A DNA stretch of 64,000 bases, taken from positions 1 through 64,000 of the forward strand of contig DATJTX010000021.1 of assembly GCA_035502855.1 (NCBI GenBank), given 5' to 3'. Position 1 is the first letter of the stretch. Each line of letters begins with the position of its first letter. Shown here in pieces: positions 1 through 64,000 of this stretch. A program made the translations under genes and the position numbers. The notes beneath the pieces are model-generated. The model searched no databases. It saw only the letters and a list, made by a program, of their open reading frames with translations, and was not told where the DNA came from. This DNA is from Candidatus Baltobacteraceae bacterium. Its GTDB lineage: Bacteria; Vulcanimicrobiota; Vulcanimicrobiia; Vulcanimicrobiales; Vulcanimicrobiaceae.

Positions 1-2
1 GG

Positions 3-108
3 GTTATGGCCGCGATGGCGCATCTCCATCGTCGTCGGCTCGGTCACAGAACACCCTGGCTATGCTCCCTCGCCGACTCCTCGGATCTGCGGCCATCGGG
101 GCCATAAC
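3..108. other. Long rod-shaped inverted repeat, possible structured RNA
   Basis: The outer arms 3-11 and 100-108 are perfectly complementary (GTTATGGCC / GGCCATAAC). The stem continues as 13-19 with 92-98, 20-22 with 88-90, 25-27 with 83-85 and 34-39 with 72-77, separated by small bulges and internal loops, leaving an apical region at about 40-71. There is no run of T after either arm, so an ordinary terminator is unlikely. The shape suggests a small structured RNA or a palindromic intergenic repeat. The SRP, tmRNA and RNase P core motifs are not visible. I see no gene in bases 1-138. Confidence 0.45.
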
Positions 109-138
109 GATCGGTGCATGGACTTCTTCAGAGCTTCC

Positions 139-1485
139 CTAGGAGCGGGAGGGGACGTTGACGGCGGCGAGGAGGTCGCTCACGAGGAATGGTTTGGGCA
201 GCGTCGCGTCCCAGCCGTCGCCGGTTGCGGCTCCCACCCCGATCAATCGTGCTCGAACGTTGCCGAGCACCGTCCGTATCTGATCGACGGCCGCGTGCTG
301 AGCGTCGACTAGCAGCACGTCACCGCCGCGCGCGCCGCTTGCGGCTTCGGAGGCCGAACTCACTTCGCGTACGCGCAACCCGCGCGAGCGTAGCTCGAAG
401 GCGGTGAAACGCGCGAGGCGCGTATCCGGCGTCACGATCGTGACGCGTCCCGGCCCGGCGTTCCCGGTTTCCAACGTCGGGAGCGTCACCGTAAACGTGC
501 TGCCCTTGCTCAACTCACTGGCAGCCTCCACGCCGCCGCCGTGGCGATCCACGATCGTACGCGCGATGAACAGCCCGACGCCCGTACCGGCGATTTTGAG
601 CTTGCGCGCGTTTGACGCGCGCGCGAAACGGTTGAAAAGCTTGGGCAATTCGTCGGGAGGAACGCCGATGCCGCGATCGCGGAACGAGAATACCGCCGCA
701 TCCCCTCGCACGCGCGCCTCCACGCGAACCGGCTCGCCGCCGGGAGAGTATTTGATCGCGTTGCGCAGCAGATTGTCGAAGACCTGACGCAACCGATCGG
801 CGTCTCCGCGCACGAACGCATTGTCGATTTCGAATGCCGTTTCGATCTTGCGCTCGGCCTCGACCGCTTCGATCGCCGAACGGAGAACCGTGATCACGTC
901 GACACGATCGTCGGCGATTTCGAGCTCGCCGTACTCGACGCGCGAGAGCGCGAGCATGTCGTTGGCCAGCGTCGCCAGCCGCTGCGCGTTCGTCCGAATC
1001 GTGCGCGCGGCATCGGTCGCTTCCTCCCCCTGGAGAAATCCCTCTTCCATCAGTTCGGCGAACCCGATGATCGACGTCAACGGCCCTTTGATGTCGTGGG
1101 CGAGCGTGGCAACGAGGTCGTGCTTGAGCTGGCTGATCTGCAACACGGCCGCGCGCTGCGCTTCCAATTCTTCCAGCGCGGCCGCGAGCGATGTGTTCAG
1201 GCGCGCACGGTCCGCCGCCATGAAGAGCTTGCGCGCGAACGATTCGTCGTCGCCGAGAACGACCACCGGCACCGGCGCAACGGTCTTTACCAGCTGCTGC
1301 ACGAGATCGGCCTTGGTGGCCAGGCGCGAGCGGTCGAGCACGACGACGTCGGCCGAGATCGGATTGGCGAGTGCTTCTTCGACCGTCGCGGCCGTCTCGA
1401 CCAGGAACGAATCTCCCTCGGGCAGCGACTGTAATCCGGCGGTGGCGGCGGCGTTGCCGATCACGAGGATGCGCAGCGGTGTCAT
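139..1485 (-). CDS. Sensor histidine kinase with flanking receiver-like domains
   Basis: A 448-residue cytoplasmic histidine kinase with no membrane segments. Residues 1-85 look like a degenerate receiver domain (VVVLD ending at Asp51, but no acidic pair near the N-terminus). A helical linker leads to the HisKA H-box LVATLAHDIKGP with phospho-acceptor His130. The HATPase_c domain follows: N-box DNLLRNAIKYS near 237-247, G1 DRGIGV near 270, F-box FNRFAR and G2 GTGVGL near 300. A second receiver-like domain occupies about 347-445 (LLVDAQ, TLPKPF). The start is the ATG at 1483-1485, which overlaps the stop of the upstream decarboxylase gene as ATGA, so the two are probably co-translated. The open frame continues further upstream but only as a shadow of the decarboxylase. 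The signal sensed and the output partner are not visible. Confidence 0.88.
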   Translation of the reverse strand: MTPLRILVIGNAAATAGLQSLPEGDSFLVETAATVEEALANPISADVVVLDRSRLATKADLVQQLVKTVAPVPVVVLGDDESFARKLFMAADRARLNTSLAAALEELEAQRAAVLQISQLKHDLVATLAHDIKGPLTSIIGFAELMEEGFLQGEEATDAARTIRTNAQRLATLANDMLALSRVEYGELEIADDRVDVITVLRSAIEAVEAERKIETAFEIDNAFVRGDADRLRQVFDNLLRNAIKYSPGGEPVRVEARVRGDAAVFSFRDRGIGVPPDELPKLFNRFARASNARKLKIAGTGVGLFIARTIVDRHGGGVEAASELSKGSTFTVTLPTLETGNAGPGRVTIVTPDTRLARFTAFELRSRGLRVREVSSASEAASGARGGDVLLVDAQHAAVDQIRTVLGNVRARLIGVGAATGDGWDATLPKPFLVSDLLAAVNVPSRS

Positions 1486-2906
1486 GGCTGCAGCCTTTGC
1501 GCTTCGCGCTGCAGAATCGACCACGCCGCCTCGACGTCGCCGCGGGTCGTTCGCAAGTTGCCGATCGCCAAACGCAGCACGTAGCGAGCGTCGAGCTTCG
1601 TATGCGAGATGAACATCTCGCCGCTCGTATTGACCGCGTCGAGAATTGCGGCATTGAGACGCTCGAGGACCGCTTCGTCGTCGACACCTCGCGGATGGAA
1701 GCGGAAGCAGACCAGAGAGAGCGGATGCGGCGCCATCACCTCCCAGTTCGGATTCTCGTCGACCCACTGGGCGAAACGCTGCGCAAGCGCGATGTGCCCG
1801 CGGAGGCGCTCGCGAATCTGGGCCGCGCCCATCGCTCGCAGCGTGAACCACAGCTTGAGCGCGCGGAAGCGCCGGCCCAACTGGATCCCGTAGTCCATGT
1901 AATTGCGTACGTCGCCGTCGGTGGTGGTGAGGTACTCGGGCACCAAGCTGAACGCGCGGCGCACCGTCGCTTCGTCGCGCAGGAACAAGACCGAGAGATC
2001 CATGGGAATGAAAAGCCATTTGTGCGGGTTGACGACGAGCGAATCGGCGCGGTTTACCCCGTCCATCAGATACGCGAATTCCGGAAGGATCGAGGCGACG
2101 CCGGCGTAGGCGGCATCGACGTGCAGCCACACGTTCTCACGGGCCGCGATCGTTGCGATCGCCGGTACCGGATCGATCGAGGTCGTCGAGGTCGTGCCGA
2201 CGGTTGCGACGATCGCCATCGGTACGAAGCCCTCGCTGCGATCGTCGGTGATCGCGCGCTCGAGCGCGCTCGGGTTCATCCGATACGCATCGTCGCACGG
2301 CACGGCGACGACGTTGCGTCGTCCCAAACCCAGTGCGATCGCGGCCTTTTCGATGTGCGAATGCGTTTGCGCGGTTGCATAGACCCGCAGCCGCGGAAGA
2401 TCGCGTCCGCTCATGCCCGCCTCGCGGATGTCCAGCCCCAAGGATTCGCGGGCGGCGGCCAACGCGGTGAAACCCGCGACCGAGGCCGTGTCGTAGATGA
2501 TGCCGGTCCAGTGGTCGGGCACGCCCATCAAGCGGCCGAGCCAGCGCATTACCACCGACTCGAGTTCCGCGGCCGAAGGCGAGGTGCGCCACAGCATCAC
2601 TTTGACGTCGAGTGCGGCCGCCAGCGCCTCGGCGGCGATCGCGGCGGGCGCGGCGCTGGTTGCGAAGTACGCGAAGAAGCGCGGGTGATTCCAGTGCGTG
2701 ATGCCCGGCACGATGATCCGCTCGAAGTCCGCCATGATCCGCTCGAACGGCTCGCTCTCCTCCGGGGCCCGGTCCGGCAGGGCTGCAGCGATCTCGCCCG
2801 GCGCGACCTTGGGCAAGACGGGATAGCGGGCCGGATCGCTCAGATACTCCTCGATCCAGCGGCCGACCCGCGCAAAGTCTTCTTCAAAGGTGCGCTGCTG
2901 TACCAC
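1482..2906 (-). CDS. PLP-dependent decarboxylase, aromatic-L-amino-acid decarboxylase family
   Basis: A 474-residue group II PLP decarboxylase. The substrate-side motif THWNHPRFFAYF lies near 70-81. The PLP-stacking His is in TAQTHSHIEKA (about His182). HVDAAYAG holds the PLP-nitrogen-binding Asp264, and NPHKW holds the Schiff-base Lys296. Family members decarboxylate tyrosine, tryptophan, DOPA or phenylalanine, and some plant relatives are aldehyde synthases; the substrate cannot be fixed from sequence. The only in-frame start before a stop is GTG at 2904-2906, with no clear Shine-Dalgarno, so the mRNA may be nearly leaderless. It is divergent from the aldo/keto reductase gene (56 bp between starts) and overlaps the downstream kinase gene by 4 nt. 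Confidence 0.9.
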   Translation of the reverse strand: MVQQRTFEEDFARVGRWIEEYLSDPARYPVLPKVAPGEIAAALPDRAPEESEPFERIMADFERIIVPGITHWNHPRFFAYFATSAAPAAIAAEALAAALDVKVMLWRTSPSAAELESVVMRWLGRLMGVPDHWTGIIYDTASVAGFTALAAARESLGLDIREAGMSGRDLPRLRVYATAQTHSHIEKAAIALGLGRRNVVAVPCDDAYRMNPSALERAITDDRSEGFVPMAIVATVGTTSTTSIDPVPAIATIAARENVWLHVDAAYAGVASILPEFAYLMDGVNRADSLVVNPHKWLFIPMDLSVLFLRDEATVRRAFSLVPEYLTTTDGDVRNYMDYGIQLGRRFRALKLWFTLRAMGAAQIRERLRGHIALAQRFAQWVDENPNWEVMAPHPLSLVCFRFHPRGVDDEAVLERLNAAILDAVNTSGEMFISHTKLDARYVLRLAIGNLRTTRGDVEAAWSILQREAQRLQP

Positions 2907-2962
2907 AATGTGAGGGTTTGGCGCTCCGCGTCAGAGAAGCCCGCTTGCAGGAGTGGCAACGC

Positions 2963-3994
2963 ATGAAGTACCGCACGTATCCAAACAGTAATCTTACCGT
3001 CAGCGAGATCGGCTTCGGGATGTGGACGACCTCGACCGGATGGTGGGGCGAGAAGACCGACGACGAGGCCGTGCAGATGTTGCACGAAGCCCGCGACCTG
3101 GGCATCACGCTCTTCGATGCAGCCGATACGTACGGAAACGGCCGCAGTGAAGAACAGTTGGCGCGTGCGTTCGGGAACCGGCGCAGCGACGTCGTGATCG
3201 CCACCAAGTTCGGCTACGACATCTATTCCAACCCGGGCGAGCGGCGCGGGCAGATGGAGCTGCCGCAGAACGTTTCACCGGCGTTCATCCGCAAGGCGCT
3301 CGACGAGTCGCTGCGCCGTTTGGGAACCGACTATATCGACATCTATCAACTGCACAACGCGAAGATGGAACACGTGCACGATCCGGCGATGTGGGCGACG
3401 CTGGAAGAACTGCGGGCCGAGGGCAAGATCCGGATGTACGGAATCGCACTCGGTCCGGCGATCGGCTTCCTTTGCGAAGGCGTCGACGCGGTCAAAGAGC
3501 GCAACGTCGCCACCTTGCAGATCATTTGGAACATGCTCGAACAATTTCCCGGCGATAAGCAAATCGCCGCGGCCGACGAGGTCGGTGCCGACACCGGGTT
3601 CATGATTCGCGTGCCGCATGCGAGCGGCATGCTCGAAGGACACTACACGGAGGAGACCGTCTTCCCGGAGAACGATCATCGCCGCCATCGTCCCCGCTCC
3701 TGGCTGATCAACGGCATTCAAAAAGTCAAACAGCTGCGGTTCCTCGAGAGCCCGTCACGCACGTTGGGCCAGGCCGCGATCCAGTGGCTCCTGCGCGAGC
3801 CGCGCGTCATGACCGTGCTTCCGAACATCTACGACTCGGCCCAGCTTCGCGAATTCGCGTTGGCAACGGAGTCGCCCGCACTGACCGCGGATGAGCTGGC
3901 AGCGATCGACGCGCTCTATCGACGCAACTTCGGGCTCGAAGAGGAGCCGATGAAATTCAAGGGCACGATGACGCGCGAATCGGTTTCCGCGTAG
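2963..3994 (+). CDS. Aldo/keto reductase
   Basis: A 343-residue NADPH-type aldo/keto reductase with a TIM-barrel fold. The catalytic tetrad is visible: Asp52 and Tyr57 in FDAADTYG, Lys82 in IATKFG and His131 in YQLHN. The C-terminal segment LGQAAIQWLL / VLPNIYD is typical of the cofactor-binding part. I chose ATG 2963 because GGAG at 2950-2953 sits about nine bases upstream; an in-frame extension to 2918 lacks such a site. The stop TAG shares one base with the GTG start of the RidA gene (TAGTG), so the two form an operon. The physiological carbonyl substrate is unknown. The neighbouring PLP decarboxylase and RidA hint at amine, enamine or aldehyde metabolism, which is inference. Confidence 0.9.
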   Translation: MKYRTYPNSNLTVSEIGFGMWTTSTGWWGEKTDDEAVQMLHEARDLGITLFDAADTYGNGRSEEQLARAFGNRRSDVVIATKFGYDIYSNPGERRGQMELPQNVSPAFIRKALDESLRRLGTDYIDIYQLHNAKMEHVHDPAMWATLEELRAEGKIRMYGIALGPAIGFLCEGVDAVKERNVATLQIIWNMLEQFPGDKQIAAADEVGADTGFMIRVPHASGMLEGHYTEETVFPENDHRRHRPRSWLINGIQKVKQLRFLESPSRTLGQAAIQWLLREPRVMTVLPNIYDSAQLREFALATESPALTADELAAIDALYRRNFGLEEEPMKFKGTMTRESVSA

Positions 3995-4377
3995 TGGCTG
4001 CGAACGAGACTGTTCGCAGCGACGGGGCGCCGGCGCCGATCGGCCCGTACAGTCAGGCCATTCGCAGCGGTAAGACCCTGTATTGCTCGGGACAGATCGC
4101 GCTCGATCCAACGAGCGGCGCGCTGATCGACGGCGACGTCGCGGCGCAGACCGAACAGGCAATGAAAAACCTCGGCGCGGTACTGCGGGCCGCCGGGTTC
4201 GACTACGACGACATCGTCAAAACGTCGATCTTCCTGATCGACATGAACGATTTCGCCGCGGTCAACGAGGTCTACGGCCGCTACGTGGACGCTGCCAAGC
4301 CGGCGCGCTCGACGGTCGCCGTCGCTGCCCTCCCACGCGGCGCGCGCGTCGAAATCGACTGCATCGCTCGAAAATAG
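3994..4377 (+). CDS. ridA: RidA-family enamine/imine deaminase
   Basis: A 127-residue RidA/YjgF/UK114 protein of normal family length. RidA hydrolyses reactive 2-aminoacrylate and other enamines or imines made by PLP enzymes, releasing a keto acid and ammonia. The conserved ligand-binding Arg105 (KPARSTVAV) and Glu120 (ARVEID) are present, along with the N-terminal GPYSQA signature. The start is GTG at 3994, overlapping the upstream stop by one base, which implies translational coupling with the aldo/keto reductase. A RidA next to PLP-enzyme genes fits detoxification of their by-products. Confidence 0.93.
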   Translation: MAANETVRSDGAPAPIGPYSQAIRSGKTLYCSGQIALDPTSGALIDGDVAAQTEQAMKNLGAVLRAAGFDYDDIVKTSIFLIDMNDFAAVNEVYGRYVDAAKPARSTVAVAALPRGARVEIDCIARK

Positions 4378-4422
4378 CTCCCAACCAGTTCGGAGTCGGG
4401 GTGACGGTTTCCGAATTGCGCC

Positions 4423-5703
4423 TCAATAGAGTTTCAAATACGCCCGGTGTTCCCAGGGGTGCACGGCGCGGCGGTAGCTTTCGTATTCGGCGAGTTTCGC
4501 GTCGCGGAACGCATGATAGATGTGATCGCCGAGCGCGGCGCGTACGACCGGGTCTTTGTCGAGTTCGGAGATCGCCTGCCGCAACGATTTCGGTAAAAGA
4601 CCGATTCCTCGTTCGTGCCGTTCGCGTTCGTCGAGGTCGTAGGTCGATCCGGCAAGTGCGCCGCCCGGCAGCAGACTTCGCGCGACGCCGTCACCCGCCG
4701 CGCCGAGCAGTACGGCGAGCGCGAGATAGGGATTGCATGCCGGGTCGGGGCTGCGCATCTCGATCAGATGCGGCCGGCTCGCCGGCGGCACGCGTACCAG
4801 CGCGTTGACGCTGCGCTCGGACCACACCGTGTAAATCGGTGCGTCCCACGCGGCTACCAGCCGTTTATAGGAATTCACGGTTGGATTGCAGATCGCGGTG
4901 GCGGCGGATGCGTGCTCGAGCAACCCGCCGATGACGTAGAGCATCGTCTCTTCGTCGGACTGCTCGCCGAGCCGGAATTCGACGTGTAAGCCGTTTCCGG
5001 CGCGCTCTTCGAGCGGCTTGGGCATGAAGGTCGCATCGAGGCCAAAGCCGGCTGCCACGTGTTTGGCGATCGTCCGCAGCGTGAGCACGTTGTCGGCGGC
5101 GGCAAGCGGATCTTCGAATGCGAGATCGATTTCGTGCTGGCCCGGTCCGTGTTCGTGATGCGCCGAAGCCACCGCGATGCCCATGCTCTGCAGCGCCGCG
5201 ACGATCGCGCTGCGCGCGTCTTCACCGCGGTCGTTGGCCGAGAAATCGAAATAGCTGCCGACGTCCGAGGTTTTCGTGCCGCCCTCGAACAGATAGAACT
5301 CGACCTCCAGGCCGATGCGCAGCGCCGGCAAGACGGCGTTCGCGCTCTCGATCGCGCGTGCGAGCGTGGTGCGGGGACAGCCTTCGAACGGCGAGCCGTC
5401 CGGCATCGCGATGTCGCAGAGCAGGCGCGCCTGCGCGCCCTCGGGGCTCGGCCACGGATAGACCGCGAACGTCGCCGGATCCGGGCGCAGCACCATGTCG
5501 AGTTCCTCGCCGCGCACGAATCCGTCGATCGACCCGCCGTCGAAGGTCACGCGGCCGTCGAGCGCGGCCTCGAGTTCGCTGGCGGGAATCGACACGTTCT
5601 TGCTCACGCCGAATATGTCGGCGAAGACCAGGCGCACGAAACGTACGTTGCGTTCCTTGGCGACCTTGACGACGTCGCGCTTATTGTTGGTTGTGGAGTG
5701 CAT
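4423..5703 (-). CDS. Glutamine-synthetase-family protein
   Basis: A 426-residue protein of the GlnA type I fold. Visible catalytic landmarks are EVEFYLFEGG (metal ligands), HHEHGPGQHEID, GNGLHVEF, NPTVNSYKRL and RSPDPACNPYLAL, and the family's C-terminal HPWEHRAYLKLY. It is slightly short for a housekeeping GlnA (about 440-470), and I cannot locate a clear adenylylation tyrosine motif. It may instead be a gamma-glutamylating GlnA-like enzyme acting on amines. ATG 5703 was chosen; an upstream extension of 37 codons is low-complexity shadow. The first 23 bp overlap the 3' end of the PucR-type regulator gene, so both are probably on one transcript, with the regulator gene first. Confidence 0.85.
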   Translation of the reverse strand: MHSTTNNKRDVVKVAKERNVRFVRLVFADIFGVSKNVSIPASELEAALDGRVTFDGGSIDGFVRGEELDMVLRPDPATFAVYPWPSPEGAQARLLCDIAMPDGSPFEGCPRTTLARAIESANAVLPALRIGLEVEFYLFEGGTKTSDVGSYFDFSANDRGEDARSAIVAALQSMGIAVASAHHEHGPGQHEIDLAFEDPLAAADNVLTLRTIAKHVAAGFGLDATFMPKPLEERAGNGLHVEFRLGEQSDEETMLYVIGGLLEHASAATAICNPTVNSYKRLVAAWDAPIYTVWSERSVNALVRVPPASRPHLIEMRSPDPACNPYLALAVLLGAAGDGVARSLLPGGALAGSTYDLDERERHERGIGLLPKSLRQAISELDKDPVVRAALGDHIYHAFRDAKLAEYESYRRAVHPWEHRAYLKLY

Positions 5704-6823
5704 CGATCGCCAACGCGAGACGGAGGGTGAGCTGATCGTGCGCGCTCTCCAGCGAGCGCCCGGAGATCTCGTTGATTTGGCGCAGACGGTAGAAGACGGT
5801 GTGACGGTGGACATTGAGCTCGGATGCCGTTGTTTTCACGTTTTGCCCCGTTGCAAAGTAGAGCGCGAGCGTGCGCTCGAGTTCGGTTTGATGCTTCTCG
5901 TCGTAGGCGCGTAGCGGCGCCAGCACCGCGCGCGCGAGCGCGCGCAAATGCTCGACGTCCGCTCCGTCGTAGAGCAGTGCATACGCGCCCAGCTCGTCGT
6001 AGGCAGCGACTCGCCCGCCGCCGTAGATACGCCGGCCGATCGTGAGCGCCGCTTCGGCGTTCGCGACGCCGCGCTGCGCGCCCAGCGGTGCGACGACGGC
6101 CGAAACGCCGCCGGCAATGCGCAATCCCGATTTCCGTTTGGCGGCGCTTTTCGGCAAGAGCTGCGCGGCCGTCTTCGCATTTTCGGCGTCGACTTCGCGC
6201 CCGGCCGGAACGAGCACCGTCAGGGTTACGCCGCGCTCGAGGATGCCCACGTCGGCATCGCTCGCCCGGAACGTTTCGGCGGCGAGTGCGCGCAGTTCGG
6301 CTAAGGCGGGCGCGTGGTCCTCGTCCGGACCCGGCTCGGCTTCGAGCGCGATGCAGACGTACTGGGTCGCGAGGGTAACGCCGCGCGCGGCCGCGTCCTC
6401 GCGTGCCGAGCCGATCTCGTGGTACGCTCCGCCGATCAGGCGTTCCCAAAACGTGCGGCGCCGCGTGCGTCCGCCATCGGCCTCGCGCGCGAGCTCGAGC
6501 GCGATCGCCGCGGCAGCCAGACGGACGATGCGAACCAGTTCCTGGTCTACCTCCGGGGTGCCGGGAAAAACCGAGAGATAGCCGAGCTGATTCGTGCCTG
6601 AAGCGATGGCGACGGTGTGGACGCGGCCGTTGCCAAGACCGCGAGCCGTGGCCGGGAGACTGCCTTTACCGGCGGTCGCCACGTGACGCCACTCGGCGTC
6701 TTCCACCAGGACCCCCATTCCGGCCGCGTCGGAGAGGTGCGCTGCGAGCGCCTTCGGACCGCCGCCCGCGGCGGCGATCCGGGACAATTCTTCGGCAAAT
6801 TCGATGATCCGGTCGGGGGTCAT
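5681..6823 (-). CDS. PucR/CdaR-family transcriptional regulator
   Basis: A 380-residue regulator. The N-terminal half looks like a sensory GAF-like region, the middle (about 170-290) resembles the GGDEF_2 domain found in this family, and the C-terminus carries the PucR-type helix-turn-helix (NVKTTASELNVHRHTVFYRL, about residues 325-345). Family members are activators of purine, sugar-acid or amino-acid catabolic genes and respond to a small ligand. ATG 6821-6823 was selected because AGAG lies about eight bases upstream and homology starts there, although the frame stays open for another 495 codons as a shadow of the diguanylate cyclase gene. It overlaps the downstream glutamine-synthetase-like gene by 23 bp, which makes that gene its likely target. 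Confidence 0.85.
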   Translation of the reverse strand: MTPDRIIEFAEELSRIAAAGGGPKALAAHLSDAAGMGVLVEDAEWRHVATAGKGSLPATARGLGNGRVHTVAIASGTNQLGYLSVFPGTPEVDQELVRIVRLAAAAIALELAREADGGRTRRRTFWERLIGGAYHEIGSAREDAAARGVTLATQYVCIALEAEPGPDEDHAPALAELRALAAETFRASDADVGILERGVTLTVLVPAGREVDAENAKTAAQLLPKSAAKRKSGLRIAGGVSAVVAPLGAQRGVANAEAALTIGRRIYGGGRVAAYDELGAYALLYDGADVEHLRALARAVLAPLRAYDEKHQTELERTLALYFATGQNVKTTASELNVHRHTVFYRLRQINEISGRSLESAHDQLTLRLALAIDALHNQQ

Positions 6824-6862
6824 CCACAACTCTTTCGGCGAAATTGACGATAGTTCTTGGAG

Positions 6863-8668
6863 ATGGACCCGCAAGTATTGCGTGAGGCGGTGGCCTCGCT
6901 GTACGAGGATACACCGGACGCGGTCGTCATGTACGACGCGACCGGGCATACCATTGCCGCCAACGAGGCCGCGCAGGCGCTCACCGGTTACAGCCCCGGC
7001 GAGTTCATCGGTTCGCCATACCGGCTGCACGTCGTCGAGACCGATTTCTCGCGACTGGAGCTCGCCCTCAAAACGGGGCTGGCCGGCGGGACCGATCATT
7101 TCGATACCAGCGTCAAGCATCGCGAAGGCACGCTGATCCCGGTCGAGTGTTACGTGTTTCCCGCGCGGTTCAACGGCGAAATCGTCGGGGTCTTTGCGCA
7201 GGCCCGCGACATCGTCGCGCTCCGCTCGGCCGAGTCCTCGCTCACGATCAATCAGGAAAAGTTTCGTTCGCTCTTCGAATATCACCCCGACGGCATCATG
7301 GAGCTCAAGAGTTCCGGCGCGATCTCGCGCGTCAACGTCGCGCTCGAAGGCGAGACCGGTTACTACGGCGAGCAGGTCGTCGGTAAGCCCTGGACGGAGC
7401 TGATCGCGCCGGAACGGCGCGACGCCGCGCTCGAATTGCTGCGCAACGCGATGCGCGGCGAAGCGGTCGAGGTCGATTCGCTCTTGCTCGATCGCCTCGG
7501 TAACCGGCTCGACGTGCAGCTCAAGCTCGTGCCGCTGCATGTCCACGGCGAGATTCACGGAGCCTATGCGATCTTCAAAAACGTGACCGCGCAACGCGAA
7601 GCGGAACGCGCGATCGCCGCGCAATCCGAACGCCTTCGCCGCCTGGTGATGGTCGCGGCATCGGGCCTCGAGTCGCTCGACGAACAGATCGATGGCGCGC
7701 TCAGCCTCGGTGTCGAGCTCTTCGGCTGGGACATCGGCTACGTCGCGCAATTCCAGCGCGATCGCGTGCTCGTGCGCAACGCCTCGGGCGAGGCGATGAT
7801 GACCAAGGGAACGATCTTCCCGGCCCGAGCTTCCTTCTCGCACTACGTGATGGACCGTCACGCCCCGCACTTCATCCCCGACATGGATGCGCCGGAACTG
7901 CGCGAGGACCCGGTCCGTTCGACCGCACCGTGGCGTTCGTACTTCGGCGTGCCGCTCACCGTCTTCGGCGAACTCTACGGCGCCCTGGTCTTCGCCAGCC
8001 GCGCGTCGCACAGCGAAGGCATCGATCCGAGCGAGCGCGACCTGGTGCAGTTGATCGGACTCTTTGTCTCGGCCGCGCTCGAACGCGCCGCGCAGAACGA
8101 GCGCATCGAGCAGATGGCCTTCAACGACGCACTGACGGGCCTTCCCAACCGCGTACTCTTCACTGACCGTATCGAACAGACGATTGCGACCGCGCGGCGC
8201 TACGATCGCGGCTTCGCGGTGATGTACCTCGACGTCGACCACTTCAAAGCCGTCAACGACAAGTACGGGCACGCCGTCGGCGACGCCGCGCTGCAGGAAG
8301 TAGCGCACCGCTTGCGTCTAGCCACCCGCGAGAGCGATACGATCTCGCGCTTCGGCGGCGACGAGTTCGTGATCTTGCAGCCGATCGTCGACGGGCCGAG
8401 CGACGCGGCCGATCTCGCGCGCAAACTCAACGTCGCGATGCAGGATCCGGTCGTCATCGACGGTGCCCCGCACAAGATTCGGTTGAGCATCGGTATCGCG
8501 CTCTACCCCAGCGACGGCTCGACCATCGAAGCGCTGATGGAAGGCGCCGACCGCGCGCTCTACCGCGCCAAGAAAGAGGGGCGCAACCGCTGGTGCTTCG
8601 CCGACGTGGAGAACGCGCGCCGCACGCTGACGAAACCGCGCGTCATGAGCCGAGAAGCTGCGGAATAA
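6863..8668 (+). CDS. Diguanylate cyclase with PAS-PAS-GAF sensory domains
   Basis: A 601-residue soluble signalling enzyme that should make cyclic di-GMP from two GTP. PAS domains span about 10-120 and 130-245, a GAF domain about 265-410, and the GGDEF domain about 420-585. The active site FGGDEFV starts near residue 497. Five residues before GGDEF is the RESD inhibitory I-site (RxxD), so product feedback inhibition is expected. There is no EAL domain. ATG 6863 is preferred; a TTG two codons upstream (6857) is possible, and neither has a well-spaced ribosome site. It is divergent from the PucR-type gene (39 bp between starts), and its 3' end overlaps the Nramp gene by 26 bp tail to tail. Confidence 0.93.
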   Translation: MDPQVLREAVASLYEDTPDAVVMYDATGHTIAANEAAQALTGYSPGEFIGSPYRLHVVETDFSRLELALKTGLAGGTDHFDTSVKHREGTLIPVECYVFPARFNGEIVGVFAQARDIVALRSAESSLTINQEKFRSLFEYHPDGIMELKSSGAISRVNVALEGETGYYGEQVVGKPWTELIAPERRDAALELLRNAMRGEAVEVDSLLLDRLGNRLDVQLKLVPLHVHGEIHGAYAIFKNVTAQREAERAIAAQSERLRRLVMVAASGLESLDEQIDGALSLGVELFGWDIGYVAQFQRDRVLVRNASGEAMMTKGTIFPARASFSHYVMDRHAPHFIPDMDAPELREDPVRSTAPWRSYFGVPLTVFGELYGALVFASRASHSEGIDPSERDLVQLIGLFVSAALERAAQNERIEQMAFNDALTGLPNRVLFTDRIEQTIATARRYDRGFAVMYLDVDHFKAVNDKYGHAVGDAALQEVAHRLRLATRESDTISRFGGDEFVILQPIVDGPSDAADLARKLNVAMQDPVVIDGAPHKIRLSIGIALYPSDGSTIEALMEGADRALYRAKKEGRNRWCFADVENARRTLTKPRVMSREAAE

Positions 8669-9953
8669 ACTGCCCCAACACGTAGACTAGCGAGAGCAGT
8701 CCGATCACGATCGCGGTCGTCCATGCGATCGCGTTCGCGAGCGGACCGTTCGTGTACGCGCCCATCACCGATTTGCGATTGATGATGATCAGCATCAGCA
8801 CGAGCTCGAACGGAAGCAGCACGCCCTGCAAGAGCTGCGCGAAGAGAATGAATTGCAGCAGCGGGAGGCCGGGGATGAGCACGAACCCGGCGCCCAGCAC
8901 CAAGCCCGCGGCAAAGAGCGTGAAAAAGAGCGGCGCCTCGGAAAAACGGCGGTCGATCGCAGCCTCGAAGCCGAGCGCTTCGCAGACGATGTAGCTGGTC
9001 GAGAGCGGCAATACGGTTGCGGTAAAGAGTCCCGCGTTGAGGATTCCAATCGCAAAAATCAGGGCCGCCGCTTCGCCCGCGAGCGGTTTGAGCGCGACGG
9101 CAAAGTCCATCGCGGTTTGCGGGTTGAGCCTGGCGCCGTGTTCGTTGGCGATGAAGATCGTTGCCGCGTTGGCGATGATCATGAAGCCGGCGAGCGCGAT
9201 CGCGAGAATCGACCCGTTCGTCACGTCGATACGAGTGAACGTCAGATCCTCGGTACGCGATCCCTTTTCGACGACCTGCGACTGCAAGAAGAACTGCATG
9301 TAGGGCGAGATCGTCGTTCCGATGACCGTCACCACCATGGCGAGCCAGCCGGCCTGGTGGAAGGCGAAGTGCGGAATAAACGTGCCGGTTGCCACGCGGT
9401 GCCAATCAGGCTTGGCTAGGACGGCGGAGACGATGTAGCTCAGGTACATCAGCGAGAAGACGACGAAGACACGCTCGACGACTTTGCTGTTGAAGCGCAG
9501 GACGAAGAAGAAGACCGCCACCAGCGCGAGCGGAACTCCGACGTAGCGCGAGATGCCGAAATGTTCGGACGCGGCGGCGATGCCGGCGAATTCGGTCGAC
9601 GTGATCAGCGTGTTGATGAGGAAGAGCACGAGCATGGCAAAGACCGAGATCCGCACGCCGAAGCCCTCGCGAATCAGCGCGGCGAGGCCCTTCCCGGTCA
9701 CGCAGCCCATGCGCGCCGACATCTCCTGCACCACGATCAGCGCGACCGCGAGCGGAACCATCAGCCACAGGATGTCGTAGCCGAACTGTGCCCCCGCCGA
9801 CGAATACGTCGCGATGCCGCCGACGTCGTTGCCGGCCGATGCCGTAACGAAGCCCGGGCCGAGAACCGCGAAGAGCAGAAGGAGGGTACGCCAGGGCGAA
9901 CGGCGTCGCGGCGTTTCCGCCGCAGCGGCCGTGCTAGCCGGCGACGCTTGCAT
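8643..9953 (-). CDS. Nramp-related divalent metal transporter lacking the DPGN motif
   Basis: A 436-residue membrane protein with about eleven predicted helices. The helix 1 region GPGFVTASAGNDVGGIATYS aligns with the Nramp metal site, but canonical DPGN is replaced by GNDVGG. The helix 6 MPH motif is replaced by GTTISPYMQFF. Such replacements are known in Nramp-related magnesium transporters (NRMTs) and allied families that prefer larger hydrated ions or other substrates, so manganese or iron specificity should not be assumed. The gene starts with ATG 9953, inside the last 20 bp of the CBS/MgtE-N gene, so the two are coupled. That neighbour is a probable magnesium sensor, which supports a magnesium-linked role by inference. 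Confidence 0.88.
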   Translation of the reverse strand: MQASPASTAAAAETPRRRSPWRTLLLLFAVLGPGFVTASAGNDVGGIATYSSAGAQFGYDILWLMVPLAVALIVVQEMSARMGCVTGKGLAALIREGFGVRISVFAMLVLFLINTLITSTEFAGIAAASEHFGISRYVGVPLALVAVFFFVLRFNSKVVERVFVVFSLMYLSYIVSAVLAKPDWHRVATGTFIPHFAFHQAGWLAMVVTVIGTTISPYMQFFLQSQVVEKGSRTEDLTFTRIDVTNGSILAIALAGFMIIANAATIFIANEHGARLNPQTAMDFAVALKPLAGEAAALIFAIGILNAGLFTATVLPLSTSYIVCEALGFEAAIDRRFSEAPLFFTLFAAGLVLGAGFVLIPGLPLLQFILFAQLLQGVLLPFELVLMLIIINRKSVMGAYTNGPLANAIAWTTAIVIGLLSLVYVLGQFIPQLLGS

Positions 9954-11241
9954 CCGGCTGACGCGAACGGCGGTGAGCGGTGAATTTGGGAAGTTTACGC
10001 GCGACGTCCTCGGGCATGATCGCGTCGATCGCGTCGTCGACGGTGACGATACCGAGCATCTTGTTCTTCGGATCGACCACCGGCACCGCGAGCAGGTCGT
10101 AGCGCGCGATCGTTGCGGCGACCTCTTCCGAAGGCATGTCGGGATGGATTACCACCAGATCCGTGTCCATGATCGTGTCGATCGATGCCAGCGGATCGGC
10201 CAGCAGCAGCGTACGCAGCGAGAGCGCGCCGAGCAGCGTGTCCTCCTTGTCGACTACGTAGAGGTAGTAGATGAATTCCGAGGTCGGTGCGATCTCGCGA
10301 ATCTTACGGATCGTCGCCTCGGCGGTGCGGTGCGGATAGATCCAGGTGTAATCGGTGGTCATCAGGCCGCCGGCGCTATCTTCGGCATACTTGACCAGCT
10401 CGCGCAGCTCGCTCGCCGTGTACTCGTTCATCTCCGAAAGCAATTCGTGCTGCTGATCTTCGTCGAGCTCGGCGAGCAGATCGGCGGCGTCGTCGGAGTC
10501 CATCTCCTCGATGATGTCGGCAGCGCGTTCGGTGCCGATGTCCTCGATCAGCGAGCGCGCGGTCTCGGCGTCGAGATGCTCGAACGCGTCGGCCGCGGTC
10601 TCGTCGTCGAGTTGACTGACGACCGCTGCCGCCTCGTGGGACGAGAGGTCCCCGATGATCTCGGCCAGCTCGGAGGGGTGCATCCGGGCAAGCTTGCTCT
10701 CGGTGACGGAGAGATTGACTTGCGTCGGATTGACGTCGCGAATCGGCGCGACGGAATCCCATGCGATCATGGAGCGCGGGATCGAGCGGTAAATGGCCGG
10801 CGTGAAGCGCCGGCCGAACGATTTGAGGCCGAGCCGGCGGAAAAGTCCCGCCACGCCGACGTCCGCGGCCACAACCCGCAGCCCCTCTCCGGCGCGGGCG
10901 ATCTCGAGATCGTTGATCCGCACGACCTTGCGGCCGTCGACGTCGACGATCTGCTTATCGAAAAGGTCCGCGATCAGTAATAAGGCGCTCTCCTCAGGGG
11001 GGGCGGGCTCCTTCGGCGTGGTCAAGAGCTCGATGGTGCGCCCGGCCGGATCGATCTGTGCGACGGTCTCGATCGGGGCGTAACGCAGGCCCTGCGAGGT
11101 CTTGATCACGAGGCCGTCGATTCGCGGAAAGACGTCGTCGGGCTTGTTGACCAGGAAGTCGCTGACCCTCCCAATGGGAATGTCGTTGACCGTCGCCTTG
11201 CGGCCGACCAATTCGGAAATGAAGCCTTCGGTGAACGCCAT
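9934..11241 (-). CDS. PRC-barrel, MgtE N-domain and CBS-pair regulatory protein
   Basis: A 435-residue soluble protein. The first part (about 1-170) contains two PRC-barrel-like segments (VNDIPIGRVSDFLV; VVRINDLEIARA). Next is an MgtE N-domain of repeated acidic helices (ELAEIIGDL, DDETAADAFEHL, MDSDDAADLLAEL), then two CBS domains (about 285-415; MTTDYTWIYPHRTAEATI, VTVDDAIDAI). The MgtE channel domain is absent. In MgtE this N/CBS module binds magnesium and gates the pore; here it stands alone and is coupled to an Nramp-related carrier gene by a 20-bp overlap. I infer a cytosolic metal sensor for that carrier. ATG 11241 follows an unusually close ribosome site. Confidence 0.88.
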   Translation of the reverse strand: MAFTEGFISELVGRKATVNDIPIGRVSDFLVNKPDDVFPRIDGLVIKTSQGLRYAPIETVAQIDPAGRTIELLTTPKEPAPPEESALLLIADLFDKQIVDVDGRKVVRINDLEIARAGEGLRVVAADVGVAGLFRRLGLKSFGRRFTPAIYRSIPRSMIAWDSVAPIRDVNPTQVNLSVTESKLARMHPSELAEIIGDLSSHEAAAVVSQLDDETAADAFEHLDAETARSLIEDIGTERAADIIEEMDSDDAADLLAELDEDQQHELLSEMNEYTASELRELVKYAEDSAGGLMTTDYTWIYPHRTAEATIRKIREIAPTSEFIYYLYVVDKEDTLLGALSLRTLLLADPLASIDTIMDTDLVVIHPDMPSEEVAATIARYDLLAVPVVDPKNKMLGIVTVDDAIDAIMPEDVARKLPKFTAHRRSRQPDASVAG

Positions 11242-11250
11242 ACCTCCTTA
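11242..11250 (-). promoter_or_regulatory. Shine-Dalgarno unusually close to the start codon
   Basis: On the minus strand TAAGGAGGT lies immediately before the ATG of the PRC/MgtE-N/CBS gene, leaving about one base between AGGAGG and ATG instead of the usual five to nine. No other ATG, GTG or TTG in frame gives better spacing close by. Either initiation is weak or a leaderless or alternative start is used. Confidence 0.5.
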
Positions 11251-11284
11251 AGTATAGAACGTTCAGCCAAACCCCTTGGGGGGT

Positions 11285-12595
11285 CTATGCGATGAGCGCC
11301 TGGATCAGCAGGGCGGTCATGATCTTGGCGTTGCTTTCGATCTGACTGAGCACTTCGGTGCCCACGCTGGTGAGAATCTGTTCTTGGGTGTACTGAGTGG
11401 TCGCTTGTCCGACGTTGAGATCGGCGAGTTGGCTCACCGATTGCTGGTAGTTGACGATCGCGGTGTTGTCGTCGGTATCGTCGTCGTTCATCGCGACGAT
11501 CTGGGCTCCGATCTGCGCCTCGTTCGTCGTGATCGTCGTGAGCGCATTTTGAACGAGCAATTGGGAGTACGATGCGGAAAAGTTATTGCTCGAACTCGTA
11601 CTGACGTTGAAGTTCGCGTCCTCGACCGTCGGAGCGAGTACTGAGACGTCCGCTAGCCCGAGCGCGCCGGTATTGATGGTTGGAAGCGAGATGCTGAGCG
11701 TATCGCCCTCGTCACCGCCGTCGTTCAAGCTAAGAGCCGTTCCCGTTCCCGCCGGCGCCCCATCGGTCGAAAGGAAAGCCATCGTTACGCCGACGTCGTT
11801 TGGAGAGAGGTTTGCGATCTGGAAATTCTCCATCAGCAAACCGGTGCCGTCGGCGGTCGTGAGTTCCTCGTTCGGCGTTTGGCCGCTGCCGGTCGGTATC
11901 TGGATCGACTGCGAATAGAGCGGCGCGGGTCCAAAGTCGCTGGCGGTGCTGTATGCATCGATTTCGAGCGTCGCCTGCCCTGCACTATACCCCGTGACGG
12001 TGTAGACCATCAACGCCGGTACGAACGTTCCGACGGCGAGCGGAATCGGGGAGAGTCCGGGCGCGATAGCGATCAGCGGTCCCGAGCCGCCGGCGCCGGT
12101 CTCGTTTTCCACCTGCGTCGATCCGCTTCCATAGGGCGATGCGACCTCGGTAAACGTAGGCAGCGAACCGGTCGACGTATCGAATGCTCCATCGAGCAAA
12201 TTCAATCCGTTGAAATTGGTCTTCTCGCCGATCGTGTTGATTTCGGTGAGCAACGATTCGATCTCGGTTTGGATATCCTGAAGGTCTTGCGTCGAGTTGA
12301 TGTCGCTATTTGCTTCGACGATCAGGTTGTTGATGCGGACCAGAATGTTCTGGACCGAGCCGAGAGCGCCGTTGGCAACATTGAGCGCGTTGATGCCGTT
12401 CTGCACGTTGTTCACGGCTTGCTGGAGACCGTTCACTTTGCTCGTGAGATTGGTAGCGATCGCGTTGCCGCTGGGGTCGTCGGCTGCGCTGTTGATGCGC
12501 AGCCCCGACGAGAGCTGCTGGACCGTCTTTTCGAACGCTAGCTGATTTCGATCGAGGTTCAGCAGTACGTCATCCGCTCCGATTTGTAGGTTCAT
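11285..12595 (-). CDS. fliC: Flagellin
   Basis: A 436-residue flagellin. The conserved N-terminal D0/D1 helix region is clear (QQLSSGLRINSAADDPSGNA at about 27-46, then GLQQAVNNVQNGINALNVANGAL), as is the conserved C-terminal coil (about 370-436; NYQQSVSQLADLNVGQATTQYTQEQIL). The central variable part (about 145-330) is Ser/Thr/Gly-rich and would be surface exposed. The last residues (IMTALLIQALIA) differ from the usual LLAQANQ-type ending. No other flagellar gene lies in the window, so the export apparatus must be encoded elsewhere. ATG 12595 has GGGAG about eight bases upstream. It is divergent from the large surface-protein operon. Confidence 0.92.
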   Translation of the reverse strand: MNLQIGADDVLLNLDRNQLAFEKTVQQLSSGLRINSAADDPSGNAIATNLTSKVNGLQQAVNNVQNGINALNVANGALGSVQNILVRINNLIVEANSDINSTQDLQDIQTEIESLLTEINTIGEKTNFNGLNLLDGAFDTSTGSLPTFTEVASPYGSGSTQVENETGAGGSGPLIAIAPGLSPIPLAVGTFVPALMVYTVTGYSAGQATLEIDAYSTASDFGPAPLYSQSIQIPTGSGQTPNEELTTADGTGLLMENFQIANLSPNDVGVTMAFLSTDGAPAGTGTALSLNDGGDEGDTLSISLPTINTGALGLADVSVLAPTVEDANFNVSTSSSNNFSASYSQLLVQNALTTITTNEAQIGAQIVAMNDDDTDDNTAIVNYQQSVSQLADLNVGQATTQYTQEQILTSVGTEVLSQIESNAKIMTALLIQALIA

Positions 12596-12998
12596 GTGCG
12601 CGCTCCCATCCTATGGAGCGAGCGGCGAAGCGCAAATCGGCAACGGCCGCGCGGACATGCGAAACCGATCGAGCGGATGTGCTGGATACGCTCGACGCGA
12701 TGTGCGATGCCGGCGGCCGTGACGGAAGCGGATTGAGAATAGGTGCTGGAAACGCAAACACAAAGCGCACGATAGACTCTGTCTTTCGCGCACGTCAACC
12801 GTCCGTGTTTTGTTCGAGTCGGCGGAGCGTTCCGAAGAACGAAACCGCGACCCCCCAGCACATCCATGAACGAGGTCGTTTCCTCCCTGAAACTTCCCTG
12901 TAGTATTCCTATCGGCAGGGCAGGGCGAAAAGTTTGGGCCAAAGGCGGCGGCTGAGATTAAGGCTGAGCGTCCGGTGGTCCGAAACTCAAGGAGAACC
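12596..12998. other. 403-bp divergent intergenic region
   Basis: This gap separates the flagellin gene (leftward) from the surface-protein operon (rightward) and must carry both promoters and a long 5' leader on at least one side. A sigma-28-like match for the flagellin strand is noted separately. On the plus strand, AAGGAG at 12989-12994 precedes the ATG at 12999. I see no convincing gene here; short open frames lack ribosome sites and family signatures. Confidence 0.6.
12909..12936 (-). promoter_or_regulatory. Possible sigma-28 (FliA-type) promoter for flagellin
   Basis: On the minus strand CAAA (12933-12936) and GCCGATAG (12909-12916) are separated by 16 bases, resembling the flagellar sigma-28 consensus TAAA-N15-GCCGATAA. 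It points toward the flagellin gene and would give a leader of roughly 300 nt, which is long. The match is imperfect in the -35 and spacing. Confidence 0.35.
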
Positions 12999-15900
12999 AT
13001 GGGTCGCCTTCTTCAAATTGTCGGTTGCGTGCTTATGCTCGCCGCCATGGGCGTTGCTTTGGGCCGAAGCAGCCAGGCGGATGCCGACATTTTGGCACCC
13101 TTGGGACGGGCGATCGTGCTGGCCGAGGCACAGCTCGCCCAGGCGACCCCCTCTCCCCACGCCTACGAGCCGTCGCCGACCCCCTCGGCGAGCGGGCTCA
13201 TCCTACCGAACGCAACGCCGACCCCGGGCAAAGAGGAAACGATTCGCGGCGGTCCGGTCCGCTTTTCATTAAATGGAAGCCTCTCGCTGGGCGAGCGTTC
13301 GGCGACCCAGACGCTCAATGGCACGGGCGGCCTGTCACCGACGCCGACGCCGACCGCATCGGGTTCGCCTTCACCCTTCATCGGGCCGGGCGGCGCGACG
13401 ATATCGACGCAGAACCAAGCCATCACCGGCGTCGGGCTCTTTGCCGAGCTCGACCGTCGGACCGCGCTCACCTCCACCGACGTCAAGGTCCCCTTTGCGT
13501 TCAGTAGCGGCGGCCAGGGCTTGATCGGTGCTACAACGGTGCTCTACTCGACGCCGAAATACGGGCTCGGTTACGGTCCCACACCGCTCACCCTTCTGGG
13601 GCAGCTCCCGGTAGGGAGCACGATCCGCAGCTATTACGGGATTCTTCCCACCCATAACGGCGAGACGACCTTTTACGAAGGACCGACGATCGGCGCGCAG
13701 GGCGAGGAGATTCCGATCGAGGGTATGCAGTGGCGCGAGTCCGCGGGCAACAGTATCTATGAGGGAGGACTGGTGTACGGCGACGGCCCGTTCACCGGCA
13801 AGAGCGAAACGGCTATCTTCGGTGACGCGGTCTCGCTCGGACCTCTCACCGCAATCGGCGAAGGTGCCTACCAAACGCGTAGCGGCGGCGATCAGGACGC
13901 ATCCGGTTTGAGTTATCAGTTCCGCGCCGACGACGGCAACACCAATACCTACCTGACCGGCATCCTGCGGCACATCAGCGACGGCTTCGTCTCCTTCGGG
14001 GACGGCGAGATTTACGGCGACGATTATTTTTCGCTCGCCTATCATCGCGCGACCGCGTTGCAGAATTTCACGTTCAACGCGAGCACGGAACAGGCGGGCG
14101 CACTCGACGGGCCGCCGCTGCTCGATCGCATCGGCGCGCTCGCCTATAACGGGCCGCTCCGCTTCGGCGGCTACTCGATTTCCCTGCAGTCGCAGCGAAC
14201 GGGTGAGTCCGGTTCGACGTCGTCGCTCGAGCAAGGCTCGACGCAGATCTCGGCGACCATCGGTAAAGGCGTGCTCCTGGTCGGCGATCTGCTCTCGCGC
14301 ACCACCACGCAGATCGACGGAGACGAAAGTCAGGCGGGCTACAACGCAGAGCTGCAACTCCCGTTTCGCAGCGTGGTCGCCGGGCTCAGCTTCAATAACA
14401 CCCGATTGACCTCGCAAGAGTCCGGAACGTCGCTCACCACCAGCGAAGGCCTGAATCTCAGCCGCTCGTTCGGCAAGGCCGCGATCACCCTCTCGGATAT
14501 CTTTGCCCACGCACAGAGCGACATCTCCGATGCGTTGACGACAAACCTCTCGGTTGCCGTTTCGCGCGCCATATCGCCGGTGATTTCCGTACAGGCTCTC
14601 TTCGGCGTGCAGAGCTTGAACGACCGAATCAACCCGGTCGATAACGGGCGCTCGAAAAACTTCGCCATCCAGATCAACGCGCCGTTCAGTTACGGCAACG
14701 GCGTCGTCACCGGTCGCGCCGATCCGCGACTGCCGGCGACGATCGTCGGACGCGTCTTGACCGACACGTCCGCCAACCCGACATTCGCGGGCATCGCAAG
14801 CGGCGGCGTCGCCAACGTGGAGGTGATTCTCGACGATAAATCCGTCCAGCGCACCGACGTAAGCGGAAACTTCCAGTTCTCCTTCGTGACGCCGGGTCAA
14901 CATCAGTTGAGCATCGAGAACTCCTCACTGCCGCGCGGCGTCACCGTGAACATCCCCGTCAACACGATTCAAGTGGCAGGCGGCCAAACCGCGCAAGTGA
15001 CGTTCTTGGTCGGAACGTACGGCGGAATCACCGGCCACGTCTACGGACGCAACGATGCGGGCACCATCGTCCCATTACCCAATGTATTGGTTCGCGTGGA
15101 CGGCGCCACGTACTCGCAAACCGATAAGACGGGCGCCTACGGGTTCGGGCGGTTGCGGCCCGGGAAGCATACGGTCAGCGTGGTCGAGAATTCGGTGCCG
15201 GCGTTCGCGACCTTCGATTCGGCCAACGACAAACAGACGGTCGACGTGCAGAACGGGCAATACGCGACCGTCGACTTTACCGCATTACCGCTCGGCTCGA
15301 TCTCGGGTTCGATCCTCTTCGGCAGCGACATGGGGTACGGTCCCTCCGTCGGCGTTCCAAACGCGTATGTGGTGGCCGAACCCGGCGAACATGCGGCGAT
15401 CGACAACGACGACGGAAGCTTCGTCATCGACGACCTCCCGCCCGGTGATTACACGGTATCGGTCGATCCCGAAACCGTACCCGAGGGGCTGGGCATCGAG
15501 CCGGACAGCATTGCAATTACTTTACAATCGCAGGAGCATTACCAAGGCGCGGCGTTCGTCGTCGGTCACACGGAGAAGAAGGTGACGTTCTCCTTCGTCG
15601 GCGGCGGCGTGAGCGCGGCCAGCGCGCCCAGGACGCGCCTGAGCGAGTCGCGTCTTCCGCCGCGCGGGTACACCACCGTGACCGTAGACGCGCCGAAGAG
15701 CGCCGGCCTCGTGAGCCTCGAGCTCTTCGGCGAGCACGTCGCGTTTACGTACGACGACAAGGCGGCGGTGTGGAGCGGCGCGATCACCGTGCCGACCAGC
15801 GTCAAAGGCGGCTCGTATGCCGTTTCGACAAAAGTAGAAAACGGGACGCAGCCGCAGCCGGCTACGCTGACCGTCGACCCGAAGATGCCGCTCGCGATAC

Positions 15901-16130
15901 TGCAAACCGAGCCGTCCAATCCGCAGATCGGAGCGTACGTGCGCGTACGAGCACGATTCTTAGTGGATGCGCGGCCGGGCGACCACATCGTATGGGCCGA
16001 TGGGCAAATCACGACACTGGGCAAACCGATCGCCGGTCGCGTCTTTACATTTAGTATACGTTTTTCTTTACGCCCGCTGCACGGAGTCCTACGTGCGCAG
16101 GGAGCAAGCTTGCCGATAAGTCTTATGTAA
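12999..16130 (+). CDS. Large secreted usher-like outer-membrane protein with CarboxypepD-reg-like repeats
   Basis: A 1043-residue secreted protein and the first gene of the surface operon. Residues 1-27 form a signal peptide (MGRLLQIVGCVLMLAAMGVALG). A Pro/Ser/Thr-rich low-complexity linker follows (about 45-130, TPSPHAYEPSPTPSAS and similar). About 140-560 consists of short alternating polar/hydrophobic strands, as expected for a large beta-barrel. Then come three Ig/carboxypeptidase-regulatory-like repeats at about 580-660, 675-760 and 767-850, each with a TDxxGxFxF-like core and a final xxLPxG or VPxxx; a last beta domain runs to the end. Usher proteins of some chaperone-usher classes carry comparable C-terminal Ig repeats, but I cannot prove homology. 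AAGGAG at 12989-12994 supports ATG 12999. The gap to the next gene is 54 bp. Confidence 0.7.
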   Translation: MGRLLQIVGCVLMLAAMGVALGRSSQADADILAPLGRAIVLAEAQLAQATPSPHAYEPSPTPSASGLILPNATPTPGKEETIRGGPVRFSLNGSLSLGERSATQTLNGTGGLSPTPTPTASGSPSPFIGPGGATISTQNQAITGVGLFAELDRRTALTSTDVKVPFAFSSGGQGLIGATTVLYSTPKYGLGYGPTPLTLLGQLPVGSTIRSYYGILPTHNGETTFYEGPTIGAQGEEIPIEGMQWRESAGNSIYEGGLVYGDGPFTGKSETAIFGDAVSLGPLTAIGEGAYQTRSGGDQDASGLSYQFRADDGNTNTYLTGILRHISDGFVSFGDGEIYGDDYFSLAYHRATALQNFTFNASTEQAGALDGPPLLDRIGALAYNGPLRFGGYSISLQSQRTGESGSTSSLEQGSTQISATIGKGVLLVGDLLSRTTTQIDGDESQAGYNAELQLPFRSVVAGLSFNNTRLTSQESGTSLTTSEGLNLSRSFGKAAITLSDIFAHAQSDISDALTTNLSVAVSRAISPVISVQALFGVQSLNDRINPVDNGRSKNFAIQINAPFSYGNGVVTGRADPRLPATIVGRVLTDTSANPTFAGIASGGVANVEVILDDKSVQRTDVSGNFQFSFVTPGQHQLSIENSSLPRGVTVNIPVNTIQVAGGQTAQVTFLVGTYGGITGHVYGRNDAGTIVPLPNVLVRVDGATYSQTDKTGAYGFGRLRPGKHTVSVVENSVPAFATFDSANDKQTVDVQNGQYATVDFTALPLGSISGSILFGSDMGYGPSVGVPNAYVVAEPGEHAAIDNDDGSFVIDDLPPGDYTVSVDPETVPEGLGIEPDSIAITLQSQEHYQGAAFVVGHTEKKVTFSFVGGGVSAASAPRTRLSESRLPPRGYTTVTVDAPKSAGLVSLELFGEHVAFTYDDKAAVWSGAITVPTSVKGGSYAVSTKVENGTQPQPATLTVDPKMPLAILQTEPSNPQIGAYVRVRARFLVDARPGDHIVWADGQITTLGKPIAGRVFTFSIRFSLRPLHGVLRAQGASLPISLM

Positions 16131-16184
16131 CTGGCTCACCTCTCTGCCACGGACGGCAAAACTCTCGCGCATGGTGAAAGGAAA

Positions 16185-16889
16185 ATGATTACTAAACGCA
16201 TTGCTGCGCTCGCTGCCCTGAGCGCAATCATCTCGATGGCGGCGCCGGCAATGGCCGCGGCCCCGACCATCACGGTCAAGTGGAACACCCAGACGATCTC
16301 GACGTTCGTCGTTACGACTCAGGCGAGCGCCGCGGAAACGCACTCCGGCACCGCCGAAAACATCTACTGGGGCGGCAACGGCAGCACGTCCAGCGGCTGC
16401 GCCGGCACCACCGATACGGCGTCGGCCGGAACCGATAACTCGGCGAACGGGACCGTCAACTTCGGCAGCGTCACGCCCGACGCGGCCGACTACACCGACT
16501 GTCTCGAGGTCAACGCGGTGAACGCGTACGTCGCCACCAACGACTCGAACGGCTACAACGTCACGGTTCAAGCCACGAGCGCGGTGCCCAGCAACTACGC
16601 TGCGGCCGCAAACGGCGCGTACCTCTGCCTCCTGCCGAACGGCACGTGGGCGAACAACCTCGCCTACACGGCATCGACCCGTAACGCTGCGGTTGCCATC
16701 ACGAGCACGACCGCTTGCCCGGCCGGCGACTTCGGTGTCGCAAGCTCGGCCGCGACGACGCTGCTCGCCGAGACGGCTTCGACCGCCGCGACGAACATTC
16801 CGCAGGACATGGAGCTGGTGCTCGGTCCGAACGCCTCGTCCACGGGCCAGGTCGCGATGGTCGTGACCTATACCCTGACCACCCTCTAA
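16185..16889 (+). CDS. Secreted subunit-like protein, candidate major fibre subunit
   Basis: A 234-residue protein with a clear signal peptide (MITKRIAALAALSAIISMAAPAMA) and a Thr/Ser/Ala/Asn-rich beta-sandwich-like mature region. Two internal features recur in other genes of this operon: TVNFGSV near residue 92, and VATNDSNGYNVTV near 120. The C-terminus is VVTYTLTTL, with Tyr sixth from the end and Gly fourteenth from the end, echoing the C-terminal strand of chaperone-usher pilins. AAAGGA precedes ATG 16185 by two to three bases. Its place directly before a strong intercistronic hairpin and its uniform GC-rich codons suggest the most abundant product of the operon. No named family is recognised. 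Confidence 0.72.
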   Translation: MITKRIAALAALSAIISMAAPAMAAAPTITVKWNTQTISTFVVTTQASAAETHSGTAENIYWGGNGSTSSGCAGTTDTASAGTDNSANGTVNFGSVTPDAADYTDCLEVNAVNAYVATNDSNGYNVTVQATSAVPSNYAAAANGAYLCLLPNGTWANNLAYTASTRNAAVAITSTTACPAGDFGVASSAATTLLAETASTAATNIPQDMELVLGPNASSTGQVAMVVTYTLTTL

Positions 16890-16909
16890 AGAAGAAGGAA
16901 CCATGACCG

Positions 16910-16945
16910 CTTCGTCGCGGGACTCCAGGGAGTTCCGCGACGAAG
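16910..16945 (+). promoter_or_regulatory. Strong intercistronic RNA hairpin after the first subunit gene
   Basis: Bases 16910-16925 pair with 16930-16945 as a continuous 16-bp stem (one G-U pair) with the tetraloop CAGG. No T-run follows, so it is not a standard terminator. A hairpin just downstream of a major subunit gene commonly stabilises the upstream mRNA segment or limits read-through in fimbrial operons; that function here is inference. If the chaperone-like gene began at ATG 16903 the hairpin would lie inside its coding region, which is one reason to prefer the ATG at 16954. Confidence 0.75.
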
Positions 16946-16953
16946 GGGCCAGG

Positions 16954-17757
16954 ATGATGCAGCAGCTGATACGACGCTCCGCCCTACTGGCATGCCTGAT
17001 CGCGCTCTTCGGAGCCTTGACGGCAACGGCGGACTCCCTGGATCTCGGTATGACGGTAACACCGGGTAAGTTCGAAGCCTCGATACCGCTCGGTACGACC
17101 TACAACATACCGGTCACGGTGGCGAACACGGCGGCAACCCCGCTCCACGTGCTGGCCTCGATGACCGACTTCGGAGTCGCGGAGAACGGCGATTACCAAT
17201 TCGAAAAGGTTGGTACCCGTCCGTACTCGCTGCTCAGGTGGGCGGCGATCCGTCCGCGCGAATTCGATCTCCCGCCGGGAACCTCGCAACAGGTGCAGCT
17301 CACGATTTCGATTCCCTCGGATGCGCAGCTCAACGGCGAGTACGCCGGCATCATCTTCTTCCAAACCCGGCCCGAGCGTCGGGCCGGAACGGGATACGCG
17401 TTCTCCGAGCGCGTCGCATCGAAATTCTACATCACCATTCCGAATACGGTGAAGGTGGACGGTGCGATCGTCAAGATGACGAGTGTGAAGGGAGGCGGTG
17501 ACGAGATTTACCGCGTGCTCTTCAAGAACATTGGAAATGCCCATGAATATCTGCGCGGTCAGTTGACGGTGCAGAAGGGCGGAGCGGTCGTGTACCAAGT
17601 GCCGATGCCCGACAATATGTTGGTCGAGCGCGGCGGTGAACGATTGATCGAACTGAAGGGCAAGGGTCTGGAACCCGGCACCTATCAGGCGATCGCCACG
17701 ATCGATTACGGTGGTAAAACGGAGACCGGCGGCGAGATCAACTTTGACGTTCGCTAG
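16954..17757 (+). CDS. Periplasmic chaperone-like Ig-fold protein
   Basis: A 267-residue secreted protein with the signal peptide MMQQLIRRSALLACLIALFGALTATA. The first mature domain (about 30-155) has the order expected for a PapD/DUF916-like Ig domain: MTVTPGKFEASIPLG, then IPVTVANTAATPLHV, RPREFDLPPGTSQQVQLTI and LNGEYAGIIFF. A second beta domain follows (FYITIPNTVKVDGAI, FKNIGNAHEYLRGQLTV, LEPGTYQAIATIDYGG). These patterns match periplasmic fimbrial or surface-protein chaperones in outline, but catalytic-type identifiers do not exist, so this is a fold-level call. ATG 16954 has AAGGGG five bases upstream; an alternative ATG at 16903 has AAGGA upstream but would put a 16-bp hairpin in the gene. 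It lacks the shared YT-x-C-terminus of its neighbours, which fits a chaperone rather than a subunit. Confidence 0.68.
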   Translation: MMQQLIRRSALLACLIALFGALTATADSLDLGMTVTPGKFEASIPLGTTYNIPVTVANTAATPLHVLASMTDFGVAENGDYQFEKVGTRPYSLLRWAAIRPREFDLPPGTSQQVQLTISIPSDAQLNGEYAGIIFFQTRPERRAGTGYAFSERVASKFYITIPNTVKVDGAIVKMTSVKGGGDEIYRVLFKNIGNAHEYLRGQLTVQKGGAVVYQVPMPDNMLVERGGERLIELKGKGLEPGTYQAIATIDYGGKTETGGEINFDVR

Positions 17758-17803
17758 TCGGTAACTAAACTGACACAGGGAGCGTGTAGGAACTACACTG
17801 GCG

Positions 17804-18481
17804 ATGAAACGGTATCTTTTGGGAGCACTCGGCCTAGCCTTCGCGATACTCGCGGCGCTGGCGGCCTTCTCCCCGGCCATCGCCCAGAGTAGCGCGACCG
17901 GCTCGGTCAGCACGAAGTGGCATACGACGGCTCTGATCGACTTCACGCTGACGCCGAACTACTACACGGGTTACGGCGCAGTGCCGGCCGAGTTCGGCAC
18001 GCAGCCGGCTCCGACACACGGCCCCTACGCCACCGGCGTCGGCGCCGGCAGCGTCGATTTCGGCACCACGCTGGCCGGCAAGACGTACTTGTACAAGTAC
18101 GCGGCGCACCTACACGTCACCAGCAACGATGCGGCGGGATTCTTCATCTACGGCGAAGCGGCGATCAACATCACCAACAGCACGGACGGAACTACCTACC
18201 CGGTCTCGCAAGCGTTGTTTTATCTTCCCAGCGGCGCAACGTCGGATTCCAACACGGGCTTCAGTCCCGGGTTCCCTTTTCAGTTGACCAGCGGCGCGGT
18301 TAGCGGCGGCACGTATAGCACCCCCCCGACGATCGCGTACACGACGTATCCGCCGCCGATCGCAAGCTCGAACACGGACGACGGCGATTACTACTACGAC
18401 TACGAGTTCAAAGTGCCGAGCGACGCTACCGCCGGCAACGTATACTACGTGTGGATCGTCTACACGGTGATCGGACAATGA
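17804..18481 (+). CDS. Secreted subunit-like protein with SVDFG motif and YTV C-terminus
   Basis: A 225-residue secreted protein with a signal peptide ending near AFSPAIAQS. It shares with the 16185 protein and the C-terminal part of the giant an xVDFG motif (GSVDFGTTLAG, about residue 83), then HVTSNDAAGFFIYGEA. The C-terminus is YYVWIVYTVIGQ: Tyr sixth from the end and Gly fifteenth from the end. This suggests a minor or alternative fibre subunit handled by the same chaperone. The final TGA overlaps the ATG of the next gene (ATGA). No database family is recognised by eye. Confidence 0.7.
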   Translation: MKRYLLGALGLAFAILAALAAFSPAIAQSSATGSVSTKWHTTALIDFTLTPNYYTGYGAVPAEFGTQPAPTHGPYATGVGAGSVDFGTTLAGKTYLYKYAAHLHVTSNDAAGFFIYGEAAINITNSTDGTTYPVSQALFYLPSGATSDSNTGFSPGFPFQLTSGAVSGGTYSTPPTIAYTTYPPPIASSNTDDGDYYYDYEFKVPSDATAGNVYYVWIVYTVIGQ

Positions 18482-19188
18482 AATACTTCAAACTGTCGCT
18501 CGCTGCCGTTGGGCTCTTGATCCTTAGCCTCGTCCTGCTGCAGCCGGTGAAAGCCGGCCTCTCGTCGCAGCAGGCACAGATCGGCGTCACCATCGTCGTG
18601 ATCGTTTCACCGACGCCTCTCGCCTACAACGAACGATCCACCACGACGGTCGCGCAGGCTCCGGTAATCACGTCATCGATGTCACTGGATCGCGCGACCC
18701 CCGCCCTCAAACACGTATTCGACGCACAGAGCCTCCAGTTCGAACAAACCTCGTCGCTCGTCGTGGCGCAGGTGCAGCATCCGCTGCTCGTTCAGGCCGC
18801 GGTATCGCCCAATCCGAACGCGACGCTGCTGACGTCGAACAATACCGAAGTCGTGATCAACGCGAGCCCGGGGACGACCCTGCAAGTGCCTTGTGCGTTT
18901 ACCGTCACGGTGTCGACGACCACGAGCTGGTCGCTCGACGAGGGGCTTACGAACGACTTCTCGTCGAGCTTTCCGGGCAAGGACTTGGCCAACAACACGT
19001 ACGCGAGCACGCCGCTGCCGACGTCGACGCCCTACCTCGTCTATGCCGACGACGGCAGTGCATGGTCGCTCTTGGCAAGCGGCTCGAAAATCACGACCTA
19101 CTGCGTAACACTCACCGTGACGGTGCCGGCGTCCGTCACCGCCGGGACGTATAGTTCGAATGCGATCTATACGCTGTTCATGAGCTGA
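18478..19188 (+). CDS. Secreted subunit-like protein with YTL C-terminus
   Basis: A 236-residue secreted protein. Residues 1-27 (MKYFKLSLAAVGLLILSLVLLQPVKAG) form the signal peptide. The mature part is Ser/Thr/Val-rich beta sequence with two cysteines (about 141 and 204) that may pair. It ends NAIYTLFMS, so Tyr is sixth and Gly fourteenth from the C-terminus, as in the 16185 protein, but it lacks the DFG motif. ATG 18478 overlaps the preceding stop (ATGA), and its TGA shares a base with the ATG of the giant gene (TGATG). A longer frame from 18451 is less likely because it would add residues before a perfect signal peptide. Confidence 0.7.
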   Translation: MKYFKLSLAAVGLLILSLVLLQPVKAGLSSQQAQIGVTIVVIVSPTPLAYNERSTTTVAQAPVITSSMSLDRATPALKHVFDAQSLQFEQTSSLVVAQVQHPLLVQAAVSPNPNATLLTSNNTEVVINASPGTTLQVPCAFTVTVSTTTSWSLDEGLTNDFSSSFPGKDLANNTYASTPLPTSTPYLVYADDGSAWSLLASGSKITTYCVTLTVTVPASVTAGTYSSNAIYTLFMS

Positions 19189-22100
19189 TGCGAATTGCTC
19201 CTTCCGCGTGGGTGTTTGCGATCGTCTCGTTCGTCGCCGTAGCAACGGCGGCATTTGCCGATCCGCGGCTTGGGGTCGCTCCCGTCGCGCCGGTTCATCC
19301 GGTTCCCGTCGCAAGCGCGGTGCTTGCGCCGGCGCGAGCGATGGCGACCATGCCGCCGAACGGTGCGTACGTCGGTGCTGTGCCGCCCGGAACGGTCGTA
19401 CCCCTTTCGCGTCTGCCGCGGTTGCCGATGCGCACGTCGATGAACACGGTGACACCGAAGGGGCTCAAAGCCGGGCATTTCCATATCATGGCGGCCAGCG
19501 GTGCGACGATCGACATCACCGGCACGTCCTGCGGCGGCGCGCTCGGCGATATCTTCCCGGTGGATTGCACGATAACGTGGCAGGCGATCAACCTGCCCGC
19601 CACCGACAGCAAACAAGATTACTACATCGCGGCGGAAAACGGCAACGAGCTGACCAGCAGCGCAACCGCGGTTGGCACAACGGGGAGAAGGCCGGAGGAT
19701 CCGTACACCGCTACAACGGGCCCTTCGAACACGACGGAAATGACCGAGGACGGAACCTACATCTTCGGCACCTACGACGTCACCAAGTCCGAGTGGATCG
19801 CGGTCGTTTACGTCAATGCCGGCCAGGTCTTTACGCTCGAGGTCTTTTCGGACCCATACCACTCCTCTCAGACCTACCAGTTCGACGCCGCCGACAGCCC
19901 CGATGCGTACATTTATCTGCAGAACGTGGCGCAATCGGATTACTACGTCGTGGGCGTCCACGAAACCGGCGTCAATCCGAACTGCATCTTCATGGCGCCG
20001 GTTCCGACGCCGTCGCCGTACACCTACAGCTCGAGCCAGCTTTGCGATTTGACCGCGTCCTCCGGCGTTCAGGCGCCGGGCGGCGATCTCTCCGTCACCT
20101 GGCCGATCAGTTCGAGCGATCCGGCGGGCAATTATTCGGTCGAGGTGTACGATCTCACCCAGGGTCAGCGCCTGGGACAGGTGCAGGTCTCGCTAACGGG
20201 CTCGACCGGCATCGTGCTCGCGTCGTATCCCGATGATTCCGGAGCGAACTCGAACCCCTCACCGGCTCCGCCGATCGCCGCGACGCCGTCGACGATCCTT
20301 GCGTGGGATGGCGGCGCCGCGCCGGGACCCGCCGACGAATCGGTGACCGGCATCAAGACCACGGTCTCGGGATTGCAAAACGGCACCAATTACTTGTGGA
20401 CGCTCTCCGATCCGCAAGGCCAGGTCGTCGGCACGGCAAACGGCACGATTACGGGCAGCGACGGATCGAACATCTTCACCTTCGACGATCTCTCGGGCGG
20501 CGCAGGCCAATCGTATATCGAACCTCCCGGCCGGTATCCCGCGAAATCGTGGGTGGTGCAGCTCTACAACACCACGAGCAAGACGGTCAGCGCGTCGCAA
20601 TCGTTCCAGATTCTCGGCTACTCGACCTCGACGCAGTTCAACGCGAGCGGAACGCTCGAAACCTCGATGGCGCTCACGCCGGGCGGCACGGCGGTCGATG
20701 CCGGACTGCGGATCACCAACGCGAGCAGCACGGTGTTCAACGGCTACGGCGACAACCTGGCCAAGGTCTCGTTCTCCAGCGGCAACGACTTCAATCCGAG
20801 CGGAGGCGGCAGCGGAAACGGCATCATGGTCGGTACCAGCGCGACCGCGCCGTGCAGTACGGTGTGCAGCACGACGGGAACCGACGAGAACGGTAACACC
20901 TGGCCGGTCACGATTACGTGCAGCACCACCACGTTGACGACGTCAGGCGAATGTACGATCGAAGCCGACGCGCCATCCGGCGGATCCGTCTTTCTGACGC
21001 CGGGCGAATACGTCGAGGTTGATGGGCTCTACTGGTTCGACGCCGCCGCGAGCACGTGCGGCAATTCGTGCCAGGGTCTCACCTCGGAATTGCCGCAGCA
21101 CGGCTTGCATTGGTCGTGCATCTATGGACAGGGATCCTGTCCATCGGACACGCTTGCGTGGGTTCCGGTCTATTTCCGCAACGCCAGCGCGACGGCTTCC
21201 GGGACTGCAAGCTTCGCGATCATCGGATCGTACAACGAGTCTGCGCTCAACGATCTTGCCTCGCCCTACACGCCGCCGTTCGTCAACGCGCATTGGTTCC
21301 AGGACTACTTCGAGCAGGCGGATTACGCCGAAACCTCACCTTACGACAGTCCGATCGGCGCGGTGGGCGACTACGGCGGTACCAACATGGACGTCGACGC
21401 GCTCACGATCACGAACTCGACCGACACCAACAACATCACCGAAGTCGCCGTCGTCTATCCGCCGGTGCTGCATGATCAAAGCTGGCTCGCGCTTCCGGGC
21501 GGCAACGGATGGGGCTTTGCGACCTGCCCGAACAACTTCCGCGCGGCGACGATCTGCTACGACGGCGGGAATATCGCCAAAGGTAAGAGCGACACGATCA
21601 CGATCTACCAGACGCCGACGCTGCAAAGCTTCCCGTTCCAAGACCTGCAAGTGCTCGCCTACGACGGCTCGCAGTGGTTCCAGCTGACGCCCGCCTCGGA
21701 AAGCATTTCCACCCCCGACGGCCTCTATACGAATCTCGACGCCCTTTCGGTTGGACAGTATTCGCTCATTGCCAACGACATGACCGCGTACTTCGACCCG
21801 GACACGGTTGGGAACGGCTCGACGGCGACGCTCGGGTTCGTCTACACCAATACCTCGACGGCGGTGGATGCCAATCCGGATTCGATCGACGCGCTCGTTC
21901 TCGAAGCGCCCTCGACCGGCTATACGCTCAGCACGACGGGAATGACGATCAGTGCTCCGGGTTGGAGCTATCTCGGTGCCTACAAGCCGAACGGCGCGAC
22001 GACCACGCAGTACTGGTTCGGTCTGTGCGCGACGCAATTCACCAATGGCTCGAACACCGGGACGTACAGCGGTCCGCCGACCGCAAGCGGCGGCCCCGGT

Positions 22101-23318
22101 TTCCCGCTGACCGCGAAGTATCCCACCCTCGGCAACCCCGCAACATGCGGAACCGAGCACGACGCGATCAAACCGGGCGGCTCGATCACGGTCTCGGGCC
22201 TCTCGTTCTCGAACTTCAACACGAACGGTACGCTGACGTGGTACATGTACGCCCATGGCATCAACGGTGGCGGATGGTCCGATAAACAGACGATGTCGCT
22301 CGCCGTCGCCTCCGCGTCCGCGTCGGTCTGGTTCAACGAGGTCGACGGAACCGCCGTCGCGTCGAATACGACGCCCACGATCGGCAGCAGCCCCAACGAC
22401 TACCAGTACGCGATCGAAAACACGAGCAAGAGCACCAACATCACCTCGATTGCAATCACGCTGCCCGGTACCGACATCAACGGGCAGAACGCGTACGACG
22501 GCACGAATTATTGGGAGATCCCGAATATCGATACCGCCGGAACGATCACGCTTACCTATGCGGGCGCGAACAATCCGACGTGCACCGTCAACACGACGGC
22601 GGCCGACACCTACAACGCCACGTCGGGCGGGGCGAACGGCCAGATCTACATCACGTGCACCAATTTCAAGGCCGGCTACACCCTCTACGTGAACTTCCCG
22701 GCGACCAAGACGATGACCAACCCGGAGGAGGAGAGCGACAGCTACGTCTTCCCCGCGACGATCAACGGCACGACCGCGGCCGGAACGGCGTGGCTCGGCA
22801 GCGACGAGATCAACGAGCAGTTCAGCATCGGGCTCGACGTGGTCGTAGACCCGTCGAATCCGGGGCCGGGCGGTTCGACCCCGGTGGTCAACTGCGGCAA
22901 TACCTGTGCCTTCTCGGGCAACACGATCGACTTCGGCAATATCGCGAACAATCAGAGCTTCACGTTCCAAGACGTCGTGCGCGCCAGCATGTACTATACG
23001 GGTACGACCTCTTCCGGACACAATCTCGATCTCTACGTCGAAGCGAATGCGAATCCGACCAACACCTCAGGCTCGCCGACGAACGAGTTGCAGACCGAGG
23101 TCGACCAGTCGCATTCCACCAGCGCGACCGGCATGTCGTTCCTGACGACCGCCTATACGGTGGTGCCTACCTCGACGATGCTCGAGCTGGCAACGGCGCC
23201 GGAGACCTACAGCTCGACGCCGTACGACATCATCAACAGCTACGAGGTCTCGATCGGGCCGAGTGATCCGATCACCGCTCAGATCATCACGCTAACGTAT
23301 ACGTTGATTGCGAATTAA
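19188..23318 (+). CDS. Giant secreted protein, candidate tip adhesin
   Basis: A 1376-residue secreted protein; the signal peptide is MRIAPSAWVFAIVSFVAVATAAFA. The rest is almost entirely Thr/Ser/Gly/Asn-rich beta sequence with cysteine pairs (CSTVCSTTG, CGNSC, CGNTC), consistent with a string of beta-sandwich domains stabilised by disulfides. Near residue 1248 a segment GNTIDFGNIANNQSFTFQ begins a C-terminal domain that resembles the small subunits (DFG motif, then SSGHNLDLYVEA) and ends ITLTYTLIAN, with Tyr again sixth from the end. A large, last-encoded protein sharing the subunit C-terminus is what a fibre-tip adhesin would look like. It starts on TGATG with the previous gene. Ligand and named family are unknown. 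Confidence 0.72.
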   Translation: MRIAPSAWVFAIVSFVAVATAAFADPRLGVAPVAPVHPVPVASAVLAPARAMATMPPNGAYVGAVPPGTVVPLSRLPRLPMRTSMNTVTPKGLKAGHFHIMAASGATIDITGTSCGGALGDIFPVDCTITWQAINLPATDSKQDYYIAAENGNELTSSATAVGTTGRRPEDPYTATTGPSNTTEMTEDGTYIFGTYDVTKSEWIAVVYVNAGQVFTLEVFSDPYHSSQTYQFDAADSPDAYIYLQNVAQSDYYVVGVHETGVNPNCIFMAPVPTPSPYTYSSSQLCDLTASSGVQAPGGDLSVTWPISSSDPAGNYSVEVYDLTQGQRLGQVQVSLTGSTGIVLASYPDDSGANSNPSPAPPIAATPSTILAWDGGAAPGPADESVTGIKTTVSGLQNGTNYLWTLSDPQGQVVGTANGTITGSDGSNIFTFDDLSGGAGQSYIEPPGRYPAKSWVVQLYNTTSKTVSASQSFQILGYSTSTQFNASGTLETSMALTPGGTAVDAGLRITNASSTVFNGYGDNLAKVSFSSGNDFNPSGGGSGNGIMVGTSATAPCSTVCSTTGTDENGNTWPVTITCSTTTLTTSGECTIEADAPSGGSVFLTPGEYVEVDGLYWFDAAASTCGNSCQGLTSELPQHGLHWSCIYGQGSCPSDTLAWVPVYFRNASATASGTASFAIIGSYNESALNDLASPYTPPFVNAHWFQDYFEQADYAETSPYDSPIGAVGDYGGTNMDVDALTITNSTDTNNITEVAVVYPPVLHDQSWLALPGGNGWGFATCPNNFRAATICYDGGNIAKGKSDTITIYQTPTLQSFPFQDLQVLAYDGSQWFQLTPASESISTPDGLYTNLDALSVGQYSLIANDMTAYFDPDTVGNGSTATLGFVYTNTSTAVDANPDSIDALVLEAPSTGYTLSTTGMTISAPGWSYLGAYKPNGATTTQYWFGLCATQFTNGSNTGTYSGPPTASGGPGFPLTAKYPTLGNPATCGTEHDAIKPGGSITVSGLSFSNFNTNGTLTWYMYAHGINGGGWSDKQTMSLAVASASASVWFNEVDGTAVASNTTPTIGSSPNDYQYAIENTSKSTNITSIAITLPGTDINGQNAYDGTNYWEIPNIDTAGTITLTYAGANNPTCTVNTTAADTYNATSGGANGQIYITCTNFKAGYTLYVNFPATKTMTNPEEESDSYVFPATINGTTAAGTAWLGSDEINEQFSIGLDVVVDPSNPGPGGSTPVVNCGNTCAFSGNTIDFGNIANNQSFTFQDVVRASMYYTGTTSSGHNLDLYVEANANPTNTSGSPTNELQTEVDQSHSTSATGMSFLTTAYTVVPTSTMLELATAPETYSSTPYDIINSYEVSIGPSDPITAQIITLTYTLIAN

Positions 23319-24093
23319 TCCTCTGACTACCGCCCTCGCGGCCGCGCGCGAGGGCGCGGCGGCGCTGCTCGAGCACGCGCATTTGCCGCTCGAGATCCGC
23401 GAGAAGGGCCGCCGGGCAGACCTCGTGACCGCCGCCGATCGCGCCAGCGAACGCGTGGTGATCGCGCGCTTGCGGGCCGATTTTCCGCACGCCGCGATCC
23501 TGGCCGAAGAGAGCGGCAGCGCGCCCGGTACCAGCGACGAGCGCTGGATCGTCGACCCGCTCGACGGCACCACGAACTACGCGCACGGCTATCCGGTCTA
23601 CAGCATCTCGATCGCCTACGAGCGCGGCGGCGAATTGCTTGCCGGTATCGTGTACGCTCCGGCACTCGGTGAGTGTTTTGCCGCCGAACACGGCGGCGGC
23701 GCGCGTCTGAACGACCGGCCGATCGCGGTCTCGAGAATCGATCGCGTCGGCGACGCACTGCTCTGCACCGGCTTTCATCCGGCGGATTTCGAACGCAACG
23801 CGGACTTCTTCGCACGTGTGTCGGCGCGCGCGCAAGGCGTGCGGCGCGACGGATCGGCGGCGCTGGATTTAGCATTCACCGCGTGCGGGCGTTTCGACGG
23901 GTTTTGGGAATTCGACTTGAGTCCGTGGGACGTTGCCGCCGGCACCCTGCTGGTGCGCGAAGCGGGCGGATCGGTCAGCCGTGTCGACGGTGGTCCGAGC
24001 GCGCTCGATGCGCGCAGCATTCTCGCCAGCAACGGCCGAATCCACGCCGAACTGCAGGGCGTGCTCGCGGACGGAGATAAGCAGAGGCCATGA
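23308..24093 (+). CDS. Inositol-monophosphatase-family phosphatase
   Basis: A 261-residue enzyme of the magnesium-dependent, lithium-sensitive phosphatase family (inositol monophosphatase, SuhB, CysQ, histidinol-phosphatase types). The metal-binding motif WIVDPLDGTTNYAHG lies near 81-95 and the second motif WDVAAGTLLVREAGG near 202-216; an EES acid site (LAEESGS) precedes them. The exact substrate cannot be told. The start is TTG 23308, which overlaps the end of the giant gene by 11 bp and lacks a clear ribosome site. Its stop overlaps the DUF4383 gene as ATGA. It seems functionally unrelated to the surface operon despite the overlap. Confidence 0.87.
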   Translation: MRINPLTTALAAAREGAAALLEHAHLPLEIREKGRRADLVTAADRASERVVIARLRADFPHAAILAEESGSAPGTSDERWIVDPLDGTTNYAHGYPVYSISIAYERGGELLAGIVYAPALGECFAAEHGGGARLNDRPIAVSRIDRVGDALLCTGFHPADFERNADFFARVSARAQGVRRDGSAALDLAFTACGRFDGFWEFDLSPWDVAAGTLLVREAGGSVSRVDGGPSALDARSILASNGRIHAELQGVLADGDKQRP

Positions 24094-24521
24094 ATGCAGC
24101 GCTGATCGCGCGTATCGTCGGCTTGATCTTTCTCGTTTTCGGTGTAGCCGGCTTCTTGCCGTGGGTTGCGCCGGCGGCGGCCTTCGACGCACCCGTGATC
24201 ACGCTCGATGCCGGGTATCGAATGCTCTTTGGAATCTTCCCGGTCAACGCCGCGCTCGACGTCTTGTATCTCCTTTTCGGGATCTGGGGTTTGGTCGCGG
24301 GCGCGCGTTTTCGAGCGGCCGTCGTCTATAGCCGCAGCCTCGTCTGGATCGCGCTCGTATTGATCGTTCTCGGCGCGATTCCGATCACGAACACGCTCTT
24401 CGGCGCGGCGCCGATCTACGGCTGGGACGTCGCATTGTATGTGTTGGTCGCGATCGTCGCGGCATACGGCGGCTACGGGCGGGGTTCGATAATGGAAGAA
24501 GTCCAGGCGCCGGCGGAGTAG
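24090..24521 (+). CDS. DUF4383-type small membrane protein
   Basis: A 143-residue protein with four predicted membrane helices (about 7-30, 45-68, 82-102 and 112-130) and the pattern of DUF4383 proteins (GLIFLVFGVAGFLP, VNAALDVLYLLFGIWGL). The function of the family is unknown. ATG 24090 overlaps the phosphatase stop (ATGA). Its last 49 bp overlap the end of the oppositely oriented MATE gene. Confidence 0.75.
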   Translation: MNAALIARIVGLIFLVFGVAGFLPWVAPAAAFDAPVITLDAGYRMLFGIFPVNAALDVLYLLFGIWGLVAGARFRAAVVYSRSLVWIALVLIVLGAIPITNTLFGAAPIYGWDVALYVLVAIVAAYGGYGRGSIMEEVQAPAE

Positions 24522-25837
24522 CGCAGTTTGCGCGCCGTCAGTGCCACGCGCACGCTCCAGGCAATGATCCAGGCAACCGGGACCGAGTAGAGACCGATCC
24601 GCAGACGCTCGATCGCAAGCCAGGCGATCGGCAAGACGAGCAGCCCGCACACCAGACCGACCGCCATCGAAAACTTCGTATCACCGGCGGCGCGAATGGG
24701 CGCGAGCGCGACCATGGCCCAACCCTTGAGCGGCAAGGTGATCATGTGAACGGCGATCGGCAGCGCGGCGACCGACGCTACCGCCGCATTCATCGTGAAG
24801 AGATAGGCGAGCGGCCACGAGGCGAGCGCAACCAGGACGCCGGTGATCGTCGTCACGACCAGCGCGGCGTTGAGCGCGCGGTGCAGAAATGATTTCGCTC
24901 CGGCCGGATCGCGTGCGCCGATGCGCTGACCGATGACGGTTTGCGTCGCGCTCTGCAATGGAACCGGCACGACGAAGGTCAAGTCGGAGACGACGTTGAG
25001 CGCGCGAAATGCCGCCACGACGGTTGCACCGAGCGGCGCCAGCATCGCGACGACCGCGACGTCGGGCGCGGCGATCGCAAAACCGAACACGCTCTCCGGC
25101 AGTCCGAGCCACGCGCAGCGCAGCGCCAGTGCAAGATCGACGGTGCGCTGCGCGAAGATCCGGTATACCGGTTTGCGCGCGACGTACATCAGGGCGAAGA
25201 GCGCGGCAATCGTCTCGGAGGTGAGCGTCGAGATTCCCGCCCCGACGATGCCGAACGGACGGTGGGTGAGCCATCCCAGAGCCAACACCGCCAGCAGCGG
25301 AATGTGGATCAGGTTGATCACACCGAGAATGTAGACGCCCAGCTTGCGATTTCCGGCCGCGCCGAGACCGACGATGAGCGTGGCCGAAACATCGATCGGG
25401 ACGAGCGACGCGCAACGCAGGACGAGGTAGGCTGCGCTGGCGTGCACGCTCGGCAGATTGCCGAGCATGAGGTGGAGCAGCGGCTCCGCACCGAACACGC
25501 TCGCGCCGGTCAACAGCATCGCAGCGATCCCGGGGACGACCCAACCGGCGCGCACCGTGCGCGCGAAGCCGTCCACGTCGTGCGCGCCGATACGCTGGGC
25601 GGCGATGATCCCGAGGCCGCTCCACAATCCGTTGATCAGCAAGATCAACGCGAAGAAGACCGTCGTGGCCGCGGTCACGCCCGCGAGCGCACCGGTGCTG
25701 ATGTAGCCGATCGCGATCGTGTCGACCACGCCGAGCAGTTGGTCGCCCAGCATCTGCAGGGCAAGAGGCAGCGATAGGCGCCGCAGCGCGGCGCCTATCT
25801 TGGTGTGATCGACGATCATCGAGTCGGCGGCGGTCAT
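24473..25837 (-). CDS. MATE-family efflux transporter
   Basis: A 454-residue MATE (multidrug and toxic compound extrusion) protein with about twelve helices. The beginning LSLPLALQMLGDQLLGVVDTIAIGYIS and the internal repeat beginning LGLPESVFGFAIAAPDVAVVAML are the paired first helices of the two MATE halves. These carriers export cationic drugs or metabolites driven by proton or sodium gradients. ATG 25837 overlaps the stop of the upstream class V aminotransferase-fold gene (ATGA), so it belongs to the kynurenine-type operon and might export a tryptophan-derived compound (inference). The 3' end overlaps DUF4383 by 49 bp. Confidence 0.9.
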   Translation of the reverse strand: MTAADSMIVDHTKIGAALRRLSLPLALQMLGDQLLGVVDTIAIGYISTGALAGVTAATTVFFALILLINGLWSGLGIIAAQRIGAHDVDGFARTVRAGWVVPGIAAMLLTGASVFGAEPLLHLMLGNLPSVHASAAYLVLRCASLVPIDVSATLIVGLGAAGNRKLGVYILGVINLIHIPLLAVLALGWLTHRPFGIVGAGISTLTSETIAALFALMYVARKPVYRIFAQRTVDLALALRCAWLGLPESVFGFAIAAPDVAVVAMLAPLGATVVAAFRALNVVSDLTFVVPVPLQSATQTVIGQRIGARDPAGAKSFLHRALNAALVVTTITGVLVALASWPLAYLFTMNAAVASVAALPIAVHMITLPLKGWAMVALAPIRAAGDTKFSMAVGLVCGLLVLPIAWLAIERLRIGLYSVPVAWIIAWSVRVALTARKLRYSAGAWTSSIIEPRP

Positions 25838-26982
25838 CGTCGAAGCGCATCCAGCTCGCGGAAAAAGCGTTCGATCTCGTCGTCGGTCGTGTAGAAGTGC
25901 GGGCTCACGCGCAGCCCGCAACCGGGACGGTAGTCGATGAAGACGCGGCGCGCAATCAGCGCGCGGCAGACGCGATCGGCGCCGTCGAAGTCGATGCCGA
26001 TCCAGCCGGTGCGCGCCGGCGGGTCGAGCGGCGTATTGACCCGCAACCCGCGCTCGAGCGCCGCATCCGCAAGCCGCGTCGTCAACCGCAGGTTGTGTTC
26101 GCGAATGCGGCCGATGCCGATCTGTGCGATCAGCTTGTGCCCGCATTCGGCCACGACGTAGCCCGGGATCGTGGGCGTGCCGTGCGCGAAGCGATACATG
26201 GAATCGGCATAGCGAATCGGCGCGTCTTCAAAATCGAACGGCTGCGCATGCGCCATCCAGCCGGTAACGGCGGGGCGAAAGAGATCGCGCAGCTCCGGCT
26301 TGACGTAGATCCAGCCGCAGCCGGGGCCGCCGCACAACCATTTGTGCGAACCGCCGGTGACGACGTCGAGATCCCATTCGCGCACGTCGTAGGGATAGGT
26401 CCCCGTCGTCTGATACGCGTCGAGGCAGAGCAGCGCGCCGACGCGACGGCAGTGGGCCTGGATCGTGCGCACGTCGGCGATCGCCCCGGAAACATAGTAG
26501 GCGTGCGAGATCACGGCGATCGCGGTACGCTCGGTGATCGCGGCGATGATGCTTTCGGTCGGAATCGTTCGGCCGTCCGGCGAGGGAACGACGACGGTCT
26601 TCGCCCCATAGCGCTCCCACTCGCGCCAGACGTAGGTCAGCGATGGGAATTGCAGCGCTTCGTACACGACCTCGTTGCGTTCGGTCGAGAAACTCAGCGA
26701 GGTTGCAAGCGCGGCTTGGAGCACCGAGACGTTCGGTCCGAGAAAAACACTGCCCGGCGCAGCGCCGATCAGCGAGCCGATGCCGTCGGCGATCGCTGCG
26801 ATGCGCGGAATCCACCGTTCCCAGGCCTGCGGACCGTCGCTCGCCCACTCATCCCAATAGGCGGCGAGGGCGGCTTTCGCGCCGAGCGGTGCCGCGCCCA
26901 TCGAATGACTCACCAAGTACGTCGCGTTCGCCAAGATCGGGAACTCGTCGCGATGCAGGGCCTGTGTCGTCAGTGTGCTCAA
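25834..26982 (-). CDS. kynU: Aminotransferase class V-fold PLP enzyme, probable kynureninase
   Basis: A 382-residue fold-type I PLP enzyme. The PLP lysine is in VVTGGSHKWLCGGPGCGWIYV, similar to the (S/H)K(W/Y)L-GGPG site of kynureninases and other class V enzymes. ALLCLDAYQTTG supplies the PLP-nitrogen Asp, and the C-terminal GCGLRVSPHFYTTDDEIERF is also kynureninase-like. Kynureninase cleaves kynurenine to anthranilate and alanine. The tight link to tryptophan 2,3-dioxygenase is the main support; a cysteine-desulfurase or epimerase-like role is the alternative. I prefer the TTG at 26982, which overlaps the kynA stop as TTGA; a GTG at 27021 would overlap kynA by 43 bp. Confidence 0.75.
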   Translation of the reverse strand: MSTLTTQALHRDEFPILANATYLVSHSMGAAPLGAKAALAAYWDEWASDGPQAWERWIPRIAAIADGIGSLIGAAPGSVFLGPNVSVLQAALATSLSFSTERNEVVYEALQFPSLTYVWREWERYGAKTVVVPSPDGRTIPTESIIAAITERTAIAVISHAYYVSGAIADVRTIQAHCRRVGALLCLDAYQTTGTYPYDVREWDLDVVTGGSHKWLCGGPGCGWIYVKPELRDLFRPAVTGWMAHAQPFDFEDAPIRYADSMYRFAHGTPTIPGYVVAECGHKLIAQIGIGRIREHNLRLTTRLADAALERGLRVNTPLDPPARTGWIGIDFDGADRVCRALIARRVFIDYRPGCGLRVSPHFYTTDDEIERFFRELDALRR

Positions 26983-27755
26983 GCGTACGATCCTTTGCCC
27001 AAATAGGTCCGTACTTCCCACAGTTCGGGGAAGAAGCGGTGCACCAGTGTTCCTTGCAGGTAGTGTGCACCCGACGATCCGCCGGTGCCCGTGCGCTGCC
27101 CGATCATCCGCTCGACCATGCGCACGTGCCGGCCGCGCCAGAGCAGAAACCGTTCGTCGAATTCGATCAGATCTTCCATCAAGAGATAGAGATCGTAGTT
27201 TGCGTCGGCATCGGCGTAGATGAGCCGCATGCTCTCGACCAGCGCCGCGCTCGGTTCCACCGCGTAGCCGCGGCGTGTGAGAAGCGCCTTGACCCGGTCG
27301 TAGAGCGAGGGGGCTGCGAGGCGCGCCTGCAGGCGCGCGCGCTGTGTCTCGTCCATGTCGATGTGGGCCAGCGTATCGGTCCGGCGCACCCCGCAGAGAA
27401 ATTCCATTTCCCGGAACTGCACCGACTGAAAGCCGCTGGCCGGATTGAGGTTGTCGCGAAATTGGTTGAACTCGTGCGGCGTCATCGTTTCGAGCACGTC
27501 GATCTGCGATTCGAGCAGGCGCTGAATCGTGTGAACCCGGCGGAAATACTTCGAGACACGCAAGAGATCGTCACGGTCGAGCGCCGCGATCGTCGCATCG
27601 AGTTCGTGCAAAAGCTGCTTGAACCACAGCTCATAGACCTGGTGGATGACGATGAAGAGCATCTCGTCATGATGCTCGGGGCGCGAGAGCGGATGTTGCA
27701 GTCCGAGCAGCTCGTCGACCTTCAGGTACGAGCCGTACGAGAGCCGATCGGGCAA
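26979..27755 (-). CDS. kynA: Tryptophan 2,3-dioxygenase
   Basis: A 258-residue heme enzyme that opens the indole ring of L-tryptophan to N-formylkynurenine. Family hallmarks are clear: LSYGSYLKVDELL, the heme-region HHDEMLFIVIHQVYELWFKQLLHELD (His and Tyr/Phe pocket), NPASGFQSVQFREMEFLCG, and the C-terminal GTGGSSGAHYLQ with the substrate-carboxylate Arg nearby. The start is TTG 27755, 12 bp after the upstream inhibitor gene; no ATG is available in frame. The next gene is a probable kynureninase, giving a short tryptophan-to-anthranilate route. A kynurenine formamidase is not obvious here. Confidence 0.94.
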   Translation of the reverse strand: MPDRLSYGSYLKVDELLGLQHPLSRPEHHDEMLFIVIHQVYELWFKQLLHELDATIAALDRDDLLRVSKYFRRVHTIQRLLESQIDVLETMTPHEFNQFRDNLNPASGFQSVQFREMEFLCGVRRTDTLAHIDMDETQRARLQARLAAPSLYDRVKALLTRRGYAVEPSAALVESMRLIYADADANYDLYLLMEDLIEFDERFLLWRGRHVRMVERMIGQRTGTGGSSGAHYLQGTLVHRFFPELWEVRTYLGKGSYA

Positions 27756-27767
27756 CTCAGCGGCCCA

Positions 27768-28163
27768 CTATTGGACGGTGACCGTGTAGGTCAGCGTCTT
27801 CGCCGGCGGCGCGTCGGGCTCGAACGGACGGCTGTAGCTCAGCACGATCGTCGCCGTCCCGGTGCGGTTCGCGTGGTAGATGAAGATCTGCTGACCGGGA
27901 GCACCCGGCATTGCCTGCTCCGGCGGCTGGGTCACGTTGCCTTCATAGGCGACGATCAGGTCGCTGGGGAGCGTCTGCGTCCAGCTGTATCCGGTCGACG
28001 CGTTCGATTGGAGCGCGATGAAAAAATCCTCGCCCGCCTTGACGGTAATACCGCTCGCGGCGTCGGTGTCGATAAAGACCGGAGAATGCGGATTGATCGA
28101 TGCCCCGGCCGGTGAGAACCCGAGCGCGAGTGCAACGAGCAGTGCGATCGAGAATCGCTTCAT
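27768..28163 (-). CDS. Chagasin-like (I42) protease inhibitor, secreted
   Basis: A 131-residue protein with a signal peptide (MKRFSIALLVALALGFSPAGA). The mature Ig-like domain shows the three I42 inhibitor loops in order: NASTGYSW (NPTTGY-like), GAPGQ (GxGG-like) and SRPFEP (RPW/F). I42 proteins block papain-type cysteine proteases. The likely site of action is the periplasm or cell surface. It overlaps the DUF962 gene by 4 bp and sits just before kynA in the same direction, so it is probably co-transcribed, though a link to tryptophan catabolism is not evident. Confidence 0.85.
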   Translation of the reverse strand: MKRFSIALLVALALGFSPAGASINPHSPVFIDTDAASGITVKAGEDFFIALQSNASTGYSWTQTLPSDLIVAYEGNVTQPPEQAMPGAPGQQIFIYHANRTGTATIVLSYSRPFEPDAPPAKTLTYTVTVQ

Positions 28164-28483
28164 GTGTGGTGGACTCCTTGGGTGCGCGCGATCTCTTCGT
28201 TGATCGATCCGCGCAGAACGTGCCAGGCCATCAAATAATCGCCGCGCAGCGAGGCAAACGGCGCGCGGAAGGTTTCGGGTTTATTGTGTTCGATGAACGC
28301 GTGCGAGAACCACGCGGGTCCGTATCCGGCGACGAGCCCCACGCCGGCGAGCCACGGTTTGCGCATTGCGAGCGAGCCGAGTACGAGCGTGGTTGCGGCA
28401 ATCGTTCCGGCGACGTGTAAGGCGCGCGTGCGCGGATCGCTGTGCGCCAGCAGATAACGCGGCCAGAACTCCTCGAAACTCAT
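28160..28483 (-). CDS. DUF962 / Mpo1-like membrane protein
   Basis: A 107-residue protein with two predicted helices (about 24-42, 45-62) and the DUF962 histidine pattern: RALHVAGT, GPAWFSHAFIEHNKPETF and GDYLMAWHVL. Yeast Mpo1 of this family is an iron-dependent dioxygenase of 2-hydroxy fatty acids; whether bacterial members do the same is uncertain. First gene of the leftward run that continues through the I42 inhibitor, kynA, kynU-like and MATE genes; its stop overlaps the next start (ATGA). Confidence 0.8.
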   Translation of the reverse strand: MSFEEFWPRYLLAHSDPRTRALHVAGTIAATTLVLGSLAMRKPWLAGVGLVAGYGPAWFSHAFIEHNKPETFRAPFASLRGDYLMAWHVLRGSINEEIARTQGVHHT

Positions 28484-28531
28484 AGGCCTGGCATACGGGG
28501 GTCCGAGCGCCTTCTCCTCGAAGCGACGCGC

Positions 28532-29131
28532 ATGGAACGAGCTCTCGGCGTGGCCGCGCTGATCCTCTTGCTGGGCGGCTGCTCGCAGTCCGCCCAGTCG
28601 ACGTCCTCACCGTCTCCCCAGGCAACCAATCCGATCGGCTTTCCGCTCTACACCCCGAGCACGATCTTGCGGGCGAGGCCTCACGAAGTCATCGCCGAAT
28701 CGCCCGCGTCGATGGATCAACTCGATATGTGGCTGCAGGGCCTCACCGCGAACCCGCCGCCCGGATATGCGGTCGCGGCAAGCGGTTCGAGCATGGATGC
28801 TGCGCACACGCGCGCGAAGGCGATGGGCGTCGAATTCCAAATCTTCACCCACGCGATCGATGGGAAGACGCACGCGCTCGTCGTTGTCGCGCTCGATCCG
28901 TCGACGTTCGAAGCCAAGGCCGGACCCATCCTCGGCCTGATCGACAAGTACCCGATGCTTCCCCCGATCCTGCGCGACCCGATCGACCAGCAGGCGAAGG
29001 AGCGAACCGGTTTCACCGTCAGTCAGGCGCTCGATCCGGCGCAACCGATCGGCGCTGCACTGGCGGCGGTGCGTGCGATGCGCAATTCCGGCGAGCGCGG
29101 CGTGGTGCTGGTCGATGCGGCAAGAAATTAG
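28532..29131 (+). CDS. Putative lipoprotein
   Basis: A 199-residue protein with a type II signal peptide MERALGVAALILLLGGCSQ; the lipobox LLGGC predicts lipidation at Cys17. The mature part starts with a Ser/Pro-rich linker, followed by a mixed alpha/beta domain of about 150 residues that I do not recognise. ATG 28532 was chosen because the signal peptide begins there; an extension to 28442 overlaps the divergent DUF962 gene. It overlaps the following gene by 17 bp, indicating an operon. Confidence 0.68.
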   Translation: MERALGVAALILLLGGCSQSAQSTSSPSPQATNPIGFPLYTPSTILRARPHEVIAESPASMDQLDMWLQGLTANPPPGYAVAASGSSMDAAHTRAKAMGVEFQIFTHAIDGKTHALVVVALDPSTFEAKAGPILGLIDKYPMLPPILRDPIDQQAKERTGFTVSQALDPAQPIGAALAAVRAMRNSGERGVVLVDAARN

Positions 29132-29843
29132 TTCCGCGCGACGCGCGCTGGCGGCGCTCGCCATGCTCCTCACGACGGCCGCAACGCCGTCGTATTCATA
29201 CGTCGGCATTCAGGGACTCGCGCTGGTCGGGGTGCATCGCGACGTAACCGGAAGTGAATACGGCATCGGCGCCGGGCCGCTGCTGCAGGTGCACGCCGGA
29301 TTTCGACGTTTCGCGCTGCACGTCGAAGGAATTCCGGTGGTGAGTATTCCCGGCACCCGCCCTTCGGCCGCATACGGACAGGCGACGCCGGCGCTCGGGA
29401 TTTTCAACGGCGACGCGGAGTACGCGCTCGACGCTCGCGGCTACGCGTGGGCCGGTTTCGGTGAGACGATCTACAATCAGCGCACGCCGCTGCCGGCAAA
29501 AGCGCAAACGGTGTCATCACGGCTGGCCGGCGCGCGGTACGTGCTGCGCTATCGCCGGCCGCTGGCAAAGCAACGCTTCGTCGAAGCGCTCTTCGGAACC
29601 GCACCGTATTTGAGCGGATCGGACGTCTACGTCTTCTTGGACGGTGCGCCCGATACGATCCGGCCCGAGCGCGCCTCCGAGATCGACGCTTCACTGGAGT
29701 ACGGCATCACGCATGGGCATACGCAGTGGCTTTTCGGTGTGCGCACGTTGAACTTCACCGCGCGGTATCCGCTCAGCGGCGAGGCCGCGGATCGCAACGT
29801 GGGCATCGGCCCGGTGATCGAATGGCGCGACTTGATCCGGTAG
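29115..29843 (+). CDS. Putative secreted beta-rich envelope protein
   Basis: A 242-residue protein with a likely signal peptide (SSARRALAALAMLLTTAATPSYS). The mature part has short alternating strands rich in Gly, Tyr and Arg (RYVLRYRRPL, LEYGITHGHTQWLFGVRTLNF), as in small outer-membrane barrels, but no family is recognised. ATG 29115 overlaps the lipoprotein gene by 17 bp; a later ATG at 29163 is possible and would shorten the signal peptide. The last 71 bp overlap the oppositely oriented alkyltransferase-like gene. Confidence 0.55.
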   Translation: MRQEISSARRALAALAMLLTTAATPSYSYVGIQGLALVGVHRDVTGSEYGIGAGPLLQVHAGFRRFALHVEGIPVVSIPGTRPSAAYGQATPALGIFNGDAEYALDARGYAWAGFGETIYNQRTPLPAKAQTVSSRLAGARYVLRYRRPLAKQRFVEALFGTAPYLSGSDVYVFLDGAPDTIRPERASEIDASLEYGITHGHTQWLFGVRTLNFTARYPLSGEAADRNVGIGPVIEWRDLIR

Positions 29844-30309
29844 TTGACAAAACGATGCCTTCAAATGCGAGCAATCGGCGGCGCAGGGAGTTCGGCCCGG
29901 CGCCTTTGATCCGTCCGTCCGCGCCGATCACGCGATGCGCCGGAATCAGCAGATCGTAGGGCGTGCGTGCCATGGCGGCGGCGACGCCGCGGTGCGCGAG
30001 CGGTGCGCCGATCGCCCGGGCGACGTCGCCGTACGAGATCAGCTCGCCGAATTCGAGCTGCGCGACCAGCTCCCACACCGTGACCATAAAGCGCGTGCCT
30101 TCGAGCCTGAGCGGAAGATCGAAGCGCCGCAGCCTTCTTTTGAAATAGGCGCGCAGTTGAGCTCGCGCTTCGCGCAGGAGCGGGTCGCGCAGCGGAGCGG
30201 TTCGCGCACGGGCGCGCGGACGGAACGCGCAGACGACGATACGCTCCTGCTCGGCGCGTAGGAATAACGGCGCACCGAAGGGCGTGGGAAGGAGCAGGTC
30301 AGTCGTCAT
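29773..30309 (-). CDS. Alkyltransferase-like (ATL) DNA-binding protein with PAHR in place of PCHR
   Basis: A 178-residue protein of the O6-alkylguanine-DNA alkyltransferase (Ogt/MGMT) family: an N-terminal ribonuclease-H-like segment, the helix-turn-helix with Arg finger (GELISYGDVARAIGAPLAHRGVAAAMARTPYDLL), then the active-site loop. The catalytic PCHRV is PAHRVIGADGRIKG here; the Ala codon is GCG at 29938-29940. Without cysteine it cannot accept an alkyl group. Alkyltransferase-like proteins, including a Thermus thermophilus member also carrying Ala, bind O6-alkylguanine and direct it to nucleotide excision repair. Residues after about 152 are a low-complexity tail overlapping the neighbouring gene. 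It is divergent from the SDR gene with 6 bp between start codons. Confidence 0.85.
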   Translation of the reverse strand: MTTDLLLPTPFGAPLFLRAEQERIVVCAFRPRARARTAPLRDPLLREARAQLRAYFKRRLRRFDLPLRLEGTRFMVTVWELVAQLEFGELISYGDVARAIGAPLAHRGVAAAMARTPYDLLIPAHRVIGADGRIKGAGPNSLRRRLLAFEGIVLSTTGSSRAIRSPGRCPRCDPRPRR

Positions 30310-30315
30310 TCGATA

Positions 30316-31194
30316 ATGAGTGTTATGTCACTGGCAGGGAAAACACTGTTCATTACCGGCGCGAGCCGCGGCATCGGCCTCGCGATCGCGTTGCGTGCGG
30401 CGCGCGAGGGCGCGAACGTTGCCATAGCGGCCAAGACCGCCGAGCCCAACCCGAAGCTGCCGGGAACGATCTTCACCGCCGCGCAAGAGATCGAAGCCGC
30501 CGGCGGTAAGGCGCTTGCGCTGCAGTGCGACATCCGCTTCGAGGAACAGGTGCAGGATGCGGTGACCAAGACGGTCGAGCGTTTCGGCGGGATCGACGGG
30601 TGCGTCAACAACGCGAGCGCGATCGCGTTGACGCCGACGACCCAGACCGACATGAAGCGCTACGACCTGATGAACCAGATCAACGCCCGCGGAACGTTCC
30701 TCTGTTCGAAGCTCACGATCCCGCATCTGAGCAAGGCTGCCAACCCGCACATCCTGAACCTTGCGCCGCCGCTCGACATGCAGGCGCGATGGTTCAAGAA
30801 CCACGTGGCATACACGATGGCGAAGTTCGGCATGTCGATGTGCACGCTCGGAATGGCGGCCGAGCTCAAAGATGCCGGAATCGCCGTCAACTCGCTCTGG
30901 CCGCTGACCACGATCGACACCGCCGCGGTACGCAACCTGCTGGGCGGTGAAGCGATGGCGAAGTCGTCGCGTAAGCCCGAGATCGTCGCCGACGCGGCGA
31001 TCGCGATTCTGCATCGTTCGAGCACGGAATGCACCGGGAACTTCTTCATCGACGAAGAGGTGCTGCGAAGCGAAGGCGTCACCGACTTCTCGCCCTACGC
31101 GCACGATCCGAACGCGTTGCTCGCGCCCGACTTCTTCGTGCCGGACGACGTCATCGCACGCTCGAAAACCAAGCTCCTTCCGCTTCCGTGGTGA
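30316..31194 (+). CDS. Short-chain dehydrogenase/reductase (HSDL2-like)
   Basis: A 292-residue NAD(P)-dependent SDR. The cofactor motif TGASRGIG is at about 15-22; NNAS is at about 98; the catalytic triad region has NLAPP (Ser replaced) and YTMAK with Tyr and Lys at about 171 and 175. The extended tail after residue 235 and the pattern LNLAPPLDM resemble the hydroxysteroid-dehydrogenase-like 2 group, linked to lipid metabolism. It starts at ATG 30316 or three codons later (30325). It is followed 7 bp later by an enoyl-CoA hydratase gene in the same direction, suggesting acyl-CoA or fatty-acid chemistry. Confidence 0.87.
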   Translation: MSVMSLAGKTLFITGASRGIGLAIALRAAREGANVAIAAKTAEPNPKLPGTIFTAAQEIEAAGGKALALQCDIRFEEQVQDAVTKTVERFGGIDGCVNNASAIALTPTTQTDMKRYDLMNQINARGTFLCSKLTIPHLSKAANPHILNLAPPLDMQARWFKNHVAYTMAKFGMSMCTLGMAAELKDAGIAVNSLWPLTTIDTAAVRNLLGGEAMAKSSRKPEIVADAAIAILHRSSTECTGNFFIDEEVLRSEGVTDFSPYAHDPNALLAPDFFVPDDVIARSKTKLLPLPW

Positions 31195-31201
31195 GAAACA
31201 T

Positions 31202-31954
31202 ATGAGCGACCATATCCTCTACAGTAAAGACGGCGCGGTGGCGTCGATCCGGTTGAACCGGTCCGAGAAGAAGAACGCGATCACGGTCGCGATGTATCAG
31301 GCGATGGTCGATGCGCTCGACGATGCCGCGCGCGACGACGAGGTGCGCGCGGTCGGGATCTACGGCGGGAGAGATTTTACCGCCGGAAACGACCTCGCGG
31401 ATTTTCTCGGCGGCGGTTTCCTGGCGGCATCGCACGGCGCCGACATGCCGGTGATGAAATTTCTGCGGACGCTGGTTTCATTTCCCAAGCCCCTGCTGGC
31501 TGGCGTCAAAGGCGTTGCGATCGGCATCGGCACGACGATGCTGATGCATTGCGACGCGATCGTCGCGGGGCGCACGGCGCGGTTCGCCCTTCCTTTCGTG
31601 AAGCTCGGCCTCGTTCCGGAAGCCGGCTCGAGCGTGCTCCTTCCGTTGATCGCCGGCCGGATGCGCGCGTCGTGGTTGATGCTCTCGGGCGAGCAGTTCG
31701 GTGCGGACGAGGCGCACGAGTTGGGTCTGATCACGCGGGTCACCGACGACGAGGACGTCGACGGCGCGGTCGCGCTGATGTGCGGGCAGCTCGCCGAATT
31801 ACCGCGCAACGCGCTGATGACGACAAAGCGGCTTCTCAAAGCGCGCTTCGCCGATCTGGTCGCGCGCGCGATGGACGACGAGAGCGCCGAATTCGCCGCG
31901 GCGCTGACCACCGACGAGGCGCGCGCCGCCTTCATGAAGTTTCTCGCCCGCTAA
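31202..31954 (+). CDS. Enoyl-CoA hydratase/isomerase family protein
   Basis: A 250-residue crotonase-fold protein. The oxyanion-hole segments are GRDFTAGNDLADF (about 57-69) and KGVAIGIGTTMLMHCDAIVA (about 101-120). The later Glu site lies near FVKLGLVPEAGSS. The usual second catalytic Glu can be assigned in this last stretch, so hydratase or isomerase activity is plausible. ATG 31202 follows the SDR stop by 7 bp; a longer frame from 30947 is only overlap with the SDR gene. It ends 4 bp into the convergent Fic gene. Confidence 0.88.
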   Translation: MSDHILYSKDGAVASIRLNRSEKKNAITVAMYQAMVDALDDAARDDEVRAVGIYGGRDFTAGNDLADFLGGGFLAASHGADMPVMKFLRTLVSFPKPLLAGVKGVAIGIGTTMLMHCDAIVAGRTARFALPFVKLGLVPEAGSSVLLPLIAGRMRASWLMLSGEQFGADEAHELGLITRVTDDEDVDGAVALMCGQLAELPRNALMTTKRLLKARFADLVARAMDDESAEFAAALTTDEARAAFMKFLAR

Positions 31955-33225
31955 GCGCCCGCGGAACCGGGCGCGCGGCGCTTCGCGATCGTCGTATTAC
32001 CGGCGGGTGAGGCGAGTTGCCGTTCAAGAGCCGTGAACGTGGCGATCACCTCGCGCGCTTCGAAAACTTGACGCCGCTTGCGATCGGAGAGGGCGCTGAG
32101 GATATTCGCCTTCGCCAAGCGCTCGAGCGCGCTGATCGCCGCGGGGAGCGAACAACGGATGAGCTTTACGACCGAGGCGGCGGTGACGACCGGACTTCCG
32201 GGAAGGGCCCGCATCAGGCGGAAAACCGCTGAGTCGGACCGCACGTGTCCGATACGCTCGCGCCACTGCGCTTGAAGTGTCGCGATGCGTTGCTCGTAGG
32301 CGACGGCGTCGTTGACGGAGCGGGTGCAAGCCGACGAAAATGTTGCAATCCACCGATTAAGTCCCTCGAGCGCCGGAGCCGATGTTGCGTTGCCGACGTA
32401 ACGCGTCGCGGTGAGGCCGGCGACGTAGTCATCCGCCATGGTGGCGAGGACGAGCGAGACCGGCGGCGTGATAACGGTGGTGAGACCGCGCCGGCGAAAA
32501 ATCATGTGAACGAGCGCGCGCCCAACGCGGCCGTTTCCATCGGCGAAGGGATGAATCGTCTCAAATTGCGCGTGCGCGATCGCCGCTTGCATGACCGCCG
32601 GCGTCGAGTCGGAATTGCAAAACGCGCAAAGGTCGGCCAGTAACTCGTCAACGTATTGCGGCGGCGGTGGGACGAACGCAGCAGAGCACGGATTATGCGA
32701 GCTGCCGCCAATCCAATTTTGCGTCGTTCGGACGACGCCACCGAGATGATGCAGCGACGTCGGTTGCATGAGGCGCCGGTGAACGTCGAGCAGTAGGTCG
32801 CGCGTGATCTCGCTGCTCCGATCGACAGCTTCGAGCGCATAATGCATGGCGTCGACATTTCCGAGCACTTCCGCGGCGGTGACGTCGTGTGGATCTTCAT
32901 TCCGTACACGCGCGATATCGGCGCGTAGTAATCGGCGCGCGCCGACTTCGAGCCCTTCGATTTTTGAAGAACTGACGGACTCCGCGCGGAGGAGCAGCCG
33001 CGCGAGGGCCTCGGTGTCGGCTAGGGCGCTTGCGGATTGGTCGAGACGGGCGATTGCAAGCTCGGCGTCAGCCACGTCGGCTGCTTCTCGGGCAGAAATC
33101 GTAAACTGACGTTCCATGAGGCGATCTGGGACGTAGGCGGTATAGTCACAGCCCTGCCGATCGCGGCGGGACAGCCCGGTGAGGGGCCCAGCCCCGGGCC
33201 AGTAGCCTTTAATTACCGTGGCCAT
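31951..33225 (-). CDS. Fic-domain AMPylase-type protein with N-terminal inhibitory helix and C-terminal winged helix
   Basis: A 424-residue Fic protein. The catalytic motif HPFADGNGRVGR spans about 225-236 with active His225. An N-terminal alpha-inhibitory motif SSSKIEG (Ser86, Glu90) marks a class II Fic whose activity is self-restrained. The region around 345-410 looks like a DNA-binding winged helix. Fic enzymes usually transfer AMP to protein hydroxyls. ATG 33225 lies within an inverted repeat (33207-33233) on a very AT-rich stretch, unlike the GC-rich surroundings, suggesting recent acquisition and possible autoregulation by the C-terminal domain. Confidence 0.9.
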   Translation of the reverse strand: MATVIKGYWPGAGPLTGLSRRDRQGCDYTAYVPDRLMERQFTISAREAADVADAELAIARLDQSASALADTEALARLLLRAESVSSSKIEGLEVGARRLLRADIARVRNEDPHDVTAAEVLGNVDAMHYALEAVDRSSEITRDLLLDVHRRLMQPTSLHHLGGVVRTTQNWIGGSSHNPCSAAFVPPPPQYVDELLADLCAFCNSDSTPAVMQAAIAHAQFETIHPFADGNGRVGRALVHMIFRRRGLTTVITPPVSLVLATMADDYVAGLTATRYVGNATSAPALEGLNRWIATFSSACTRSVNDAVAYEQRIATLQAQWRERIGHVRSDSAVFRLMRALPGSPVVTAASVVKLIRCSLPAAISALERLAKANILSALSDRKRRQVFEAREVIATFTALERQLASPAGNTTIAKRRAPGSAGA

Positions 33226-33233
33226 AATTAAAG
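33207..33233. promoter_or_regulatory. Inverted repeat over the fic start codon, candidate operator
   Basis: CTTTAATTA (33207-33215) and TAATTAAAG (33225-33233) are perfect 9-bp arms separated by 9 bp. The right arm contains the last base of the fic start codon (ATG on the minus strand at 33223-33225). The surrounding 33205-33260 is strikingly AT-rich, with promoter-like TATAGT and TTTATGATAT stretches on the minus strand. A dimeric DNA-binding protein, perhaps the Fic protein itself, could bind here; that is inference. Confidence 0.5.
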
Positions 33234-33342
33234 ACTATATCATAAATATTAGTTTGGCAGTCGCTGGTTAAAGATTGCGGGCCCTTCTGATAAGCGAAGG
33301 CTCGAAGTTTTGCGCCATTCGCAGGATGCGACCCTTCGAGGC

Positions 33343-33614
33343 TCGCCTTCGGCTCGCACCTGCGGGTGACGGAGCATCGCCTTCGGCTCGCACCTCAGGG
33401 TGACGGAGCATCGCCTTCGGCTCGCACCTGCGGGTGACGGAGCCTCGCCTTCGGCTCGCACCTCAGGGTGACGGAGCAACGCCTTCGGCTCGCACCTGCG
33501 GGTGACGGAGCATCGCCTTCGGCTCGCACCTGCGGGTGACGGAGCATCGCCTTCGGCTCGCACCTGCGGGTGACGGAGCATCGCCTTCGGCTCGCACCTG
33601 CGGGTGACGGAGCA
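33343..33614. repeat. Eight tandem copies of a 34-bp repeat
   Basis: Eight direct units of 34 bp run head to tail (33343-33376, 33377-33410, and so on to 33581-33614). The core is CTTCGGCTCGCACCT(GC/CA)GGG. Units 2 and 4 carry CA instead of GC at the variable point; unit 3 ends in C; unit 5 begins AC instead of TC. There are no spacers, so it is not a CRISPR array. Flanking arms CCTTCGAGG (33333-33341) and CCTCGAAGG (33653-33661) form an inverted repeat around the array. It looks like a mobile or slipped intergenic repeat family. Confidence 0.9.
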
Positions 33615-33726
33615 ACGGTCATCCTGAGGTGCACGAGCGCGCAGCGCGAGTGCCTCGAAGGACGCGACGAGCGTCCTCTTCGCGATCGGCGATGGCGCTT
33701 CGTCGAGCAATTGATGTGTGACGCTT

Positions 33727-33780
33727 CCTTCGACTACGCTGCGCGGAGCTTGTCCTCTAGCGAGCGCAGCGAGTCGAAGG
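33727..33780. repeat. REP-like palindromic element
   Basis: CCTTCGACT-A-CGCTGCGC (33727-33744) pairs with GCGCAGCG-AGTCGAAGG (33764-33780), giving a 17-bp stem with a single bulge and a 19-base loop. It lies 22 bp after the end of the leftward livF gene, so it may also act as a transcription terminator or mRNA-protecting structure for that operon. The sequence style (TTCGACT...AGTCGAA) is typical of dispersed intergenic repeats. Confidence 0.75.
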
Positions 33781-33801
33781 GCTCGGGATGACAAGAGCGC
33801 G

Positions 33802-34494
33802 CTATACGCCGAGGAATTCGAGCAGATCGCTCTCGCGCGCGACCAAATCGGCGGTGTCCAGTACCTGCTCGACGCGGCCGTGTACCACGATATGGTGACG
33901 ATCCGCGACCGCGGCGGCGAAGCGCACGTTCTGCTCGACCAAGAGCACGGAGATGCCTGCCGCCTTCATCCGGCGCACGATCTCGCCGATGCGCTCGACG
34001 ATCACCGGCGCGAGGCCCTCGGTCGGTTCGTCCAAGAGAATCGTTTTCGCACCCGAGCGCAGCGCGCGCGCGATCGCGAGCATCTGCTGCTCGCCGCCCG
34101 AGAGCGTCGTGCCCACTGCCGACGCGCGCTCCTTGAGGTTCGGGAAGGCGTCGAAGATCCGGTCCAGCGTCCATCCGCCCGGCGCGAGCGCCGGCGCAAA
34201 GAGCAGGTTCTCGCGCACGTTGAGGGTCGAGAAGATGCCGCGCTCTTCGGGGACGTACGCGATCCCGCTGCGCGCGATGCGATCGGAAGGAGTCGCGCAT
34301 AATTCGTTACCGTCGAGTACGATCGAACCGCTGCGCGGCCGAACGATGCCCATGATCGAGCGCAGGGTCGTCGTTTTGCCGACACCGTTGCGGCCGATGA
34401 GCGTCGCAACCTCGCCGTCGCGCAAATCGAAGCTCATCCCGTGCAGCACGTGCGACTCGTCATAGTAGGTATGAACGTCGCGGACGCTAAGCAT
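33802..34494 (-). CDS. livF: Branched-chain-type ABC transporter ATP-binding protein LivF
   Basis: A 230-residue ATPase. Walker A GRNGVGKTT (about 34-42), signature LSGGEQQ (about 130), Walker B ILLDEPTEGL (about 151) and the switch His in LVEQN-type form (Gln) are all visible, as is the LivF hallmark PEERGIFSTLNVRENL. It pairs with LivG to drive a HAAT-family importer. It is the last gene of the leftward operon that begins at ligK; it shares one base with livG (stop and start overlap at 34494). No permease gene lies in this operon, so it must work with permeases encoded elsewhere in the window. Confidence 0.93.
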   Translation of the reverse strand: MLSVRDVHTYYDESHVLHGMSFDLRDGEVATLIGRNGVGKTTTLRSIMGIVRPRSGSIVLDGNELCATPSDRIARSGIAYVPEERGIFSTLNVRENLLFAPALAPGGWTLDRIFDAFPNLKERASAVGTTLSGGEQQMLAIARALRSGAKTILLDEPTEGLAPVIVERIGEIVRRMKAAGISVLLVEQNVRFAAAVADRHHIVVHGRVEQVLDTADLVARESDLLEFLGV

Positions 34495-35258
34495 CAGTGT
34501 CTCCCCGCGCCGAGGTAGGCCTCGACCACACGCGGATCGGCGCGAACTTCGGCATATCCGCCTTCGGTGAGCACCTTGCCGCGTTCGAGCACGCTGACCC
34601 GGTCACACAGGTGTTCCACGACGCGCAGATTGTGCTCGACCAAGACGACGGTGCGGTCGCGCGAAACGCGGCGGATCAATTCGATCGTCGGACCGATGTC
34701 TTCGGCGCCCATCCCGGCCGTCGGCTCGTCGAGCAGAAGAACGCTCGGGTCTTGCGAGATCGCAATCGCGAGCTCGAGCCCGCGCTTCTTTCCGTATGGC
34801 AGATTCGCGGCGACGGTGTTGCGGTCGTCATCGAGTCCGGCGACGTGCAATGCATCGCGCGCCGGCTCGTCGAGGACCGCCGTCACGCGGCTTCCCGCCA
34901 GCAGGCGGCGCGAAAGGTTGGTGCGCGCCTGCAAGGCGACCTTGACGTTCTCGAGCGCGGTCATGTGCGCAAAGATGCTGGTGATCTGAAAACTGCGCAC
35001 CATACCCATCTGCGCGATTTCGGCTGCGCCGGCATGCGTGATCTCGACGCCCGCGAAGCGAACCTCTCCGGCGGTTGGGCGCACGAATCCCGAGAGCACG
35101 CCCAAAAGGGTCGTCTTCCCGGCGCCGTTCGGGCCGATGATCGCGTGAATTGCCCCGGAGCGGACCGAGAGCGTGAGTCCGTCGAGCGCCATGAAGCCGG
35201 AGAAGGACTTGGCGATTCCGGTTGCCTGCAACACGTACGCATCCGCGCCATCGTTCAT
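34494..35258 (-). CDS. livG: Branched-chain-type ABC transporter ATP-binding protein LivG
   Basis: A 254-residue ATPase with Walker A GPNGAGKTT, the signature region in LPYGKKRGLELAIAI (LSGG replaced by LPYG, as common in LivG), Walker B LLLDEPTAGM and the switch His in VLVEHN. The FQITSIFAHMTALENV segment is the LivG Q-loop region. ATG 35258 is preferred over TTG 35267 three codons upstream. It lies 62 bp after the small LuxR-type gene and overlaps livF by 1 bp. Confidence 0.92.
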   Translation of the reverse strand: MNDGADAYVLQATGIAKSFSGFMALDGLTLSVRSGAIHAIIGPNGAGKTTLLGVLSGFVRPTAGEVRFAGVEITHAGAAEIAQMGMVRSFQITSIFAHMTALENVKVALQARTNLSRRLLAGSRVTAVLDEPARDALHVAGLDDDRNTVAANLPYGKKRGLELAIAISQDPSVLLLDEPTAGMGAEDIGPTIELIRRVSRDRTVVLVEHNLRVVEHLCDRVSVLERGKVLTEGGYAEVRADPRVVEAYLGAGRH

Positions 35259-35320
35259 GTTGCGCAAATACGTCCGAAATCGCGCTGCCCCTTTCCGCCC
35301 GCTCTACGATGACGCGGGAA

Positions 35321-35578
35321 CTACACCCCCCGCCGAGCGACCCAGTGGATCGCGAGTTGGAGTTTGTTGTGCCCCGTCTTGTCGCGGATATTCCTGAGAT
35401 GCTGCTTGACCGTTTCGGGGCTTACGGAGAGTTCTTGCGCGATCTCACGATTCTTCAGACCGCGCGTTACCAGATCGGCGACTTCGCGCTCTCGCGGGCT
35501 CAACACGTGGCGGACCTCCTGATCGCTATGAATACGGAAGCAGTTTGTGGTGGACGGGCACGTTGCGGTCTCCGGCAT
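35321..35578 (-). CDS. Small stand-alone LuxR-type helix-turn-helix protein
   Basis: An 85-residue protein that is essentially just a LuxR/GerE DNA-binding domain: [44 protein letters not shown] spans about 27-70. There is no receiver or ligand domain. ATG 35578 lies inside the livK gene (53-bp overlap in another frame) and lacks an obvious ribosome site, so a shorter form starting nearer residue 22 is possible. Being inside the lig-liv operon it may modulate it; proteins of this size often act as DNA-bound regulators by themselves. The HTH itself is unmistakable. Confidence 0.72.
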
Positions 35579-36812
35579 TTTCGGTCAAAACGTTCTCGAA
35601 CGGGAAGCGGCTGCCGGGCTTGTTTTTCAACCACTGCGTGCCGAGAATCGGCATTACGGCGACGTTCGGAACCGGGCCGTGCGTGAAATCGACGCGGCCG
35701 TCGACCGTGACGGTGTTCAAGCGCGAGAGCGCCTTCGCGACGGCAGCTTTGGTCTTCGGGGCTCCGGAACTCTTGAGCGCCGCGATGCCCGCGTCGAAGA
35801 GCGCGAGTGACGCCCCGAGCTGCTGCGTCCACTGCTTGCCGGTCGACTTCGTGTAATCGTCGGAGAGTGCGCGCGAGCTCTGGCCGGTGAGCGGCGATTT
35901 ATACGGGAAATCGGGGTGCCAGTAGTCTGCGGTTGCGATGCGATTGCCCAGAGAACCGAGCGCTTCGACGTCGGATGGGAAGAGGCCGGTCTTGGCGACT
36001 TGGGCGATCGTCACCATCTTGGTGTAGCCTTGCTGCGCCGCTTGGTTCCAGAACGTCACGAAATCCGGCGGGAGCGGGAAGGTGTTGAAAATCTGGCAGT
36101 TTTCCGCCTTGAACCGTGCGATCTGCGCGGAATAATCGCTCGTGCCGTCTTCATAGCCGCCGGGATCGACGACCGTGAAGCCGTCTTTCTCGAGGAGCGG
36201 GATCAAGTGTTCGCGGATGGCGTTGCCGTCGGCGTCGTTCGGATACAGCGCGGCGATCTTTTTGTTGGTGGGAAGCTCGTGAAATTGCGAGACGTAGCAC
36301 ACGTGAAAGCTTTCGACGCCGAAACTGAAGTGGTAGGTCCATTTGAACGGTGAGGGCTGGCCGGGCTTCGCACCGCGGCCGAAATACCACGATTCCCACG
36401 GCACGACCGTCGAAAGACACGGGACGCCCGCCGCTTCGGACGCGTCCGAAACGGGATTGACGTTTTCCGGCGTGGAGGTCGCGAGCATCATGTCGACCCC
36501 CTCCTTGCTGATCAGCTCGTTGGCGAGCTGCGCCGCGCGGGTAGGATCGGACTGCGAATCGCGAGCGAGGATTTGGACGGCATAGCGCTTGCCGCCGGCC
36601 TCCAGGCCGCCGGCAAGCGCCTTACGCGCGAGACCGACGACGTACGGGTCGCACTCGCCGAACCCGCCGAGCGGCCCGCTGCGCGGGCTCACGAAGCCGA
36701 CCTTGATCACTTCAGCCGCGTCGGCACCGACCCAAATCGACGAAGTCGCGGCTGCGAGCGCCGCTCCGCCGGTTCCGAGAATGAATGAACGCCGGGAAGA
36801 ATCCGATGACAT
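35526..36812 (-). CDS. livK: Twin-arginine-exported ABC transporter substrate-binding protein (LivK type)
   Basis: A 428-residue periplasmic binding protein of the branched-chain amino-acid/aromatic-acid (HAAT, Peripla_BP_6) class. The N-terminus [18 protein letters not shown] is a twin-arginine signal, so it is exported folded. The mature part begins [17 protein letters not shown] and contains the two-lobe pattern ([41 protein letters not shown]). The ATG at 36812 is fixed by AGGAGG five bases upstream; a GTG two codons earlier lacks spacing. It directly follows ligC (35-bp gap), so protocatechuate, 4-hydroxybenzoate or a related acid is the likely ligand. Confidence 0.9.
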
Positions 36813-36818
36813 AGACAC

Positions 36819-36824
36819 CTCCTA
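36819..36824 (-). promoter_or_regulatory. Shine-Dalgarno AGGAGG deciding the livK start
   Basis: On the minus strand AGGAGG is followed by TGTCT and then ATG (36812), ideal spacing for that ATG. It rules out the GTG at 36818, which would be adjacent to the ribosome site. Confidence 0.75.
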
Positions 36825-36847
36825 GATCGTGTTGCTCAAGTGCATAA

Positions 36848-39048
<2,201 letters not shown>

Positions 39049-39049
<1 letters not shown>

Positions 39050-39924
39050 CAGCTGCGCTCCGGCCAATAGAGGCGCATCGGATTGCGGACCAGCAGCTGC
39101 TCCTGCAGCGCCGGCGTCGTCGCCATTCGCGCAATGAAGTCGACGAGCTTCCCGTCATCGGGCATGTGCGTGGTCATGTTGGGATGCGGCCAATCCGTTC
39201 CCCAGAGCACGCGCTCGGGATAGCGCTCAACCAGCGCGCGTCCGAACGGCACCACGTCGTCATACGGAGGCCCGGTCTTCGAAAGCCGCTCCGCACCGCT
39301 GACCTTCACCCACAGATTCGGATGTTCGTCCATCAGCGCGATGAACCGCTTCCACTGCGGATGTTCGAGGCCAAGGTCCACGTCGGGCCGTCCCATGTGG
39401 TCGATCACGACCGCCGCCGGCAGGGAGGTGATGAACGGCGTGAGCTCTTCCAGCTCCGGGGCTTCGAAATAGATGACGATGTGCCAGCCGAGCGGGATGA
39501 TTTTTTTTGCGATCTCGACGTACTGCTCGCGCGGCGTAGCGTCCACCAGCCGCTTCAAGAAGTTGAAACGCACGCCGCGAACGCCGGCCGCATGCATCTC
39601 CGCGAGCTCCGCGACGCTCACGCCGGGCTCCACGACCGCAATACCGCGCGCCGTACCGGCCGACGCGAGCAACGCATCGACCATGGCACGATTATCGCAG
39701 CCGTGGCAACTGGCCTGGACGATCACGTTGCGCGTGAACCCGAGCAGGCTGCGCAGTTCGAAGAGTGCTTCCTTCGGTGCGTCGCCGGGCGTGTATTTGC
39801 GCTGCGGCGCGTACGGGAACTTCTCGCCCGGCCCGAAAACGTGGCAATGCGCGTCGACCGCTCCCGCCGGCACGACGAATGCCGGGCGCGTGGGATTGGG
39901 ATGATAGCGATTCAGATCGATCAT
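39049..39924 (-). CDS. ligI: 2-Pyrone-4,6-dicarboxylate hydrolase
   Basis: A 291-residue amidohydrolase-superfamily enzyme that opens 2-pyrone-4,6-dicarboxylate to 4-oxalomesaconate. The DAHCHVFGP motif (about 24-32) supplies two histidines. RGVRFNFLKR (about 115) and the late GTDWPHPNM (Asp near 246) match LigI, which does not need a metal. The stop overlaps the next start (ligA, TGATG) and its start overlaps the stop of ligJ (39921-39924). Confidence 0.94.
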
Positions 39925-40943
39925 GCGACGGCAGAACCCAGCCGGCTCTTCAGCCGCGGATAGACGCGCAACGCATTCTTTTCATAGACCTTGACACGCG
40001 TCGAATCGTCGAGGCCGAGCGCCTCGACGTACCGTTTCGTATCGTCGTAGTTGAAGCCGGTGCGCGGATCGACGCCGCGCACGGCGCCGACCATCTCGGA
40101 ACCGAACAGGATGTTTTCCGCGGGGATCACCTCGAAGAGCAGTTCGATGCCCGGCAAATGGTAGACGCACGTATCGAAGAAGACGTTGTTCAACACCGAC
40201 TGTTCGAGCGGCGGGCGCTTCATGTCTTGTGCGAGCCCGCGGTAGCGGCCCCAGTGATACGGAACTGCGCCGCCGCCGTGCGGAATGATGAATCGCAGCG
40301 TCGGGAAATCGGCGAACAGATCGGCGGTGATGAATTGCATGAACGCGGTCGTGTCGGCGTTGATATAGTGCGCGCCGGTGGCGTGAAAGTTTGGATTGCA
40401 CGACGAGCTCACGTGCACCATCGCGGGAACGTCGAGCTCGACCATCTTCTCGTAGAGCGGATACCAAAATGTGTCCGTCAGCGGCGGCGAGGTCCAATGT
40501 CCGCCGGAGGGATCGGGATTGAGGTTGATGCCCACGAAGCCGAGCTCGTTCACGCAGCGCTCGAGTTCGCGAACGCTGCCGGCGAGGCCGGCGCCGGGCG
40601 ACTGCGGCAGCTGCCCGACACCGGCGAAGTTGCGTGGATACAGCTCGCACACGCGCGCGATCAAATCGTTGCAGGCGCGCGCCCAGGCCATGCTCGTGGC
40701 TTCCGTTCCGATATGATGCGCCATCGCCGAAGCGCGCGGCGAGAAGATCGTCACGTCGGTCCCGCGCTCGCGAGAAAATTTTAGTTGCGCGTTCTCGAGA
40801 CTGGCACGGATCTCGTCGTCGCTGACGTTCGGTTTCAGGGGCGAAGGCAGCGAGGGGTCCGCGAGTCCCGCAATCTGCGCCGCTCGGAACGTCTGTAAAC
40901 CGTCCGGCGCCGTCGTGTAGTGGCCGTGGCAATCGATGATCAT
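39921..40943 (-). CDS. ligJ: 4-Oxalomesaconate hydratase (amidohydrolase type)
   Basis: A 340-residue COG2159 amidohydrolase-fold hydratase. It adds water to 4-oxalomesaconate (after its isomerisation) to give 4-carboxy-4-hydroxy-2-oxoadipate. Metal-binding MIIDCHGHYT is at residues 1-10; later HVSSSCNPNFHATGAHY, FIIPHGGGAVPYHWGRY and GSEMVGAV correspond to the LigJ active-site segments. This is the LigJ type rather than the PIG-L-like GalB of pseudomonads. ATG 40943 overlaps the ligU stop as ATGA. Confidence 0.94.
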   Translation of the reverse strand: MIIDCHGHYTTAPDGLQTFRAAQIAGLADPSLPSPLKPNVSDDEIRASLENAQLKFSRERGTDVTIFSPRASAMAHHIGTEATSMAWARACNDLIARVCELYPRNFAGVGQLPQSPGAGLAGSVRELERCVNELGFVGINLNPDPSGGHWTSPPLTDTFWYPLYEKMVELDVPAMVHVSSSCNPNFHATGAHYINADTTAFMQFITADLFADFPTLRFIIPHGGGAVPYHWGRYRGLAQDMKRPPLEQSVLNNVFFDTCVYHLPGIELLFEVIPAENILFGSEMVGAVRGVDPRTGFNYDDTKRYVEALGLDDSTRVKVYEKNALRVYPRLKSRLGSAVA

Positions 40944-42037
40944 GGGGACCCGTTCGTCCAAACGTCGCCGGGAATGAAGAGATCGCCGGACATCAGCGCG
41001 CGGGCGGTGCGCAGCAGCGCCGAGCGCCGCACGTGCGGGCCGGACGGGCCGGATTCGATCTGCATGGAGACGGTGAAAAAGCCGGTCGGGTGCTCGATCT
41101 CGAAACTGCGCTCGCCGCCCTCGCCGGGCGGTGCGATCTCTGAAGCGACCGATCCCGGGATCGCGCACGCGGTCGCAACGCTGACCGCGCCGAATACGCC
41201 GATCGCCTTGTGCACTTTGTGCGGAATGAACATCCGGGTCGAAATGTCGCCGCCGTTTTGCGCCGGCGCGGCCAGGCACATCTTGGGTACGGTCTTCTTG
41301 GACACGTCGCCCAAGTTCATGCGCTTGCCGGCCTCCAGGCGCAGCGCTTCGACCCGGGCGCGCAGCGAGCTATCCGCTTCCATCTGTTCGGGCGTTTCGC
41401 GGCCCGTCTGTCCGAAATCGGATGCACGCATCACGACGACCGGCATGCCGTTATCGATCAGCGTTACGTCGGTATCCGCGATCACGTCGCGCGCGTTTCC
41501 CGACGGCAGCAGCGCGCCGCAGCTGCCGCCGGCGACGTCGAGGAAATCGATGTCCACCGGCGCCGCGGTTCCGGGAACGCCGTCGATGCGCGCATCGCCG
41601 TCGTAGCGCACGCGGCCATCGGGCGTCTGGACGTGCGCGACCGCGATCGAGGCGGTGTTGACCATGTGGATGCGCACGCTCGTTCGCGGCGCACTTGCGG
41701 GGACGAGTCCGCGCTCGATCGCGAACGGCCCGACGCCCGCCAGCATGTTTCCGCAATTTTGCGATGCGTCCACGCGCGCTTCGCCGACGACGACTTGCAA
41801 GAAGAGGTAGTCGACGTCCGCGTCGGGGCGGCTCGAGGGACCGACGATCGCCACCTTGCTCGTCAGCGTATCCGCCCCGCCCACGCCGTCGATCTGACGC
41901 ACGTCGGGTGAACCCATCGCCGCTAGCAGTACCGCATCGCGCACGGCCGTATCTTCCGGCAAATCGCTCGCCAGAAAAAACGGGCCCTTCGACGTCCCGC
42001 CGCGCATCAGAGTGCACGCAATGGCGCGCTGCTTCAC
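40940..42037 (-). CDS. ligU: 4-Oxalomesaconate isomerase/tautomerase (PrpF family)
   Basis: A 365-residue PrpF/diaminopimelate-epimerase-fold isomerase. In the 4,5-cleavage pathway LigU (sphingomonads) or GalD (pseudomonads) interconverts forms of 4-oxalomesaconate so LigJ can hydrate it. The start CTLMRGGTSKGPFF and SQNCGNMLAGVGPFAIERG (Cys near 95) are strong family signatures, as is the middle MPVVVMRASDFG. It overlaps both neighbours by 4 bp (ATGA). Confidence 0.93.
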   Translation of the reverse strand: MKQRAIACTLMRGGTSKGPFFLASDLPEDTAVRDAVLLAAMGSPDVRQIDGVGGADTLTSKVAIVGPSSRPDADVDYLFLQVVVGEARVDASQNCGNMLAGVGPFAIERGLVPASAPRTSVRIHMVNTASIAVAHVQTPDGRVRYDGDARIDGVPGTAAPVDIDFLDVAGGSCGALLPSGNARDVIADTDVTLIDNGMPVVVMRASDFGQTGRETPEQMEADSSLRARVEALRLEAGKRMNLGDVSKKTVPKMCLAAPAQNGGDISTRMFIPHKVHKAIGVFGAVSVATACAIPGSVASEIAPPGEGGERSFEIEHPTGFFTVSMQIESGPSGPHVRRSALLRTARALMSGDLFIPGDVWTNGSP

Positions 42038-42660
42038 GCGCGTGAACCCTCGACCAGCTTGCGAAGATCGTTGATGTCGTAGGAGTGTTCACCGCGCGCG
42101 TACCGTTCGCGATTGCGGCTCTCCGTTTGCGTGCGCGCGCGCGCCGCAACGACGACCTCTTCCGCGCGCTCCTTGCGGATGGCGCAGGCGCCATCGGCAT
42201 CGAGCACCACCAGATCGCCCGGCGAAATCATCGTGCCGCCGACCTCGACCGGCACGTCGAGCTCTCCGGGCACGGCCTTCTTTGCTCCTCGCACGCGAAT
42301 CCAGCGCGCCCACACCGGGACCGCCATCGAGGAAAGATCTTGGGCATCGCGCACTGCTGCGTCTACCAAAACGCCTGCTGCGCCGGCCGCGATCATTTGT
42401 GTCAACAGCAGGTCCCCGACGAGGGCGACCGCGCGCGGTTCCGGCATGGTCAGCACGACGATATCGCCGCGCCGGATGCGCTCGATCGACGCGTGCACCA
42501 TCAGATTATCGTCCTGCGCGCAGCGCACCGTACGCGCCGGGCCCGCCGCGCGACTATGCGGAACCAGTTGGTGCAGCGCAATATCGATCAGGCCTTCTTT
42601 CCCCGAGGCTTCGTAAATCGTCGCAACACCGAGATGCGCGCACTCGTCATAGTCGATCAT
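42034..42660 (-). CDS. ligK: 4-Carboxy-4-hydroxy-2-oxoadipate aldolase (RraA-like)
   Basis: A 208-residue class II aldolase of the HMG/CHA family (RraA fold). It splits 4-carboxy-4-hydroxy-2-oxoadipate to pyruvate and oxaloacetate and can decarboxylate oxaloacetate. VGDLLLTQMIAAGAAGVLVDAAVRDA (about 81-106) includes the metal and substrate residues Gly-Asp and Arg-Asp typical of these enzymes. It is the first gene of the leftward lig-liv operon. The start ATG 42660 faces the GntR gene across a 55-bp control region. Confidence 0.94.
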   Translation of the reverse strand: MIDYDECAHLGVATIYEASGKEGLIDIALHQLVPHSRAAGPARTVRCAQDDNLMVHASIERIRRGDIVVLTMPEPRAVALVGDLLLTQMIAAGAAGVLVDAAVRDAQDLSSMAVPVWARWIRVRGAKKAVPGELDVPVEVGGTMISPGDLVVLDADGACAIRKERAEEVVVAARARTQTESRNRERYARGEHSYDINDLRKLVEGSRA

Positions 42661-42702
42661 CGCTCGTACTCACCGGAGGAGGGGAATAAGCACGTTGCCA
42701 AT

Positions 42703-42714
42703 ATTGTTGACAAT
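42703..42714. promoter_or_regulatory. FadR/FCD-type GntR operator match between ligK and gntR
   Basis: ATTGT-TG-ACAAT is a perfect inverted repeat, and its core TTGTTGACAA fits the T-N-G-T-N-N-A-C-N-A consensus known for FadR-subfamily GntR regulators. It sits 43 bp before the ligK start on one side and immediately before ATG 42716 of the gntR gene on the other. It also contains TTGACA, a -35-like sequence. One bound repressor could therefore control both operons and itself; that role is inference from position and consensus. Confidence 0.6.
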
Positions 42715-42715
42715 T

Positions 42716-43411
42716 ATGGCGCCCACTTTTCGCGTACCTTCCGACGATCCTGCTCGCAGTCGAGCTTCGGATATCGCCGAACACATTCGGCGCGCGATCG
42801 TGTCGGGTGAGTTCGCGCCGAATGAGCGCTTGGTCGAGCAAGAACTTGCTAAGGATCTCAACACCAATCGCGCCGTCATCCGCGCTGCGTTCGCGCATCT
42901 CGAACACCAGCGGTGGCTCGTTCGCGAGCCCAATCGAGGCGTGCGCGTACGAACGTACACGGCGCAGGAAGCCGCGGAGATCCTCGAAGCGCGTGCGGCC
43001 CTCGAAGGTCTGGTCGCGCGCTACGCGGCACGACGCATCGATGGTGAGGGCGAGCGCACGTTACGCGGAATCATCGCAGAGATGAAGGCTTGCCACGATT
43101 CCGGCGATCCGCTCGCGTATTCGCAGCTCAACGCGAAGCTCCATCGCACGATTCTGGAAATTGCAAACCACGAAACCGCGGCTATGCTGCTCTCGTCGCT
43201 GCAATCGCAGGCCGTACGCTATCAATTTCGCACGGTGCTGCAACCGGGGCGGATCACGCAATCACTGCGCGAACACGAGGCGATCGTTCAGGCGGTCCTC
43301 GCACACGACGAAGACGATGCGGAACGCGCGATGCGCGTGCACATCGGATCGGTCGTCCGTACCGTTCTTGCGATCGCGGGCAGCGGTTCGAACGCCCTGA
43401 AGGCGATGTAG
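42716..43411 (+). CDS. GntR-family (FCD) transcriptional regulator
   Basis: A 231-residue regulator. The winged-helix N-terminus (about 14-75; IAEHIRRAIVSGEFAPNERLVEQELAKDL, NRAVIRAAFAHLE) is followed by an all-helical FCD ligand domain (about 85-220; ARAALEGLVARYAAR, NAKLHRTILEIANH, EHEAIVQAVLAHD). FCD members usually repress catabolic operons and release on binding a carboxylic acid. The start is ATG 42716; TTG 42695 has GGAGGAGG ten bases upstream and would add a hydrophobic MPILLTI that overlaps the operator. It is first in the rightward operon and divergent from the lig operon, so an aromatic or dicarboxylic inducer is likely. Confidence 0.88.
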   Translation: MAPTFRVPSDDPARSRASDIAEHIRRAIVSGEFAPNERLVEQELAKDLNTNRAVIRAAFAHLEHQRWLVREPNRGVRVRTYTAQEAAEILEARAALEGLVARYAARRIDGEGERTLRGIIAEMKACHDSGDPLAYSQLNAKLHRTILEIANHETAAMLLSSLQSQAVRYQFRTVLQPGRITQSLREHEAIVQAVLAHDEDDAERAMRVHIGSVVRTVLAIAGSGSNALKAM

Positions 43412-43419
43412 GGCGCCGC

Positions 43420-44154
43420 ATGGCAGACACCGGCCCGGTGCTCACCGCTACCGCTGCGACCAAACGCTTTGCAAACTTCACCGCCGTGGACCACGTCGAT
43501 TTTGCCGTTTCCCGCAACGAGGCCGTCGGCATCGTCGGGCCGAACGGCGCGGGCAAAACGACGCTGCTCAATCTGCTCGCGGGAACCTATCCGCTCTCCG
43601 AAGGGAGCGTCTTCGTCGACGGTGCCGACGTTTCGCGCACCGACGCGGCAACGCGATGCCGCATGGGCATCGGACGCTCGCATCAGGTGCCGCGGCCGTT
43701 CGTCGACATGACGATCTTCGAGAACGTCTTTGTGGCGGCGTCGTTCGGCGGCCGCCGCACGCGCGCCGAAGCCTACCGCGCCAGCATCGAATCGCTCGAC
43801 CTCTGCGGTATGCTCGAGAACGCCAATCGTACCGCCGCGACGCTCGGTCTTCTCGATCGCAAACGCTTGGAACTCGCCCGGGCGATCGCAACGAATCCGA
43901 AGGTCTTGCTCCTGGATGAAATCGGGGCGGGGCTGACCGATGCGGAAGCGAGCGACCTCGTCGCGATCATTCACCAGTTGCGAGCGACGGGAATCGCCAT
44001 CGTGTGGATCGAGCACATCCTGCACGTTTTACTGCGGGTCATCGATCGACTCGTGTGCATGGACTCGGGCGTCGTGATCGCGCAGGGTGAACCGAAAGAA
44101 GCGCTTGCGCACCCGGCTGTCATCGAAGCGTATCTGGGAAGCGGCGTTGCATGA
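43420..44154 (+). CDS. livG: Branched-chain-type ABC transporter ATP-binding protein LivG
   Basis: A 244-residue ATPase with Walker A GPNGAGKTT, Walker B LLLDEIGAGL (Pro-Thr replaced by Ile-Gly at the usual EPT position), and WIEH switch. SHQVPRPFVDMTIFENV is the LivG Q-loop region; the signature TLGLLDRKRLELARAIA lacks LSGG, as in many LivG proteins. ATG 43420 lies 8 bp after the gntR stop; a longer frame from 43090 is only overlap. Its stop overlaps livF (ATGA). Confidence 0.92.
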   Translation: MADTGPVLTATAATKRFANFTAVDHVDFAVSRNEAVGIVGPNGAGKTTLLNLLAGTYPLSEGSVFVDGADVSRTDAATRCRMGIGRSHQVPRPFVDMTIFENVFVAASFGGRRTRAEAYRASIESLDLCGMLENANRTAATLGLLDRKRLELARAIATNPKVLLLDEIGAGLTDAEASDLVAIIHQLRATGIAIVWIEHILHVLLRVIDRLVCMDSGVVIAQGEPKEALAHPAVIEAYLGSGVA

Positions 44155-44873
44155 ACGTGCTCAGCGTCGAAGCGCTCGACTCGAACCACGGCCTGCTCAA
44201 GGCCGTTCGCGGCGTGTCGTTCACCGTCGCGGAGGGCGAGATTCTCGCGCTGGTGGGCGCTAACGGCGCCGGCAAGACGACGCTGCTGCGCACGATCGCC
44301 GGCGCGCACAAGCCGTCGTCCGGAAAGATCGTATTCGAGGGCATCGACGTCACCAACGTTCCCGCCGGCAAACGCACGCGCGCCGGCATCGCGCTGGTTC
44401 CCGAAGGCCGGCGTATCTTCGGAGAAATGACGGTCGAGGAGAATCTCCTCGTTGCCGGGCGCACCGGCCGTAAGGGGCGCTGGAACTACGCGACCGTGCT
44501 CGAGGCGTTCCCGATGCTGCGGCGGATCGCGCAGCGCAAAGGCGGCGATCTCTCGGGCGGAGAGCAACAGGCCACGGCGATCGGCCGCGCGCTGATGACC
44601 AATCCGCGTCTCCTGCTCATCGACGAACTCTCCCTCGGGCTTTCACCGGTTGCCGTCAACGCGGTGTACGAATCGCTCGAGTCTGTGATGGCAAGCGGCG
44701 CGACGATCGTGCTGGTGGAACAAGACCTCAGCCGCGTGCTCCGCGTCTCGACGCGCGTTGCCTGCATGCTCGAAGGCCGCATCGTTCGTGAGGGCCGGAC
44801 GTCCGAGATCACCAAAGAAGCGATCACCGAGGCGTACTTCGGCTTGCGGCGCGGCGAAGAGGTGAAGGCGTGA
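44151..44873 (+). CDS. livF: Branched-chain-type ABC transporter ATP-binding protein LivF
   Basis: A 240-residue ATPase: Walker A GANGAGKTT, signature LSGGEQQ, Walker B LLLIDELSLGL, and the LivF-typical PEGRRIFGEMTVEENL. ATG 44151 overlaps the livG stop, and its stop overlaps the livH GTG (GTGA), so all four transporter genes are translationally linked. It provides energy for uptake of an organic acid together with the livH/livM permeases next to it. Confidence 0.93.
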   Translation: MNVLSVEALDSNHGLLKAVRGVSFTVAEGEILALVGANGAGKTTLLRTIAGAHKPSSGKIVFEGIDVTNVPAGKRTRAGIALVPEGRRIFGEMTVEENLLVAGRTGRKGRWNYATVLEAFPMLRRIAQRKGGDLSGGEQQATAIGRALMTNPRLLLIDELSLGLSPVAVNAVYESLESVMASGATIVLVEQDLSRVLRVSTRVACMLEGRIVREGRTSEITKEAITEAYFGLRRGEEVKA

Positions 44874-45766
44874 TCGACCAGATCGTGCAGGGCATCTTCC
44901 TGGGCGGCTACTACGCGCTCGTCGCGTGCGGTCTCTCGTTCATGTACGGCGTCATGCGGATCATCAACCTCGCGCACGGCAGCCTCGTCGTTCTCTCGGC
45001 GTTCCTCGTGTGGTACATCACCGAACATCTGGGGATCTCGCCCTTTATCGCGTTGCTGATCGTCATTCCCATCATGGCCGCGGCCGGATGGATCTTGCAG
45101 CGAACGGTCCTCGACCGGAGTTTGCGCTCGGGTCCGCTCACGCCGCTGCTCAGCACGTTCGGCCTCGCGATCGTCATCGACAATCTGCTCTTCCAACGCT
45201 TCGGCGCGGATTCGCGTTCGCTCGGGCCGAACATCGGAACCCTCTCCTACAACGGTTGGACGCTGCCGGGCGGCGTGACCGTCAGCGAGCTTGGACTCCT
45301 CACGCTCGGCACCGCGATCGTGTTGATCGTCGGCTTGCAGCTCTTCCTCAAATATGCGCCCCTCGGCCGCGCGATTCGCGCGACGTCGGAAGATCGCGAC
45401 ACGGCCGAGCTGATGGGCATCGATTCGCGATCCGTTTATGCCGCCGCCGCGGCGATTGCGTTGGCTACGGTGGCGATCGCGGGCATGTTTCTGGGCATGC
45501 GCACGACGTTCGCTCCCTACGCGGGCGCGACTCAGCTCATCTTCGCGTTCGAATCGGTGGTCATCGGCGGTACGGGCTCGCTTTGGGGAACGCTGGTCGG
45601 CGCGATTGCGCTCGGCGTCGCGCAGAATCTTGGGGCACTGGTCAACCCGCAGGGATTCTTCATCGCTGGACACCTGTTGTTCTTCTGCGTGCTCGCCGTT
45701 CGATTTTTCGCCGCCGGGAGTTTTTCGGCCGGCTGGCTCAAGGTTCTACGGAGGCAATCGGCATGA
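44870..45766 (+). CDS. livH: Branched-chain-type ABC transporter permease LivH
   Basis: A 298-residue integral membrane permease with about eight helices. GGYYALVACGLSFMYGVMRIINLAHGSLVVLSAF at the start and VIGGTGSLWGTLVGAIALG near 230-248 are LivH hallmarks. The start is GTG 44870, overlapping the livF stop. It forms the translocation pore with LivM. Confidence 0.93.
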   Translation: MIDQIVQGIFLGGYYALVACGLSFMYGVMRIINLAHGSLVVLSAFLVWYITEHLGISPFIALLIVIPIMAAAGWILQRTVLDRSLRSGPLTPLLSTFGLAIVIDNLLFQRFGADSRSLGPNIGTLSYNGWTLPGGVTVSELGLLTLGTAIVLIVGLQLFLKYAPLGRAIRATSEDRDTAELMGIDSRSVYAAAAAIALATVAIAGMFLGMRTTFAPYAGATQLIFAFESVVIGGTGSLWGTLVGAIALGVAQNLGALVNPQGFFIAGHLLFFCVLAVRFFAAGSFSAGWLKVLRRQSA

Positions 45767-46782
45767 CCGACGTCGGTACGGTTGCGGTGCGGCGGTGGAG
45801 CAGTGTCTCGATCATCGCGATCGGCGGCTTGGTCGCGATTATCGCGATCCTCGCATTCGGGCCGCTGTTTCTCGGCTCGTATCTGACCGGGCGGATCACG
45901 ACGCTCTTCATCTATGTCATTCTCGCGGTGATGTGGAACGCACTGGCCGGTTACGCGGGCCTGGTTTCGGTGGGGCAACAAGCGTTCTTCGGCCTGGGGG
46001 CGTACGTCGTGATCCGCCTTTCCAACGGCGGTATGCCGGTCTATCCGGCCATCGCGCTGGCGCCGCTGGTGGTCGCCGTGCTCGCGCTCGCGCTCTCGCC
46101 GCTCGCGCTGCGCTTACGCGGCGGCGAATTCGCGATCGGCATGTGGGTATTCGCCGAGCTCGCGCACCTGCTCGTCAATCTCGACGGCCTGATCCAAGGC
46201 GAAACCGGGACCTCGCTGATCGCGATCTCCGCCTTCGCGCCCGCGGTGAGACGAGCGGATAACTACTGGTTCGCCCTCGGTGCAATGACGATCGTTCTGG
46301 CGCTCGTGTTCGTTCTGCTGCGCAGCCGGACCGGCGCGTGCGTGCAAGCGATTCGCGATAACGAAGAAGCGGCGGCGTCGGTCGGGGTGCGCGTCTTGCC
46401 GACGAAGCGTACGATCTTCGTGCTGGCGGCGGCGGGCTGCGCGGCGGCAGGCGCCTTGACGCTCTCGACCCTCATCACGTTCCAGCCCAAAACATTTTTC
46501 AGCGTGCAGTGGACGGCGTATATGATCTTCATGACGCTGGTCGGCGGTCTTGGGACCTTCGAAGGGCCGATCATCGGAGCGGTCGTCTTCTTTGCCGTCG
46601 AAACGCTCTTGGGGGCCACCGGCGTGTGGTATCTGATCGCGTTGGGCGCGTCGGCGCTGGTCTTCTCGCTGTGGTTCCCGCGCGGAATCTGGGGCGGGTT
46701 CAGCGCGCGATCGGGACTGCAGCTCATGCCGCTCGGCTACCGGCTTACGTTCGGCCGCAACAGCGCGGCGAGAGACGAGTAA
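45763..46782 (+). CDS. livM: Branched-chain-type ABC transporter permease LivM
   Basis: A 339-residue permease. The LivM core NALAGYAGLVSVGQQAFFGLGAY (about 59-81), AIRDNEEAAASVGV (about 200) and LVGGLGTFEGPIIGAVVFF (about 262-280) are visible. ATG 45763 overlaps the livH stop (ATGA). A longer upstream frame is a shadow of livH. No binding-protein gene is in this rightward operon; the nearest is the livK downstream of ligC. Confidence 0.92.
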   Translation: MTDVGTVAVRRWSSVSIIAIGGLVAIIAILAFGPLFLGSYLTGRITTLFIYVILAVMWNALAGYAGLVSVGQQAFFGLGAYVVIRLSNGGMPVYPAIALAPLVVAVLALALSPLALRLRGGEFAIGMWVFAELAHLLVNLDGLIQGETGTSLIAISAFAPAVRRADNYWFALGAMTIVLALVFVLLRSRTGACVQAIRDNEEAAASVGVRVLPTKRTIFVLAAAGCAAAGALTLSTLITFQPKTFFSVQWTAYMIFMTLVGGLGTFEGPIIGAVVFFAVETLLGATGVWYLIALGASALVFSLWFPRGIWGGFSARSGLQLMPLGYRLTFGRNSAARDE

Positions 46783-46783
46783 C

Positions 46784-48001
46784 GTGAGCGCTCCGCTCCG
46801 CACGCAGGTCGCGATCATCGGCGCCGGGCCGGCCGGCCTGATGCTGGCGCATCTGCTTCATCGCTGCGGCATCGAATCGGTGGTCGTCGAATCACGCAGC
46901 CGCAATTACGTCGAGAGCCGCGTGCGTGCCGGTGTGCTCGAGCACGGCACGGCGGAGCTACTGAACGATACCGGCGCCGGAGAGCGGATGCGCCGCGAAG
47001 GTCTCGTGCACCGCGGGATCGCGCTGCGCTTCGACGATTGCAGCAAACGCATCGATTTTCCCGATTTGACCGGCGGCAAGACGGTGACGGTGTACGGCCA
47101 GCAAGAAGTCGTCAAGGATCTGATCGCCGTGCGGCTTGGCGCGGGAGGGTCGATCCTCTTCGAATGCGAGGTCATCGCAGTCGACGCCGGCGACGATCCG
47201 TCGATCTGCTATCGTGACGCGGCCGGCGCCGAACACGCCGTTCGCGCCGACTTCGTGGCCGGTTGCGACGGCTTCCACGGCGTCGCCCGCGCGGCGATTC
47301 CGCCGGACGCGGTCACGATCTACGATCACGCCTTTCCGTTCGGCTGGCTCGGCATTCTGGCCGAGACACCGCCGGTAAGCGAAGAGCTGATCTACGTGAA
47401 CCACGCGCGCGGCTTTGCGCTCGTGTCGATGCGCTCCCGGACGATCAGCCGTATGTACCTCCAATGCCGCAACGACGAAGATCTCGGCCTCTGGCCCGAC
47501 GAGCGCATCTGGGCCGAATTGCGCGAACGCCTCGGCAGCGACCGCGGCGGACCGGACGTGCGCCCCGGTAAGATGCTGCAGAAGGGCGTGACGCCGATGC
47601 GCAGCTTCGTGTGCGACCCGATGCGCTACGGGCGCCTCTTTCTCGCCGGAGACTCCGCGCACATCGTGCCGCCGACCGGCGCGAAGGGCATGAACCTCGC
47701 CATCGCTGATGTGTACGTCCTGGCAGAAGCGCTCGATGCATACTACGGGAGTGGTGAGACCGCGCTGCTCGACGCGTATTCGCAGACGTGCCTGCGGCGC
47801 GTCTGGAAGACGCAGCGCTTCTCGAGCTACATGACCCGGATGCTCCACCGCTTCGACGGGCAGGTGCCGTTCGACTATCGCGTGCAGCTCGCCGAGCTCG
47901 ACTACGTCACCAGCTCTCGCACCGCCGCTGCGAGCTTGGCGGAGAACTACGTCGGTCTTCCCTTCGAATCGACTGCGGATCTGCGAAAGGTTCCCACATG
48001 A
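46784..48001 (+). CDS. pobA: 4-Hydroxybenzoate 3-monooxygenase
   Basis: A 405-residue FAD-dependent hydroxylase that turns 4-hydroxybenzoate into protocatechuate with NADPH and oxygen. Landmarks are the FAD-binding VAIIGAGPAGLMLAHLL (about 9-25), VESRVRAGVLEHGT (about 42-56), the DG motif AGCDGFHGVAR (about 161), and FLAGDSAHIVPPTGAKGMNLAIAD (about 286-309). Active-site tyrosines equivalent to Tyr201 and Tyr385 of PobA are plausible in ELIYVNHARGF and AENYVG. The GTG start lies one base after the livM stop; its stop overlaps the aldehyde dehydrogenase start (ATGA). It feeds the LigAB pathway. Confidence 0.94.
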   Translation: MSAPLRTQVAIIGAGPAGLMLAHLLHRCGIESVVVESRSRNYVESRVRAGVLEHGTAELLNDTGAGERMRREGLVHRGIALRFDDCSKRIDFPDLTGGKTVTVYGQQEVVKDLIAVRLGAGGSILFECEVIAVDAGDDPSICYRDAAGAEHAVRADFVAGCDGFHGVARAAIPPDAVTIYDHAFPFGWLGILAETPPVSEELIYVNHARGFALVSMRSRTISRMYLQCRNDEDLGLWPDERIWAELRERLGSDRGGPDVRPGKMLQKGVTPMRSFVCDPMRYGRLFLAGDSAHIVPPTGAKGMNLAIADVYVLAEALDAYYGSGETALLDAYSQTCLRRVWKTQRFSSYMTRMLHRFDGQVPFDYRVQLAELDYVTSSRTAAASLAENYVGLPFESTADLRKVPT

Positions 48002-49479
48002 CGACGACATCGACGTCCCACGCGTTGCTCGGAAATTTCGACTGGTCCGGCAAAATCTTTCTCGACGGGTGGCGGCAAGGCAGCGGGCAATTCGCCGCGA
48101 CGAACAAAGCGAACGGTGCCGCGCTCGGAACGGTTGGCACCGCCTGCGCGGCCGACGTCCGTGCCGCCGCGGCCTCGGCCGCGCAGCACCAGCCGGCGTG
48201 GGCACAGACGCCGCGTACGGATCGCGCCGCCGTTTTGAAACGCGCGCGAGCGCTGTTGACGCAGCACGCGGACGAATTCGTGTGGTGGATCGTGCGCGAA
48301 GCCGGCTCCACGGTCCCCAAATCGCAATTCGAGGTCGGCGTACTGACCACCGGATATTTCGATAAGATCATCGGCGATCTCGAGACCGCCGCGTTCGAAG
48401 AAACGATCGTCGACAAGGACGGCTTCCGCAGCGTTGCCGAACGCGTCCCGCTCGGCGTCGTCGGCGTCATCGGGCCGTTCAATTTCCCGCTGATCCTGTG
48501 CATGCGCGCGGTGATTCCCGCGCTGGCGTTCGGCAACACGGTGGTACTCAAGCCGAATCAACAGACCAGCGTGTGTTCGGGCATCCTCATCGCGCGCCTG
48601 TTCGAGATGGCGGGCCTACCGCAAGGCGTGTTGCACGTCGTTCCCGGCGAGACCGAGCCGGGCGCGGCGTTGGTCGAAGATCCCAACGTCGCGATGATCG
48701 CCTTCACGGGTTCGACCGCGGTCGGCCGCAAGATCGGCGAAGCCGCGGGCCGCACGCTCAAGCGCGTTTCGCTCGAACTCGGCGGCAATAGTCCGTTCAT
48801 CGTGCTCGAAGACGCGGACGTCGAGGCGGCCGCGCGCTGCGGTTCGTGGGGTTCGTTCTTACATCAAGGGCAAATCTGCATGGCGTCGAGCCGTCATCTC
48901 GTGCACGAAAGCATCGCCGCGAAATATGCGGCCGCGCTCGCCGAGCACGCGCGCAAGCTCGTCGTCGGCGATCCGGCCGAGAATCAGGTCCATCTCGGGC
49001 CGATCATCAACGACGCGCAGCGCGAACGCGTCGATCGCATCGTCAAAGACACGCTGGCGAAAGGCGCGAAGCTCGCTGCGGGCGGTACGCACGAGGGCAA
49101 CTTCTACGCCGCGACCGTCTTGACGGGCGTGACGCCGGGTATGCCGGCGTTCGACGAAGAGATCTTCGGGCCGGTCGCGCCGATCACGACGTTTACCTCC
49201 GACGAAGAGGCGATCGCGCTGGCCAACAAGACCGAGTACGGCCTTTCGGCCGCGGTCCACTCGGCATCGCTGCCGCGCGCGCGGAACATCGCCAAACGCT
49301 TGCGGACGGGGATGGTCCATATCAACGACCAAACCGTGAACGACGACCCGCGTGCCCCGTTCGGCGGCGTCGGCGCCTCCGGCAACGGCAGCCGTCAAGG
49401 CGGACACGCGTCACTCGACGAGTACACGACCTGGCGGTGGTCGACCGAGCACGATACCCCGCCGCCGTATCCGTTCTAA
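47998..49479 (+). CDS. NAD(P)-dependent aldehyde dehydrogenase (benzaldehyde/vanillin type)
   Basis: A 493-residue aldehyde dehydrogenase. Cofactor and catalytic elements: GPFNFPL (about 158), KPNQQTS (about 183), FTGSTAVG (about 236), Glu in LELGGNSP (about 263) and nucleophile Cys in HQGQICMASS (about 297). The C-terminal DPRAPFGGVGASGNG is shared with vanillin and benzaldehyde dehydrogenases. Directly following pobA, it probably oxidises 4-hydroxybenzaldehyde or vanillin-like aldehydes to acids for the pathway (inference). ATG 47998 overlaps pobA. Its end overlaps the convergent thioesterase gene by 4 bp. Confidence 0.9.
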   Translation: MTTTSTSHALLGNFDWSGKIFLDGWRQGSGQFAATNKANGAALGTVGTACAADVRAAAASAAQHQPAWAQTPRTDRAAVLKRARALLTQHADEFVWWIVREAGSTVPKSQFEVGVLTTGYFDKIIGDLETAAFEETIVDKDGFRSVAERVPLGVVGVIGPFNFPLILCMRAVIPALAFGNTVVLKPNQQTSVCSGILIARLFEMAGLPQGVLHVVPGETEPGAALVEDPNVAMIAFTGSTAVGRKIGEAAGRTLKRVSLELGGNSPFIVLEDADVEAAARCGSWGSFLHQGQICMASSRHLVHESIAAKYAAALAEHARKLVVGDPAENQVHLGPIINDAQRERVDRIVKDTLAKGAKLAAGGTHEGNFYAATVLTGVTPGMPAFDEEIFGPVAPITTFTSDEEAIALANKTEYGLSAAVHSASLPRARNIAKRLRTGMVHINDQTVNDDPRAPFGGVGASGNGSRQGGHASLDEYTTWRWSTEHDTPPPYPF

Positions 49480-50453
49480 AGAGAAGAGCCGGCGAGGCGG
49501 CGCAGCCGGCGGCGGTGCGCAGCCAGATAGCGCACGTCCTCTGCGTAGGTCGTCGGATAGACGTTCGGCACGGGACGCGCGCCCAACGCATCGTCGACGT
49601 TTTTGAAGGTGAAAGTGCAGGTATTGCACAGCGCCGCGGTGCGGCGATCGCGACTCTCACGCACGATGTCGACCTCCACGCAGATCGAGGTGTTTCCGGT
49701 GTACGTCACGCGCGAGCTGAAATGCAGTTTGTCGCCCACGTTGACCGGTTGGTGGAAATTGACCCGATTGATCGATACGACGACCGGCCGGTCCGGAGCC
49801 ACCAGCTCGGCGCACATCGTCGCATGGACGTAGGCCCGATGGATAACGTATCCGCCGACGATCTTCGCCGGTGACGACGCCGCGGGCGGGGTTTCGGCGC
49901 GGTCGTACTCGCGGTTCGTGAGATTGCAGACCAGCAACCCGTCGAACCCCGCGCCCTCTTGCGCCATGTGCAGCTCGGCCAGCAACGACTGCTCCGCCGG
50001 GCTGGGCGGTTCGATCGTCGGTACCGCATCGTCGCGATAGGCGTTCTTGCGCACGAGCGCACGGCCGCGGCGCCGGCGTTCGAGTTCGTCTTCGTAGTCC
50101 AGCGGCGGGAGTTCGTGATTCGCGACCATCGTGAAGTAGCACGAGACGTAGTGCAGCGGTTTGGGACCGGGCTGTTCGATGCGGATGCCGACTTCGAGCG
50201 AACGCGTGCCCACGTAGTTGACGCGCGCGAGCAGCACCATGTCCGACGTCATGTCCGGCCTACCGCGAAAGTGCATCTGGTCGATCGCCGCGGTCACGAA
50301 CGCGATATCCGAATACGTTCGAGCGGCGTGCGCGAGCGCGGTTTCTTCGGCAAAGCGGTCGAGGATCTCGAGCAGCTGGAAGCTGCGGCGTAATTCGGCG
50401 TCGACGCTGAGCGGCAGGATCTTCGTGTGCGAGGTGTCGAGCGGGCGAGTCAT
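49476..50453 (-). CDS. Double-hotdog acyl-CoA thioesterase
   Basis: A 325-residue protein with two hotdog domains (about 55-150 and 215-300). The second has AKIVGGYVIHRAYVHATMC and NFHQPVNVGDKLHFSSRVTYTG, the pattern of ACOT9/12-type thioesterases. These hydrolyse acyl-CoA to free acid and CoA. ATG 50453 was chosen; the longer frame to 50543 overlaps the MaoC gene. It is the last gene of the 13-gene leftward operon; 8 bp separate it from the MaoC stop. Confidence 0.82.
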   Translation of the reverse strand: MTRPLDTSHTKILPLSVDAELRRSFQLLEILDRFAEETALAHAARTYSDIAFVTAAIDQMHFRGRPDMTSDMVLLARVNYVGTRSLEVGIRIEQPGPKPLHYVSCYFTMVANHELPPLDYEDELERRRRGRALVRKNAYRDDAVPTIEPPSPAEQSLLAELHMAQEGAGFDGLLVCNLTNREYDRAETPPAASSPAKIVGGYVIHRAYVHATMCAELVAPDRPVVVSINRVNFHQPVNVGDKLHFSSRVTYTGNTSICVEVDIVRESRDRRTAALCNTCTFTFKNVDDALGARPVPNVYPTTYAEDVRYLAAHRRRLRRLAGSSL

Positions 50454-50461
50454 GTCCAGCA

Positions 50462-50917
50462 CTACGAAAAGTACACGCGGACCAGCCACGTCGCGGCCAG
50501 CGCGGGTTTCGGCGAATCCTCGAGCGCAACTTCGACCGACCAAACCGCGAGCGCGCTGCCGTCTGCGTTACGGTCGACCGCGCCGAGCGTGAACCGGCCG
50601 CGGATGCGTGCTCCGGATCGGACCGGACTGATGAAACGGATCCGATCGAAACCGTAGTTGATCGTCGCGGAAGCGCGAACCGCGCAGCACTGCTTGAACA
50701 TCGCGCTGAGCAGGCTCAGCGTCAGAAACCCGTGCGCGATCGTCGTCCCGTAGGGCGATTCGGCGGCCGCTCGCTCACGATCGACGTGAATCCATTGATG
50801 ATCCTCCGTCACGCTTGCGAAGCGGTCGATGCGCTCCTGATCGATCTCCCGCCAGTCGGTCTCGAGCGTCGCACCGCGCAGTGACTCGAGCTCCTCGAGG
50901 GTTCCGACGGTCGTCAT
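50462..50917 (-). CDS. MaoC-family acyl-CoA dehydratase/hydratase
   Basis: A 151-residue single-hotdog protein of the MaoC/NodN type. The catalytic Asp/His segment is SVTEDHQWIHVDRERAAA (about 35-52), with GTTIAHGFLTLSLLSAMF and the family end ATINYGFDRIRFISPVRSGARIRG. It hydrates enoyl-CoA. ATG 50917 shares a base with the acyl-CoA synthetase stop (TGATG). It would fit side-chain shortening of a CoA-activated acid. Confidence 0.88.
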   Translation of the reverse strand: MTTVGTLEELESLRGATLETDWREIDQERIDRFASVTEDHQWIHVDRERAAAESPYGTTIAHGFLTLSLLSAMFKQCCAVRASATINYGFDRIRFISPVRSGARIRGRFTLGAVDRNADGSALAVWSVEVALEDSPKPALAATWLVRVYFS

Positions 50918-52563
50918 CAACTCGTCTGAGCGCCGGTCAAGAGGCCTTCGAACCGCGTGCGCAGCTCGCGCTTCAAAAATTTTCCGACGCCGGTGCGCGG
51001 AATCGCGTCGAGAAAGAGGATCCGGTCGGGAATCTGCCAGTGCGCCAGATGCTGGGTGAGCCAGTCGCGCAGCTCCTCTTCGCCGAGGCGATGACCTTCG
51101 CGCAAGACGACCGCGGCGACCGGGCGCTCCTGCCACTTCGGATGCGCCAGACCGAAGACGCATGCTTCGCGTACGGCCGCGTGACCCATGATCGTGTTCT
51201 CGACCTCGACCGAAGAGATCCACTCGCCGCCGGACTTGATGAAGTCCTTGACGCGATCGACGATTTCGAGATAGCCGTATGCGTCGATCGTGCAGATGTC
51301 GCCGGTGTGAAACCAGCCGTCGGGCTCGAATGCCGCCGCGGTCGCGGTATCGTTGCGATAATAGCTCGTCGTAACCGCGAATCCGCGCACCAGCAACTCA
51401 CCCCGCGAGGTGCCGTCGGCGGGGAGATCGGCGCCGTGTTCATCGACCAGGCGCCACTCGACGATCGGCGCGAAACGTCCGGCTTTGTAGCGTTCCTGCC
51501 GTTGCCGCTCCGGATCGCCGTCGAGCTGCGAGGTTGCCGAGCTGACCGTTCCGATCGGTGACATCTCGGTCATGCCCCACGCGTGAACGCCTTCGATGCC
51601 CAGCTCTTCGAGCCCGTCGAAAAGCGACCGCGGCATCGCCGAGCCGCCGATGACGATGCGCCGCAGGTCCGGCAGGCGTTGGCCGGCAGCCTTGAGCGCG
51701 TCGCGCACCGCGATCCACACCGTCGGTACGCCGGCCGAGAACGTAACCCGCTCCTGCGAGCACAGCTCGATGACGCCGGGAGCGTCGAGCCGTTCCATCG
51801 GCAGAATCAAATCCGCGCCGACGAGCGGTGCAATGAACGGAAATCCCCACGCGTTGACGTGGAACATCGGAACGATCGGCAAAACGCGATCGCGTTCGCG
51901 CAGCCCGATGTAATCGGCCAAGCACGAGGCGAGCGCGTGGAGGTAGGTCGAGCGATGCGAGAACAGCACGCCTTTGGGATCGCCCGTCGTTGCCGACGTA
52001 TAGCATAGGATCGCAGCGGAGCGTTCGTCGATAAGCGGCCAGTCGAAGCGTTCGGGCTTGGATGCGACCAGCTGCTCGTAATCGAGCGCGCCGTCGACGG
52101 GTTCGTTCAGCTCGCCCATTGCCACGAACGTTCGCATCGTATCCGGCTGCAGCGCACGAAAGGCTTGCACCGCCTTGGCCAGCGAGGCATCGAAAAAGAC
52201 GACGCGATCGGCCGCGTGATCGAGAATGAACGCCACCTGGTCGGGGAAGAGCCGGATGTTGACCGTGTGGAGCACCGCCCCGATCATCGGAACGGCGTAA
52301 TAGAGCTCCATGTGCCGGTGGCCGTTCCACGCGAACGAAGCGACCCGGTCGCCCGGCTCGATACCGAGTTCGACGAGCGCGTGAGCCAGTTGCGCGACTC
52401 GCTTGGCGAAAGCGGGGTACGTGTAGCGAATCAGGCCGGTTCCCTCGCGCGAGACGATACCTTTGCGCGGGTGAGCGCGAACCGCGTGCTCGAGAATCGA
52501 GCGAATCGCGAGCGGCCGATCCGACATCGTGGAGGGCAGGGTCAGCGAAAGATCTTTCAACAC
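50917..52563 (-). CDS. AMP-dependent acyl-CoA synthetase (FadD-like)
   Basis: A 548-residue acyl-adenylate-forming enzyme. The P-loop-like AMP motif YTSATTGDPKGVLFSH is at about 190-205; WGMTEMSP (about 333) and DGWFHTGD (about 418) are core motifs, and the C-terminal lysine is in PRTGVGKFLKR. It converts a carboxylic acid to its CoA thioester; chain-length or aromatic preference is not clear from sequence, and hydroxycinnamates are one possibility given the neighbourhood. The start is GTG 52563 (GGGAGG five bases upstream); TTG 52560, overlapping the upstream stop as TTGA, is nearly as good. Confidence 0.9.
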   Translation of the reverse strand: MLKDLSLTLPSTMSDRPLAIRSILEHAVRAHPRKGIVSREGTGLIRYTYPAFAKRVAQLAHALVELGIEPGDRVASFAWNGHRHMELYYAVPMIGAVLHTVNIRLFPDQVAFILDHAADRVVFFDASLAKAVQAFRALQPDTMRTFVAMGELNEPVDGALDYEQLVASKPERFDWPLIDERSAAILCYTSATTGDPKGVLFSHRSTYLHALASCLADYIGLRERDRVLPIVPMFHVNAWGFPFIAPLVGADLILPMERLDAPGVIELCSQERVTFSAGVPTVWIAVRDALKAAGQRLPDLRRIVIGGSAMPRSLFDGLEELGIEGVHAWGMTEMSPIGTVSSATSQLDGDPERQRQERYKAGRFAPIVEWRLVDEHGADLPADGTSRGELLVRGFAVTTSYYRNDTATAAAFEPDGWFHTGDICTIDAYGYLEIVDRVKDFIKSGGEWISSVEVENTIMGHAAVREACVFGLAHPKWQERPVAAVVLREGHRLGEEELRDWLTQHLAHWQIPDRILFLDAIPRTGVGKFLKRELRTRFEGLLTGAQTS

Positions 52564-53402
52564 AAAAACCTCCCGATCGCGCGGATCGAATCGTCGTGCA
52601 TGACGATTCCGAAGTGGTTGGCTTCGATTTCCTGCGCCCTCGCCGAGGGAGTCGATTTCAGGAACGCCGCGAGGTCGCCTTCCGTCACGATGTGCCCGGA
52701 CGAATCGCCGAGCGGATGGGCTGCGCGCAGCAGCAACACCGGAAGGTGGAGCGAGCTCCAGAGTTTGCGCGGCGAATGGATCGCCGCGTACATCGTGTCC
52801 TCGTAGAGCGCGCAGCGCTGCGTGCGCACGCGAATGCCTCCGCCCGCCGCCGGTTCGACTTCGTAGCGGTAATGCCGCTCCCAATGGTCGTTCCACGGGA
52901 TCGCGAGCCCCAGGTTCTTCACCGCGCGCACGTACTGATCCGGGTTGTCGTATGACCACGTCAAACGCCGCGCGCTGCGCATCAACGTGAGCGCGGCCGA
53001 GGCGCTCGGCCGGCCGAGTCCGTCGACCAGCACCAGCCGGCCTATCCGGCGCCGCGTGTCGACGGCCACGGCATTCATGCCGACCAGCGCGCCCATCGAA
53101 TGGCCAACCACGTCGAACGAGTTCAATCCCAACGCATCGGCCGTTTCGAAAACGTCGTGCGCATGACGCAGCCACCCGTACGTTCCGCTGCGCGATTTCT
53201 CACTGAGGCCGCGCCCGCGCAGGTCGAGCGCGAGAACCTGCCTTCCGTTCGCGGCGAGCGCGCGGCTCAGCGGCGCGAAAACCTTGGCGTTCGAAGAGAT
53301 TCCGTGTACGCAGACGACGGCGCGCCGGGACGGATCGCCGCTGCGCTGCACGCGGATTTTCCCGGACGAGGTCGTGACGAAGAAGGCATCGGCGCCGCTC
53401 AT
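52557..53402 (-). CDS. Alpha/beta-fold hydrolase
   Basis: A 281-residue alpha/beta hydrolase. VVCVHGISSNAKVF supplies the oxyanion loop (about 28-41), the nucleophile elbow is GHSMGA (Ser near 99), and the C-terminal EANHFGIVMHD contains the catalytic His. Substrate unknown; esterase or hydrolase of an acyl or aromatic ester is plausible. It overlaps the next gene upstream by 4 bp (ATGA). It is clearly related to the adjacent 53399-54235 protein, suggesting a tandem duplication. Confidence 0.87.
   Translation of the reverse strand: MSGADAFFVTTSSGKIRVQRSGDPSRRAVVCVHGISSNAKVFAPLSRALAANGRQVLALDLRGRGLSEKSRSGTYGWLRHAHDVFETADALGLNSFDVVGHSMGALVGMNAVAVDTRRRIGRLVLVDGLGRPSASAALTLMRSARRLTWSYDNPDQYVRAVKNLGLAIPWNDHWERHYRYEVEPAAGGGIRVRTQRCALYEDTMYAAIHSPRKLWSSLHLPVLLLRAAHPLGDSSGHIVTEGDLAAFLKSTPSARAQEIEANHFGIVMHDDSIRAIGRFLC
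52569..52574 (-). promoter_or_regulatory. Shine-Dalgarno GGGAGG deciding the acyl-CoA synthetase start
   Basis: Minus-strand GGGAGG is followed by TTTTT and the GTG at 52563 (then TTG 52560). It lies within the upstream hydrolase gene and argues for these non-ATG starts rather than the later ATG in front of SDRPLAI. Confidence 0.65.
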
Positions 53403-54235
53403 TGCAAGAACTGCCCGATCGCATCGCAGGTCTTCTCGGCTGCGACGATTCCGTAGTGGTTCTCGGCGACTTCGATCCCGCGCGCGTGTGGAACCTCGGC
53501 CAGAAAGTCGCGGTAATCCGCTTCGGTGACGACGAAGCCGTCCGGGCCGCCCATGGGAACGCTCGCGCGCACGAGCAGGGTATCGAGCGTCAGGAACGGC
53601 CAAAATGCGCGCGGGTCGCGGGTTGCGCCGTACGCCGCGTCTTCGGCTACCGCGGCCGCGCTCGTGCGCGGATGGACCGAACCGTTCTCGGTGATCAAAT
53701 CGTACCGGTAGTGCTCATCCCAGAACTCGCTCCAAGGCGTCACCAAACCGGTCGAACGAACGGCGGCGATGAAGGCGTCCGCGCTTGTGAACGTTTCCTT
53801 GCGGACGGCCAGCGCAGCGAAAATCGCGGCGATCGCGGTTTGCGAAGGCACTCCCAAACCGTCGATCAGCACGAGGCGGCGAATGGCCCTCCCGCGATCG
53901 AGTGAGACCGCGGTCAATCCGACGAACGCCCCCATCGAATGGCCGACGAAATCGAATTGCTCGATGCCCATCGCCTCCGCCGCTTCGAGCACGTCGCGGG
54001 CGTGATTCTCCCAACCGTACGTACCGGGCTCGGTGACCTCGCTCCGACCGCGGCCGCGAAGGTCGAACGCTACGAGGCTTCGCCCCTCGCGCTCGAATCG
54101 TTCTCCCAGACGTTCGAAAACCCGCGAGTTGGACGAAAGACCGGGAACGCAGAGCGCCGTTACGCCGGAGGAATCACCGAAGCGCCGCGCGCGCAAACGG
54201 CCGCGCAGCAGCTCTAGGTCGAAGTCTTGCGCCAT
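53399..54235 (-). CDS. Alpha/beta-fold hydrolase
   Basis: A 278-residue alpha/beta hydrolase resembling the neighbouring 281-residue one along its whole length: CVPGLSSNSRVFERLGERF, FDLRGRGRSEVTEPGTYGWENHARDVLEAAEAMG, GHSMGAF nucleophile elbow (Ser near 107), and NHYGIVA near the C-terminal His. The Gly-loop His of the family (HG) is PG here. The start ATG 54235 lies 22 bp inside the livM gene end; longer frames are shadows. The substrate is unknown. Confidence 0.86.
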   Translation of the reverse strand: MAQDFDLELLRGRLRARRFGDSSGVTALCVPGLSSNSRVFERLGERFEREGRSLVAFDLRGRGRSEVTEPGTYGWENHARDVLEAAEAMGIEQFDFVGHSMGAFVGLTAVSLDRGRAIRRLVLIDGLGVPSQTAIAAIFAALAVRKETFTSADAFIAAVRSTGLVTPWSEFWDEHYRYDLITENGSVHPRTSAAAVAEDAAYGATRDPRAFWPFLTLDTLLVRASVPMGGPDGFVVTEADYRDFLAEVPHARGIEVAENHYGIVAAEKTCDAIGQFLQ

Positions 54236-55143
54236 AACGATAGCACTCCTCCGGCAATGCCTTGCCGGAACGCGAGGATGCACACGACGAACACCAACCC
54301 CATGACGAGATCGGTCTCTTGACCGATCGCAGTTGCCGAGACGAAGTAGTTGATGATTTCGTACACGCCTGCGCCGATCGCGGGACCGACGATCGTGCCG
54401 CTGCCGCCGAGCACGGTCATCATCACCACCGCCCCCGAGGTGTGCCAGTCGATCATTTCCAGACCCGCGAGGCGGTTGCTGAGCGCATAGAGTCCGCCGG
54501 CGAGGCCCGAAAGCGCGCCGGCGATCGTGAACGCCGCCAGCTTGTAGCGGTTAACCCGGTATCCAAGCGCGATCGCGCGCGTCTCGTTCTGCCGGATGGC
54601 GCCGAGTACGGTGCCGAACGGCGAATTGGTCAAGCGAACCACGAGCCAAAAGCAGATTGCGACGACGGCGAAGACGATGAAGTAGAAAGCCACATCGTTT
54701 GAGACGTGCGCGCCGAAGAGGGTACCGCGCGTGTCCATCGGAAGGCCGTTTTCGCCGCCGGTGAAGCTCGATAGATTGATCGCGGCGAAGTATTCGATTT
54801 GCGCGATGCCGAGCGTGATCATCGCAAAGTAGATGCCCGAGCGGCGAACGACGATCAGCCCGACGATACCGGCGAGCAGCGTCGCGTAGAGCACCGCCGC
54901 CGCGATCGCGAGCGCGGAGTCGACGTGAAAACGCTGCACCAGGATCGCCGTCGTGTAGGCGGAGCCGCCCCAGAACATCGCTTGGCCGAACGAGAGCAGT
55001 CCGGCGAAACCGAAGAGCAGGTCGAGCGCCAGCGCGAAGAGTGCGAAACACAGAATATCCATCGCTACGACAGGGTAAATCAATCGCGGAAGCACGAGCC
55101 CGGCGAGCGCCACCAGGATGAAGAGGACGTTGCGAGGGCTCAC
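54214..55143 (-). CDS. livM: Branched-chain-type ABC transporter permease LivM
   Basis: A 309-residue permease: DLLFGFAGLLSFGQAMFWGGSAY, AIRQNETRAIALGY and TVLGGSGTIVGPAIGAG are LivM signatures, with about nine helices. The start is GTG 55143 overlapping the livH stop (GTGA). It belongs to the second K-H-M set of the long leftward operon, which lacks its own ATPases. Confidence 0.92.
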   Translation of the reverse strand: MSPRNVLFILVALAGLVLPRLIYPVVAMDILCFALFALALDLLFGFAGLLSFGQAMFWGGSAYTTAILVQRFHVDSALAIAAAVLYATLLAGIVGLIVVRRSGIYFAMITLGIAQIEYFAAINLSSFTGGENGLPMDTRGTLFGAHVSNDVAFYFIVFAVVAICFWLVVRLTNSPFGTVLGAIRQNETRAIALGYRVNRYKLAAFTIAGALSGLAGGLYALSNRLAGLEMIDWHTSGAVVMMTVLGGSGTIVGPAIGAGVYEIINYFVSATAIGQETDLVMGLVFVVCILAFRQGIAGGVLSLWRKTST

Positions 55144-56018
55144 CGGGTGCTCTCCGGGCGGCCCAAGAGGCCCGAAGGCCGCAGCCAGATCACGATGACC
55201 ATGACGATGAAGATCAGCGTGGTCGCGATCGGCGGATAGTAGACCGCGCCGATCGCCTGCAGTAGTCCGAGTAAGAATCCCGCGATGATCGAGCCGGTGA
55301 TCGAACCCAGCCCGCCGATGACCACGATCGCGAAGGTATAAATGATGATGTCGTCACCCATCGTCGGAAGGACGTTGGTCGTCGGCGCGGCCAGCACGCC
55401 GGCGAGCGCGGCGATTGCGACGCCGATGCCGAACGTGACCGTCACCAGACGCGGCGTGTTTACTCCGAACGCGCGTACCAGCACCGGATTTTCGATCGCC
55501 GCGCGGATGCGCGCGCCGAGGAGGCTGCGATCGACGACGAGCCACGCAACGACGCAGACGGCCAGCGAGACCGAGATGACGAACAGCTTGTACGTCGGAA
55601 AGATCGTGAAACCCAGATTGGTCGCGCCCGAGAGCGCGCCGGGCATGGAATAGGGCGAGCCCAGCGTTCCCGCGAGCAGCGTCATCACGTTGACGATCAC
55701 GAGCGTCAGTGCGAAGGTGAGGAGCAGCCCGTAGATCGGATCGCTGCGGGCGATGCGCCGCAGGATGAGCCATTCGAGCAGCATGCCGAGAATGCCGACC
55801 GCGATCGGCACGACGATCAGCGCGGCGAAAAACGGTAGACCGAGAAGCTGCGCGCCGTAATAGGCGCCGAACGCGCCCAGCATGTACATCGCGCCGTGCG
55901 CAAAGTTGATGATTCGCAGGGTCCCGAAAATGATCGAGAGCCCGAGGGCGAGCAGCGCGTAATACGCGCCGCTCGCCAGGCCGTTGAAGGTCTGAGCCGC
56001 AATGTAATCGAGGCTCAT
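55140..56018 (-). CDS. livH: Branched-chain-type ABC transporter permease LivH
   Basis: A 292-residue permease with the LivH start GAYYALLALGLSIIFGTLRIINFAHGAMYMLGAF and the later VIGGLGSITGSIIAGFLLG. It lies 22 bp downstream of the second livK of this operon and overlaps livM by 4 bp. Confidence 0.92.
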   Translation of the reverse strand: MSLDYIAAQTFNGLASGAYYALLALGLSIIFGTLRIINFAHGAMYMLGAFGAYYGAQLLGLPFFAALIVVPIAVGILGMLLEWLILRRIARSDPIYGLLLTFALTLVIVNVMTLLAGTLGSPYSMPGALSGATNLGFTIFPTYKLFVISVSLAVCVVAWLVVDRSLLGARIRAAIENPVLVRAFGVNTPRLVTVTFGIGVAIAALAGVLAAPTTNVLPTMGDDIIIYTFAIVVIGGLGSITGSIIAGFLLGLLQAIGAVYYPPIATTLIFIVMVIVIWLRPSGLLGRPESTR

Positions 56019-56040
56019 CGATCCCGGTCGACGTGCCGGG

Positions 56041-57258
56041 CTACCACGTCTTGGCGCAACCTTCCGTCGCGGGATTGGGGAACGCCTCGCTGCCGGGAAT
56101 CGTTCCGATGATCTTCAGCCACGCGTTCTTTTCCTTGTATTGCGAAGGCGCCAGCACTTCGTACAGGTAGAAGTTGTGCAACACCTGATGATCGGCGGTG
56201 CGGAACTCGCCGTTGACGGCGTACATGTCGTTGAACTTGTGCCCGTCGAGATAGCCTACGACCTTGTCGGCGTCCGTCGAGCCGACCGCCTTGACCGCCT
56301 TGAGCCACTGCAGCGTGGCGGAATAGTCGGCGGCCTGGATCGAATCCGGCGGGTTGTCTCCGCCCATCTTTGCTTCCCACCGCCTGGCCCACGCCGCCGC
56401 TTGCGGCGTCTGGTCCCAATACCACGAATCGGCGAACTTCAGGCCGGTCCAGAGGTTGGGATCGGTGTTGACCTGCGAGGTGAAGAAGAGGCCGGCGATG
56501 ATTTTCATCGACTTGTCGAGGCCGAACTCTTTGGCGGCTTTCATGCTGTTGACCGTATCGGCGCCGGCGTTGAGCAACGCGAGTACTTTCGCGCCCGAGT
56601 TCTTCGCGGCGAGCATGTACGACGAGAAGTCGGTGGTGCCGAGCGGCATGAAGTCGATCTTCACGAACTTTCCACCGTACGGTTGGATCGCGTTGGTAAA
56701 CTCCTCGGCCATCGAGTGACCGAATGCGTAGTCGGGTGCGACCCCGTACCAGAGCTTGTCGCCGCCCTTGACGATTGGGATCGCCTCGGCATGCGCGAGC
56801 GCATAGGTGTCGTAGGCGTACATGTAGGTATACTTGTTACAGAATTTACCGGTGATGTCTTTGTCGGCGGCGCCGGTGACGATCACCAGTTTGTGCATCT
56901 CTTTCCCGACCGACGAAACGGCGAGCGCCGTCGCCGAGTTGGTAAGGTCGACGGCGAGGTCCGCGCCGTTGCTGAACTCCTGGCGCGCCTTGGCGTCGGC
57001 GACCGTGGCGGAATCGCGATGATCGACCGCATCGACGACGATCGAACGTCCGAGCACCTTACCGCCGAAATCATCGACGGCCATCTGCACCGCGGTAACC
57101 GATCCCTTGCCCGCAAGGCTCGAATAGACGCCGCTCATGTCGGTGATGACGGCGATATGGATAGGAGCGCTATCGGCGCTGACCGGCGCCGCCGGATATA
57201 CTCCGGAGAGCAGCACCGCGATCGCGCAGATGCTGGACATCAATCGTATGGTCCTCAT
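56041..57258 (-). CDS. livK: ABC transporter substrate-binding protein (LivK type)
   Basis: A 405-residue periplasmic binding protein with a Sec signal (MRTIRLMSSICAIAVLLSGVYPAAPVSA). The mature start IHIAVITDMSGVYSSLAGKGS and the downstream GADLAVDLTNSATALAVSSVGKE belong to the aromatic/branched-chain class (Peripla_BP_6). GGAGG precedes ATG 57258 by nine bases. ATG overlaps the upstream livM stop (ATGA). It begins the second K-H-M set. Confidence 0.92.
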   Translation of the reverse strand: MRTIRLMSSICAIAVLLSGVYPAAPVSADSAPIHIAVITDMSGVYSSLAGKGSVTAVQMAVDDFGGKVLGRSIVVDAVDHRDSATVADAKARQEFSNGADLAVDLTNSATALAVSSVGKEMHKLVIVTGAADKDITGKFCNKYTYMYAYDTYALAHAEAIPIVKGGDKLWYGVAPDYAFGHSMAEEFTNAIQPYGGKFVKIDFMPLGTTDFSSYMLAAKNSGAKVLALLNAGADTVNSMKAAKEFGLDKSMKIIAGLFFTSQVNTDPNLWTGLKFADSWYWDQTPQAAAWARRWEAKMGGDNPPDSIQAADYSATLQWLKAVKAVGSTDADKVVGYLDGHKFNDMYAVNGEFRTADHQVLHNFYLYEVLAPSQYKEKNAWLKIIGTIPGSEAFPNPATEGCAKTW

Positions 57259-58307
57259 GGTTTATTGCCTCCAAGAATAGTGCGCTTTGATGAAGATGAG
57301 AGCCGGCGGACGGCTCCCGCAAGGCCTCCCGGAACGAAAAGGACGAGCAGAACGAACAGGACACCGAGGATGAAGAGCGGCTGCGAGAGTGGGACACGCA
57401 GCACCGGTGGGAGGGATTGGACACCGCTCGCGCTCGAGAGCACGACGAGACGGAAGTCCAAATACTCGTAGACGATTCCGCCGAGCACGGCACCCCAAAG
57501 CGTGCCGACTCCGCCCAGTACCACCATAACGAGCAGGGTCAACGTGAAGTTCGCCGTCGTGACGTCGGGCGCCGCTCCGCCTTCGAGGAACACGTAGACG
57601 ATGCCGGCCAGCGAGGCCAGCAGCGCGGAAGCGACGAACGCGCCGAGTTTGAACAGATAGGGATTGAGCCCGACGGTTGCCGCGCGCGTTTCGTTTTCAC
57701 GAATCGCCTGCCACGCGCGTCCCGGCCGCGACGAGATTAGCCAGGCCGCCGCCGCGTAGGTGAAGATCAGCAAAGCCAGCGCCAGCCAATAGAGATTTCG
57801 CGTGTTCGCGACCCCGGAGAAAGGCGCCGGAAGGACGCTTGCCGCCAGCGCCAGGCCCTCCTCACCGCCGGTTAGATTGTAGGGGTTGAGCATTACGACG
57901 ATCGAGCCGGCTTGGGCGAAGGCGAGCGTCACCATCGCGAACGCAATGCCGTGCGTACGCAAACAGACGGCGCCGATGATCGCCGGAAGCACGATCGCCA
58001 TCAGGATCACGAACGCGAGCGCGCCGGCTAAACCCCAGTGCCAGCGCGTGAGCGCGATCGCGGTGCCGTAGACCCCGATCGCAAAGTAGAGCGCGTGTCC
58101 GAACGAGAGCAACCCGGTGTATCCGAAGATGACGTCGTACGAGAGCGCCAGCGCGCCGAAGATGAAGCATCCCGCCAGAAGCGTCATCGAACCCGGCGAG
58201 CGCAGGGCCTCGCCGAAGAGCGGCGGCAACGGAATGCCGATGAACGGCACCAGGGCCAGCACGGCGATCAGCACGAGAACGAGCCCGGCGCGCACGGAGA
58301 GCTTCAC
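57255..58307 (-). CDS. livM: Branched-chain-type ABC transporter permease LivM
   Basis: A 350-residue permease: DVIFGYTGLLSFGHALYFAIGVYG, AIRENETRAATVGL and VVLGGVGTLWGAVLGGIVYEYLDF. The start is GTG 58307, overlapping the livH stop (GTGA); a long upstream frame is a shadow of livH. Belongs to the complete K-G-F-H-M set that opens this operon. Confidence 0.92.
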   Translation of the reverse strand: MKLSVRAGLVLVLIAVLALVPFIGIPLPPLFGEALRSPGSMTLLAGCFIFGALALSYDVIFGYTGLLSFGHALYFAIGVYGTAIALTRWHWGLAGALAFVILMAIVLPAIIGAVCLRTHGIAFAMVTLAFAQAGSIVVMLNPYNLTGGEEGLALAASVLPAPFSGVANTRNLYWLALALLIFTYAAAAWLISSRPGRAWQAIRENETRAATVGLNPYLFKLGAFVASALLASLAGIVYVFLEGGAAPDVTTANFTLTLLVMVVLGGVGTLWGAVLGGIVYEYLDFRLVVLSSASGVQSLPPVLRVPLSQPLFILGVLFVLLVLFVPGGLAGAVRRLSSSSKRTILGGNKP

Positions 58308-59176
58308 GATTCGTACGCTCGCTGCGGACGCAGCAAGAGGGCGAGCGCGAGCAGCAGCACCACCGAAAAATCTCCTACGCCCGGGGCGGAGTAAAAGTTG
58401 AGGAACTGCTGCAGGAGCGCAACGCCGGCGGCCGCGATTGCGGTCCCGCTCATCGAACCCAAACGTCCGACGACGACGACGATGAACGCGAAAATCAGCA
58501 TCGAGGTTCCACGTTCGGGATCGATGAAACCGAAGTAGGTAGCCGCCAGATATCCGGCCAAGCCCGCGGCAATACCGCCGATTGTAAAGACGATCGTGAA
58601 CGCGCGCCCTACGTCGATGCCGAGTGCCTGCACCATCGAACGGTTTTCGACGCCGGCGCGAACGATGAGCCCGTACCGCGTGCGCCGCAGAAACACGAGC
58701 AATAGCGCCAAGACGACGAGCGCGACGGCCGTCGAGAACAAGTTGGTATTCGGAATCGACGCGCCAAGAATCGTCGTGGTATTCGACATCCAGGTCGGCA
58801 TGTTCAGCTGGACCGCGGTTCCGCCGAAAATCCCGATCATCAGCGCGACCAGCGCGAGCGCCGCACCGACGGTAACCAGGACCTGGCCGATCGGCCGCGC
58901 GTAAAGCGGACGAATCAACAGCACCTCGAGCAAAAATGCGAGCGCCCCGCCGCACAGCGTCGCCGCGATCAAGCCCGCGGCCCAAGCGACGCCGGCATCG
59001 CTGCCCGCGTTCGACGCGACCACCCATCCGGCGTACGCGGCGACCGTGAAGATCGCTCCGTGCGCGAAGTTGAGCACGCGCATCAGCCCCCAGATCAGCG
59101 AGAGCCCGGAAGCAACCAAAAAATAGAGGCTCCCCAGGCCTAGGCCCGTGATCACCAGCAATGCGATCGTGCTCAT
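58304..59176 (-). CDS. livH: Branched-chain-type ABC transporter permease LivH
   Basis: A 290-residue permease: GLGLGSLYFLVASGLSLIWGLMRVLNFAHGAIFTVAAY and VVGRLGSMSGTAIAAAGVALLQQF. ATG 59176 shares a base with the livF stop (TGATG). Longer upstream frames are shadows. Confidence 0.92.
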   Translation of the reverse strand: MSTIALLVITGLGLGSLYFLVASGLSLIWGLMRVLNFAHGAIFTVAAYAGWVVASNAGSDAGVAWAAGLIAATLCGGALAFLLEVLLIRPLYARPIGQVLVTVGAALALVALMIGIFGGTAVQLNMPTWMSNTTTILGASIPNTNLFSTAVALVVLALLLVFLRRTRYGLIVRAGVENRSMVQALGIDVGRAFTIVFTIGGIAAGLAGYLAATYFGFIDPERGTSMLIFAFIVVVVGRLGSMSGTAIAAAGVALLQQFLNFYSAPGVGDFSVVLLLALALLLRPQRAYES

Positions 59177-59910
59177 CACGCGCGCCCTTTCGCCAATCCC
59201 AAATGGGTGCGCGCAAGATCGGGATTCTCGATCAACTCCGCGACCGAACCGCGGTATCCGACGCGCCCTTGATCGAGCACGATCGCGCGTTTCGCCAGCC
59301 GGTTCGCGACGGGAAGATTCTGTTCGACCAGCAGCATGGTGACGAGCGAGGCGGCTCGTTCGAGCGAATCGACGACGTTGCGCAGCATGAGCGGCGAGAG
59401 ACCTTTGGTGGGTTCGTCGACGAGCAGAATGCGGTTGTCGCGATTGAGCAGGACGCGGGCGATCGCAAGCATCTGTTGCTGACCGCCGGAGAGCGTGCCG
59501 GCTCGCTGCCGCGCCCGCGTCTTCATTTCCGGAAAGAGCTCGTAAACGACGTCGTATTGCAGCTGACGCGCACCGCGCTCGGCCAAGCGAAGATTCTCCT
59601 CGACGGTCAATTCGGAAAAGACCTCGCGGTCCTCGGGAACGTAGGCAACGCCCAGGTTGACGATACGATCGGTGCGCATGCGCTCGATCGGCGTTCCCGC
59701 CAAAGAGACGCGGCCCGTGCGGCGCAGCATCCCGAGGATGCCCTTCAGCGTGGTCGTTTTTCCGGCGCCGTTCCGGCCGAGCAGCGCGGTAACGCCGCCT
59801 TCTTCGATCTCGCAGGAAACGCCGTGAAGGACGTGCGACTCGCCGATCCACACGTTGAGATCGCGCAATTCGAGCAGCGGCCTGTCCTGAGCTTGTCGAA
59901 GGGCGCTCAC
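59176..59910 (-). CDS. livF: Branched-chain-type ABC transporter ATP-binding protein LivF
   Basis: A 244-residue ATPase: Walker A GRNGAGKTT, signature LSGGQQQ, Walker B ILLVDEPTKGL, and PEDREVFSELTVEENL. The start is GTG 59910 overlapping the livG stop (GTGA). Residues 3-11 (ALRQAQDRP) come from a 22-bp dispersed repeat inserted at the gene's beginning; the conserved LivF domain starts right after it (LLELRDLNVWIG). Confidence 0.92.
   Translation of the reverse strand: MSALRQAQDRPLLELRDLNVWIGESHVLHGVSCEIEEGGVTALLGRNGAGKTTTLKGILGMLRRTGRVSLAGTPIERMRTDRIVNLGVAYVPEDREVFSELTVEENLRLAERGARQLQYDVVYELFPEMKTRARQRAGTLSGGQQQMLAIARVLLNRDNRILLVDEPTKGLSPLMLRNVVDSLERAASLVTMLLVEQNLPVANRLAKRAIVLDQGRVGYRGSVAELIENPDLARTHLGLAKGRA
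59881..59902. repeat. Dispersed 22-bp repeat inside the livF N-terminus
   Basis: CCTGTCCTGAGCTTGTCGAAGG reads on the minus strand as CCTTCGACAAGCTCAGGACAGG, a repeat type found between genes in many high-GC genomes. Here it encodes the extra residues ALRQAQDRP after the livF start codon without breaking the frame. Its TTCGAC...AGGACA style is akin to the REP-like element at 33727-33780. Confidence 0.65.
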
Positions 59911-60665
59911 AACGGATCTCCGAGATACGCCGACTGCACGGTTTCGTTCGCGATGATCCGGTCGGGCGTGTCAATCGCGAGCAGTGCGCCGTGGTGCATC
60001 ACCGCCATACGATCCGCCAGACCCTCGATCAAATCGAGACGATGCTCGACCATCACGACCGTCGAACCCCCTTCGCGGTGCATGCGCCGGAGCAGCGCGA
60101 CGATCTCGGGTACGTCTTCGACGGCCATACCCGCGGTCGGTTCGTCGAGCAACACCACATTTGCGTCGGTGGCGATCAGAATCGCGAGATCGAGTTTGCG
60201 TTTCTCGCCGTGCGAGAGCGACCCGGCCGCAAGCCCGGCACGCTCCTCCAGCCCTACTTCGCGCAGCGCCGCGTGCGCGCGTTCGATCGCGTCCGAATCG
60301 CGAGCTGCGCGCCGCCACGCCTCTCCCGATCCGCCCAAATGCGCTTGCGCCGCGATTTGCACGTTCTCGAGTACGCGTAGGTTGGCGAAGACGCTCGAGG
60401 TCTGAAAGGTGCGTCCCAAGCCAAGGCGCGCGCGTGCGTAACTGGGCGCACGCGTCACGTCCATGCCGCCCAAGCGCACCTGCCCCGAGGTCGGCGCAGC
60501 CAGGCCCGAAAGCAGGTTCAAGAGCGTCGTCTTACCGGCGCCGTTCGGACCGATGACAACGAGAAACTCGCCCTCCGGAACGGAGAGCGAGACCTCGTCG
60601 ACGATGGGGACCGAACCGATGCGTAGCGTCAGAGCGTGCGTCTCGATTGCCGGAGGGGATTGCAA
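59907..60665 (-). CDS. livG: Branched-chain-type ABC transporter ATP-binding protein LivG
   Basis: A 252-residue ATPase: Walker A GPNGAGKTT, signature LSHGEKRKLDLAI, Walker B VVLLDEPTAGM and the switch VMVEHR. The GRTFQTSSVFANLRVLENV segment is LivG-like. The TTG start at 60665 is supported by GGGGAGG at 60670-60676, which overlaps the end of the livK gene. Confidence 0.92.
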   Translation of the reverse strand: MQSPPAIETHALTLRIGSVPIVDEVSLSVPEGEFLVVIGPNGAGKTTLLNLLSGLAAPTSGQVRLGGMDVTRAPSYARARLGLGRTFQTSSVFANLRVLENVQIAAQAHLGGSGEAWRRAARDSDAIERAHAALREVGLEERAGLAAGSLSHGEKRKLDLAILIATDANVVLLDEPTAGMAVEDVPEIVALLRRMHREGGSTVVMVEHRLDLIEGLADRMAVMHHGALLAIDTPDRIIANETVQSAYLGDPL

Positions 60666-60669
60666 CCCG

Positions 60670-60676
60670 CCTCCCC
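60670..60676 (-). promoter_or_regulatory. Shine-Dalgarno GGGGAGG for the TTG start of livG
   Basis: Minus-strand GGGGAGG lies four bases before TTG 60665 and abuts the livK stop at 60678. It supports this unusual start codon. Confidence 0.7.
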
Positions 60677-60677
60677 G

Positions 60678-61859
60678 CTAGTGGAACGGATGAACCGGCG
60701 GCGCGACCGTTTGCGGTGTGAGCGTGCGCAGCATGACCGGATGAGCCTTCATTCCGGTTCCAACCAGCTTCACGATGAACATCGGCTGCAGCATCGCGTG
60801 ATCGGCGCTGCGGATCTGTTCCTCCCCTTTGGGTGCCATGAACTTCCAGCCTTCGAGCGAGGAGATCATCTTGCTCACGTCCTGATCGCCGCTGGCTTGC
60901 ACCGCATGCACGATCATTTCCGCCGCGACGAAACCATCGGCGTCGAAGAGATCGGGAACCTTCCCTTGCTTCTTCAAATAGTCGATCATGAAGTCGTTGG
61001 CGGGATTGTGGCAGCACTGATAGACGTAGAGCGAGATGAAAAATATCTTCGAGGCTTCACTGCCGAAATACGGATAGGTCGCGATCTGCGGAAGGCCGGT
61101 CACGATTTTCGTATGGTCGGCAGCACCGCTGTCTTCGAGCGATTTGAAGAGTGCGCCGCCGGTGACGCCGGCCCATGCCACGAAGAGCAGGTCGGGCTTC
61201 GCGTCGATCACTTTTTGCGCGAACGGCGAGAAGTCGTTGGCCGAGAGCGGAACGAGCAGTCCGTTCACGGTCGCGCCTTCCGCGCCCAGAACCGCGCGAG
61301 CGGCCGCGACGTTGGCTTGCCCGAAGGCCGAATCTTGCGCCAGCACGAGCACGGACTTGCCGCGCAGATTCGTGCCAAGCACGGTGCCCACCGAGAGCAC
61401 GTCCTGATACGTTTGGCGCCCCGAGCGGAACGTGTTCCGGTTCGCGCCGCTGACACCGTCGACCGCGGCCGGGCCGGAGATATAGAGAATGTTGTTTTCT
61501 TGCGCAAGCGGCGCCATCTGCAGCGCGATGCCCGACCAGACCGTACCGGCGATGATCTTGGTTCCTTGGCCGATCAGGTCTTTGGCCGTCGCGACGGCTT
61601 TGGCGCCGTCGCCCGCGTCGTCGTTATAAGAGACGACGATTTGGTGCCCGTTGACCGCTCCGGTGCCATGCGTAGCGTAAGCGAGGCCGGCTTTGAAGCC
61701 GTCGTCGTATTCTTGTCCGTACACGCCGAGTAGCCCGGTCGTCGAGTTGATGATTCCGACATTGACCGGCGAGGCCGCTGCCGCGAAACCGCCGGTGTAG
61801 ACAAGCGACAGCGCGAACGCGCAACAGCCCGCGCCTCGCACGATGCGGTGAGTATTCAT
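60678..61859 (-). CDS. livK: ABC transporter substrate-binding protein (LivK type)
   Basis: A 393-residue periplasmic binding protein with a Sec signal (MNTHRIVRGAGCCAFALSLVYTGGFAAAA). The mature part NVGIINSTTGLLGVYGQEYDDGFKAGLAY resembles those that bind aromatic or alkyl acids rather than leucine, but this cannot be decided here. It is the first gene of the 13-gene leftward operon. The divergent neighbour is a sensor kinase; the 85-bp gap between them probably holds both promoters. Confidence 0.91.
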   Translation of the reverse strand: MNTHRIVRGAGCCAFALSLVYTGGFAAAASPVNVGIINSTTGLLGVYGQEYDDGFKAGLAYATHGTGAVNGHQIVVSYNDDAGDGAKAVATAKDLIGQGTKIIAGTVWSGIALQMAPLAQENNILYISGPAAVDGVSGANRNTFRSGRQTYQDVLSVGTVLGTNLRGKSVLVLAQDSAFGQANVAAARAVLGAEGATVNGLLVPLSANDFSPFAQKVIDAKPDLLFVAWAGVTGGALFKSLEDSGAADHTKIVTGLPQIATYPYFGSEASKIFFISLYVYQCCHNPANDFMIDYLKKQGKVPDLFDADGFVAAEMIVHAVQASGDQDVSKMISSLEGWKFMAPKGEEQIRSADHAMLQPMFIVKLVGTGMKAHPVMLRTLTPQTVAPPVHPFH

Positions 61860-61944
61860 GGTTTCGAGTATCGCAAATCAGGCATGCGCTGTTTACACCC
61901 AAAAGGACATACTTTTGTGCGGGCGAAGGCGATGAAAAGCTTCA

Positions 61945-63102
61945 ATGCAACGAGCCCCGCACGGGATACATTCCCGCATCCGCCTGGCGGCGGACGAACT
62001 CGCTCATTTGGAACGCGAAGTTGCTCGACTGGTGTCCGTTCTCGATCGCCGGGCCATCCTGATCGAAGCCACGCGCATCCTGACCGCAGAGTGTGGGTTC
62101 AATTGCGCTTGGTTTGCCGAGCGAGACGATGACGAAACCGTCGTGATTCGTTACGGAGCCCACATGCTCTCGCGCATTGCGGAGATGCAGCTCAAGCGCG
62201 GACGCGGGCTGGGCGGGAAGGTTTTTGCGCTCGGCCGCACGCTCTGCGTCGACGAGTACCTGGGTTCCCGCGCGATCACCCACCATTACGACGAGAAGAT
62301 CGTCGAGGAGCGCATGCACGGCATCATCGGAACGCCGATCCGGTACGATGGGACGTTCGAAGGCGTGCTGATGGGAGGTTCGCGCGACGGGACCACCTTC
62401 GGCGACGGCGCGGCGAAGATGATCGAGACCGTGGCCGAGCGAACTGCGCAGGCGCTCAACGTCGCCGAACAGGCGCAGCGGCGCTCCGCCGCCGCCATTC
62501 AGGAAGAACGGCAGCGCATGGCGCTCGATCTTCACGACACCGTCGGCGCAATGCTCTTTGCGATCACCGCGGGCGTGCGCAGCGTGAACGAGACGGTCAG
62601 CGACGGCGACTTGCGCGCGCGTCTCGGCGCGATCGAGAGCCAAGCCAAGGAAGCTGCGACGATGCTGCGCGATTCGCTTCGCGCGCTCGCGACACCGACC
62701 GATCAGCTTGCGCTCGGTTCCGTATTGCAGGCGGCGATTCATCATTTCGAAGTCCGCTCGTCGATCAAGGCAAATCTGGTCATGCTCGACGTTCTCCCCT
62801 CCCTGAGCGATGCCGCGGTTCGCATTCTGATTGCCGCCGCCAAAGAAGGCTTGCTGAACATCGAGAAGCACGCGCGCGCGAGCAGCGTGGTGGTCACGTT
62901 GGGCAGCTTGGGCAACGGCGTGACGATGGCAATCACCGATGACGGTATCGGCGCGAGCGGCGAAGCGGTTCGCGCTGACGAGCGCGATCACGGATTCGGT
63001 CTGGATGCGATCGAGCACGCGCTGGCGGGAATCGGCGGGACGCTGCACGTGAGCGAAAATCCCGAGGGCGGTACGACCTTCCGCGTATGGGTGCGCAGTT
63101 GA
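61945..63102 (+). CDS. GAF-domain sensor histidine kinase (HisKA_3, NarL-class)
   Basis: A 385-residue soluble kinase. A GAF domain occupies about 30-170; a dimerisation helix has the HisKA_3 motif QEERQRMALDLHDTVGAMLFA with His197; the ATPase domain follows with the N-box AAKEGLLNIEKHA and the GLDAIEHALAGIGGTL end. This kinase class phosphorylates LuxR-type response regulators, and one overlaps its end by 16 bp. It is divergent from the livK-led operon, so a role in inducing aromatic or acyl-acid uptake is plausible. There is no membrane segment; the GAF domain may bind a small molecule. Confidence 0.88.
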   Translation: MQRAPHGIHSRIRLAADELAHLEREVARLVSVLDRRAILIEATRILTAECGFNCAWFAERDDDETVVIRYGAHMLSRIAEMQLKRGRGLGGKVFALGRTLCVDEYLGSRAITHHYDEKIVEERMHGIIGTPIRYDGTFEGVLMGGSRDGTTFGDGAAKMIETVAERTAQALNVAEQAQRRSAAAIQEERQRMALDLHDTVGAMLFAITAGVRSVNETVSDGDLRARLGAIESQAKEAATMLRDSLRALATPTDQLALGSVLQAAIHHFEVRSSIKANLVMLDVLPSLSDAAVRILIAAAKEGLLNIEKHARASSVVVTLGSLGNGVTMAITDDGIGASGEAVRADERDHGFGLDAIEHALAGIGGTLHVSENPEGGTTFRVWVRS

Positions 63103-63716
63103 AGACGGTGGGCGCGAGGCCGATTCGGCTGCTGGTCATCGACGACCATCCGGTCGTTCGCGACGGCGTCGCGTTGCTCGCCGCCTCGACACGGCGTATC
63201 GAACTCGTCGGCTACGCGCCGAACGGCAAGAGTGCGGTAGAGCTGGCCGCTTCCGCCGCGCCCGATGTCATCCTGCTCGATTTGCGTCTGCCCGACATGC
63301 TGGCTCCGGAGTTGATCGGCATGCTGCGGCGCAGCGTTCCCGAGGCGCGGATCGTGATCTTCACCGCCTATCCAAATCATCCGGCGGTCTGTGCAGCGCT
63401 GAGCGCCGGCGCGTGCGGAATCGTGGCCAAGGATGCGGCGCGTACGGACCTGGCGGCGGTGATTACCGGGGCGATGGACGGAGAAGAGGGCGGCGCCCCA
63501 ACCACGGTTCCCGCGCGCGCGCACACGATGGTCGGCCGCCGGGAGTACGACGTGCTGCGCCGCGTCGCGATCGGCGAGACGAATCACGAAATCGCCGAGG
63601 CGATGAGCCTGAGCCCCAACACGGTCAAGGCCTATCTGCGCAACTTGATGCAAAAGCTCGACGCGCGAAACCGCGTTGAAGCCATATCGCGCGCGAGAGA
63701 GGCTGGTCTACTTTAA
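63087..63716 (+). CDS. Response regulator, NarL/LuxR type
   Basis: A 209-residue regulator. The receiver domain shows the acidic pair IDD (Asp19, Asp20), phospho-acceptor Asp65 in VILLDLRLPD and the conserved Lys in GIVAKDA. The C-terminal LuxR helix-turn-helix is YDVLRRVAIGETNHEIAEAMSLSPNTVKAYLRNLMQKL (about 153-190). ATG 63087 overlaps the kinase stop by 16 bp, indicating a cognate pair. Its likely targets include the divergent transporter operon. Confidence 0.93.
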   Translation: MGAQLKTVGARPIRLLVIDDHPVVRDGVALLAASTRRIELVGYAPNGKSAVELAASAAPDVILLDLRLPDMLAPELIGMLRRSVPEARIVIFTAYPNHPAVCAALSAGACGIVAKDAARTDLAAVITGAMDGEEGGAPTTVPARAHTMVGRREYDVLRRVAIGETNHEIAEAMSLSPNTVKAYLRNLMQKLDARNRVEAISRAREAGLL

Positions 63717-63757
63717 AGAGAAGAAGCTCCCGGCGGTGCCGAGAGCTTCTTCTCTTT
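63715..63757. terminator. Strong bidirectional Rho-independent terminator
   Basis: AAAGAGAAGAAGCTC (63715-63729) pairs perfectly with GAGCTTCTTCTCTTT (63743-63757), with a small inner stem CGGC/GCCG in the loop. The right arm ends in TTTT, and the left arm gives an equivalent U-run when read from the other strand. It sits between the response-regulator stop and a convergent gene, so it can serve both. Confidence 0.88.
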
Positions 63758-63776
63758 TGGTTATCGCTTGTTTATA

Positions 63777-64000
63777 TTAGAAGTGGAGTGCGTAGTTCAG
63801 TTTCAGTTCGCTGACCGCAAAGCGAATCACGTCCGGCGGCGGAACCGTGTCGGCCGAGTATCTGCCTTGCAGTTTGAGATACGTGTAGCTGAGCGTGAGA
63901 CCGTGCGGAAGCACCTTCACCAGCCCGAAGACGGTGATGTTGTAGACCTCGGGCGTGTTCTCGGCGTGGAAGATCACGGGGGCGCTCGAGTACCCGATGA
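63777..64000 (-). CDS. C-terminal part of an outer-membrane-type protein (cut by window edge)
   Basis: The frame runs from the window edge to TAA at 63777-63779, giving about 74 residues of the protein end. Strands such as VYNITVFGLV, LTLSYTYLKLQGRYS and FAVSELKLNYALHF alternate in the way of a transmembrane beta-barrel, and the last residue is Phe, the usual C-terminal signal for outer-membrane insertion. The start and the rest lie beyond 64000. It could be a porin or a DUF-type barrel; specificity is not visible. Confidence 0.6.
   Translation of the reverse strand, partial: IGYSSAPVIFHAENTPEVYNITVFGLVKVLPHGLTLSYTYLKLQGRYSADTVPPPDVIRFAVSELKLNYALHF

What the first reader, a model, noticed from the sequence alone, without database searches (positions are those of the whole stretch)
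12999..23318. Possible new chaperone-usher-like surface fibre operon
Six consecutive secreted-protein genes with tight spacing encode, in order, a 1043-residue beta-barrel/Ig-repeat protein (usher-like), a small subunit-like protein, a chaperone-like two-domain Ig protein, two more small secreted proteins and a 1376-residue giant. Each of the six has a signal peptide. The arrangement assembly platform, major subunit, chaperone, minor subunits, tip adhesin mirrors chaperone-usher fimbrial loci, yet no protein matches a recognised pilin or usher family by eye. The chaperone-usher assignment is inference from fold-like patterns and order.
Basis: partly seen in the sequence, partly recalled or inferred. 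Interest (0 to 1): 0.85.

Follow-up and report, generated by a model that had tools for sequence, protein, structure and literature searches.

The report
Divergent chaperone-usher-like surface operon
A six-gene operon, conserved across the little-known bacterial phylum Eremiobacterota, appears to build and export a surface structure in the way bacteria build chaperone-usher pili, but with a rebuilt outer-membrane gate and a chaperone that also resembles a Gram-positive surface-protein family not previously connected with pili.

Summary
Six adjacent + strand genes (12999-23318), each with a signal peptide, form an operon conserved in gene content across Eremiobacterota.

P1 (1043 aa): predicted outer-membrane barrel of about 24 strands, followed by two domains homologous to the C-terminal domains of archaic ushers. 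It lacks the usher N-terminal domain and plug, has extra C-terminal domains, and has no Pfam usher match.

P3 (267 aa): profile homologue, across both domains, of archaic chaperone-usher chaperones (E 8e-8, signal peptides removed) and of the WxL-interacting protein (WxLIP) of Gram-positive WxL clusters (E 7e-10). I found no paper connecting those two families.

P2 and P4: paralogous small subunits. A confident model of P4 (pLDDT 90) finds mostly donor-strand pilins as its best, but weak, matches.

P6 (1376 aa): ends in a P2-like domain, like a tip adhesin.

The same genome has a separate usher of the known family, so this is a second system. Best reading: a divergent chaperone-usher-type surface-assembly system. 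Polymerisation into a fibre is not shown. New variant of a known kind.

The parts
12999..16130 (+). P1: outer-membrane assembly-platform candidate (signal peptide; Pro-rich linker; barrel about residues 87-560; two usher-type C-terminal domains 571-762; a third transthyretin-like domain to about 860; two further Ig-like domains 878-1042)
   Evidence: AlphaFold2 pLDDT 77.5; Foldseek FimD/PapC best among barrel proteins; CTD1-2 vs archaic ushers E 9e-8; CarboxypepD_reg Pfam hits
16185..16889 (+). P2: small secreted subunit, paralogue of P4
   Evidence: P2 vs P4 profiles E 1e-18, or 2e-14 without signal peptides; conserved cysteines
16954..17757 (+). P3: two-domain periplasmic chaperone (archaic chaperone-usher chaperone / WxLIP homologue)
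   Evidence: hhalign vs archaic chaperones and WxLIP; Pfam WxLIP_PGBD in 28 of 29 orthologues at E <= 0.1, window member below the curated cut-off
17804..18481 (+). P4: small secreted subunit with a pilin-like beta-sandwich model and no strand in the N-terminal mature segment (about residues 30-44)
   Evidence: AlphaFold2 pLDDT 90, pTM 0.77; top Foldseek matches mostly chaperone-usher pilins, E 0.02-0.3
18478..19188 (+). P5: third small secreted protein; only its C-terminal strand resembles P2/P4
19188..23318 (+). P6: 1376-aa giant, candidate tip adhesin / surface effector, with a C-terminal P2-like subunit domain (about residues 1240-1376)
   Evidence: P6 C-terminus vs P2 E 4e-8, ending at both C-termini; column-shuffle control 0 of 39

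Best explanation
The operon encodes a divergent chaperone-usher-type surface-assembly system. Inferred mechanism: the subunits P2, P4, probably P5, and the giant P6 (through its C-terminal subunit domain) cross the inner membrane by Sec. P3, a two-Ig-domain chaperone, caps each subunit's incomplete sandwich in the periplasm. The 24-stranded P1 barrel in the outer membrane takes the chaperone-subunit complexes through its periplasmic C-terminal domains. P6 is exported first as the tip, and subunits follow by donor-strand exchange through their N-terminal extensions. Supported by computation: secreted operon, conserved synteny, predicted barrel, homology of P1's first two C-terminal domains to usher C-terminal domains, homology of P3 to chaperone-usher chaperones and WxLIP, P2-like end of P6, P2-P4 paralogy. 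Inferred only: donor-strand chemistry, polymerisation, order of export, adhesive function.
For: P1: barrel model of about 24 strands. Foldseek gives FimD/PapC E 2e-12 to 3e-8 at probability 1.0, ahead of LptD and porins at 1e-5 to 1e-3. Residues 571-762 match archaic-usher C-termini over 159 columns, E 9e-8, beat all 39 column shuffles, and TonB-type CarboxypepD_reg domains from the same genome (alignment made) do not give that match in the 210-pair matrix. P3: vs archaic chaperones E 1.5e-8, or 7.6e-8 over 202 columns without signal peptides; vs E. coli PapD-type chaperones E 4e-6, weaker (7e-5) when trimmed. The proline that PMC4654587 calls the only invariant residue of the chaperone-usher superfamily most likely corresponds to P103, present in all 29 orthologues. 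P4: model pLDDT 90; by my count about 29 of the top 50 PDB matches are chaperone-usher pilins (Caf1, CfaB, SafA, CsuA/B, FimA/G, HdaB), with a Sulfolobus filament and uromodulin/ZP filaments also present. P6: C-terminal subunit domain. Synteny. The cultured relative Vulcanimicrobium is a Gram-negative diderm with LPS (PMC9758169).
Against: No Pfam usher, PapD or pilin match. Pfam ushers in the phylum all lie at other loci. P1 lacks the usher N-terminal domain and a plug-sized insertion. Barrel-to-barrel sequence similarity is weak, E 5e-4 to 1e-3. Foldseek TM-scores for P1 are low (0.2-0.35 against ushers), pTM is 0.51, and an Ig-repeat protein is actually rank 1, so the ranking mixes barrel and Ig-domain signal. 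No P4 match reaches E 0.001, and glycosidase domains are among its top hits. Subunits show no sequence homology to any pilin family. The position most likely equivalent to the carboxylate-anchoring Arg89 of archaic chaperones is not Arg in P3 (I135). No complex prediction was possible, and P3 itself was not modelled.
Confidence: 0.65

Rival explanations
1. A Gram-negative counterpart of the Gram-positive WxL cluster: P3 is a WxLIP-like binding partner that stabilises small (P2, P4, P5) and large (P6) surface proteins as a static complex, and P1 is merely their outer-membrane anchor or porin; no usher function, no polymer.
For: P3 is slightly closer to WxLIP than to archaic chaperones (E 7e-10 vs 8e-8); Pfam WxLIP_PGBD in 28 of 29 orthologues; gene order small - WxLIP - giant with a C-terminal subunit domain parallels WxL clusters; WxLIP is proposed to insert a strand into WxL (PMC10599100), and a solved WxLIP-long WxL complex exists (9i25, named).
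Against: The subunits do not match WxL domains by profile; no Pfam WxL match anywhere in the genome; P3 ends after domain 2 without the C-terminal transmembrane helix described for WxLIP; P1 carries usher-type C-terminal domains; P4 finds pilins.
Confidence: 0.2
2. An ordinary archaic chaperone-usher locus that has merely drifted beyond Pfam detection, with the usual mechanism in all details.
For: P3 and P1 C-terminal-domain homology to archaic systems; comparable organisation of subunits, chaperone, barrel protein and large adhesin.
Against: P1 lacks an N-terminal domain and plug and has extra C-terminal domains; the likely archaic anchoring Arg is not conserved; subunits do not match spore-coat-U pilins; standard ushers coexist at separate loci in several of the same genomes.
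Confidence: 0.1
3. P1 is a porin-like or other outer-membrane protein unrelated in function to the secreted proteins; the operon is a collection of adhesins.
For: Porins and LptD also match the barrel at 1e-5 to 1e-3; low TM-scores; CarboxypepD_reg domains are common in other large proteins of this genome.
Against: P1 is always next to P2/P3 where contigs allow; the order barrel then two usher-type domains is specific and survives controls.
Confidence: 0.05

Closest known systems
Archaic (Csu-type) chaperone-usher pathway
   Same: Two-domain chaperone homologous over its length; barrel followed by homologous C-terminal domains; small secreted subunits; large protein with a C-terminal subunit domain
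   Different: No Pfam usher or PapD match; P1 without N-terminal domain or plug and with five rather than two C-terminal domains; subunits not of the spore-coat-U family; likely archaic anchoring Arg not conserved; giant of 1376 aa
WxL / WxLIP (DUF916-DUF3324) surface cluster of Bacillota
   Same: P3 homologous to WxLIP over both domains; order small subunit - WxLIP-like - giant; giant ends in a subunit-type domain
   Different: Outer-membrane barrel added; no WxL match in the subunits; P3 without the transmembrane helix; diderm envelope
'Type II' P3-like operons of the same phylum (L040, L041, L043, L044)
   Same: Chaperone of the same family (P3 vs type II E 1e-29); OM protein whose C-terminus resembles P1's transthyretin-like domains (E 4e-10)
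   Different: Smaller OM protein (712-778 aa), different subunits of about 170-210 aa, no P6-like giant recognised
Usher locus in the same genome (C21, about 82-85 kb, L053)
   Same: Outer-membrane usher system in the same cell
   Different: Clear PF00577 usher of 758 aa and a PapD_N-like partner; unrelated in position

Membership tests
Chaperone-usher pathway | Usher recognised by Pfam PF00577 | tested here: not met
   no Usher hit for P1; Usher hits lie elsewhere
Chaperone-usher pathway | Usher barrel of 24 strands | tested here: met
   24 strands counted at 87-560 in the AlphaFold2 model, the first two of low confidence
Chaperone-usher pathway | Usher N-terminal periplasmic domain | tested here: not met
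   Residues 20-83 are mostly low-confidence and Pro-rich; no match to the archaic usher N-terminal segment
Chaperone-usher pathway | Plug domain inserted in the barrel | tested here: not met
   Longest stretch between confident barrel strands is about 41 residues (170-210), smaller than a plug
Chaperone-usher pathway | Usher C-terminal domains directly after the barrel | tested here: met
   P1 571-762 vs archaic usher C-terminus E 9e-8, TonB-domain and shuffle controls passed
Chaperone-usher pathway | Chaperone homologous over both Ig domains | tested here: met
   E 7.6e-8, 202 columns without signal peptides. PapD Pfam models not matched
Chaperone-usher pathway | Superfamily-invariant proline of the chaperone | tested here: met
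   P103 in 29 of 29 aligns with the invariant Pro of archaic chaperones (feature from PMC4654587; that this column is CsuC Pro59 is inference)
Chaperone-usher pathway | Archaic/alternative carboxylate-anchoring Arg (CsuC Arg89) | tested here: not met
   Invariant Arg of the aligned archaic set maps to I135; identifying that column with Arg89 is inference
Chaperone-usher pathway | Subunits: incomplete Ig fold with N-terminal donor segment | tested here: inconclusive
   P4 model pLDDT 90 with no strand in its N-terminal mature segment; pilins dominate the matches but none has E <= 0.001
Chaperone-usher pathway | Tip adhesin with C-terminal pilin domain | tested here: met
   P6 C-terminus vs P2 E 4e-8; adhesion itself untested
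Chaperone-usher pathway | Donor-strand exchange and fibre on the cell | not testable with these tools
   Needs complex prediction or experiment
WxL cluster | WxL domain with dual WxL motif | tested here: not met
   No Pfam WxL match in the genome; profile comparisons not significant
WxL cluster | WxLIP two-domain protein | tested here: inconclusive
   Profile homology E 7e-10 and PF06030 in 28 of 29 at E <= 0.1, but the window protein is below the curated cut-off
WxL cluster | C-terminal transmembrane helix on WxLIP | tested here: not met
   P3 ends ...GGEINFDVR directly after domain 2 (sequence; feature from PMC10599100)

The most novel reading that the evidence does not exclude
This system is a living intermediate: the chaperone of diderm chaperone-usher pili and the WxLIP of Gram-positive WxL clusters descend from one ancestral module (chaperone, donor-strand-completed subunits, giant adhesin with a C-terminal subunit domain), which was coupled to an outer-membrane usher in diderms and to the cell wall in monoderms.
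Probability: 0.35. Interest if true: 0.85.

Novelty: new variant of a known kind. Interest (0 to 1): 0.66.

Why it matters
It would extend chaperone-usher-type assembly to a minimal or rearranged usher, without an N-terminal domain and plug, that coexists with standard ushers; that makes testable which usher domains are indispensable for pilus biogenesis. The chaperone connects two families that I found treated only separately, archaic chaperone-usher chaperones and Gram-positive WxLIP. That suggests a common origin for surface assembly on both sides of the monoderm-diderm divide, and a chaperone/donor-strand mechanism for WxL clusters.

Tried and rejected
Single-sequence and profile searches of P3 and P1 against PDB sequences gave only weak hits. 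Pfam/NCBIfam on all six proteins named no system. WxL domain identity of the subunits was rejected. Sequence homology of the subunits to FimA-type or spore-coat-U pilins was rejected once signal peptides were removed. P1 barrel-to-usher barrel sequence homology is not significant by E-value although it beats shuffles, which could be generic barrel alternation. A P3 structure was not predicted because both AlphaFold2 jobs went to P1 and P4.
Full report
OBSERVATION. Six + strand genes lie head to tail at 12999-23318: P1 1043 aa, P2 234, P3 267 (start at 16954), P4 225, P5 236, P6 1376. Each begins with an evident signal peptide; P4/P5/P6 overlap by 1-4 nt. The window is C21:1-64000 of a 3.33 Mb genome. 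P3 homologues occur in 45 of 148 genomes of the phylum sample and in 22 of 70 genera. Gene calling around them shows the P1-P2-P3-P4-P5-P6 set again and again, sometimes with P6 directly after P3 (P1-P2-P3-P6-P4-P5). In an independent collection, 31 loci came back; those whose titles name a group are Eremiobacterota/WPS-2, and P1 accompanies P3 in 28. The operon is real and conserved.

P1. Pfam sees only CarboxypepD_reg-type repeats. AlphaFold2 on a 27-sequence alignment (pLDDT 77.5, pTM 0.51) predicts a barrel from about 87 to 560 with 24 long strands (the first two of low confidence), followed by transthyretin-like and Ig-like domains. There is no N-terminal periplasmic domain and no plug-sized insertion. 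Foldseek against the PDB puts FimD/PapC ushers ahead of every other barrel (E 2e-12 to 3e-8; LptD and porins 1e-5 to 1e-3), but TM-scores are low and an Ig-repeat protein is rank 1, so Ig domains contribute. The specific evidence is in sequence profiles: residues 571-762 match the C-terminal part of archaic ushers over 159 columns. In an all-against-all comparison of 21 profiles (210 pairs) this pair scores E 9e-8, whereas TonB-type CarboxypepD_reg domains from the same genome, which do match P1's own repeats, do not match the usher C-terminus. The real score (52.8) exceeds 39 column shuffles (maximum 20.3) and the reversed alignment (12.3). The barrels themselves show only weak similarity.

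P3. Pfam's WxLIP_PGBD (DUF916) is found in 28 of 29 orthologues at E <= 0.1, below the curated cut-off for the window member; PapD models are not found. Profile comparison matches P3 over both domains to three sets assembled here from annotated records: archaic chaperone-usher chaperones (E 1.5e-8; 7.6e-8 without signal peptides), WxLIP (6.7e-11; 7.2e-10) and E. coli PapD-type chaperones (4e-6; 7e-5). WxLIP against archaic chaperones directly is weaker (1.7e-5; 1.8e-4), so P3 lies between them. Seven of 16 mappable invariant archaic positions carry the same residue in P3, including the proline that most likely is the superfamily-invariant one; the probable Arg89 anchor is not conserved. My literature searches found no paper connecting WxL clusters with chaperone-usher systems; the library is limited to open-licence papers.

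SUBUNITS. P2 and P4 are paralogues (E 1e-18; 2e-14 without signal peptides). P5 shares only the C-terminal strand. The last ~130 residues of P6 match P2 (E 4e-8, ending at both C-termini; shuffles 0 of 39). P4, modelled with P2 and P4 relatives, gives pLDDT 90 and pTM 0.77; its N-terminal mature segment forms no strand. Its PDB matches are weak (best E 0.02, none <= 0.001), but by my count about 29 of the first 50 are chaperone-usher pilins, with uromodulin/ZP and Sulfolobus filaments also present. Glycoside hydrolase family 123 domains also appear near the top. Subunits have no detectable sequence homology to known pilins or to WxL.

CONTEXT. The genome also carries a Pfam-recognised usher with a PapD_N-like partner at C21 about 82-85 kb. 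Ushers occur in 23 of 148 phylum genomes, all at loci other than this operon; eight sampled genomes carry both. The phylum has a second, smaller kind of operon with a P3-like chaperone. A cultured member of the phylum has an outer membrane with LPS (PMC9758169), as an outer-membrane platform requires.

MECHANISM. Supported by computation: secretion of all six, conserved linkage, predicted barrel, homologous usher C-terminal domains, chaperone homology, subunit-type end of the giant. Inferred: P3 completes subunits by donor-strand complementation, P1 accepts them through its C-terminal domains (since the N-terminal domain that does this in FimD is missing), P6 leads as tip, and P2/P4 polymerise. 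WxLIP has been proposed to insert a strand into WxL (PMC10599100), the same type of contact.

VERDICT. It works like a chaperone-usher system (0.65), but it is not a standard member: usher Pfam match, N-terminal domain, plug and the probable archaic anchor Arg were tested and not met. It is best filed as a new variant. The chaperone's double affinity to archaic chaperones and WxLIP is the most interesting point; common descent of the two surface systems is possible but unproven.

Noticed in passing
window 11285-12595 (-): A flagellin gene (Flagellin_N E 8e-35) is divergently placed next to P1 and a homologue is present in 22 relatives' loci; the genome has four Flagellin_N genes and two FHIPEP export genes. 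Why a flagellin should travel with this operon is unexplained.
   Followed up: partly
L053:8244-11011 (G000 C21 about 82.2-85.0 kb, outside the window): Separate minimal usher locus: a 758-aa Pfam usher preceded by a 164-aa ORF with a PapD_N match only; no subunit gene recognised beside it.
   Followed up: partly
L040, L041, L043, L044: A second kind of P3-like operon: several 170-210 aa subunits, a chaperone, and a 712-778 aa protein with a weak Cu_amine_oxidN-like N-terminus and a P1-like C-terminus.
   Followed up: partly
L069:8993-18243: Rearranged copy with two P3 genes, a giant and a 980-aa P1-type protein downstream instead of upstream.
   Followed up: no
L046:8280-11632 (-): A second P1-like (877 aa) and P3-like pair in a same-genus genome (G120), with stronger SdrD_B/CarboxypepD_reg repeats.
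   Followed up: no
window 9934-11241 (-) and 23308-24093 (+): Flanking MgtE_N/CBS protein and inositol-monophosphatase-like gene are also retained beside the operon in many relatives (17 and 12 loci); the IMPase function is by eye.
   Followed up: partly
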